From Thermoplasmata archaeon (GTDB lineage Archaea; Thermoplasmatota; Thermoplasmata; Thermoplasmatales; Thermoplasmataceae): a stretch of DNA of 37,907 nucleotides. Made by a program: the position numbers and the translations under genes. The stretch lies in the NCBI GenBank assembly GCA_021806235.1, contig JAJZXU010000004.1, positions 1 through 37,907 of the forward strand, given 5' to 3'. A model generated the notes under the pieces. That model saw only the letters and a program-made list of their open reading frames with translations, had not been told where the DNA came from and ran no database searches. Of the stretch, positions 1-37,907 are shown in pieces. Within the stretch, counting starts at the first letter, position 1; each line of letters begins with the position of its first letter.

Positions 1-1
1 T

Positions 2-100
2 CAGGACATGATGGTCGAGACCGTTAAATCGAATTTCATCTGCCTGTCAAAAAAGAAGACATTCTGTGAAAGCTGGATAAATAAATTTGTAGGTCAATAA
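2..100 (+). pseudogene. C-terminal tail of a probable transposase (cut by window edge)
   Basis: An open frame enters from the left edge and ends at a TAA at 98-100, giving 32 residues that end in CESWINKFVGQ. The short basic, aromatic tail with a helix ending in 'INKF' resembles the C-termini of archaeal DDE transposases, and similar tails occur in the debris further right. The family cannot be fixed from so little. It may be the end of an intact gene lying outside the window. The G+C is visibly higher than in the next gene, which fits a mobile origin. Confidence 0.35.
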
Positions 101-112
101 GGATACTATATT

Positions 113-1297
113 ATGTCACACACTATAGAAACTATTATATCACTGTATAAAATATGGGCTTATACTATGGCATTGAACATAAACATTAATCAGATTAAAA
201 AAATGGTTTCAGACAAATTTTCTATCAATGTAAATGATATAAATAAGGATGTAGAGATCCATGGAAATATAATGAAGCATAAATTTGATTACATAGTTTC
301 AAATGGCGAAAAAATAGCTATTAAAATTATTGATGCCGCAGATGCTACACCAGAAATAATAATATTTCATTCTGAGTTAGAAGATTGTAATATTAATAAT
401 AGTATGATAATAGCAGAGAGGGAACTGGACGATAATAATGTAAAACTTTTAAAGGCATATAATATTAAAGTAGTGGATTATAGAAGTTATTTGAATTTTG
501 ATGTTAAATGTGGATTCGGCATAAAAGACCTTGATATGGCACTTTACGGTGGTTTGCGGCCTGGATTTGTTTATTTAATATCAGGCAAATCTGGTGCAGG
601 CAAAACAACGCTGTCAAGTACATTTCTTTCAGAGGGTGCAGAAAATGGTCAGAAAGGGATGATGATTTTAACCGACACATTTCCCGAAGAATATATAAAC
701 AATATAAAAACAATGGATATAGGTTTTTATGAAAATTATAAAAATGGCATGATAGATGTTATAGAGATTTCCGATCAGATCAGGACAATGAAAATAGATG
801 TATTAAATCAAAAAGCAGATTTCAGAAAATTTATAACAAAAATAGTTTCAGAGTTAAAAAAATTTATAATGTCAAAGGAAATTAAACGTGTAGTTATAGA
901 TCCTGTAACCCTATTATTAATGCCAAGTGATGATTACATCAATTTGTTTATAAATAGCCTGGGAATGAAAGATATAACAACAATTATAACAAGTAGTTTA
1001 CGTGCTTCTGATTTCAGTGTTTTTGGTGTTGAAGAAAATTATGTAACCGGCATAATAAAACTGGAATATAAATTAACCGATACCGGCATAGAAAGAACCA
1101 TGAGAATACCAAAAATGCGTGGGTCACCATTCAATTCAGTGCCGATGAAATTTAATATAACTTCAGGTGGCATGGAAATAATATCGGGCAATTTAAATGT
1201 AAATAAAGATTTATCCAAGCCAAATTTATACGAAAACAATACAATAGGTAATGATTTGGTGGATAATAATGACCTGTTCAAGGAATTTAAGGGATGA
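113..1297 (+). CDS. KaiC/RecA-superfamily ATPase with N-terminal degenerate nuclease-like domain
   Basis: A 394-residue protein. The C-terminal two thirds is a single KaiC-type RecA domain. The lead-in is GIKDLDMALYGGLRPG, the Walker A GKSGAGKTT lies near residues 158-166, and the Walker B strand RVVIDPVTLL lies near 259-268. Such archaeal proteins bind ATP and usually act as regulatory or signalling ATPases; the partner is not known. Residues ~35-125 look like a small alpha/beta domain with the pattern FDY...KIAIKI, reminiscent of a restriction-endonuclease fold that has lost its acidic residue (inference). The start is uncertain: ATG 113 gives the full frame, while ATG 167 (residue 19) fits the beginning of the folded domain. 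The stop is one base before the next gene's ATG, so the two are very likely co-transcribed. The family assignment of the ATPase is firm; its role is unknown. Confidence 0.85.
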   Translation: MSHTIETIISLYKIWAYTMALNININQIKKMVSDKFSINVNDINKDVEIHGNIMKHKFDYIVSNGEKIAIKIIDAADATPEIIIFHSELEDCNINNSMIIAERELDDNNVKLLKAYNIKVVDYRSYLNFDVKCGFGIKDLDMALYGGLRPGFVYLISGKSGAGKTTLSSTFLSEGAENGQKGMMILTDTFPEEYINNIKTMDIGFYENYKNGMIDVIEISDQIRTMKIDVLNQKADFRKFITKIVSELKKFIMSKEIKRVVIDPVTLLLMPSDDYINLFINSLGMKDITTIITSSLRASDFSVFGVEENYVTGIIKLEYKLTDTGIERTMRIPKMRGSPFNSVPMKFNITSGGMEIISGNLNVNKDLSKPNLYENNTIGNDLVDNNDLFKEFKG

Positions 1298-1298
1298 T

Positions 1299-2825
1299 AT
1301 GAAAAAATATTTCTATACTATGAATATACTTACTGGTTCAACACTGGTTTTTATATTTATAGGTATATCGTCGTCGTTTTATGCCGTAACGGTATTACAC
1401 CGTGGAACTGTAGTAGATGATTTCTTTTCACTATTCTTCTGGTCGGCAACATTATTCTTTGGCATACAGAGTTTATCTTTTATGCTTGCATTCAGGAGAA
1501 GCAAATACAAATATGGCACAACAACATCTAATAGCTTTATAAAATCGTACAGGGAGAAAATCGCCATTCTGGTTCCAATATACAATGAAGACCCTAATAT
1601 GGCAATGACAAATTTAATGGCAATATACAGCAATACAGATTCACTGGCAACCCTGTATATACTGGATGATTCCACAAATGATAGTTCAGTAAAAATAAAA
1701 GAAATATCGGATAAAATGAATGCAACCTATATTCACAGAACCGATAGAACAGGGTATAAAGCCGGTGCATTAAATAATGCATTGAAGAATTTTGTTAAGG
1801 AGGAGTATGTTACCGTACTGGATATAGACCAGATGCCATCACCAGATTTTGTCCGTGAAACTATCGGTCTTCTGGACAATAACCCTGACGTTGCCTTTGT
1901 GCAGGTTCCCCAGTATTATGCAAATATCGATGCAAGTGCTTTAGCCGAAATGGCGGAAGCACAGCAGTTTATTTTTTATGAAATATTAACCGAGGGCAAA
2001 AGCGTGCTTGGCTCATTATTTTCATGTGGCACCAATATTATATACAGAAAATCCAAACTGGCAATGGTAAATTATTTTGATGAAACAAATTTGGTTGAGG
2101 ATATTGCAACATCTGTTAATCTGGTGTCAAAGGGTTATAGGGGTTTATATTATAACAAAAAACTTGTGTTTGGAAGGGCACCGACAACAATGGAAGGTTA
2201 TATTAACCAGCAATGGAGGTGGTCAGCCGGATCGCTGGCATTGATGCCAAAAATTTTTAAAAACATTCTATTCAAAAGGAAATACAGTTTAAAAATGAAA
2301 ATAGACTGGCTGGCAACATCAACATGGTACCTTTTTGGCTGGTTTTATCTAATATTTTTACTGGCACCTATACTTGATATTTTTCATGTAAGGATATTGG
2401 TAATGGATCCATATATCTACATATTAGCATGGCTCCCATATACAATAGTTCTGATGTTTACCTTCATAATGACGCATGTAGATAAGGGTGCTCCATTAAA
2501 ATATGTTTTCTATAATATGGCTGCAAATTTAGTTTTATTCCCCTTGAGTATGTCTGTTACATTAAGCGTGATATTAAAAAAGAAAAAACCATTTACAACA
2601 GCAAGAACCGGTGGAAAATTGCCATGGTATAAGTTTCTGCCACAGATGGTAACCATGGCAGCAATATTAATAGCATCAACAATATTAACATATGAGGGCG
2701 GTTTTTATAATTATGTAACGGCATTCTGGGGATATTTCCAGTTCCTGCTTTTAACACCAATATTTATATTAAACAGAACTCCAAGGCAATCCTCAATGGA
2801 TTTCCCGGTTTTTAAGGATTACTGA
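1299..2825 (+). CDS. Membrane glycosyltransferase family 2, cellulose-synthase (BcsA) type
   Basis: This is a processive-type GT2 of 508 residues that would transfer sugar from a nucleotide sugar to a growing polysaccharide at the membrane. There are two N-terminal membrane segments (about 8-30 and 42-64). The GT-A domain follows with LVPIYNED at ~91-98, the metal-binding DID at 175-177, the acceptor-site VED at 266-268 (in place of TED) and QQWRW at 304-308, the Q-x-x-R-W signature of cellulose, hyaluronan and chitin synthases. At least four further hydrophobic helices come after ~330. I chose ATG 1299, not the upstream ATG 1251, because it sits one base after the preceding stop and begins the conserved protein. 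No PilZ domain is visible. Product sugar unknown. Ends back to back with the convergent beta-helix gene. Confidence 0.88.
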   Translation: MKKYFYTMNILTGSTLVFIFIGISSSFYAVTVLHRGTVVDDFFSLFFWSATLFFGIQSLSFMLAFRRSKYKYGTTTSNSFIKSYREKIAILVPIYNEDPNMAMTNLMAIYSNTDSLATLYILDDSTNDSSVKIKEISDKMNATYIHRTDRTGYKAGALNNALKNFVKEEYVTVLDIDQMPSPDFVRETIGLLDNNPDVAFVQVPQYYANIDASALAEMAEAQQFIFYEILTEGKSVLGSLFSCGTNIIYRKSKLAMVNYFDETNLVEDIATSVNLVSKGYRGLYYNKKLVFGRAPTTMEGYINQQWRWSAGSLALMPKIFKNILFKRKYSLKMKIDWLATSTWYLFGWFYLIFLLAPILDIFHVRILVMDPYIYILAWLPYTIVLMFTFIMTHVDKGAPLKYVFYNMAANLVLFPLSMSVTLSVILKKKKPFTTARTGGKLPWYKFLPQMVTMAAILIASTILTYEGGFYNYVTAFWGYFQFLLLTPIFILNRTPRQSSMDFPVFKDY

Positions 2826-3731
2826 TCAAAATGTCATTTTTCCTTTAATTCTCCCGCTGTATAAATTTTTAACATTGTTGATTATTCCATTTATGTTTAT
2901 ATTTTTTATATTTTTTCCGTATATTATTCCATTTTCTATCTTGTTTTTGTTATCTATTATTGAGGTTATATACAGATTATGTGCATTTGATAAATAAATG
3001 GCATTCCTGCCAGTGTTTACTATTCTTAAATTAAAATTTATGGTATTGCTTAAACCTTCAGTATATTTTCCAACCAGTAATGAATAATCATTATTGTTAT
3101 TTAAATACTCATCATCATTATTCCATATAATGCCCTTGAAATATGAATTTGTTGTTGAATCCATCTGAAATCCGGTATAATAACACGAATCCACTGAAAA
3201 ATTATCTATATTGATATTATTTGCATTGAATATCCTTATTCCGGTTGAACAGTTAACTATCTGTGCCTCCTTTATTCTTATATCCGATGAATTTTCCAGG
3301 CTTAAGCCCACATTACCGAGAAATATGTCCAGATTATTTATTATAATATTATAACCATTTATCTCAAGTGCTTTCATAGGTTTCTTATCATATCCATCCC
3401 CGGTATTGTATATTTTTATGTAATCAATATTTATAGCATTATTGCTATTGTTTTTGCCTATTTTCACCCCGCCCTTATTATTTGAGTTTGCTATCAAATA
3501 TTTTATATCTGTATATTCCTCAATTACAATAAATGGTTGGTAATCATCATTTAAATTATTTATTAATATGGCCCTATTATTTGATAAAAGCATTATGCCC
3601 TTTCTGATTACCAGTGGCTCTCTTATATGGTATTTTCCGGGGTATAACAGTAAATAACCTGTTTTGTTTGAATCTATGGCTTCCTGCAAACCGGAAGTTA
3701 ATGAATTTTTATTTGGCTTTACAGATTCCAT
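2826..3731 (-). CDS. Right-handed parallel beta-helix protein (pectate-lyase-like fold)
   Basis: A 301-residue protein. It opens with an element typical of pectate-lyase-3-like proteins (AIDSNKTGYLLLYPGKYHI near 18-36). It then runs as successive short strands rich in Asn and Ile (for example NNLDIFLGNVGLSLENSSDI, NANNINIDNFSVDSC), the spacing expected of rungs in a beta-solenoid. No signal peptide or membrane helix is seen, so it should be cytosolic unless the first residues are misread. Members of this fold are polysaccharide lyases, hydrolases, epimerases or binding scaffolds; no catalytic set can be named here. The neighbouring polysaccharide synthase, whose stop codon abuts this one, suggests a glycan-related role, but this is only context. 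Confidence 0.7.
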   Translation of the reverse strand: MESVKPNKNSLTSGLQEAIDSNKTGYLLLYPGKYHIREPLVIRKGIMLLSNNRAILINNLNDDYQPFIVIEEYTDIKYLIANSNNKGGVKIGKNNSNNAINIDYIKIYNTGDGYDKKPMKALEINGYNIIINNLDIFLGNVGLSLENSSDIRIKEAQIVNCSTGIRIFNANNINIDNFSVDSCYYTGFQMDSTTNSYFKGIIWNNDDEYLNNNNDYSLLVGKYTEGLSNTINFNLRIVNTGRNAIYLSNAHNLYITSIIDNKNKIENGIIYGKNIKNININGIINNVKNLYSGRIKGKMTF

Positions 3732-3764
3732 TAAAATATATCTGTTTTTGAATTATAATATTTT

Positions 3765-4355
3765 CTATACATTTATTCTTTCAGGTTTTGTATATATATT
3801 AAATCTATTATTCCGGGTAAAAGAAATTAATGTTATATTGAATGTTTCTGCCAGTTCAATTGCCAGGGATGATGGTGCAGAAACCGAGCTTATAACAGAT
3901 ACGCCAAACATTGCGACTTTCTGAACTATTTCAAAGCCTGCCCTGCCACTTACCTGCATGATAGTATCCTCCTTACGGCCAATGCCATTCAATAAAAACT
4001 TACATATAGACTTGTCAACAGCATTATGTAATGCACAGTCACCGTTATTATTCTCACAGACGGTACACTGCAGATCATGTCTGGTTAATAATCTATTCAC
4101 AGCCTCTAACTGCCTTGAATGTACATCTTCTGATTCATAGGATATATCCATGTTATCTTCTATTTTTGTTGAACATGACCTGACAAATTTGCCATTTGCC
4201 CTAACAATGCATGTATCGCATGACTCTATGGGACCAAGGGCGGGATTATAGCATACATGCGGTATATCTATATTATTTTCAGTCACGACTTCAAGAATTG
4301 TTTTACCTGTTTCGGCATTAAATGCTTTTTTATCTATAAAAATTTTGAATTCAGA
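3765..4355 (-). pseudogene. Chimeric remnant: formate dehydrogenase alpha N-terminus fused to FdhD C-terminus
   Basis: Counting from a GTG at 4284-4286, residues 1-88 are the N-terminal iron-sulfur part of a formate dehydrogenase alpha subunit (NuoG-like). They carry a 2Fe-2S pattern with Cys12, Cys23, Cys26 and Cys38 and a His70-x3-Cys74-x2-Cys77 ... Cys84 4Fe-4S site. From about residue 87 (HNAVDK) to 173 the sequence is the C-terminal domain of the sulfurtransferase FdhD (VSGRAGFEIVQKV, SAPSSLAIELAE, RFNIYT). The molybdopterin domains of the dehydrogenase and the CxxC-bearing half of FdhD are absent. Upstream of the GTG the frame still encodes ferredoxin-like sequence (FKIFIDKKAFNAETGKTILE) up to about 4355 but has no ATG, GTG or TTG before a stop at 4392-4394. 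The start therefore also appears lost and the piece is probably not functional. Confidence 0.8.
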
Positions 4356-4456
4356 TATATGGCCACCTATTTTGTTATAAATTACTGTTATTTATGCATT
4401 TAGTTTACAAAAGCATACTTAACATTTAAATATCTGGTTAAAAAGTCCTGTAAATA

Positions 4457-4470
4457 AATTTTAATATTTT
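4457..4470 (+). promoter_or_regulatory. TATA-like box of mobB
   Basis: An A/T run AAATTTTAATATTT centred about 24 bases before ATG 4487 fits an archaeal TATA box driving a leaderless transcript. The local background is also very A/T rich, so this is only suggestive. Confidence 0.4.
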
Positions 4471-4486
4471 TCTTTAATGTATTATT

Positions 4487-4891
4487 ATGAAAGTCACATC
4501 ATTTTTTGGTTCTTCTTCATCTGGAAAAACAACCATAATAGAAAATGTGATTAAAACCTTAAGTTCAGGGTATAAAATAATGTATATAAAGGGAATACCA
4601 CATGAAAATATATCACTGGATACCGAAAATAAGGATACATGGAGAATGGAAAATACCGGTGCATATATAACTTATGGCCTGACTCCCTCAAGAACCTATA
4701 AAATGACTAGGGAAAAATCGTACATTGATGATATAATGGATGAAAATTCTGATATTGTAATAATTGAAAGTTTTAAAAGCTATAAGAATGCCATAAAATT
4801 CCTGGTTATCGGTGATGAGGAATATATTAAAAACTATGAATATAATTATATAATAAGGGCAAATAATGAAACAGGTTATGATTTCCGTTAA
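4487..4891 (+). CDS. mobB: MobB-like GTPase of molybdopterin guanine dinucleotide synthesis, probably truncated
   Basis: A 134-residue P-loop protein. It has Walker A GSSSSGKTT at about residues 8-16, an IKGIPHEN segment, the KDTWRMENTGA block and the strand DIVIIESFKSY near 87-97, which together are the MobB pattern. MobB binds GTP and helps MobA attach GMP to molybdopterin. The usual length is near 150-170 residues, and this frame stops at NETGYDFR. A separate piece in the same direction at 5146-5229 reads like the missing C-terminal end, so I think the gene was interrupted. It lies head to head with the formate dehydrogenase remnant and converges on mobA. The N-terminal identification is solid; whether the product still works is doubtful. 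Confidence 0.75.
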   Translation: MKVTSFFGSSSSGKTTIIENVIKTLSSGYKIMYIKGIPHENISLDTENKDTWRMENTGAYITYGLTPSRTYKMTREKSYIDDIMDENSDIVIIESFKSYKNAIKFLVIGDEEYIKNYEYNYIIRANNETGYDFR

Positions 4892-5145
4892 CAATGTTAA
4901 TATCCACCTTTGGAAGTTATCATCTTTCATGAAGAGCTTAAACTTCGTTGCCTTAACCCCAAGGCATCTATCCCTTCTTGCAGAAGAGATTTCATTCCTG
5001 TTCATTATTTTCCAGCACCCCTGTCCTCTGGACTTATGCAGTTATGCTGGAAAACTCGCATTTCTTCATTACGTTATATCATAAAAATATTTAGATGAAA
5101 CATTAAATAATGAAGAGGGTTATAAATAGTTAATATAATTAATAG
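4892..5145. other. Foreign-looking block inside mobB, no intact gene
   Basis: These 254 bases are clearly richer in G+C than both sides, most of all 4930-5060. They hold no convincing gene. On the minus strand 4880-5005 reads MNRNEISSARRDRCLGVKAT and later FMKDDNFQRWI, which vaguely recalls the N-terminal region of a tyrosine recombinase, but no catalytic part follows. The best description is a relic of an inserted element. No clear terminal inverted repeats were seen. Confidence 0.35.
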
Positions 5146-5229
5146 AAACTTAAACTATATAATGGGGAATGCATAAAATATCCTGAGGAATTCAATAAAA
5201 TAATTAAAATAATATCAGATGCAATTTAG
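5146..5229 (+). pseudogene. Probable detached C-terminal end of mobB
   Basis: A 27-residue frame, KLKLYNGECIKYPEEF followed by NKIIKIISDAI and TAG at 5227-5229, has no start codon and comes right after an in-frame TAG at 5143-5145. Its length and its amphipathic final helix would complete the truncated MobB upstream. The last 15 bases overlap the 3' end of mobA on the other strand. Assignment is by fit, not by a diagnostic motif. Confidence 0.45.
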
Positions 5230-5760
5230 ATATTTTCTTACCATTAATAAATCATCATAATAATTAACACTTTTTAATTTTAATGTATTTACTTTAATAT
5301 AATCTGTATTATATAAGGACATAAATTTACTTATGCTTTCATTTCCAGAGTCCCTGTAGTTTTTTAAATTACTGTATACGGACATGTTATATATTGAAAA
5401 TAAAGGCTCATAGTAATTACTATTCTTATACGCAATTATTTTTTTATTATATGATTTAATTAAATTATCTATAATGTTATAATCAATTAGGGGCATATCG
5501 CCACCCACTGCAAAAAATTCATTATAGGTTTTTATGCAGTGTAATATGGAATCTATCAGTATTCCACCGGTATCGTCATATATAATACTGCAGTAACTGC
5601 ACTTCAATGAATGATTTTTTGTAAACAGTATTATTCTATCAAAAATTTTTGATTCATATAAAATTCTTGATATTCTGTTTATCATGGTTTCTCCGCATAT
5701 TTCCATATTATGTTTATCTTTCAATCTTTCGCTGTTTTTCGCGAATATTATTGCTATCAT
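5215..5760 (-). CDS. mobA: MobA-like molybdenum cofactor guanylyltransferase
   Basis: A 181-residue nucleotidyltransferase of the MobA type, which would transfer GMP from GTP to molybdopterin. The acceptor/metal motif GGDMPLID is present near residue 87 and the Rossmann-like start MIAIIF is in place. The usual glycine-rich nucleotide loop after the first strand (LAGGxSxRxG) is replaced by FAKNSERLKDK, so both loop glycines are missing. It is the last gene of the moa/moe operon. Its ATG lies 47 bases inside the 3' end of the moeA fusion gene, an unusually long overlap that I accept because the first strand starts exactly there. It could be a MobA drifting with the loss of formate dehydrogenase, or a related nucleotidyltransferase with another substrate. 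Confidence 0.72.
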   Translation of the reverse strand: MIAIIFAKNSERLKDKHNMEICGETMINRISRILYESKIFDRIILFTKNHSLKCSYCSIIYDDTGGILIDSILHCIKTYNEFFAVGGDMPLIDYNIIDNLIKSYNKKIIAYKNSNYYEPLFSIYNMSVYSNLKNYRDSGNESISKFMSLYNTDYIKVNTLKLKSVNYYDDLLMVRKYLNCI

Positions 5761-7489
5761 TTATATCATCAAAAAATAATTTAATTTCATTAAAGTATTT
5801 GCTCTGTTTATACAGGTAAAAATAAAATGGTATATTATCAACGGCATCATAATTCATAGAATACTTCAGAGCATCACTTAAATAGACTATACCGGCATCA
5901 CATCTGTTATTTCTCACGTAATCACATATTACATCTGTATTGTCCAGGTATGTTATATTATTACTTTTTATATTTTTTATGGAGTAACTATATAATCCAG
6001 TTCCCTTATACAAAACCGCTACTGATCTGTAATCCTTCCTGTTATATATCAGTGCAAGTGGGATATTAAATTTAAATTCCAGGTAATCATCATTTTTTGC
6101 CTCACTGTTTGTTATGTATAAATCCCCCTCATTTTTTTCCATAGACCCTGAAATATTACTGTAATTTGATTCAACAAATATGGCTTTATTCATTATATTG
6201 TATGGTATTTTCTCCATCAACGGTGAATATTCACCGTAAATTAAAATTTCCGGGATATTATATGAAAAGATGTTAACATTTATTTTTTCTCCTTCCTTCA
6301 GATAATCCGATTTTGAATCTATAATGGAAAATCCTGTCGCCTTCATTATTCTTGATATGGAGCCGGAATTGCCATGAACCTGATATGCATAGTAATTATT
6401 ATTTCTATTTAAAAGCTTTATTAATAATAAATCGGTACTGCCACTGTGCAGTTTGAATCTCTCTCCTGTTGTTGCGTTTACATTAAAAGTATTATACTCA
6501 TAATTTAACATATTAAATAAATTTGGTATAACCAGTGAATACAGAATCATCATGGATGATACCGGAAATCCCGGCAGGCCAAAGAGGACTTTATCATTAT
6601 TTTTTGCAAAAACAAAGGGTTTGCCAGGCTTTACCCTTACACCGTGAAATATTATGCCCGGTTCATAACCATCAAAAATTTTATAAACCATATCATGGTC
6701 TCCAGCAGATGTGCTACCTACCGTTACCGTTATATCATTTTCATTTACTGACCTGTCTATAGTATTTTTTATTGAATTATACTCGTCTTTTATAATGCCA
6801 TAACTGTTAACACTGAATGCACTGTATTTTGACACTTCGGCTTTTATGGCTATGCCGTTTGATTCATATACTTTTCCATCTGTATAAGGATCACCGGGAT
6901 TTAATAGTTCATTGCCCGTTGATATTATTCCTATCCTCATTTTCCTAAAAACTCTTATTTTTTTTATGCCTACGGACGATAAAACCGATATATGGCCTGT
7001 GTTTATCGCTGTATACCTGTTTATTATCCTTTCCCCCTTTACTACATCTATTCCCGGGTTTGAAATCTCATTGAATTTTGGAACAGATTTAAAAAATATT
7101 ATTTTTTCGCCATCTTCCTTCGTATCCTCAAACGGAACCATTGCATCGGCACCTACAGGTATGACACCACCAGTTGGGACTTTAATGCACTCTCCATTTC
7201 CTGGATGTTTCACACCACTTTCACCTATGTATGTTTCCCCTGACATAATAAGTTTTACAGGATTATTATAATCCGCATTTTTAATATCATCCGAAATTAC
7301 TGCATAGCCATCAACCTGTGACCTTGAGAACAGCGGCAGGTTATTGGTGCTGTAGATATCATCAACGGTAATTCTTCCGGCAGAATCAGCTACATCTATA
7401 TCTTCATAATCATCTATTTTTTTTGTATTATTTTTAATGGTATCAAATGCATCATTGAAACTTATTAAATCATGAAATATTAATCCCAT
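5714..7489 (-). CDS. moeA: Molybdopterin molybdotransferase MoeA fused to a periplasmic-binding-protein-like domain
   Basis: A 591-residue fusion. Residues 1-~405 are MoeA, which inserts molybdate into adenylylated molybdopterin: DGYAV at 60-64, STGNEL at 190-195, GSTSAGDHD at 258-266 and GLPGFPVS at 314-321. Residues ~410-575 form a substrate-binding-protein-like domain (PF12727 type; begins NIPEILIYGEYSP, ends near NIPFYFYLYK). This domain is common on one of two archaeal MoeA copies and probably binds molybdate or tungstate. No signal peptide is present, so it acts in the cytosol. It overlaps the upstream moeA by 10 bases and mobA downstream by 47, so translation is probably coupled. Confidence 0.92.
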   Translation of the reverse strand: MGLIFHDLISFNDAFDTIKNNTKKIDDYEDIDVADSAGRITVDDIYSTNNLPLFSRSQVDGYAVISDDIKNADYNNPVKLIMSGETYIGESGVKHPGNGECIKVPTGGVIPVGADAMVPFEDTKEDGEKIIFFKSVPKFNEISNPGIDVVKGERIINRYTAINTGHISVLSSVGIKKIRVFRKMRIGIISTGNELLNPGDPYTDGKVYESNGIAIKAEVSKYSAFSVNSYGIIKDEYNSIKNTIDRSVNENDITVTVGSTSAGDHDMVYKIFDGYEPGIIFHGVRVKPGKPFVFAKNNDKVLFGLPGFPVSSMMILYSLVIPNLFNMLNYEYNTFNVNATTGERFKLHSGSTDLLLIKLLNRNNNYYAYQVHGNSGSISRIMKATGFSIIDSKSDYLKEGEKINVNIFSYNIPEILIYGEYSPLMEKIPYNIMNKAIFVESNYSNISGSMEKNEGDLYITNSEAKNDDYLEFKFNIPLALIYNRKDYRSVAVLYKGTGLYSYSIKNIKSNNITYLDNTDVICDYVRNNRCDAGIVYLSDALKYSMNYDAVDNIPFYFYLYKQSKYFNEIKLFFDDINDSNNIREKQRKIER

Positions 7490-8715
7490 TTTATATCACC
7501 CAGCATATAAACTGTTACATCTTTATTATTCTCGATCCCCTCAAGATTTTCCGGGACCATTGCAATAGAATTTCCGTAAATTATTGTTGATAGAATTCCG
7601 GAACCCGTTGTTTTTAATGGCAGTATATGCACCCTATTGCCCTTTACATATGTCCTGCATATTTGAAACAGGGTAAATCCTATCTTATTGTGGATATTTT
7701 CATCCAGTATGCCGGTAATTTTACTGTAATAATCAAAACTGTATAAATTTTTTATATACCTGTTTATAAAAATTAGTGATGAGATCAGTGCAGCTACCGG
7801 TAAACCCGAAACTGAGATAACGGGTTTGCTATTTACATCGAATAGTGCCGCTGTCCTTCCAGGTTTTATCGCTATTCCTGAAAATAACATCTCACCGGTT
7901 GATGAGATTGCATCTGTTGTTTTATCTTTCCTGCCAAGGCTTGTACCCCCTGTTACTATTATTATATCACATACATCAATTATATTTTTTATTCCGGTTA
8001 TTATATCATCTGCATTATCGCCGTATATGCCACCATCCATGGTTTCAGTAAAATGGCTGTTATAATAATTTTTCAGCAGTATACCTGTCGAATTGACTAT
8101 TTTTTTGTTTGCCAGTTCATTGCCTGTTGATATTATTCCTATCCTTATCTTTTTATATACATATATATTATTTATTCCTGCAGATGCCATTGCAGCAATA
8201 TGCTGAGGGGATATTTTCTCATTTCTACCCACAATTTTATAGCCTGCGGGTATGTCCTCACCATGTTTAAAAATATTATCACGTTTTACCGGTGAATAAA
8301 CATGGATACAGTTACCATGTTTTTCCGCATCTTCAACCTTAACAACGGCATCAGCACCATCAGGTATTTCTGAACCGGTATATACTTCAATACACTCATT
8401 TCTATCTATTTTTCCTGAAAATTTTTCACCCGCTTCTGAGTAACCCCTGATTTTTAACACCGCAGGATTATTTATTGAGGCACTGATTATATCCCCAGAA
8501 ATTACCGCATAGCCATCAACAGCACTCTTATTGAATTCAGGTATATCATAATCAGAATAGACATCAGTATATGATATCATGTTTAATGATGAATTTATGC
8601 CAGTATTTTCACTATTGGGATATCTCCATTTTATGGAATCAAAAATATGTAAGGCGTCATTATACGGTAAAAATCTGTCAAAACCCTCCATTATATGCTT
8701 TGCCATATTATCCAC
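7480..8715 (-). CDS. moeA: Second molybdopterin molybdotransferase MoeA, without the extra domain
   Basis: A 411-residue MoeA of ordinary length. It has KSAVDGYAVISGD near 64-76, the MogA-like segment IGIISTGNELA followed by GGTSLGRKD, and SGLPVAALISS. Archaea often carry two MoeA proteins; one may insert molybdenum and the other tungsten, or one may take the adenylylation role (established idea for the family, not visible here). Domain IV at the C-terminus is present (ILPLKTTGSGILS). It overlaps moaD upstream by 8 bases and the MoeA fusion downstream by 10. Confidence 0.92.
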   Translation of the reverse strand: MDNMAKHIMEGFDRFLPYNDALHIFDSIKWRYPNSENTGINSSLNMISYTDVYSDYDIPEFNKSAVDGYAVISGDIISASINNPAVLKIRGYSEAGEKFSGKIDRNECIEVYTGSEIPDGADAVVKVEDAEKHGNCIHVYSPVKRDNIFKHGEDIPAGYKIVGRNEKISPQHIAAMASAGINNIYVYKKIRIGIISTGNELANKKIVNSTGILLKNYYNSHFTETMDGGIYGDNADDIITGIKNIIDVCDIIIVTGGTSLGRKDKTTDAISSTGEMLFSGIAIKPGRTAALFDVNSKPVISVSGLPVAALISSLIFINRYIKNLYSFDYYSKITGILDENIHNKIGFTLFQICRTYVKGNRVHILPLKTTGSGILSTIIYGNSIAMVPENLEGIENNKDVTVYMLGDIKWD

Positions 8716-8944
8716 CGCTTACCGGGGGGAAAAATGCTATAACATCATTTTCATTTATTTCCTGGTTGCTGTAATAATCATCATTTATAGCTATTAATAA
8801 ATTTATTTCATTTTTTATTTCAGGATATTTACTGAATACAGCCCCTTTTATTTCGTCCATGCTATTTGAATTTACATCCATAATTTCGGAATTCTTTCCC
8901 GTTATATCCCTTATATGGGCAAAATACAGTATTTTTATTTTCAT
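8708..8944 (-). CDS. moaD: MoaD, sulfur-carrier small subunit of molybdopterin synthase
   Basis: A 78-residue ubiquitin-fold protein that ends in FFPPVSGG. The terminal Gly-Gly is the site of adenylylation and thiocarboxylation. The N-terminal strand MKIKILYFAHIRDITGKNS is typical of MoaD. It donates sulfur to cyclic pyranopterin monophosphate together with MoaE, which is not in this window. It lies three bases after the moaA stop and overlaps the next moeA by 8 bases. Confidence 0.93.
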   Translation of the reverse strand: MKIKILYFAHIRDITGKNSEIMDVNSNSMDEIKGAVFSKYPEIKNEINLLIAINDDYYSNQEINENDVIAFFPPVSGG

Positions 8945-8947
8945 TTT

Positions 8948-9898
8948 TCATCTCCAGTACGGTACCCTTGACCTTACAGCCTGAATAAATTCATTATCCA
9001 GAAGTTTAATGTCGTTTAAACTATCCTTTATATTAAAATAGTCATTTTCCTTTAATAAGCATGTTTTCAGGTTGCCGTCTGCGGTTACCCTTAACCTTGT
9101 GCAGTTCCTGCAGAAATCTGTATTGTGCATTGGTTTTACAAATTCTATCTTTACATCACCATAATCTGTATTTATTAAATACCTTTCCCTGTTATGCAGG
9201 TCGTTGTGTTCCACACGCAGTGCTTTTTTCTTTATTCTGCTCTCCACAGGGCGTATATCAACATGATATTTTAAATATTCATAACTTTTCTCCTTTTCCC
9301 TGTTTGCCTCAAATTCTATTAACTGTAAAATACATTGATTTTCAGCACAGAAATTTATCATATTATCTATTTCATTTTCATTTATATTTTTCATAACAAC
9401 GAAGTTTATTTTTACAGGTCCAAGTCCAGCATTCCGTGCAGCCTTTATACCTTCTCCAACAACGGGCAAAAAATCCTTTTTTTCCGTATTTGTTATAAAT
9501 TTAAAATTATATTCATCTATTGCGTGCATTGATATATTTACCCTATCCAGACCCGCTTCCCTTAATTTATTCGCCAGTTTGGGCAGCATAACTCCATTTG
9601 TTGTCAGCGATATATTTCCATCTATATGGTTTCTTACTCTTCCTATGATCTCTTCAATATCCTCCCTTAACAGGGGTTCACCACCGGTGAATTTTATTCT
9701 ATTTACACCATGGTTTGCTGCTACCTCAACAATTTTTTCTATTTCATCAGGACTCATATAGGTCATACTCCTGTCAGTGCCCTCCATATGGCAGAATATA
9801 CAGTCAAAGTTACATATGGCATTTAGCTGTATTCTTAAACTTTTAACAGGCCTCCCGGAATTATCATATATATATTCGGTGGAAACGCTATTTATCAT
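8948..9898 (-). CDS. moaA: GTP 3',8-cyclase MoaA (radical SAM)
   Basis: A 316-residue protein that catalyses the first step of molybdopterin synthesis from GTP. The N-terminal radical-SAM cluster Cys29-x3-Cys33-x2-Cys36 is clear (CNFDCIFC), followed by FTGGEPLLR and SLTTNGVML. The C-terminal second iron-sulfur cluster that holds GTP is present as CRNCTRLR...LKTCLL. The very end is VRSRVPYWR and lacks the Gly-Gly pair found at the tail of bacterial and human enzymes. It is first in the five-gene operon moaA-moaD-moeA-moeA-mobA, preceded by a TATA box at the leaderless distance. Confidence 0.95.
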   Translation of the reverse strand: MINSVSTEYIYDNSGRPVKSLRIQLNAICNFDCIFCHMEGTDRSMTYMSPDEIEKIVEVAANHGVNRIKFTGGEPLLREDIEEIIGRVRNHIDGNISLTTNGVMLPKLANKLREAGLDRVNISMHAIDEYNFKFITNTEKKDFLPVVGEGIKAARNAGLGPVKINFVVMKNINENEIDNMINFCAENQCILQLIEFEANREKEKSYEYLKYHVDIRPVESRIKKKALRVEHNDLHNRERYLINTDYGDVKIEFVKPMHNTDFCRNCTRLRVTADGNLKTCLLKENDYFNIKDSLNDIKLLDNEFIQAVRSRVPYWR

Positions 9899-9920
9899 TA
9901 GTATGATATTGCAGTAGGGA

Positions 9921-9928
9921 TATTTAAC
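9921..9928 (-). promoter_or_regulatory. TATA box of the moaA operon
   Basis: On the minus strand GTTAAATA lies about 26 bases before the moaA ATG, the distance expected for a leaderless archaeal transcript. The bases between it and the ATG are less A/T rich, so the box stands out. Confidence 0.5.
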
Positions 9929-10027
9929 TGTTTTTAATAAACTGTTTTTAAAAAATATATAAATAATAAATAAATTTTAAAATTCCAGTTAAGAATATTA
10001 TGCCTTAATATATGTATCAGACATTTC

Positions 10028-10036
10028 CTTTATATA
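10028..10036 (+). promoter_or_regulatory. TATA box of the CBS-pair gene
   Basis: CTTTATATA is centred about 27 bases before ATG 10059. That would place the transcription start at or next to the start codon, as for other leaderless genes in this window. Confidence 0.55.
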
Positions 10037-10058
10037 CAAATTAAAGATATATATAATC

Positions 10059-10481
10059 ATGGTACTGTATGCAGAGGATATAATGAGGAAAAACAAAGAA
10101 ATACTTGATGGAAATACAAGCGCTTTACAGGCTTCTATTATAATGTCGGAAAAACACAATGGCTATGTAATAGTTGGCAGTGATAATGTACCTGAAGGGA
10201 TAGTAACTGAATGGGATTTCATAAACAAGGTTGTATCAAAAAAGATTGACCCTGAAAAAATAAAATTGAAGGATATAATGACCTCACCATTAACATATGT
10301 TAAGACAGATACGCCTATGGATAAGGTTGCAGATTTAATGGCAAATAATGGAATAAGGAGATTACTTGTAGTGAATAATGATAAATTAGTAGGTATAATA
10401 ACATCAAGGGACATATTAAAATACTTCAGGGATTATGTTATGGATGTTGTTGACATAGCCTCTAAATTTGGCATAAGATAA
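10059..10481 (+). CDS. CBS-domain pair protein
   Basis: A 140-residue protein made of two CBS motifs and nothing else. The first spans about 8-60 (VLYAEDIMRKNK ... GIVTEWDFINKVV) and the second about 72-128 (LKDIMTSPLTYVKTDT ... GIITSRDILKYF). Such pairs bind adenine nucleotides or SAM between the two motifs and regulate a partner protein or act as energy sensors. The partner is not evident, because the neighbours are a divergent moa operon and a convergent pdxA gene that begins one base after this stop. Confidence 0.9.
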   Translation: MVLYAEDIMRKNKEILDGNTSALQASIIMSEKHNGYVIVGSDNVPEGIVTEWDFINKVVSKKIDPEKIKLKDIMTSPLTYVKTDTPMDKVADLMANNGIRRLLVVNNDKLVGIITSRDILKYFRDYVMDVVDIASKFGIR

Positions 10482-10482
10482 C

Positions 10483-11442
10483 TTATAAATTTATATAATT
10501 CCTCCTGTACTGGTTTCCATATTTATCAGCTTTTAATATCGCCTCTAACATACTTTTATTCTCGGCTATGCCACTGCCCGCAATATCAAATGCCGTTCCA
10601 TGGTCAACGGATGTTCTTAAAAATGGCAGGCCTATGTTCATGCTAACGGTATTATTAAAATCATATGTTTTAGCCGCTATATGTCCCTGGTCATGGTATA
10701 ATGATAAAACAATATCATATTTTCCCTGCGAGGCGTAATGAAATACAGAATCTGCCGGTATGGGGCCATAAACATTTATTTTATTCTTTAATGAATCTAT
10801 TGCGGGTTTTATTTCATTAATTTCCTCACTGCCGAATAAACCGTTTTCGCCACCATGCGGATTCAGGGCGGCTACTGCAATTCTTCCATTTTTTATTCCC
10901 AGCAGTTTTAAACTTTTATCCGCCAGAACTATTGCATTGAATACATTTTCCTTTGTAACATATTTTATTGCGTTATATAATGATAAATGCTTTGATAGAA
11001 ATGTTATCCTTAAATCATTTACCTCGAAAATAGTTGTTGTAAATTTTGATTTTGTTAATTCCTTTAACATTGATGTATGGTCTATATATTTAGACCCTGC
11101 CATTATTATTGCCTCCTTATTTATCGGTGCAGTTGCAATTGCATCTATTTTATTATTTAAGGCATATTCAACAGCTTTTTCTATGCTTTTTATAGCTATT
11201 GAACCAGAATTTTTATTGATTTTGCCATATTCTATTTTTTCATCGGACTGTATATTAATGAAATCTAATTTATCTAAAATATCATTATTAATATTTAATA
11301 AATTCAATATTTCAACAAAATTATCCCTATTGCCGAACAATGTTAGTTTTATGTTTCTTTTAATTAATTCAGGCAATGATTTTGCTGTTATTTCAGGGCC
11401 TATGCCTGATGGGTCTCCTAAGGTTACACCTATCATAAACAT
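10483..11442 (-). CDS. PdxA-family NAD-dependent 4-phosphate dehydrogenase (probably D-threonate/D-erythronate type)
   Basis: A 319-residue member of the PdxA family. The signatures are GVTLGDPSGIGPEI at the start, ATAPINKEA, DHTSMLKELT, LNPHGGENGLFG, LYHDQGHIAAKTY (metal-binding His) and SVDHGTAFDIAG. PdxA oxidises 4-phospho-hydroxythreonine; the close relatives DtnD/PdxA2 oxidise D-threonate- or D-erythronate-4-phosphate to give dihydroxyacetone phosphate. Archaea make pyridoxal phosphate by the other (PdxS/PdxT) route, and the two preceding genes are halves of the matching kinase family. I therefore infer a sugar-acid catabolic role. The start may be ATG 11442 or the third codon (11436). 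It lies 6 bases after the kinase C-half, in one operon. Confidence 0.87.
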   Translation of the reverse strand: MFMIGVTLGDPSGIGPEITAKSLPELIKRNIKLTLFGNRDNFVEILNLLNINNDILDKLDFINIQSDEKIEYGKINKNSGSIAIKSIEKAVEYALNNKIDAIATAPINKEAIIMAGSKYIDHTSMLKELTKSKFTTTIFEVNDLRITFLSKHLSLYNAIKYVTKENVFNAIVLADKSLKLLGIKNGRIAVAALNPHGGENGLFGSEEINEIKPAIDSLKNKINVYGPIPADSVFHYASQGKYDIVLSLYHDQGHIAAKTYDFNNTVSMNIGLPFLRTSVDHGTAFDIAGSGIAENKSMLEAILKADKYGNQYRRNYINL

Positions 11443-11448
11443 GTATTG

Positions 11449-11862
11449 TTAAAAACTATTTATTTTTATACAATCTATTATCTTCAGATATATATCACTG
11501 TCCCCAATGTTTCCGCCCTTTAATACCAGTCTTTTATTATTTAATATTCCACCCTTTACTATTCCCTTTGATATTAATGGCATAATGTTTTTTTTATTTT
11601 CTATATAAACAAAATTTGCCTTATTTAAAATATAAAATGCCGTTTCTCCTCCACTTATGATGATATAATCATAATTTGATAATTTTTTTATAAATTTTTC
11701 ATCAATTTCCTTATAGTCTGTATTCAATCTAAATGCATAAAGGTCAATATCATTTACCACATCTCCATCTAAATTTTTAGGTTTTATTCCACTGTCTGCT
11801 AAATAATCTAACTGCTTTAGGGTTTTATCTCTGTATGTTCCTATTACTATTGATATCTTCAT
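11449..11862 (-). CDS. C-terminal (nucleotide-binding) half of a DUF1537-type four-carbon acid-sugar kinase
   Basis: A 137-residue protein that corresponds to only the C-terminal domain of the DtnK/DenK/OtnK kinase family (PF17042). ISGGETAFYIL near residue 70 is the conserved Gly-rich turn, and KGGILNNKRLVLKGGNIGD near the end is the nucleotide-site motif. Bacterial proteins carry both domains in about 400-430 residues; here the N-terminal domain is a separate upstream gene that overlaps by 4 bases. The two products should assemble into one kinase that phosphorylates a sugar acid for the PdxA-like dehydrogenase that follows. Confidence 0.75.
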   Translation of the reverse strand: MKISIVIGTYRDKTLKQLDYLADSGIKPKNLDGDVVNDIDLYAFRLNTDYKEIDEKFIKKLSNYDYIIISGGETAFYILNKANFVYIENKKNIMPLISKGIVKGGILNNKRLVLKGGNIGDSDIYLKIIDCIKINSF

Positions 11863-12377
11863 AATTTCACCGAATACAGCGATATTAAAATCCCCGGATC
11901 TGCAGGGAAATAATTAAGATTTATACATTCTTCGGCTATATTTTTTAAATCATTTATATCATGTGAGTCCATAATTTTCACATTACTGGCATGTAAAAGG
12001 GTTTTTATATCTATGATTTTATTATTGTGTACTGTTTTACTGTTAACTGTATACCTGTTATAATCTGGTATTGTATCTGTTAGGATAAAATTATAACAAT
12101 TTAAGGCATTAAAGTAACCATTTATATTCCCGCGCAATTCGCTGTCTATTCTAAAAGCTATTTTTACACCATTTAAGTTTTTTAATATATTATCAATCCT
12201 GTTTTTTATTGTATCATCATCTGAAAATCTCGTTTCAAGGTCAATTGAAACATATATAAAATTATTCAAATTTAATTTGTTTACATTATAGTATGGAATT
12301 GTTATACAATTGTTTATCATGGATGCAACTCCAGATGCTCCAGTTAAATCATCAGAGAATATAATTAATTTTAACAT
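11859..12377 (-). CDS. N-terminal (sugar-acid-binding) half of a DUF1537-type four-carbon acid-sugar kinase
   Basis: A 172-residue protein matching only the N-terminal domain (PF07005). DDLTGA lies at residues 9-14 after a first strand, and FRIDSELRGN near residue 100 is the family's K-x-D-S-x-L-R-G-N motif, with Arg where Lys is usual. It ends in a normal stop whose codon overlaps the start of the C-terminal-half gene, so the pair is a clean split. Summed length is about 309 residues, clearly shorter than the usual single-chain enzyme. It is first in the three-gene operon that ends with the PdxA-like gene. Confidence 0.78.
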   Translation of the reverse strand: MLKLIIFSDDLTGASGVASMINNCITIPYYNVNKLNLNNFIYVSIDLETRFSDDDTIKNRIDNILKNLNGVKIAFRIDSELRGNINGYFNALNCYNFILTDTIPDYNRYTVNSKTVHNNKIIDIKTLLHASNVKIMDSHDINDLKNIAEECINLNYFPADPGILISLYSVKL

Positions 12378-12605
12378 AAATTATCAGTATATTATAATAT
12401 AATAATTTTGATATTTTAGAATTAATTTCATTCATCCAGTTATGCAATATAATTTATTATCGGAAGGTTTAACCCTGATTCAAATCATTTTTTTCATAAC
12501 AGTTAACCTCTCTGATGTCCGGTATTGTTCTGTCAAAATTAAATATTAATAATAATTATTCTGGGATATTAATAAATTTGATTCCATGGATTTATATGAT
12601 TATCT

Positions 12606-12902
12606 TTAAAGTTTGAAATGCCCCATTTCAATTTCCCTATTTTCTATGGTCTTTTTATGATCCAAAGTTTTGAACATTTTTATTACATTTTCATTCCTGT
12701 TTATCTCTATTATATTTTTTTCCAGCGTTCTCAGGTTAAGCCTGTACTGTGATGCAAAAGAGTGTGAAATCCCATCAATACCATAAAAGTCAATTTTTAT
12801 ATTCTCTTCATTTAAGCCCTTTATATACGCAAATAATACGTCAGCAGATTCTCTCGATACCGAATATTTCGATATAAAATCCTTAATTTTGATTTCTATC
12901 AT
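12606..12902 (-). CDS. Small STAS-like (DUF4325-type) protein
   Basis: A 98-residue protein. Its centre, IKIDFYGIDGISHSFASQYR near residues 35-54, is the signature of STAS-like DUF4325 domains: a strand ending in 'DF', then a Ser/His-rich helix start. The first residues, MIEIKIKDFISKYSVSRESA, give the leading strand and helix. DUF4325 domains often accompany histidine-kinase-like or regulatory ATPases, but no such partner is adjacent. Flanks are non-coding on both sides (228 and 126 bases), so it appears to be a single-gene unit. Function unknown. Confidence 0.62.
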   Translation of the reverse strand: MIEIKIKDFISKYSVSRESADVLFAYIKGLNEENIKIDFYGIDGISHSFASQYRLNLRTLEKNIIEINRNENVIKMFKTLDHKKTIENREIEMGHFKL

Positions 12903-13028
12903 TGATTATTATATTAATTCTGTGTATATACAATTAACGACCTCGATCAATAGTAGATGATTGCCACAGTATTCCAAATAAATTTTATATACGGCACAGT
13001 AACACCATTAATCAGGCATACAGTCCTT

Positions 13029-13958
13029 CTACAGGTGTTTGAAATATTCGGGCATTGACATTGTGACAACAAAGTTCGGAACATCAACGATTTCAGATAT
13101 TTTTAAATTGCCGATAATGCTGCATAATACATATGCCTCGTCCTTTTTAAAACCTCTATCCTCTAAAGTTTTTATCATTTCTTTAACAGCTATTTTTGCG
13201 GCATCATAAATATTATTGTTTATGCCCATTGTATTTACAAATTTACCCGCTCTATTTTCATTTTCATAACTTATTATTTTAGGATATTCTGTTTTAATGT
13301 TTTTAATAACCTCGATTTTAATTTCGGCCTCGCAGGATGTTTCAACTGCTGTTCCTGTTACCTCGCCATCTCCCTGCAGTGCATGTGGATCTGCAAATGA
13401 TATCAGTGCACCGGGAACATTTACCGGTAAATATAAAGTTGAATTCTTTTTTAAATATTTATTATCCATATTGCCCCCGAATTTCTGTGGTGGTATCATG
13501 GGAAAATTGCCGGATCCGGGTGCTGTGCCTATTATACCCAGAAATGGCTCTGCATCAAATGAAAAATTTTCAAGGAAGTTTTTTCTTCTGCTTTTTATTT
13601 TATTATTATTTATTTCCCATATTATTAATTCATCCTGAAAATCCTCAGCAAGCAGGCCAAAATTGTGCAGTATCTGTGACCATCCGAAGTTACCAATGTT
13701 TATGTCCTTTACCGTTATTTTCAGGGTATCACCGGGATCTGCATTATTAACATATACCGGCCCAACAGCAGCATCCAGCATAGACACATTTATGTTTTTG
13801 ACATCCTCATCAGAGAAATTCTCCTTTATCTGGTTTGTTGATGAATCGGGAATTTTTATCTTAAAGGTTTCATTATCATCTATGTACTCTACTGGCTTTA
13901 AATTTTTACTCCATTCCATGTGTATATTTGACCTGTTGAATCCGTCTATAATTTTCAT
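13029..13958 (-). CDS. Acetamidase/formamidase family protein
   Basis: A 309-residue cytosolic amidase of the FmdA/AmdA family, which hydrolyses short-chain amides to ammonia and the acid. Diagnostic stretches are VGPVYVNNADPGDTLKITV, GIIGTAPGSG, PPQKFGGNMDNKYL, LYLPVNVPGALISFADPHAL and GDGEVTGTAVETSCEAEI; the last two carry the conserved acidic and His positions. Full length for the archaeal subgroup. It is divergent from the S9 peptidase gene with only 90 bases between, so both promoters share that gap. Formamide hydrolysis would release formate, in an organism whose formate dehydrogenase seems deleted nearby, but the true substrate is unknown. Confidence 0.9.
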   Translation of the reverse strand: MKIIDGFNRSNIHMEWSKNLKPVEYIDDNETFKIKIPDSSTNQIKENFSDEDVKNINVSMLDAAVGPVYVNNADPGDTLKITVKDINIGNFGWSQILHNFGLLAEDFQDELIIWEINNNKIKSRRKNFLENFSFDAEPFLGIIGTAPGSGNFPMIPPQKFGGNMDNKYLKKNSTLYLPVNVPGALISFADPHALQGDGEVTGTAVETSCEAEIKIEVIKNIKTEYPKIISYENENRAGKFVNTMGINNNIYDAAKIAVKEMIKTLEDRGFKKDEAYVLCSIIGNLKISEIVDVPNFVVTMSMPEYFKHL

Positions 13959-14007
13959 TAAATAGTATTTAGAAGTAAAATATAATTTTTTTGTAGTGCA
14001 ATATAAT

Positions 14008-14017
14008 CTTATAAATA
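14008..14017 (+). promoter_or_regulatory. TATA-like box of the S9 peptidase gene
   Basis: CTTATAAATA lies about 36 bases before ATG 14049, allowing a leader of about 10 bases. It is the best TATA match in the short divergent gap shared with the amidase gene. Confidence 0.4.
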
Positions 14018-14048
14018 AAATTTTAATAGTAAAATTATATCATATACA

Positions 14049-15812
14049 ATGAACAGCGAAGAAGCCTATAATGTAAAATATGCTGGTGAAGTTTCTTTAT
14101 CTGGCAATTCCCCATTTTTTACATTAAAATACATAAAAAATTCTGAATATCACTCGGCAATATACAGGATAGAAGATAAGAAGATGGTTCAAATAACGCA
14201 TAATGAAAATGAGAGGTCCCCACAGTTTATAGACAATAAATTATATTATATAAAATACCTAAAGGAAAAAGAAACATTGATGGTTTTGAATAAACTATCC
14301 GAACCCGAAGAACTTGCATCATTTTATAAAATAAAAACCTATAAAATATACAATGATAATATATTTATAATAGCCACTGAAAAATCCGATGATACCTTAC
14401 CATTTGAGGCAAGGCAGATAAAATACAGGTTCAACGGCAGGGGATTATTAAGGTCAAAATATTCATTATATAAAATCAATAATAAAATAGAAAAGATATA
14501 TTCCGGTGATTTTGATGTAACCGGAATTGATATAAATAACAATAGAATAATAATAGGAACAACGCAGAATAAGGATGATTATGGGTTATCTGATTTATAT
14601 GAAATAGATGTGGGCGGAAAAATAAAGAAAAGAATTACGGATGTACCATATCATATAAATGGCTTTGCGGTATCTGACAGTGGAAAAATTGCATTTTCAG
14701 GCCATAAAGGCAATACTCCATGGGAGATAAACAAAATAATATTCCCGGAAGAAAATATGGAAATAATGGCAGGCAACGATTCAAATAATTCAGTAATAGG
14801 CGATTCATTTTTATCATCAAATTACCGGCTCAAATTTGATAATAATGATTTATACTGTTTAGGCCAGGAAAAATCATTATCATTCATATATAAAATAAAT
14901 AAAAAATATGAAGTAGAAAAATTAACTGAGGATAACAGAAATATAATTGATTTTGATTTTAACCACAACCTATGTTACATATATTCAACCATGAAATATC
15001 CATCAATAATAAAATATAAAGATAATATTTATAATGTCAATGATAGCATAACCGGTATAAAGGCCGAAAAAATAGAGTTAAATGGTGGTGAGGGGTTTGT
15101 TATGTTTAACTCAAAGGATTCACCGTCAATACTGTTTATACACGGCGGTCCACAGGCAGCATATGGCAGTACATATTTCATCGAATTAAATTATTTTTAT
15201 AGCAATGGTTATAACATATTATTCTCAAATCCACCCGGAAGCACGGGTTACGGCGGTGATTATGAAAAAGCATGCGTTGGTGACTGGGGGGGCCTCGATC
15301 TGGAGTTCATAAAAAAGTTTATAGACATAGTTAAGGAAAAATATGGAATAAATAACAGTATAGGCTTAACCGGCGGGTCATATGGTGGATTCATGACAAA
15401 CTGGATCGTCGGGCATACAGATATGTTTAAGGCTGCAGTTTCTGAAAGGTCCATATCAAATCTATTGAGCATGGTGGGCACAAGTGATATAGGTTTCTGG
15501 TTTAATACCATGCAGTTAAATGTAAACGACCCATATAGCCAGGAAAGCATCAAAACATTGATGGAGTTCTCTCCGATAAGCTATGTGAAGAATGTAAAAA
15601 CACCAACACTGTTAATAACCGGTGAGGAGGATTACAGATGCCCGATAGAGCAGGCAGAGCAATTCTTTGTTGCATTGAAATTAAATAATGTTGATACAGA
15701 ACTAATCAGGTATGTAGGAGACAATCATGAACATGCAAGAGCAGGAATGCCTAAAAATATGATAGACCGGTTAAAAAGAAAATTACAGTGGTTTGATAAA
15801 TATTTAAAATGA
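14049..15812 (+). CDS. S9 family serine peptidase (acylaminoacyl-peptidase type)
   Basis: A 587-residue cytosolic prolyl-oligopeptidase relative. The N-terminal ~340 residues have the short repeated strands expected of a beta-propeller. The C-terminal alpha/beta-hydrolase domain has the oxyanion segment FIHGGPQAAYGS, the nucleophile Ser444 in GGSYGGF, Asp528 in GEEDYRCP and His560 in GDNHEHARAG, so the triad is complete. Such enzymes remove acylated N-terminal residues or trim short peptides and support peptide recycling in heterotrophic acidophiles. The last 9 bases overlap the convergent MFS gene. Confidence 0.93.
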   Translation: MNSEEAYNVKYAGEVSLSGNSPFFTLKYIKNSEYHSAIYRIEDKKMVQITHNENERSPQFIDNKLYYIKYLKEKETLMVLNKLSEPEELASFYKIKTYKIYNDNIFIIATEKSDDTLPFEARQIKYRFNGRGLLRSKYSLYKINNKIEKIYSGDFDVTGIDINNNRIIIGTTQNKDDYGLSDLYEIDVGGKIKKRITDVPYHINGFAVSDSGKIAFSGHKGNTPWEINKIIFPEENMEIMAGNDSNNSVIGDSFLSSNYRLKFDNNDLYCLGQEKSLSFIYKINKKYEVEKLTEDNRNIIDFDFNHNLCYIYSTMKYPSIIKYKDNIYNVNDSITGIKAEKIELNGGEGFVMFNSKDSPSILFIHGGPQAAYGSTYFIELNYFYSNGYNILFSNPPGSTGYGGDYEKACVGDWGGLDLEFIKKFIDIVKEKYGINNSIGLTGGSYGGFMTNWIVGHTDMFKAAVSERSISNLLSMVGTSDIGFWFNTMQLNVNDPYSQESIKTLMEFSPISYVKNVKTPTLLITGEEDYRCPIEQAEQFFVALKLNNVDTELIRYVGDNHEHARAGMPKNMIDRLKRKLQWFDKYLK

Positions 15813-17033
15813 TTTTTTCTGTGCCACAGGAGATTTTTTAATTGACCTGTTGTCCTTTATATTAAAGAATGCAGAGGTCAGTAGCAGTAATACCATTGGC
15901 ACTGCTGTTATATATATAGCTATTCTTATATTATATATTGTTGATATTACTCCAAGTGCAAACGGTATTAGAAATGCTATTAAATCCATGATCAGTATAA
16001 ATACTGAATATATTATATTAAGATCCTCTATATCCACACTTGATGCTATATAATAACTTGCTGTTGGGTATATAGACCCATGCGGGAATCCAAGTATTAA
16101 CAGTGATGCTATGAACATTATAAGTCCTGCATCTATTCCGAGTAATAAATATCCCACAACGGTTGCGGCAAATGAAACATACATTAAAGCTTCATGGTTT
16201 CTCACTTTTTTGAATGATAATACTAACCTTGTGGTAAAGGAAACACCAAAGAATAGCGTCAGTAAATAAAAGAATATATCAGGATTTATTCCGTTGTATT
16301 CTTTTCCAATTATTGAGCCATAGGTTATCAGCAAAATAAATGGAAATGCATATGCAATGTTACCGAACAGGGCAAATAAAACCTTGCCCTGCTTCAATGA
16401 ATACGATGCCTTATTTATTATCTCCCTGAATTTTATTTTATCCTTTTTCTTTACATTCATCTTTATTTTTGTTGATAACGAAAACATAAGTATTGTTGAT
16501 GTCAGTGATATGAATAAAAATATTACAAATGCGTATCTTATACCTATTGATGATACTATTACGCCCTCCAGGATAATACCAAATATCAGGCTTAAGGATA
16601 ATGATGCAGTATATGCCGCTATATATCTATCTCTCTTATCGGGAGGTGCTATGACATTTGTTATGGTCATTAACAGTGGCTGGATAACACCCATTGATAA
16701 TCCTGTTACCATTGATAAAATTAAAACCTCATAAATATTACTGGATAACGTATAAAAGAATATTCCTACAGTCAGTATCAGAAGGAATAATGTTACAATT
16801 CTGGGTGTTTTTTCTATATTTACCCTGCCGTTTATAACAACATTTGAGATCATTGCGCCTATGCCATACAGTGTTGCAGTTAAGCCCACGAATAAAACAT
16901 CAGCATTTATAACATATTTTGTAAATACAGGCACAACTGTCATTAACATATTCGTTGATGCCCTCATTGTAAACGTAACGGATAGAAGCATTATTAAATT
17001 TATTAAAAGTAGTTTACCATTCGCATTATTCAT
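15804..17033 (-). CDS. MFS transporter
   Basis: A 409-residue membrane protein with about 12 hydrophobic segments in two sets of six, separated by a charged loop (KIKMNVKKKDKIKFREII, about 190-210). The start MNNANGKLLLINLIML leads into LLSVTFTMRAS, a stretch shared with the other MFS protein encoded at 18265-19446; both also share an ILG(F/I)PHG motif late in the protein, so they are paralogues. The conserved loop 2-3 motif is weak and the substrate cannot be told. A peptide or organic-acid role would suit the neighbours, but that is a guess. Confidence 0.85.
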   Translation of the reverse strand: MNNANGKLLLINLIMLLSVTFTMRASTNMLMTVVPVFTKYVINADVLFVGLTATLYGIGAMISNVVINGRVNIEKTPRIVTLFLLILTVGIFFYTLSSNIYEVLILSMVTGLSMGVIQPLLMTITNVIAPPDKRDRYIAAYTASLSLSLIFGIILEGVIVSSIGIRYAFVIFLFISLTSTILMFSLSTKIKMNVKKKDKIKFREIINKASYSLKQGKVLFALFGNIAYAFPFILLITYGSIIGKEYNGINPDIFFYLLTLFFGVSFTTRLVLSFKKVRNHEALMYVSFAATVVGYLLLGIDAGLIMFIASLLILGFPHGSIYPTASYYIASSVDIEDLNIIYSVFILIMDLIAFLIPFALGVISTIYNIRIAIYITAVPMVLLLLTSAFFNIKDNRSIKKSPVAQKKSF

Positions 17034-17276
17034 TACTAAAGTAATTGCATTGTAATATATAATCTTTTCAGGAGCGAATTAAACAGGCATTATCAACCAA
17101 TTATCTATAACTTTTAAAATCAGGTCATATAATTTATATACAGTTATTTCAGTAAATATAAAAGCTAAAAAATCATAGGATGATAAAATAAAAATATCAG
17201 AGATTGTTAAGTGTGTATGGAATGCATAGTATGAAAATACATCACCGGCAACTTCTGTATATATGCCGCATAACAT

Positions 17277-18152
17277 TTATTTTTTCATATCATGCCATCC
17301 ACCCTTACTGTTCATTTTAATATTTTTATTTCCCGTATAGCCAGAATAAACCATTTCTTTCAGTAGATATGATGGCATATCTTTCTCATTTCCAGTTTCT
17401 GAATATAGGTATTCCCCTATATCCTTTATTGTATCAAGTCCAATTGTATCCATTAATTCAAAGGGTCCCATGGGAAAACCAAAACCGAGTTTGGCCATTT
17501 TATCTATATCATCAATGGAGGCTATTCCCTTTTCATACAGTCTTAATGATTCGGAGATCCACGATTGTACGAAATTTGTTGTGAAAAATCCAGGATAATC
17601 CTTAACAATTGCAGGATTTTTTCCCAGTTTTTTTGATAATTCTATTATTAAATTTACGGTTTCATCAGATGTAAAACTTGTTTTTACTATCTCTATTAAT
17701 TTCATGATAGGTGCAGGATTAAACCAGTGCATTCCTATTACCCTTGATTTATTTTTTACATTTCTTGATATTTCAGAAATCATTATTCCGGATGTGTTGC
17801 TTGCAATTATTGTACTGTCACCTGTATTTTTTTCAATATTTTCAAACACCTTCATTTTCAGGCTTAAAATTTCTGGAACAGCCTCTATTACTAAATCGCA
17901 TCTGTTTAAAGCTGAATAATTTGTAGAGGTTTTGAGGTTTTTCATAAAACTATTTTCCTCCTCCTCTGTAATAACATTCTTTCTGACTAAATTAATGAAT
18001 CCGTATTTCCCGGAATCTATATTTTTAACGGCATTTTCTAATATCTCCTCACTTATATCTATCATTGTCGTTTCATAATTATTCCTTATGAATACCTGGG
18101 CTATTCCCTGCCCCATCACACCAGAACCTATTATACCCACTTTACTTATCAT
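17277..18152 (-). CDS. 3-hydroxyacyl-CoA dehydrogenase
   Basis: A 291-residue stand-alone dehydrogenase of the HbdA/FadB-dehydrogenase family. It oxidises (S)-3-hydroxyacyl-CoA with NAD, or works in reverse. The Rossmann motif VGIIGSGVMGQGIAQVF is at the N-terminus, ASNTSGIM follows near residue 115, the catalytic His-Glu region reads GMHWFNPAPIMKLIEIV near 142-158, and the C-terminal dimerisation domain contains DYPGFFTTNFV and GFPMGPFELMDTIGLD. All key residues are in place. It is flanked by two MFS genes on the same strand; no thiolase or enoyl-CoA hydratase is nearby. Confidence 0.94.
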   Translation of the reverse strand: MISKVGIIGSGVMGQGIAQVFIRNNYETTMIDISEEILENAVKNIDSGKYGFINLVRKNVITEEEENSFMKNLKTSTNYSALNRCDLVIEAVPEILSLKMKVFENIEKNTGDSTIIASNTSGIMISEISRNVKNKSRVIGMHWFNPAPIMKLIEIVKTSFTSDETVNLIIELSKKLGKNPAIVKDYPGFFTTNFVQSWISESLRLYEKGIASIDDIDKMAKLGFGFPMGPFELMDTIGLDTIKDIGEYLYSETGNEKDMPSYLLKEMVYSGYTGNKNIKMNSKGGWHDMKK

Positions 18153-18264
18153 AGATCTTTATAATTAATAATAATAAAAACTTTAGTTTCGGGTATTAAT
18201 GTGGGATTCACAACTTCAGATATACCTTAATTTTGCTGGTTATTATACATGAAAACTAAAAAAT

Positions 18265-19446
18265 TCATAAGTTAATTTCAGGCATTTTTTTATATTCATA
18301 TAGCATTATAAAAAATAGAATAATTACCGGTATAGAAAATAATAAAAATGTATCCCTTAAATTACTTAAATAAACTGATAAACCTGCCATTGAAGGAACT
18401 ATTACGGCTATAAACATCATTAGTGCATAAAAATATGTATTTGCCATGGATATTTCACTGGAATTAAATGATCTTGATAATGCTGTCAGGGATGTTGGAA
18501 AAGTAAGCCCATGAGGTATTCCCAAAATTGATATTATTATAAAATAAAACATTAAGCTGTTTGAAAAATATATTAATATTAAACCTGAAATTGTGGTAAT
18601 TATTGATACGCTTGTTGTTATGTAGAGCCTTTTAACCGGTCTATATGATAAATACCCTCTTGCCACAAATGAAAAGCTAAAAAAGCCAGCAAATAATATC
18701 TCTATAAAATAGTACGGTGCATGAAACTCATCATTTGCAAATATCCCACCAAAGGTTAAAATTAATGCAAATGGTATATCATAGGATATATTATTAAAAA
18801 CGGATAGCCTGAATCCATGATTTTTAAAAACATTAATATTTTTATCTTTTTTATTTTTTGAATCTTCGGGAAATTTTATTTTTAAGCTTAATATTATAGA
18901 TAAAATACCAAACGGTATAAAAAATAAAAATAACTGGTATAAATTATAATACCGTAAAATATAAGATTCTATTAGAGGTGCTATTACTAAGCTTGCACTT
19001 AATGATAATGTATATAATGTTAACACCCTTTCCCTATATCTCCTATTTTTTATTACAGAAGCGGAGCTTATTATATTGGGCATAACAGCGCCGAAGAAGA
19101 ACCCTGAAAATATTACAAGAAACCAAATTGTATAATCACTGGAAAAATAGAAAAGTGGTTCTAAAATGGAATATACAATTATTGATGAAACAAAGAGTTT
19201 TTTCCTTTTTTTATAACACATTTTTGAGTTTAAAAAAGCACTCATAATACCGGCAGATCCAACTATAACAGCAGATATTGCACCTATTTCAATGCTATTG
19301 AAATTCAGGTAATATTTTGATATTAATGGTACATTTGTCTGTACCAAAATATTCTCTGCCCGCATTGAGAATGTTACAGACATTAATAATAATGCATATA
19401 ATAAAATATTTTCATTATCTTCACTTTTTTCTAAAATTTCAGGCAT
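18265..19446 (-). CDS. MFS transporter, paralogue of the one at 15804-17033
   Basis: A 393-residue membrane protein with about 12 hydrophobic segments. It shares the LLMSVTFSMRAE start of TM1 and the SILGIPHGLTFPTS segment with the first MFS protein, which points to duplication. The central loop KIKFPEDSKNKKDKNINVF divides the two halves. Function unknown. The gene is followed after 112 bases by the 3-hydroxyacyl-CoA dehydrogenase on the same strand. Confidence 0.84.
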   Translation of the reverse strand: MPEILEKSEDNENILLYALLLMSVTFSMRAENILVQTNVPLISKYYLNFNSIEIGAISAVIVGSAGIMSAFLNSKMCYKKRKKLFVSSIIVYSILEPLFYFSSDYTIWFLVIFSGFFFGAVMPNIISSASVIKNRRYRERVLTLYTLSLSASLVIAPLIESYILRYYNLYQLFLFFIPFGILSIILSLKIKFPEDSKNKKDKNINVFKNHGFRLSVFNNISYDIPFALILTFGGIFANDEFHAPYYFIEILFAGFFSFSFVARGYLSYRPVKRLYITTSVSIITTISGLILIYFSNSLMFYFIIISILGIPHGLTFPTSLTALSRSFNSSEISMANTYFYALMMFIAVIVPSMAGLSVYLSNLRDTFLLFSIPVIILFFIMLYEYKKMPEINL

Positions 19447-19506
19447 TTATAGGTAATTAATGCATTATTAATAAAATTTAATTTTATAGCTGGACAAAAT
19501 TATACT

Positions 19507-19658
19507 GTGCCCATAAATATTGGGAATACAGGATTAAATAGGGCGCGGGTGTCCGGTTTTATGTCTGTTGCCCGAGATACTACCACTGCAAAGTAAACAT
19601 ACTGGATGAGGTAGGAAACAATACTTTAGCCAATATAGAAAATTGGGGATTACGATAA
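19507..19658 (+). pseudogene. Degenerate C-terminal end of an IS200/IS605-type TnpB
   Basis: From a GTG-like codon at 19507 the frame reads VPINIGNTGLNRARVSGF and on to VARDTTTAK. After a one-base shift it continues LDEVGNNTLANIENWGLR to a TAA at 19656-19658. The order 'N-I...GLN', 'ARDTTT' and 'DEAGNN'-like tail is that of archaeal TnpB (OrfB) C-termini. The zinc-ribbon and RuvC parts are gone and the frame is broken, so this is a relic only. It sits between the MFS gene and the DUF2079 gene. Confidence 0.55.
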
Positions 19659-19664
19659 ATATTT

Positions 19665-21308
19665 TTAGGATTTTATTAAGTTATTGCCATTCATTTTATA
19701 TAAACTGCCATTATAATGGTATTTTAATACAGTTATATTATCCTCGTTGAGATATAATCCATAATTCGCCTTTAAATTCATATTTATAAACTGTTTCATT
19801 GAAAATCCGTACATTGTTGTAATATTATACCATGTAGATGCATTATCGCTTATTATATATCCACATGTAATATTTGTATAATTGTTATTCTTAAATTTAC
19901 CAAACGTACCCAGTTCATAGGCATTTGTAAAATTTGAAAATGCAGGGTAAACATTATTCTGCGTTATCAGTGTTGAATTATTGTTCAGTTTATGGCTTAA
20001 TAAAAATATCAATTTTGATGTTTTATTTATATGGAAATCATCTATATTTGCTTCTATTCCGGGGTTATGGTAATAATTATCCGGGATTAATGGACTCAAT
20101 CCTATATCCACTAAAAATATTAATACAATTATTAAGACTAAATATCTGGCATATTTATTCAGAAATTTGTGTCTCCAATTTTTAGTATTTATCGCATTTA
20201 ATTTTTTAATGCCGGTAACCATTGAAATAAATACCATGGGGGCCATCAATGCTGTGTATTCATAGCCGATCTGTACATATGCGTCATAATTAGACGGTAC
20301 TGCAAATATAATATAGGGTATTACCGGTATTAATGTAATGGGTGATAATAATACCATAAATCCCGATGAATATAATGTAATGTATAACAATTCCAGCTTC
20401 AGGTTTAAATTTGACAGTACACCATGAATTAAAATTGCTGGGTTCAACAGTTCATATATGTAGCCTGTTAATGATAAACTGTTAAAGCTGCCATTGCTTA
20501 TTTCATCAGAAGGCAGTATCAACACATATTTTCCTATCAGTGCATTTCTCATAAAACTTGCAAATAAAAAGTACGATAACAGTATAATGGATAATAAAAT
20601 AAATACTGAAAATATCCTGAACATTTTTCTATAATTTATATTCCTGTAATTTTTTAAAATATCCTTATTATAGTATTTCAGAAGCATATTTGAGAACATA
20701 AAAAATATAACTATTACTACAAAGAATGAATGTAACGATACAAGAAATATTAATGAAATTATCTCCATTAATTTATTATCCTTTAAAAAATAATAAAACG
20801 CTACAAAATAAAAGAATGGCAGTAATGCCATTAAATGGAAATCAAATGCTAGTGGTGCATAACCTATGGGTGACAGTTCATACAATAATATAGGAATTAT
20901 AAATTCAAATTTTATTCTGTCTGTTTTTACATATAATCTATAAATTAAATACAGTATATATCCTGAATATGCTATAAAAAATGATTGTAGGATTAATAAA
21001 ATATATGTTTCAGGGTATACATAATATACACCAACTAATATAAACATAAACGGTGAAAAATGGTTGGACAAAAAACCTTCATTTAATAAATTCGTATAAA
21101 ATAATCTGCCATGTAATGTATTGAATAATGCCGATGAATATATGCCCAGATCATATGCACCTGCATTCAATGAGAAATATCTCAATAATGAATATGTAGA
21201 GTATAATATGAAAAACAGTGTTACTATTGTTAATACAGTTATTTTTTCCCTATAGTTCTCCATTAAAATCATAATTGTTAGACGTATATAATTTTTATCA
21301 TGGTACAT
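19665..21308 (-). CDS. DUF2079 family polytopic membrane protein with glycosylatable outer domain
   Basis: A protein of up to 547 residues. The stretch NAGAYDLGIYSSALFNTLHG just after the first membrane helix, then FLSNHFSPFMFILVG, identifies DUF2079 (a GT-C-like fold family; activity unproven). About ten hydrophobic helices fill residues 17-410. The C-terminal ~140 residues are hydrophilic and hold many N-x-S/T sequons (NST, NFT, NYT, NIT, NAS, NGS), as expected for an external domain. The start is uncertain: ATG 21308, 21272 and 21263 are all possible, the last two just before the MENYREK sequence and first helix. It is divergent from lysA with 56 bases between. Confidence 0.8.
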   Translation of the reverse strand: MYHDKNYIRLTIMILMENYREKITVLTIVTLFFILYSTYSLLRYFSLNAGAYDLGIYSSALFNTLHGRLFYTNLLNEGFLSNHFSPFMFILVGVYYVYPETYILLILQSFFIAYSGYILYLIYRLYVKTDRIKFEFIIPILLYELSPIGYAPLAFDFHLMALLPFFYFVAFYYFLKDNKLMEIISLIFLVSLHSFFVVIVIFFMFSNMLLKYYNKDILKNYRNINYRKMFRIFSVFILLSIILLSYFLFASFMRNALIGKYVLILPSDEISNGSFNSLSLTGYIYELLNPAILIHGVLSNLNLKLELLYITLYSSGFMVLLSPITLIPVIPYIIFAVPSNYDAYVQIGYEYTALMAPMVFISMVTGIKKLNAINTKNWRHKFLNKYARYLVLIIVLIFLVDIGLSPLIPDNYYHNPGIEANIDDFHINKTSKLIFLLSHKLNNNSTLITQNNVYPAFSNFTNAYELGTFGKFKNNNYTNITCGYIISDNASTWYNITTMYGFSMKQFINMNLKANYGLYLNEDNITVLKYHYNGSLYKMNGNNLIKS

Positions 21309-21337
21309 AAAATTATTTTATAAAAAATTCAAAAATA

Positions 21338-21347
21338 ATATATATAA
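21338..21347 (+). promoter_or_regulatory. TATA-like box of lysA
   Basis: The run ATATATATAA is about 22-27 bases before ATG 21365, consistent with a leaderless start. The same gap must also promote the divergent DUF2079 gene. Confidence 0.4.
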
Positions 21348-21364
21348 TTGTATAATTAAATTTA

Positions 21365-22639
21365 ATGGAATTAAATAAACCATTCAATATAAAAAATGGA
21401 GAATTATTTATTGATAATTACAGAATTTTAGATATAGTGAGTAAATACAATACACCATTAATACTATATTCTGCAGATATAATCAGGGACAATTATGATA
21501 ATTTATATAAAAATTTTAAGGAATATTATAAAAACTTCTCAATAAAATATGCAGTAAAAGCAAATAGCAATCTCGCAATACTATCATTGCTGAATAAACT
21601 TGGGTCCGGAGTTGATGTTTCAAGTATCGGTGAAATTTATCTGGCAAAGAGTGCCGGAATTAATTATGATAAGATGTTGTTTTCACCGAATAATATAGAC
21701 ATAAATGAATTTAAATACGCAATAAAAAACAACATTGCAATAAATTTTGATGACATTAACCAGTTTACAATGTTAAAAAAATTCCCTGATAAAATCTCAT
21801 TTAGAATAAATCCCGGAATCGGAAAAGGCGAATTTAAGGAGATAACAACAGGTGGCAGAAAAAGCAAATTTGGCATAAATGTTGATACTGCAATAGATGC
21901 ATATAAACTTGCAAAATCAAAGGGAATAACACATTTTGGAATTCATATGATGGCGGGTTCAAATTCTCTAAATAGCGAATATTTTATATCAGTGACCGAT
22001 AAATTCTTTGACATTGCTGGAATAATCTCCAAAAAAGCGGAAATAACCTTTGATTTTATTGATATCGGTGGTGGTTTCGGTATACCATATAGGGAAAATG
22101 ACAAACCATTGAACATAAATCATATTTCAAAAAACATAATAAAAACTTTAAAAAGCAAATTAAATGATTATGATCTGGGAAATCCAGAATTAAATATTGA
22201 ACCGGGGAGATATATTGCCGGCAATTCTGCAATCGCCCTTGGAAAAATAAATAACATAAAAAGATATTATGATAATTTTGCTGGAACAGACCTGAATATG
22301 GATACATTTCTAAGGATACCACTGTATAAAGCACACCATAATATAGAAATAGTCAATAAATTTAATATTGAAAAAAGCTTTAAAGCAAATATTGTTGGCA
22401 ATATATGTGAAAATACGGACAGGCTTGGATCAAACATATATATTCCAGAACCTGAAATAAATGATATAATAGCAGTATACAATGCTGGCGCTTATGTTTC
22501 TTCTATGGAAAATAATTATAATGGTAGATTAAAACCATTGGAAATATTATATGATAATAACAATTTTTATGTAATAAGAAAAAGGGATAATTTGAAGGAT
22601 CTGGTTATAAATATGAAAATACCGGATTATTTAAAATAA
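21365..22639 (+). CDS. lysA: Diaminopimelate decarboxylase
   Basis: A 424-residue fold-III PLP enzyme that converts meso-diaminopimelate to lysine and CO2. The PLP lysine is Lys65 in KYAVKANSN. The glycine-rich phosphate site IDIGGGFGIPY is near residue 237, EPGRYIAGNSA follows near 280, and the catalytic Cys lies in GNICENTDRLG near 357, with YNAGAY further on. Length is normal. No other lysine gene is adjacent; downstream the convergent M19 dipeptidase stops 3 bases away. It could instead act on another diamino acid, but the motif set favours LysA. Confidence 0.93.
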   Translation: MELNKPFNIKNGELFIDNYRILDIVSKYNTPLILYSADIIRDNYDNLYKNFKEYYKNFSIKYAVKANSNLAILSLLNKLGSGVDVSSIGEIYLAKSAGINYDKMLFSPNNIDINEFKYAIKNNIAINFDDINQFTMLKKFPDKISFRINPGIGKGEFKEITTGGRKSKFGINVDTAIDAYKLAKSKGITHFGIHMMAGSNSLNSEYFISVTDKFFDIAGIISKKAEITFDFIDIGGGFGIPYRENDKPLNINHISKNIIKTLKSKLNDYDLGNPELNIEPGRYIAGNSAIALGKINNIKRYYDNFAGTDLNMDTFLRIPLYKAHHNIEIVNKFNIEKSFKANIVGNICENTDRLGSNIYIPEPEINDIIAVYNAGAYVSSMENNYNGRLKPLEILYDNNNFYVIRKRDNLKDLVINMKIPDYLK

Positions 22640-22642
22640 TAA

Positions 22643-23524
22643 TTACAAATTATCTTTTATTACCCTCAACGCATTGTTATATAACACATCGTTGTAATGT
22701 ATGCCAAGTAAATCCTTTAATTTACTCAACATTGTTATATTTTCAAGCCCATCCGGCGTTTGAGTTATTCCCAGAAAATCTGTGCCAATTGCTACGTATC
22801 TCCAGCCGTAGTTGTCGCCTAAATAGTTTATACTTTCCATTATTCCATTGATATCTGGAGTTTTCAATGTATCCCTTATTAGCGTTATTCCTATAACCCC
22901 ATCAGTATCTGTTATGGCCCTTATGGACTCATCATCGATATTTCTTATATGGTTTTTTAATGCCTTAAAGTTTGTATGTGAGTCAATTAAAGGTTTTTTT
23001 GATATATTGCATGCATCCATTATTGTATTTTTGCTTGCATGTGCCAGATCTACCATAATGTTATTTTTATTGCATAATTCTATTAATTCTTCCCCATAAC
23101 CGGTTAATCCATAATCCTTTTTTGAATGGCATGATGCTGCAAATTTTGTATCGTAATTCCACGTTAACCCAATATTCCTCAAATTTAACTCCTTTAAAAT
23201 GTATATATCTTCAGGATTATTTAATAGGTCCGTTCCCTCCATCGAAATTAAAAAATTTAAATTATTCTTAATATCATCATATCTTTTTATTATATTTATA
23301 TTGTAATTTCTGCCCAGGCCATAATAAAACTTGAACTGTTCATATAGCAATGAAAGTTCCGGTACTGTTTTATCGGTTATATGTACATGCGGGAAAATTA
23401 CAGAAAATATAACAGATTTATCAAACGTTTTTAATAAATTTATATTTGATTGCTTATTTTCATTTATAACATTGCCATATAAAGATGAATATGCTATATC
23501 TTCATGCAAATCTACAAAATTCAT
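22643..23524 (-). CDS. Membrane-dipeptidase-type (M19) metallopeptidase
   Basis: A 293-residue TIM-barrel peptidase of the renal dipeptidase family, which cleaves dipeptides with two zinc ions. The first metal site VDLHEDIAY at the start has D-x-H-E-D (commonly D-x-H-x-D). The bridging Glu is in SMEGTDLL near 117, NIGLTWNYD follows, and MVDLAHAS and DSHTNFKAL carry the two later His ligands; GTDFLG ends the site. No signal peptide or lipid anchor is present, so unlike the mammalian enzyme it should be cytosolic. Confidence 0.9.
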   Translation of the reverse strand: MNFVDLHEDIAYSSLYGNVINENKQSNINLLKTFDKSVIFSVIFPHVHITDKTVPELSLLYEQFKFYYGLGRNYNINIIKRYDDIKNNLNFLISMEGTDLLNNPEDIYILKELNLRNIGLTWNYDTKFAASCHSKKDYGLTGYGEELIELCNKNNIMVDLAHASKNTIMDACNISKKPLIDSHTNFKALKNHIRNIDDESIRAITDTDGVIGITLIRDTLKTPDINGIMESINYLGDNYGWRYVAIGTDFLGITQTPDGLENITMLSKLKDLLGIHYNDVLYNNALRVIKDNL

Positions 23525-23613
23525 ACTACATTAGGTTAAGAATATATAATAATATTATTGCTGAATTAATGTATTTTTATTATTTAATTGCTATAGAAAA
23601 TTTAACCTACTAC

Positions 23614-24792
23614 TTATGAAAAATTTTTACTTAACATTTCATCAATTTTACGGTATAATTCTTTAGCGATCATCTTTTCATCGTATTTTTCTTTTACCAT
23701 CTTATATTCCTGTTCTCTATTATAACTGAGAAGCTGTCTGTTTGATGCAATTTGATTAAGTGCATCATAATATGAGTCAATACTGTTTTTGATATACTTC
23801 ATATATTTTCCGTTGAATTCATCAAAATTCCCGGACAAATACTCAGAACATAATACAAAGAGGCCGGATGCGAAAGCCTGTATTACAACTAAAGACAGAG
23901 AATCATTATGGCTTGGATATATGAATATATCCATATTTCTGTAAAGTTCTGCTAACTCTAAATCCGAGAGGGAATTATAATACCTGACGCTACTAATTTT
24001 TTTAACTTCTTCCTCTAGGGGACCATTTCCAGCTATATGAAATTCAAACATACTATCATTTCCATATTTTTTTATAAGGGGTAGAAGGATATCGAGGCCT
24101 TTCTCTGGTTTTAATGCTGCAACAAAAAGAACCTTTATTTTATCTCCTGTGATTCTATCATTCGCTGGATGGAAAATGTCCGTATCTATACCAGCTGGAA
24201 GCGATAAATTATATTTTTTATTTAACTTATTTTTATACTGTATATTTTGTGGGAAAAAATGAAAACCATTTGTATATTTATAGAAGTACCGGTCAAATAT
24301 GCGTATATACATTCTTTTCATCCCTTTATAATTCAATTGATTTATGTTAAAAATATGGTTTGATCCCATTATAATTTTTGCATTAATAGTTCGAAATAAT
24401 ATAGCATGATTATTAGAAAACAGATACACAACATCGGCATCAGATATTTTATTATATATAGATGTATTCTTTTTTATATTCCTTTCATCCATTTTAAATG
24501 GATTTTTGAGTAATGATATAAAAATATTTTTTATTAACTGGATTTTTGTATAATTTCCATAAATCTTCCTATAATTTTCTGCATTTCCTGATGCCTTATA
24601 TGTAAGCACTTCAGCCATATTTGTATAATCCTTTATCTTATTTTCATCTATTCTACTATTGGAAAATATATTATTTTGCAGAATTGTAGCATGGTAATTT
24701 GTAGGAATGTATTTTAAATAAGAAAACAATACTCTTTCACTACCTCGCCCCTCCATCAAATTGCCTGGCATTATAAAGACAATTTTAGTCAT
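23614..24792 (-). CDS. Glycosyltransferase family 4 with altered EX7E motif
   Basis: A 392-residue GT-B enzyme. It has an acceptor-side start (IVFIMPGNLMEGRGSERVLF), the hinge LPAGIDTDIFHPAND, the donor-domain entry KVLFVAALKPEKGLDILLPL, and FHIAGNGPLEEEVKKIS. The end motif reads YPSHNDSLSLVVIQAFASG. The usual E-x7-E of retaining GT4 enzymes is therefore D-x7-Q, which may weaken or change catalysis. Residues ~110-170 add the Lys/Asn-rich linker seen in related archaeal proteins. It is the left end of a glycan cluster on the minus strand, separated from the next GT4 by a transposase relic. Confidence 0.85.
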   Translation of the reverse strand: MTKIVFIMPGNLMEGRGSERVLFSYLKYIPTNYHATILQNNIFSNSRIDENKIKDYTNMAEVLTYKASGNAENYRKIYGNYTKIQLIKNIFISLLKNPFKMDERNIKKNTSIYNKISDADVVYLFSNNHAILFRTINAKIIMGSNHIFNINQLNYKGMKRMYIRIFDRYFYKYTNGFHFFPQNIQYKNKLNKKYNLSLPAGIDTDIFHPANDRITGDKIKVLFVAALKPEKGLDILLPLIKKYGNDSMFEFHIAGNGPLEEEVKKISSVRYYNSLSDLELAELYRNMDIFIYPSHNDSLSLVVIQAFASGLFVLCSEYLSGNFDEFNGKYMKYIKNSIDSYYDALNQIASNRQLLSYNREQEYKMVKEKYDEKMIAKELYRKIDEMLSKNFS

Positions 24793-24971
24793 ATCCTGAC
24801 ATAAAATTTTAGTATTAAAGCGTTGTTATTAATTCTATGACGAATACCTAACATTGTAACCCTAATTCCCAGAGTTATAGGGAATAATACCTTTATTTAT
24901 TGTAAATTCCTCTATACTGCATATTTTCTGAATAGAAATATTTATATTTACACATTCCTCATAGGAGGTAT

Positions 24972-25222
24972 GGAAGAATGGATTCCCGGGATTGTGGATA
25001 AATAAAGAAAAATGCGGGATTCTACTTGAAATAAAATTGCTTAATGGAAACTACCATTTTTATTATTTGACTTCAAAATATGGCCGCAAAACACATAGCC
25101 CAAGAAAGTTTCAGAATACACAGGTAGAATAACATTAAAACAAGAGGGTATCCTGAATACACTAGATCAAGTTTCGTGGTAGTAAAAATTTGGAAATAAG
25201 ATCAAATCCATTAAACTATATG
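24972..25222 (+). pseudogene. Degenerate transposase N-terminal region with several frameshifts
   Basis: Between two GT4 genes a 442-base gap contains fragments in different + frames that line up as one protein: MEEWIPGIVDK, LLEIKLLNGNYHFYYLTSKY, KTHSPRKF, TLKQEGILNTLDQVSW and KSIKLYAKDDIK. The order 'GNYHxYYxTSKYD...HSPRK...GxI' matches the leading part of a family of archaeal DDE transposases. At least three frameshifts or stops interrupt it and the catalytic domain is missing. The remainder of the gap (24793-24971) shows nothing recognisable. Confidence 0.5.
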
Positions 25223-25234
25223 CTAAAGATGATA

Positions 25235-26404
25235 TTAAGTAGAAAACTGTTTACCCAGTTGATTTGTTACTTCTCCTATAGAAAAATTTTTTGCGACAAG
25301 TTCATGAGCCACTTTCTTTCTTTCCAGGTTCCTTATTGTATCTATATTTTCTGATGCATTCCTGATAGATTCGATAATTGATTGAGGTTTTATTGGTATA
25401 TATTCCAGCAATCCCATTTTTGAAAAACTATCAAATCTTGGCATCATTGTATCAGAGGTTATAACATAAAGACCGGAGGCTAAAGCCTCTAGAACCGTTA
25501 ATGGAAACCCCTCATTATATGATGGAAATAAGAAAACATCACAGTTCCTGTATAATACTCTTAACTCCTCCTCGGCAATAAATGAATGATAAACAATATT
25601 TCTTTGATGGTTATGTCTCACTTCTCCTTCTAATGTACCACGTCCAGCAATATGAAGTTCGATATTTTTATCCTTCACTTTTTGAAAGGCCATAAGAACC
25701 TCTCTTACACCCTTGTTGACCTCTAATCTTCCCACAAACAAAATTTTTATTTTTTTATCCTTTCGCTGTGCAGGAAAATAACTATCAGTATCAATTCCAT
25801 TAGGCAGGTAAAAAGCTTCTTTGTAATTTTTAAGGGCATAATAAGATTCAATATTTATACAGTGAAATTTGAGAATTTTTCGGTATGCTAAGTTGAAGGA
25901 CATTAATTTCATGGGTAATACATTCATTAAACCATTTTTTGGTTTTCCATTTGATATACCTGGCAGGTAGTTATGTTCACTCCCTATAATCCTGGTACCT
26001 TTTGGAAATAGTTCTGCAAGATCATTATTTACCACATATATCCAGTCAGAATTTGATGATACATCCTTAATTACAGTGTGGTTCATAACTCTTGTAATCA
26101 AGAAAATAAAATATCTTAAGGGCAGTATAGGTGTTGACATTACCGTTAAAACCCATTTATTTTTTATGATGCTGGCAATCTTGCCTAACGGATAGTGAAA
26201 ATAGACAATATTCAAATTTTCTAATTTTTCGTTTAACTCCTCATTCGATATAGTTTGTGTTCCATAAAGATATGGTTGGAATACAGTAACGCTAAACCTG
26301 TTTTTATCTAAATTGCTGGCATATTCATATGCCATTTTCTTTCCACCGGCCCAGTGTTTGAAATTGCCTTGAATCACAAAAGTAACTCTTATCCTACTAT
26401 CCAT
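25235..26404 (-). CDS. Glycosyltransferase family 4
   Basis: A 389-residue GT-B glycosyltransferase, expected to add a sugar with retention from a nucleotide sugar on the cytosolic membrane face. It has YLPNGIDTDSYFPAQ, the donor-domain strand KILFVGRLEVNKGVREVL, HIAGRGTLEGEVR, and an intact E-x7-E in FPSYNEGFPLTVLEALASG. The start VTFVIQGNFKHWAGGKKMAY is the usual first strand and glycine-rich turn. It is in the minus-strand glycan cluster with relics on both sides. Confidence 0.9.
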   Translation of the reverse strand: MDSRIRVTFVIQGNFKHWAGGKKMAYEYASNLDKNRFSVTVFQPYLYGTQTISNEELNEKLENLNIVYFHYPLGKIASIIKNKWVLTVMSTPILPLRYFIFLITRVMNHTVIKDVSSNSDWIYVVNNDLAELFPKGTRIIGSEHNYLPGISNGKPKNGLMNVLPMKLMSFNLAYRKILKFHCINIESYYALKNYKEAFYLPNGIDTDSYFPAQRKDKKIKILFVGRLEVNKGVREVLMAFQKVKDKNIELHIAGRGTLEGEVRHNHQRNIVYHSFIAEEELRVLYRNCDVFLFPSYNEGFPLTVLEALASGLYVITSDTMMPRFDSFSKMGLLEYIPIKPQSIIESIRNASENIDTIRNLERKKVAHELVAKNFSIGEVTNQLGKQFST

Positions 26405-26519
26405 AAGAAAGCCAGTGATTAATCATTTATTAAATTAACTGTCTAAATCTATACTCTCTGCATATCTTACATAATAGCTTCTACTTTTTTGAAAAATGTT
26501 AAAATAGTTCCAAATTTAA

Positions 26520-26591
26520 CCTCTTCGCTTTAACAATTGGCCAGGGTGCATCCTTAATAGCATTCAGGATAAGGCATTCAAGGCTTTATAG
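26520..26591 (+). pseudogene. Possible TnpB N-terminal relic
   Basis: A short open stretch reads RFNNWPGCILNSIQDKAFKAL before a TAG. The pattern 'ln.w...L..iqdkAfKAl' recalls the helical N-terminal region of TnpB proteins. It has no start and no continuation. The rest of 26405-26642 shows nothing else. Weak, recorded because another TnpB relic lies at 19507. Confidence 0.25.
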
Positions 26592-26642
26592 ATTTATCCC
26601 GAAATTTTTTGTAAGTATATATTATAGAATTTTCAGGCACAT

Positions 26643-27536
26643 CTAATTTCTCTCCATTTCATATATTTCCTTTATACCTTTCTCCAAATCATATTCAGGC
26701 TTAAACCTTAAATCATTTTTTAATTTTGTGGTATCCGCCTGTGTAAATAATTGATATGACTTTAATGGGTTTTCAACATGCTTTATCTTTGATTCAGCAG
26801 GTATTATTTTTTTAATTAAATTTGCTATATCATTGAATTTTGTGGTTATTCCAGTGCCAACATTGTATGATTCACCGGCTCTGCCAGACTTAAATGCAAG
26901 TATAGTTGCCCTTGCATTATCCTTTACATAGATAAAGTCCCTGCTCTGGTTTCCATCGCCATATATTATTATATCCTCGTTGTTAATTGCATATTTAATA
27001 AATTTGTATATCTGCGATGAATACATGCCCTTGGTATTTTCATGGGAGCCATAGGTATTGAAATACCTGAGGGATACACATTCTATTTCATTCCTTATTG
27101 AATAGTACCTTGCTAAATGTTCACCTATTATCTTTGTTATAGGGTATATATTGTTATATGTATCCGCTATATCACCTTCAGTGGATACTTTATTGTTATT
27201 TCCATAAACTGCAGATGATGATGCAAGTACTGCCCTTCTAATTCCATTCTTCTTTGCAAACTGCAGGACATTAAATGTACCGTTTGCATTTGTGCTGAAT
27301 CCCTTTTCAGGATATATCTCAAATTCAGGTGGTGAAGTTGTTGCAGCAAATAGAAATAAGCCATCAAACCTTTCCTTTATGTTATCAAATTTATCTCTAT
27401 CAGTTATTGAGAACTTATAATCGGGATTTCCACTTATGTCTAAAGTTTTTACCTCATTGCCATTTTCTATTAGTTGATTTTTTACGTTTGAGCCTATAAA
27501 GCCATTGCCTGCTATCAGAAATTTGAGTGTTTCCAT
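26643..27536 (-). CDS. NAD-dependent nucleotide-sugar epimerase/dehydratase (GalE-like SDR)
   Basis: A 297-residue extended SDR. The cofactor motif FLIAGNGFIGSN starts the protein (A-G-N-G-F-I-G-S rather than the common G-x-x-G-x-x-G). The catalytic Ser lies in ASSSAVYGN and the Tyr/Lys pair in YPITKIIGEH. RYFNTYGSHENTKG, IIIYGDGNQSRDFIYVKD and YNVGTGITTKFND are classic for UDP-hexose 4-epimerases and related dehydratases. It is slightly short for GalE, so the exact substrate is open. It supplies a nucleotide sugar to the surrounding glycosyltransferases by context. Confidence 0.9.
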   Translation of the reverse strand: METLKFLIAGNGFIGSNVKNQLIENGNEVKTLDISGNPDYKFSITDRDKFDNIKERFDGLFLFAATTSPPEFEIYPEKGFSTNANGTFNVLQFAKKNGIRRAVLASSSAVYGNNNKVSTEGDIADTYNNIYPITKIIGEHLARYYSIRNEIECVSLRYFNTYGSHENTKGMYSSQIYKFIKYAINNEDIIIYGDGNQSRDFIYVKDNARATILAFKSGRAGESYNVGTGITTKFNDIANLIKKIIPAESKIKHVENPLKSYQLFTQADTTKLKNDLRFKPEYDLEKGIKEIYEMERN

Positions 27537-27653
27537 ATTTTCCTATATATTATGCATATAATAATTTTTATATGGCATTAAAATCCTTTTAGATATCTCT
27601 ACTGCTTGTAATGCAATCTTGGTTTCGGCTACGTCTTGATTTAGCGGTTTTTC

Positions 27654-27954
27654 ATGATATTTATCAGGGCGATAAAGAAAGGTGGGCATACCTACTATCA
27701 AGAAGTTGAGAACAAATGGATAGATGGAAAAACTGTCTAGAAGCACATCAGATACATAGGGAAGGACAGGAACAACCCTTCCCCGTTTCCACTTGAAAGG
27801 ATACAGTTTGGGTATATAGCAACCAGGCTTATGCAGGGAGATTTTTCAATCGTTCTATGAGAAGATTGTAACCCAGTTCGGCAGATCAGCAAAACTCGAT
27901 GCACCAAAGAAGTACATTAGAAAGGGGGCTTACATCATCATACTGGGAGATTAA
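27654..27954 (+). pseudogene. Degenerate transposase, N-terminal region
   Basis: From ATG 27654 the frame reads MIFIRAIKKGGHTYYQEVEN and KWIDGKTV, hits TAG, and continues KHIRYIGKDRNNPSPFP and LERIQFGYIATRLMQGD. After a frameshift it continues EIFQSFYEKIVTQFGR and KKYIRKGAYIIILGD to a TAA at 27952-27954. The 'GHTYYQEVE.kw.dGK...hIRYIGKD' block is the N-terminal pattern of a group of archaeal DDE transposases. Stop, frameshift and lack of a catalytic domain make it dead. It differs from the relic at 24972, so two element types are involved. Confidence 0.5.
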
Positions 27955-27955
27955 T

Positions 27956-28007
27956 GACTTCCGTCCCAAAATGTCTTCAAGGATTCATTTCCACTCCAGA
28001 ATGTCTC
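27956..28007. repeat. Imperfect direct repeat, two 22-base units at 30-base spacing
   Basis: Units at 27956-27977 and 27986-28007 both follow the pattern (a)xTTCCxxxxCCAxAATGTCT, with about 16 of 22 bases identical. They begin right after the transposase relic, so they may belong to its end. The remaining 28008-28219 is open on the + strand but shows no recognisable protein. Confidence 0.35.
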
Positions 28008-28219
28008 ACCTCTTTTATTTCTCTCAATGGTAATTACCTGCCCTATGACATAATTATCAATATCAATATCTTACGGAATGACCAGAAACAACTGTTATTT
28101 TCCCATGAAAATACTTTTCCATATTTTCAAAAGCATGCTAAAAATGGCTGTAAGGATTACCAGGCAGGTAGGCCATACGGATGCAAGAAATTAGAATCAA
28201 TAGGAGTTGATAGATCCGA

Positions 28220-29272
28220 TCACGCTTTCAATATTGTATCTATGAAGGCCTGAACATAATCGCCCTTATTCTTTAGGCGATTCTGCAGGGAAATTCTTAG
28301 TTCTAGGTATTCATTAGGGTCAGATTCCCATTTATCTCTTAAATTTATAATAGAGTCCAAAAAATCTTCAGTTTTTTCACACTTCTTACACTCTGGGTAA
28401 TTTAAGAGGTCTGTATTTTGAGGTATTGGTCTGAATAGTATAGGAAGACCGTTAATTAGGCCATCATTAAGAGTCATAGAGGTTGTTGATTCCGAATAAG
28501 AAGGATAAAGCATTACGTGGGATTTTTTCAATATGTCAGATAATTCAAAGTCTGACACAAAACCAAGATTTTTCACGTTGTTGTTTAAATTCTGGAGCTC
28601 CTCAGTTCTTGTTCCTGTCCCCAGAATGATAAGATCTACATTGTCTGGAATCTTTTTAGCAATCTGCATCAATGTATCAAATCCTTTATCTGTCTCGTGC
28701 CTCCCAGCAAATACAATTGTAAACCTATCAAAGCTATGGCTCGTTTTTAGATCTGGATAGGGGCCGTAATACCATGTCTGCAGGACTCTAAATCTATTAT
28801 CCACATTTTTGAATATGTTCTTCTGCGATTGATCTTGAAGGTGTACAACGTCAAATTTCGGAACTAACTTATCTATTATCATTCTCTGAAGCCTATTTAG
28901 TTTTGGATTTTGCAATGCCGGATCGTGAAGGCCAAAGATTTTTTTTATTGAGGCGTGTTCTATTATCTGTTTTAAGAAGCCATAGTATCCAGCCATGGTA
29001 TAAACCACATCATATTTATCATAATTCGGAGGGTCATCCATCTGGAGCGGTGTAAATTTTCCACGTCTAAACCGCACCTCATTATATGGACTTCTCAATA
29101 CACTTCTTATATATTCATCACTAACACGCTCAATTCCATTGGGAACAAAAGATAGATATACAGCCTCAACGGAGTGTCCATGTTCTGTAAGACCATTTAT
29201 AGTTGAAATTGCCCATTTTTCGGCACCCCCATAATATCTCAAACTGTTAACGGTATTGAAAAGTATCTTCAT
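28220..29272 (-). CDS. Glycosyltransferase family 4 lacking the second Glu of EX7E
   Basis: A 350-residue GT-B protein. It has the N-terminal glycine turn SLRYYGGAEKWAISTINGL, the donor-side strand FTIVFAGRHETDKGFDTLMQ and LIILGTGTRTEELQNL. The catalytic-region motif is YPSYSESTTSMTLNDGLING, where the first Glu of E-x7-E is kept but the second is Asn. This could mark a different donor mode or an impaired enzyme. It is the rightmost GT4 of the minus-strand cluster. Upstream (29273-29459) nothing is recognised before the next transposase relic. Confidence 0.86.
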   Translation of the reverse strand: MKILFNTVNSLRYYGGAEKWAISTINGLTEHGHSVEAVYLSFVPNGIERVSDEYIRSVLRSPYNEVRFRRGKFTPLQMDDPPNYDKYDVVYTMAGYYGFLKQIIEHASIKKIFGLHDPALQNPKLNRLQRMIIDKLVPKFDVVHLQDQSQKNIFKNVDNRFRVLQTWYYGPYPDLKTSHSFDRFTIVFAGRHETDKGFDTLMQIAKKIPDNVDLIILGTGTRTEELQNLNNNVKNLGFVSDFELSDILKKSHVMLYPSYSESTTSMTLNDGLINGLPILFRPIPQNTDLLNYPECKKCEKTEDFLDSIINLRDKWESDPNEYLELRISLQNRLKNKGDYVQAFIDTILKA

Positions 29273-29459
29273 ATTAAGAGAATTATATAACTATTAAAAA
29301 TGTTTCTCTTAGATTCGTTGTAAGTAACTTAAGTTCACTTGCTATTAGTGTCATGGCCTATTAATTATATGTTATATTTATCTACTACCTCTGCGTGTGT
29401 TCTTTACGAAAAGAATTGAACCTAAAATTGACTAATATAGCAGAGATAGAGTCAACGCT

Positions 29460-29729
29460 ATGGATATAGAATGCACAGGAAAAAGATTTGAATTCTATAG
29501 GGATCCTGAAAAAAATGTTACAGCATGGCAGAAAACGAGAAACAGGAAGAAAGCAAAGATAAAATGGTTTTTCACCAGAGAAAAGGCAGATCTAAAACTT
29601 TCAAAGTATTATACAATATAATTAATAAGTCACAACATTAGATGCAAGGAATTGGGCAATGAATTAATGTCAAAAACTGAATATATAGACAAGTTTATAG
29701 AATATTTCCTGGACTAATAACTATTAAAT
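29460..29729 (+). pseudogene. IS630-like transposase relic in two pieces
   Basis: Piece one (29460-29621, 53 residues) contains KRFEFYRDPEKNVTAWQ, KTRNRKKAKIKWFFTREK and ADLKLSKYY before a TAA. The 'W...RN.kKAkIkW.FT.ekA..KL..yY' pattern occurs in archaeal IS630-type transposases. Piece two ends at a TAA at 29727-29729 and reads NIRCKELGNELMSKTEYI then DKFIEYFLD, like a transposase C-terminal helix. The DDE catalytic residues are absent, so a large internal deletion is implied. Family naming is tentative. Confidence 0.45.
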
Positions 29730-29750
29730 ATAAATTAATAATATCAATTC

Positions 29751-30557
29751 ATGAAAAGGGAGGAAAAATATCTTTCATTAAATGCAAAAATACACATTGC
29801 TAAAATAGTAATAGAAGATTCCATTGAACAGTTTAATAGGCAAGCAATAGTCTGGAGTGCAGGAAAGGATTCAACCGTTGTTTTAAATCTCGTTAGAGAG
29901 GTATTTTTATCCAGGAACTTAAAAATTCCACCAGCAATTTTAATAGATCATGGTCAGCATTATGATGAAACATACGATTTGGTAAATAAAATATCGGCAG
30001 AATGGGGTTTTAAAGTATTATATGCAAAAAATGATGATTTTATTTCCAAGGTAAATAACGGAAAAGTCCTAATCGATGATCTTGATGAGGATAATATAAA
30101 TGAACTTAAGAAAATAAACTTTGATTTTAATAAAAAATATATGGATTATTCCCTGGAAACGTTTGAAGGAAACCACCTATTAAAAACAGTTCCATTTAAT
30201 AACACTGTAGGCAAATACAGGTTTGACGCATTATATACAGGAGTAAGATGGGATGAAAATGATGCCAGATCAATGGAAACATTTATCTCTAAAAGAAATA
30301 AACCCGAACATTACAGGGTACAACCAATAATATTATTTACAGAAAGGGATGTGTGGGATTACATGTTTGATAGAAAACTTCCTGTACACCCATTATATTA
30401 TAGTGGTTATAGATCAATAGATGGGAAATACGATTCAAAGAAAATAAGTGACAAACCCGCATGGGAACAGGACCTAGATAATACTGAAGAAAGAGCGGGA
30501 AGAGCCCAGGATAAGGAAAAGATGATGGAAAGATTGAGAGAATTTGGGTACATGTAG
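29751..30557 (+). CDS. PP-loop PAPS-reductase / CysD-family protein
   Basis: A 268-residue N-type ATP-pyrophosphatase-fold protein. The PP-loop is SAGKDS at residues 36-41 (SGGKDS is more usual). ILIDHGQHYDETYDLV is the strand 2 segment, LYTGVRWDENDARSME matches the GARRDE region of CysD, and VQPIILFTERDVWDYMFDRK then LPVHPLYYSGYRS is the family's C-terminal core. The tail EERAGRAQDKEKMMERLREF is also CysD-like. It could reduce APS/PAPS or adenylylate sulfate, but the Cys of classic PAPS reductases is not seen. The next gene starts one base after the stop, forming a pair with a sulfatase-fold enzyme within a glycan cluster. Confidence 0.83.
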   Translation: MKREEKYLSLNAKIHIAKIVIEDSIEQFNRQAIVWSAGKDSTVVLNLVREVFLSRNLKIPPAILIDHGQHYDETYDLVNKISAEWGFKVLYAKNDDFISKVNNGKVLIDDLDEDNINELKKINFDFNKKYMDYSLETFEGNHLLKTVPFNNTVGKYRFDALYTGVRWDENDARSMETFISKRNKPEHYRVQPIILFTERDVWDYMFDRKLPVHPLYYSGYRSIDGKYDSKKISDKPAWEQDLDNTEERAGRAQDKEKMMERLREFGYM

Positions 30558-30558
30558 T

Positions 30559-31839
30559 ATGGATAAACCCAATATTATTTTAATAGTAGCTGACACAATG
30601 AGGAGAGATGCTATTGGAGTTTACAATAGCAATGTAAATACACCAAATATAGATAGACTTGCTGCAGACTCTATGGTATACAATAATGCAATTAGCCCCT
30701 CTCCATGGACTGTACCATCCCATGCATCTATGTTTACTGGAAAATATGCAATAGAACACAAAATACACGAAACCTTCTCGGTTAAAGGTTTCTCTTTAAT
30801 GGGAAAAATGAATGGTATGAAATACATAACACTTGCTGAAATATTGGCTGCTAATGGTTATAATACAATTGCATACTCATCAAATGTGAATATGGTGCCA
30901 GGAAGTGGGTTTGATAGAGGGTTTAATCAATTCTCATATATTAAAAATTATTACAAATTAATAATAGAAGATGAACTGGAATTGAAGTATGGAAAAAGAA
31001 AAGCTATAAAGAAATATGTAGAAAAATATGGTTATTTGAATTTAATAAACCTATATAGACTTTACAAACTGTCCTATAACCATTATAATGGATATCCTAC
31101 TGATAAAGGCGGTTATGAAATAATTAATAATATTAAAAATATGAGTACGAATACACCATTTTTTATGTTTTTAAATTTTATGGAGATGCATGACCCATAT
31201 TTTGAAAAATATACCAATGAACCAGATGGACTTGATAATTTAATGCAAAACCGTAAAAATAACATAAAATCGATACATAAAATTAAAGAATTATATTATA
31301 AGCAGGCACATTACCTTGATAATTATATAGGAGAATTAATAAAATTTTTAAAGGATAATAATATTTATGATAATACTGCAATTATATTCGCATCAGATCA
31401 TGGTCAGGAAATCAGTGAAGATTATTATGGTCATGGAATATTTCTTTCAGATAATCTTATAAGGGTTCCATTAATCGTTAAATATAATGGGCACGGCATT
31501 TGCAAAAAATATGTATCAACTATAAAAATTATGGACATAATAAAAAATATAGCCTTTAATGAAAAAAATAATATTTTTGATGAATCTATTTTCTCGGAAG
31601 TATACGGTATAAATGTGGATAGTGCTTTAAATTATAAAGAAAGAAAAGAATTAAGAAGAACATGTATATATAAAAATAATTACAAGCTAACTGTAAATAG
31701 TGATAAACAGATAGAGGAATTTACAATGGATGGCAAACTTCTAAATATTGATGGGAGTAAGATAGTTGTTAACGAGTTACTTAATGATATTTCCATTTTT
31801 AATGGAAGTAGTGATTTTATAAACGATTTTCAAGTTTAA
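30559..31839 (+). CDS. Sulfatase-fold (alkaline phosphatase superfamily) hydrolase with Thr at the nucleophile position
   Basis: A 426-residue protein from ATG 30559, chosen over ATG 30544 because it is one base after the previous stop and starts the conserved MDKPNIILIVADTMRRD. The metal Asp is Asp12. The nucleophile region reads SPWTVPSHASMFTGK; aligned with C-x-P-S-R of true sulfatases, Thr51 replaces the Cys/Ser that becomes formylglycine and His55 replaces Arg. The second metal site is FASDHGQEISE followed by GHGIF. No signal peptide or membrane helix is seen, so it acts inside. It may be a phosphodiesterase, phosphotransferase or sulfo-ester enzyme; co-transcription with the CysD-like gene suggests sulfur or sugar-sulfate chemistry. 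Confidence 0.83.
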   Translation: MDKPNIILIVADTMRRDAIGVYNSNVNTPNIDRLAADSMVYNNAISPSPWTVPSHASMFTGKYAIEHKIHETFSVKGFSLMGKMNGMKYITLAEILAANGYNTIAYSSNVNMVPGSGFDRGFNQFSYIKNYYKLIIEDELELKYGKRKAIKKYVEKYGYLNLINLYRLYKLSYNHYNGYPTDKGGYEIINNIKNMSTNTPFFMFLNFMEMHDPYFEKYTNEPDGLDNLMQNRKNNIKSIHKIKELYYKQAHYLDNYIGELIKFLKDNNIYDNTAIIFASDHGQEISEDYYGHGIFLSDNLIRVPLIVKYNGHGICKKYVSTIKIMDIIKNIAFNEKNNIFDESIFSEVYGINVDSALNYKERKELRRTCIYKNNYKLTVNSDKQIEEFTMDGKLLNIDGSKIVVNELLNDISIFNGSSDFINDFQV

Positions 31840-31974
31840 ATATAAATAATTAAAATGATATTGTGCGGAAAATGGATGGAAATGTTTGTTGACTAAATGG
31901 TTTAATTAATTATGTCTAATACTATAGTTTAGTAATTTAATGTTGGGGTATTTAGTATAAACAAATATTAATTG

Positions 31975-32766
31975 CTATTCTTCTTTAAGCCCACGTTCCA
32001 CCCTTTTAATTCTTATTTCCAACGGTTCTTCTTTAATTTTTTTTATTGTTATCCGTGCAAGTATATAAAAAACACTGAATTTTACATGCAAAAAAAATCC
32101 TTTATTACCATAAGTCCTTTCATCTATAAATTCTTTATAATTTTTATCGCTCACAAAAATTCCACATCTATACACATTTAAATATTCTAAGGCCCTAATT
32201 AATATATTATTATAATATCTTTTAACCTGTCCATGTCCCATACCCTCAATTTCTATAGCTTTTAATTCCTCCTGCGAAAGTTTTATGTATTGGTATAAAT
32301 TTAAGCTTTCGGTTACATTTTTCATGTATGTATCCTCGCTATAATTTATTTTTGGAAATCCATCAAGTTTGAAAAACAATTTTCTATTTACAATGTATAC
32401 CGTTGAACCCTCAGAATCACTTTTTATATGTAATAATTTATTATAATATTTTTCCATATAGATATCTATATATTTTTGTAAGGCATAGAATTCATTATCT
32501 GCATCTATGAAAACCAGAAGATCACCCGAACTTTCATTCGCACATATATTCCTTCCTTCTCCACGATTTGATTTTTTGTATATTATTTTTAAGTTATGAA
32601 TTTTAAATTTTTTTATATTTTCTGACAGAGAATCATTTGATATATTATCACAAACAATTAGTTCATAGTTATATTTGATATTATCATAAAAAGCGTTTAT
32701 GCATTTTTCTATAAAATTACCACTTTTATATGTAGTTATACAAATACTCACCAGCTTGGGTTCCAT
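31975..32766 (-). CDS. Glycosyltransferase family 2
   Basis: A 263-residue GT-A glycosyltransferase. It starts VSICITTYKSGNFIEKCINA. ELIVCDNISNDSL gives the donor-binding acidic pair, KKSNRGEGRNICANESSGD the following loop, and VFIDADNEF the metal-binding D-x-D. The C-terminal part is charged and has no membrane helix apart from a weak hydrophobic stretch near FSVFYILARI. It is probably a soluble or peripherally bound enzyme adding one sugar. It closes the glycan cluster on the right, convergent with the sulfatase-fold gene. Confidence 0.9.
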   Translation of the reverse strand: MEPKLVSICITTYKSGNFIEKCINAFYDNIKYNYELIVCDNISNDSLSENIKKFKIHNLKIIYKKSNRGEGRNICANESSGDLLVFIDADNEFYALQKYIDIYMEKYYNKLLHIKSDSEGSTVYIVNRKLFFKLDGFPKINYSEDTYMKNVTESLNLYQYIKLSQEELKAIEIEGMGHGQVKRYYNNILIRALEYLNVYRCGIFVSDKNYKEFIDERTYGNKGFFLHVKFSVFYILARITIKKIKEEPLEIRIKRVERGLKEE

Positions 32767-32861
32767 AATTTATGTATATAATTTGGCATTTAAGTTTTTC
32801 CTTTATTTTACTAATTCATACAGCAATTTACACGTGCTAATATATGTAGGGTATACATAAT

Positions 32862-33032
32862 TCAGCGGAAACCTATAACTGCAACCGGTTGCCTCGTTTT
32901 GTATGAGTTTATAATTTCATTCATCTCATTATCCCTATCGTACAGTTTCTTCCTATTTAACTCCCTACCAAAAATAAAATCTATCGGTATCGATACTGTA
33001 TCAGTACCGATAATATTAATATCTGCACTTAT
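32862..33032 (-). pseudogene. N-terminal fragment of an archaeal ATPase (PF01637-type)
   Basis: An open stretch on the minus strand from 33032 to a TGA at 32862-32864 reads VSIPIDFIFGRELNRKKLYD, then RDNEMNEIINSY and KTRQPVAVIGFR. This matches the beginning of archaeal AAA-type ATPases ('f.DRe.El.eiin.yk...pvavIGfRR.GKTS'). It stops just before the Walker A loop and has no ATG, GTG or TTG start in frame. It is therefore truncated at the 3' end and probably dead. The rest of 32767-33082 contains only a promoter region for the next gene. Confidence 0.55.
32982..33012. repeat. 31-base near-perfect inverted repeat
   Basis: Arms TATCGGTATCGATAC (32982-32996) and GTATCAGTACCGATA (32998-33012) are complementary over 15 positions with two mismatches, around a single T. 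It lies in the ATPase fragment and about 70 bases before the M20 peptidase ATG. It may be a binding site for a dimeric regulator, a hairpin or an element end. Confidence 0.6.
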
Positions 33033-33051
33033 TTATGGCATTCAATTGCAA

Positions 33052-33063
33052 TAATATTTATTT
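33052..33063 (+). promoter_or_regulatory. TATA box of the M20 peptidase gene
   Basis: TAATATTTATTT is centred about 26 bases before ATG 33083, the leaderless spacing. Confidence 0.45.
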
Positions 33064-33082
33064 ACAGTTATAATAGCCATAT

Positions 33083-34186
33083 ATGGACGTAACAGAATTT
33101 ATGGAAAAAAATAGGGAAAAGATGCTGGAGGACTTAAAAACTATTATCGAAATGGAAACACCATCGTACAATAAAAAATTACTGGACAATTTTGCATCAT
33201 ATTTTTCATCGTATATATACGAAAGTTTAGGCATAAAACCTGAAATAATTCAATCAAAAACCAATGGCAATGATATTAAGGTTGAATTCGGGGATGGTGA
33301 AAAAATTTTATTATTGAATCATTATGATACGGTTTTTGGAGAAAATACCATAGATAAAAGGCCGTTTAAAATTACAGATAACAAAATCTATGGTCCGGGA
33401 GTTTTTGATATGAAATCCGGCATTATAGAAACAATCTACGCATTAAGGTATTTAATAAATTATTCAAAGGTCAGTAAAAAAATTGTATGGTTAATCACAT
33501 CAGATGAGGAAATTGATAGCACCTTTTCCAGGGATATTATTATCAAAAATGCAGAGAATTCAAAATATGTACTTGTGATGGAATCACCATTAAACGGAAA
33601 ATTAAAGACAGAAAGAAAAGGCGTTGGCACCTTAAAAATTACAGTTCACGGATTATCCTCACATGCCGGGCTTGACCCCGATAAGGGTGTGAATGCCATT
33701 ACCGAGATGGTTAATATTATCACCGGTGTGAAGAATTCAGGTATTAGTGGAATTAATTTCGATGTGATCAATGGTGGAAGCCGCAGCAATGTTATAGCGG
33801 ATTTATGTGAGGCCGAAGCCGATTTAAGATTTAAAACTGATGATGAATTAAATAATATTAAAAAATTGATCCAGTCGATAAAACCATTATATGATAAAAC
33901 TAAAATAGATTATGAATACAGTGTAAGGCCACCCATGATAAAAACTTCAAAAACTGTAGATTTATTTAACAATGCCAGAAAGATTGCATATGATAAATTA
34001 CATATTAATATTGATGAGGTTTCTGTTGCGGGAGGTAGCGATGGCAATTTCTGTTCGTATTATGCACCAGTTCTGGACGGCCTTGGGCCCAGTGGCAGCG
34101 GTGCCCATTCAGACAACGAGTTTATATACAGCGAGTCATTGCCTGAAAGGTCATCGCTTCTGTATCATCTTATATCCGACCTTTAA
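33083..34186 (+). CDS. M20 family metallopeptidase (carboxypeptidase G2 / ArgE-DapE type)
   Basis: A 367-residue cytosolic zinc peptidase or deacylase. The metal ligands are His in LLNHYDTVF, Asp in YGPGVFDMKSG, the catalytic Glu pair in TSDEEIDS, and the late His in GSGAHSDNEFIY. The dimerisation insert (about 175-285) begins with KTERKGVGTLKITVHG and contains SSHAGLDPDKGVNAI. This arrangement resembles glutamate carboxypeptidases (CPG2). The substrate may be a peptide, acyl-amino acid or folate-like compound; nothing in the context decides. It converges on the deoxyribosyltransferase gene with 25 bases between. Confidence 0.92.
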   Translation: MDVTEFMEKNREKMLEDLKTIIEMETPSYNKKLLDNFASYFSSYIYESLGIKPEIIQSKTNGNDIKVEFGDGEKILLLNHYDTVFGENTIDKRPFKITDNKIYGPGVFDMKSGIIETIYALRYLINYSKVSKKIVWLITSDEEIDSTFSRDIIIKNAENSKYVLVMESPLNGKLKTERKGVGTLKITVHGLSSHAGLDPDKGVNAITEMVNIITGVKNSGISGINFDVINGGSRSNVIADLCEAEADLRFKTDDELNNIKKLIQSIKPLYDKTKIDYEYSVRPPMIKTSKTVDLFNNARKIAYDKLHINIDEVSVAGGSDGNFCSYYAPVLDGLGPSGSGAHSDNEFIYSESLPERSSLLYHLISDL

Positions 34187-34211
34187 AATTTATTTTTTAG
34201 CAATTTTTGCC

Positions 34212-34658
34212 TTAAATACTATCTTTGATTTTAAGCATTGCCTCTTTTAATTCATTTATATTATTATATATTCCATAATTTATTGAATAATCTATCATTA
34301 GGTTATTATGGTTATCAGAAAATCTTCTTACATCCGTTTGAATGCCTATAATTATTTTACTGTACGCATATGCCATTCCCAATTCAACGCATGCCCCCTC
34401 ATCAACTGTTCTTCCATCCAGAATTATTAACAAAATTTTTGAGTTTTTTAATGCATCAACATCCCTTTTAAAAACTCTTTTTCCGGCTTCTGCATATAAT
34501 TCAGGGTTCTTTAAAAGCAATTCATCCTCTCCACCATCTCTCTGGGGTAGATATGTGGTCAATTCCATATCCTCAAGCATTTTATCGATTTTTTTATTGA
34601 ACTCTATCTCCATTTCATTGAACAGTGGTGCCGATATATAAACGTCATAGCCTTTCAT
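34212..34658 (-). CDS. Nucleoside 2-deoxyribosyltransferase
   Basis: A 148-residue member of the NDT family, which exchanges or removes the base of 2'-deoxynucleosides or deoxynucleotides. It begins with VYISAPLFNEMEIEFNKK. YLPQRDGGEDELL gives the mid region, and the active-site block is ILDGRTVDEGACVELGMAYA, with the catalytic Glu at the end of D-x-R-x-x-D-E-G-x-x-x-E. GIQTDVRRFSDNHNNLMID closes the site. Length matches the family. The close neighbourhood of an NCS1 nucleobase permease supports a salvage role. Confidence 0.92.
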   Translation of the reverse strand: MKGYDVYISAPLFNEMEIEFNKKIDKMLEDMELTTYLPQRDGGEDELLLKNPELYAEAGKRVFKRDVDALKNSKILLIILDGRTVDEGACVELGMAYAYSKIIIGIQTDVRRFSDNHNNLMIDYSINYGIYNNINELKEAMLKIKDSI

Positions 34659-34848
34659 AAGGTTATATGCTTTTATACTTAAATAATTTTCTACCTTTTA
34701 AATATACCATACCATTATATCTGAGTTTAAATTATTTGGGATAATTATATATATAGATATAACCATCTCAAGAATCAGCATAATACCAATTATTATTTAA
34801 ATATTACGTGTTCAATGTGGGATAAAATATAATAATGCTGTGCAAAGG

Positions 34849-34858
34849 TTTTTATTTG
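34849..34858 (+). promoter_or_regulatory. TATA-like box of the NCS1 permease gene
   Basis: GTTTTTATTT-like T/A run centred about 31 bases before ATG 34885. It lies downstream of the other in-frame ATG at 34840, which argues that 34885 is the true start of a nearly leaderless message. Confidence 0.4.
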
Positions 34859-34884
34859 AATGCATATACCTGTTAATAATATAT

Positions 34885-36318
34885 ATGAAGAATGATAATT
34901 TTGACAATCGGGTTACGGAATATGGGGTAGAGGTTGTAGGAGTTAATCCAATACCTAAAAAAGCAAGAAATATGTCATCAAGGAAAATATTCATTTTCTG
35001 GGCAATGGCAAGTGCATCGGCACTGACTCCACTGGTGGGTTTAGAACTTTACAATATGGGGCTTATATATGCAATTATTGCCGTTTTAGTTGCATTATTA
35101 ATAGGTTTAATTCCTGCGGGGCTTGTATCGGAAATGGGAAGGCAGATACCGGTGCCATCACTAATTGTGTCCAGAAAAACTTATGGTTATGGGGCCTCAA
35201 GCATTTATTCATTGATTTTTACATTTCTGAATTTGGGATTTTTTGGGCTTAATGATACTGTAGGTGCAGATATTATAAGCAGCCTAACCCATACAAATAT
35301 AATTTTATGGTATATAATTATGGGAGTCATACAGGTTGTCCTTGTATTGTTTGGGGCAAAATGGCTTGAATATTTCTTCAGGTACAGTGCACCAGTACTG
35401 TTTGTGAGTTATGCCATTTTAACATATTTCCTTCTAACATCCTATAAAATTAACATATCAGAGTTACTGCATCCAGTAGGACCATTTACATGGGGTGCAG
35501 CACTTAATTTTGTTTTAGGCTTTTCAATATTGGCATGGTCTTATAAAATATCAACACAGACGAGATTTGGTGTACCGTTTTCAAATACTGATGGAAAGGT
35601 AAAACGCATGGGTTATTTCTTCTCAAGTCCTGTAGGTATAATGCTACCCGTACTTTTAATGGGAATTATTGGATTGCTGGGTAATGGTATTAAACCTGGA
35701 GTTGGATGGAATATAGCAGTTTTATCATTTCCGGCATTGCATGGCATTTTTGGAATTGTTGTATTTATAGCCGCTCTTGGTGTTTCACTGGCAATTATAC
35801 ATACGAATGCAATGAATTTATATCCTGCAACTGCTGATTTGCTTGCTTCTATACAGCCATTATTCAAGAAAAATGCCAGTGAAAAATTGGCACAACCTGT
35901 AACCACAGTACTTCTTGGTACAGGTGGCATAATTCTTGCAATAGCAGGCATACTGTCATTTATATCGTCGTTTATTCTCATACTTGCATCTATAATATTC
36001 CCATTTACGTTTATACTGATATTCGACTGGTTCATACATTTAAGGCATACAACTAAAATCAGTGATTATTATGTTATTCCAAAGAATATATTTAACAATA
36101 TAAGGGTAGATGCCCTGGTTCCGGCAATTATAGGCACTGTAATAGCCATATTTGGCATAGGCCCCTATAGTTTTATATTCAATTACTTCCCTCAGGCACT
36201 TTTTGGGTCTCTGATAGGCTTAGTAATCTATATCGGGATTTATTATGGATTTACATCTAAGTATGTAAAGGAAAAATGGGAAAAGGCAAATGATTACAGG
36301 GAGTTTGATATGGAATAA
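34885..36318 (+). CDS. NCS1-type nucleobase/cation symporter (purine-cytosine permease family)
   Basis: A 477-residue permease from ATG 34885. The cytosolic N-terminus with GVNPIPKKARNMSSRKIFIF leading into the first helix WAMASASALTPLVGLELYNM is the NCS1 hallmark. About twelve membrane helices follow, with the substrate-region sequence SRKTYGYGASSIYSLIFTFL near TM3. It likely imports a purine, pyrimidine, allantoin or related base with H+ or Na+. The upstream ATG 34840 would add a hydrophobic 15-residue extension that is not conserved in style and overlaps the promoter, so I rejected it. Head to head with the deoxyribosyltransferase gene. Confidence 0.9.
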   Translation: MKNDNFDNRVTEYGVEVVGVNPIPKKARNMSSRKIFIFWAMASASALTPLVGLELYNMGLIYAIIAVLVALLIGLIPAGLVSEMGRQIPVPSLIVSRKTYGYGASSIYSLIFTFLNLGFFGLNDTVGADIISSLTHTNIILWYIIMGVIQVVLVLFGAKWLEYFFRYSAPVLFVSYAILTYFLLTSYKINISELLHPVGPFTWGAALNFVLGFSILAWSYKISTQTRFGVPFSNTDGKVKRMGYFFSSPVGIMLPVLLMGIIGLLGNGIKPGVGWNIAVLSFPALHGIFGIVVFIAALGVSLAIIHTNAMNLYPATADLLASIQPLFKKNASEKLAQPVTTVLLGTGGIILAIAGILSFISSFILILASIIFPFTFILIFDWFIHLRHTTKISDYYVIPKNIFNNIRVDALVPAIIGTVIAIFGIGPYSFIFNYFPQALFGSLIGLVIYIGIYYGFTSKYVKEKWEKANDYREFDME

Positions 36319-36368
36319 AATAAATTTAATTTACCATATATTGTCTTAATATCTATAGAATTTTAACG

Positions 36369-37631
36369 TTACACATTAACTGTTTCATCCTTAATATCCC
36401 CAGAATATCCATAGATTTCCTTAAATACAATTTTTGATATTATAATCCCGGCAAGTGAAGATAAAGAAATCACCATTGTGGAATATCCTATCCCTATTAC
36501 TGCAAATAGAAAGGGAAATATTGTTATTGAAAGAAATGCCGGCAACTGCAAAATAAAATTTGTAAATCCTGTAGCTTTACCTCTATAATTTATACTGGAA
36601 ACAACTGCCTGTGATGTTATTATTGGCTGATTGTTCCAGTGATTTCCCCAGACAAATAATAGCATAAATACTGGCACAAAAATAAACAATTTCATTACAA
36701 GGAATAAACCTGAAAAAACAAGTGCTATAAAAGACATTGAAAAACCGGAATAACTTATTCTCCTTAATCCAAGCCTCGGTATTAATTTTGGCCCAAGGTA
36801 ACCTGCAGGTAAACCTATGGAGTATACAAGTATTATTATCAATCTTGAATACAATATTCCAGACAAATGTAATAATGATATTATATATGGTATAAAAAAT
36901 GCAAATGTACCGACCTCAATTCCACTGGCTATTCCGCAAATCCAGGCATATACAGTGGTATGCCATTTAATTCTGTCCTTTTTAAGTGATCTTATAAAAC
37001 CGGCATATGTGTATTTTTTTCCTGAATAATCCTTCCATAACTTTGATTCTTCTAATTTCTTAGAATATACTATCAATATTATAGCAGGCAATACTGGGAG
37101 ACCCAGCGTTATAGCCCATATTAAATGATATGCAATATGCAGTACTAAAAGTATTATTATAGCAATATTAATTCCAAGTATTGCATAGCTTGCCATAAGT
37201 GTGTTTTTCGTTCCTACAACTTCCCTCTTCCTGGGTTTGAACAGTTCCATTATATATGAATATGTATTGGAAATATCAGATCCTGTGGGTAAACCTGCAA
37301 TAAATCTTGCTATTATGAAAAATACGATTGTCGGTGAAAATATTGAAAGTATTGAGGCAATTATAAATATAGATATATTAAGAAAAAATATTCTTTTTCT
37401 CCCAAATTTATCTGTGAGAATTCCCCCAATTAATGACCCTATTGCAGCACCTCCAGTTGTTGCACCGATAATCAAACCAGTATCTATAGTAGTAAAATGG
37501 AAATAACTGCTTAAAAAAATACTTAGCATTGTTACAGAGAATACGTTCCATTCATCTATGAAAATGGAGATTAGCATGAAGTTGGATAACAATTTTTCAT
37601 CTGTACCGGTATTTGTTGCCATATGATGCAA
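36369..37631 (-). CDS. MFS transporter, sugar/metabolite-porter type
   Basis: A 420-residue protein with about 12 membrane helices. The loop 2-3 motif is typical (GGILTDKFGRKRIFF), and ARFIAGLPTGSDISNTYSYI resembles the 'R...G.g.G.....' helix 4 motif of sugar porters and sialate/aromatic acid transporters. The second-half signature is weaker. Such transporters in Thermoplasmatales import sugars or organic acids, often by proton symport at very low pH. No enzyme gene next to it points to a substrate. Confidence 0.87.
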   Translation of the reverse strand: MHHMATNTGTDEKLLSNFMLISIFIDEWNVFSVTMLSIFLSSYFHFTTIDTGLIIGATTGGAAIGSLIGGILTDKFGRKRIFFLNISIFIIASILSIFSPTIVFFIIARFIAGLPTGSDISNTYSYIMELFKPRKREVVGTKNTLMASYAILGINIAIIILLVLHIAYHLIWAITLGLPVLPAIILIVYSKKLEESKLWKDYSGKKYTYAGFIRSLKKDRIKWHTTVYAWICGIASGIEVGTFAFFIPYIISLLHLSGILYSRLIIILVYSIGLPAGYLGPKLIPRLGLRRISYSGFSMSFIALVFSGLFLVMKLFIFVPVFMLLFVWGNHWNNQPIITSQAVVSSINYRGKATGFTNFILQLPAFLSITIFPFLFAVIGIGYSTMVISLSSLAGIIISKIVFKEIYGYSGDIKDETVNV

Positions 37632-37830
37632 TCACTGCAATTTATAAAAAATAACAGAAACATGCAATTACTGCACCTTTAGTAAAAATTTTATATGATA
37701 AATATTATTAAACGTCGAGTAATTTAAATTAATTAACCCATTGTACCAGAAAATTAGGATAATACGAACCATTTATAATACATTATAGTCTTTGACATAA
37801 TTATTTATCCTTTAACACCATACCATTTTT

Positions 37831-37907
37831 ATGGGAAGGAATACATCATTAATCGTTGAGAGGAAGGCCAGTGAATCTGAGATAAACAGGAAAATCAAGG
37901 AGGAGAA
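37831..37907 (+). CDS. Start of a probable IS630-type transposase (cut by window edge)
   Basis: From ATG 37831 the frame is open to the right edge for 25 codons: MGRNTSLIVERKASESEINR then KIKEE. The pattern 'l.vdRk.sE.eInr.Ikee' is the usual lead-in to the helix-turn-helix domain of archaeal IS630 transposases. The higher G+C and use of AAG/GAG codons differ from the neighbouring MFS gene, consistent with a mobile origin. The 199 bases between it and the MFS start hold nothing recognised. The gene continues outside the window. Confidence 0.45.
   Translation, partial: MGRNTSLIVERKASESEINRKIKEE

Follow-up and report, generated by a model that had tools for sequence, protein, structure and literature searches.

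In Bacillus subtilis, the formate dehydrogenase ForCE consists of ForC (YrhE/YjgC) and the DUF1641 subunit ForE, where the CQ-RGH active-site motifs are the signature of the ForC group and ForE links the oxidation of formate to menaquinone (PMC8808070). The sulfurtransferase-chaperone FdhD/FdsC belongs to the family PF02634, of which the FdhD of Escherichia coli has a solved structure (PDB 4pde). Fusion pseudogenes that arise by microhomology or slippage deletion have a short direct repeat at the breakpoints, an intact operon in the nearest relative and a broken start. In the literature searched, no fdhA-fdhD scar was found to be described for Ferroplasma or Thermoplasma, and nothing relevant was found on pseudogenes or microhomology in general.

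The window analysed here, a whole contig of 37,907 nucleotides from the 1.93-Mb draft genome, in 37 contigs, of an acid-loving archaeon, was found to contain one open frame in which the front of a formate dehydrogenase alpha subunit is joined to the end of an FdhD. With high confidence, this frame is read as the scar of a microhomology deletion in an operon of forC/fdhA, a DUF1641-like gene and fdhD. By placement the genome belongs to the Ferroplasma acidarmanus genus group, and the fusion locus was found to be nearer to Acidiplasma aeolicum. The features of the fusion were as follows.

3765..4388, minus strand: open frame from stop to stop, 208 codons, the fdhA::fdhD fusion remnant (translation and family search)
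4029..4358, minus strand: fdhA/forC-derived half including the former start codon (97% identity to FdhA of the sister genome G002 over the matched stretch; Pfam)
3765..4022, minus strand: fdhD-derived half, the last 85 of 271 residues (Pfam and a conservation count over 40 relatives)
4010..4028, minus strand: junction tract common to both parent genes (BLAST overlap to the sister locus L033 at 11740 and 8167; direct repeat D5)
4356..4358, minus strand: former fdhA/forC start codon, now ATA (alignment of the window with L033 and L034)

The front part of the frame was found to contain a Fer2_4 match (E 2.3e-14) followed by a NADH-G_4Fe-4S_3 match for the His-Cys3 cluster (E 2.5e-7), whereas the rear part matched FdhD-NarQ (PF02634) over positions 149-236 of 237 (E 7.2e-30). 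These matches, of which the front ones are to domains of formate dehydrogenase and complex I type proteins, are well above what chance would give. The fdhA/forC-derived half corresponds to residues 1-110 of 978 and spans the 2Fe-2S and His-Cys3 4Fe-4S region, so both of the FdhA-type N-terminal domains were present, and all of their cluster-binding Cys and His residues were retained. The fusion point in the protein reads ...GDCALHNAVDK..., and the frame did not contain any internal stop. The molybdopterin domains PF04879, PF00384 and PF01568, which are present in the intact gene of the sister, were absent from the frame in the Pfam search, as were the N-terminal domain or arm of FdhD and its CxxC loop, which reads CGVC in the FdhD of the sister. 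An earlier note, made from the sequence of the window, had described a join of the 2Fe-2S and His-Cys3 front of FdhA to the C-terminal half of FdhD, with the catalytic domains of the enzyme and the CxxC of FdhD lost together, and the Pfam matches, the translation and the sister comparison agree with it on both points.

The sister genome (G002) was collinear with the window on both flanks of the fusion at 94-97% DNA identity (BLAST against L033). At the same place it was found to contain an intact formate dehydrogenase alpha subunit of 978 aa, followed by a 147-aa gene and an FdhD of 271 aa; this is the kind of intact fdhA-fdhD pair that had been proposed as a check. Separate genes were also found in the genome G005 and in Acidiplasma aeolicum (L043), and, of the nine other genus members, eight were found to have separate intact fdhA and fdhD genes, with a contig end falling inside fdhD in the ninth (G008). 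In the intact state, the deleted region lies in a molybdenum-cofactor neighbourhood of mobB, mobA, two moeA, moaD and moaA.

Between the window and the sister locus, BLAST gave two collinear blocks of 94% and 97% identity. In the window the blocks share an overlap of 19 bp, in the sister they are separated by 3591 bp, and exactly 3591 bp were missing from the window. The overlap is the junction tract, which encodes HNAV(D/G) in the identical reading phase in both parent genes. A join at a short shared HN motif, at bases of about 4018-4030, had been suggested beforehand, and the breakpoints were found to lie inside the tract at 4010-4028. In the sister, the two copies of the tract form an imperfect 20-bp direct repeat (17/20 identical, spacing 3591) with a longest identical run of 9 bases. 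The FdhA copy reads HNAVDQ in G005 and HNAVDK in A. aeolicum, and the two copies were therefore probably more alike in the ancestor. A longer exact repeat exists between the two parent genes; the use of this tract is therefore what slippage or microhomology repair typically gives, and no special mechanism is called for. Since HNAV is in the same phase in both genes, any deletion between the copies stays in frame (3591 = 3 x 1197), and the open frame is therefore no sign of selection.

Of the marks of a deletion-derived fusion pseudogene, intact and ordered parents in the nearest relative, a short repeat at the breakpoints and the loss of the start and of invariant residues were present. With the sister operon intact, 3591 bp missing and the fusion unique, the deletion between short similar sites that the earlier note had preferred remains the favoured explanation. 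The ancestor had the operon forC/fdhA - DUF1641-like gene - fdhD beside the molybdopterin-cofactor genes, and strand slippage or microhomology-mediated repair between the two tracts of about 20 bp would have removed the 3591 bp between them, with a product that by arithmetic is in frame automatically; the former start codon mutated to ATA. Compared with other fusion pseudogenes of this kind, the locus differs in nothing essential, and the one unusual feature of the repeat is that two unrelated proteins have an identical peptide encoded there in the same phase. It is in this respect a clean example of an in-frame chimera arising without selection, because four residues happen to be shared, in phase, by two unrelated proteins, and a warning that such open frames should not be taken for new proteins.

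The former start codon was found to be ATA in the window and ATG in the sister and in G005, and no in-frame ATG, GTG or TTG was found between it and the upstream stop, which bears out the suspicion that the start side was damaged. The first usable in-frame start is a GTG at 4286, which would cut 24 residues off the 2Fe-2S domain, and a ribosome-site-like GGTGG and the region upstream of the ATA were nearly unchanged from the sister. In the FdhD half, the conserved motif RHN.VDK..G was found to be broken at two residues that are invariant in 40/40 FdhD relatives. The Arg before HN was replaced by Leu because the junction there derives from the FdhA side, and the Gly after DKSI was replaced by Cys. 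A published FdhD study reported that FdhD does not generally need the CxxC cysteines, and the loss of CxxC by itself is therefore no proof of inactivity; that the entire first domain is gone is a stronger point.

The start codon and the FdhD substitution also bear on a collapse of the two genes of an intact operon at the shared motif by the assembler. Such an artefact is very improbable, even in a draft of 37 contigs, as the run of only 9 identical bases in the sister tract would not be enough for an assembler to merge the genes, and the altered start codon and the replaced invariant FdhD residue are separate marks of decay, of a kind that an assembly error would not produce.

A different reading is that the fusion is expressed, being translated from the ATA or the internal GTG as a small iron-sulfur protein in which the clusters pass electrons and the FdhD-derived tail binds a nucleotide or bis-MGD, which would be a new domain combination. 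The AlphaFold model of the fusion was found to contain two folded modules at moderate confidence (mean pLDDT 79.5) with a poorly predicted joint between them (pLDDT about 55-70). Its matches among solved structures were mostly N-terminal domains of complex I-like proteins and of ForCE1, together with FdhD, and the match to ForCE1 (8rqz chain C) had 42% identity over 113 columns. Both pieces could thus still fold according to the model, which says nothing on activity. The predicted folding, the retention of every cluster-binding Cys and His and the lack of amino-acid changes in the FdhA half on the branch of the window would suit an iron-sulfur protein, but the start codon is lost, the fusion occurs in one genome only, two invariant FdhD residues are gone, and the constraint on the FdhA half can date from the time when the operon was still whole. 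Expression as such a protein is accordingly held to be highly unlikely, and translation from either codon equally so; the same order of preference had been given in the earlier note.

Against the scar reading count the lack of clearly relaxed selection, the lack of an internal stop and the moderate-confidence fold. The pairwise dN/dS against the sister was 0.02 in the FdhA half, 0.18 in the FdhD half and 0.06-0.40 across ten flanking genes. A value near 1 had been anticipated and was not observed, because most of the divergence predates the deletion. On the branch of the window, the FdhA half was found to contain 5 synonymous and 0 non-synonymous changes and the FdhD half 3 and 4, few changes in all, and the contrast between the halves was not significant and suggestive only (Fisher p = 0.08). 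The selection tests have little power because the scar is young relative to the species split and substitutions are few. Because the scar is probably recent relative to the divergence from the sister species, and one genome per species was compared, the deletion may be a polymorphism in part of the species rather than fixed; this is possible but on balance doubtful, and it would qualify the scar reading rather than offer an alternative to it.

The same fusion was not found elsewhere among 41 relatives, all 10 genus genomes, 117 order genomes and 77 further loci. It was the sole FdhD-family sequence in its genome, and no second, full FdhD was found elsewhere in that genome. Under the deletion reading, the remnant, judged from its sequence, is probably a non-functional pseudogene, and the locus very probably records an ordinary gene loss of fairly recent date rather than a new protein. 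Acidiplasma aeolicum (G065) was found to contain ForC and FdhD, whereas its congeners G066 and G067 lack both, with the whole locus absent, which may be either an independent loss of the whole operon or a patchy gain. This absence suggests that loss of the ForC-FdhD operon is recurrent in the family.

The deleted alpha subunit of the sister was found to contain the CQ and RGH active-site motifs (RFCQAPATTG and RGHNNVQG), and CQ-RGH was common to the alpha subunits of the same operon type in the examined loci. The parent had earlier been named as a formate dehydrogenase alpha subunit, which stands, with the refinement that its motifs are those of the CQ-RGH ForC subtype and not of the classical enzyme. 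The 147-aa gene matched DUF1641 below the Pfam cut-off (15.7 vs 21 bits, E 0.014), and from this weak match and the gene order it appears to be ForE-like. The sister enzyme, CQ...RGH followed by a small gene with weak DUF1641 similarity, thus resembles ForCE of B. subtilis. Unlike ForCE, the window retains only the first 110 residues, with no molybdenum domains, and in these archaea fdhD lies inside the operon, whereas in B. subtilis it lies elsewhere. Likewise, the last 85 residues of the fusion align with the C-terminus of FdhD/FdsC, but the fusion lacks the N-terminal domain and CxxC loop of that protein as well as two of its invariant residues. At the sequence level, the forC and only fdhD genes were lost in one step, by which ForCE-type formate oxidation would also have been lost.

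Another formate-dehydrogenase-like protein of 902 aa (contig C23, 10993-13698; locus L130, 4991-9219) was found to be intact in the fusion genome, with classical CH-RGQ motifs and a NuoF-like neighbour. It looks maintained because it has 96% identity to its sister counterpart, and the codon differences between the two are 102 synonymous and 32 non-synonymous. Related full-length enzymes were found in relatives without any FdhD (G012, G018, G023, G028, G032, G035 and G038), a pattern suggesting that the lost ForC enzyme was the one served by FdhD. The 902-aa enzyme would then either need no sulfido ligand from FdhD or receive the ligand through another protein. As ForCE and FdhD are gone together in a Ferroplasma relative that keeps this enzyme, its need for FdhD is testable.

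On the other side of the fusion start, mobB and an inserted element were found.

4487..4891, plus strand: mobB, 134 aa instead of 152 (compared with L033 12217-12675)
4874..5151, plus strand: multi-copy non-coding repeat element inserted in the 3' end of mobB (sister comparison and copy search)

The last residues of mobB were replaced by read-through into the element, which is about 280-400 bp long, begins with AGGTTATGATTT and ends with TTTAAACTATAT. The fusion genome was found to contain at least 8 long copies, whereas relatives gave only partial matches and the sister has an empty site in mobB. Just downstream of the fusion and on the same strand, a predicted protein of 301 aa (2826-3731, minus) was intact in comparison with the 306 aa of the sister, with an altered C-terminus and no Pfam match. 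Two adjacent moeA-like genes of 591 and 411 aa were present in the molybdopterin cluster at 5714-8715, and the 591-aa product was found to contain an extra C-terminal region.
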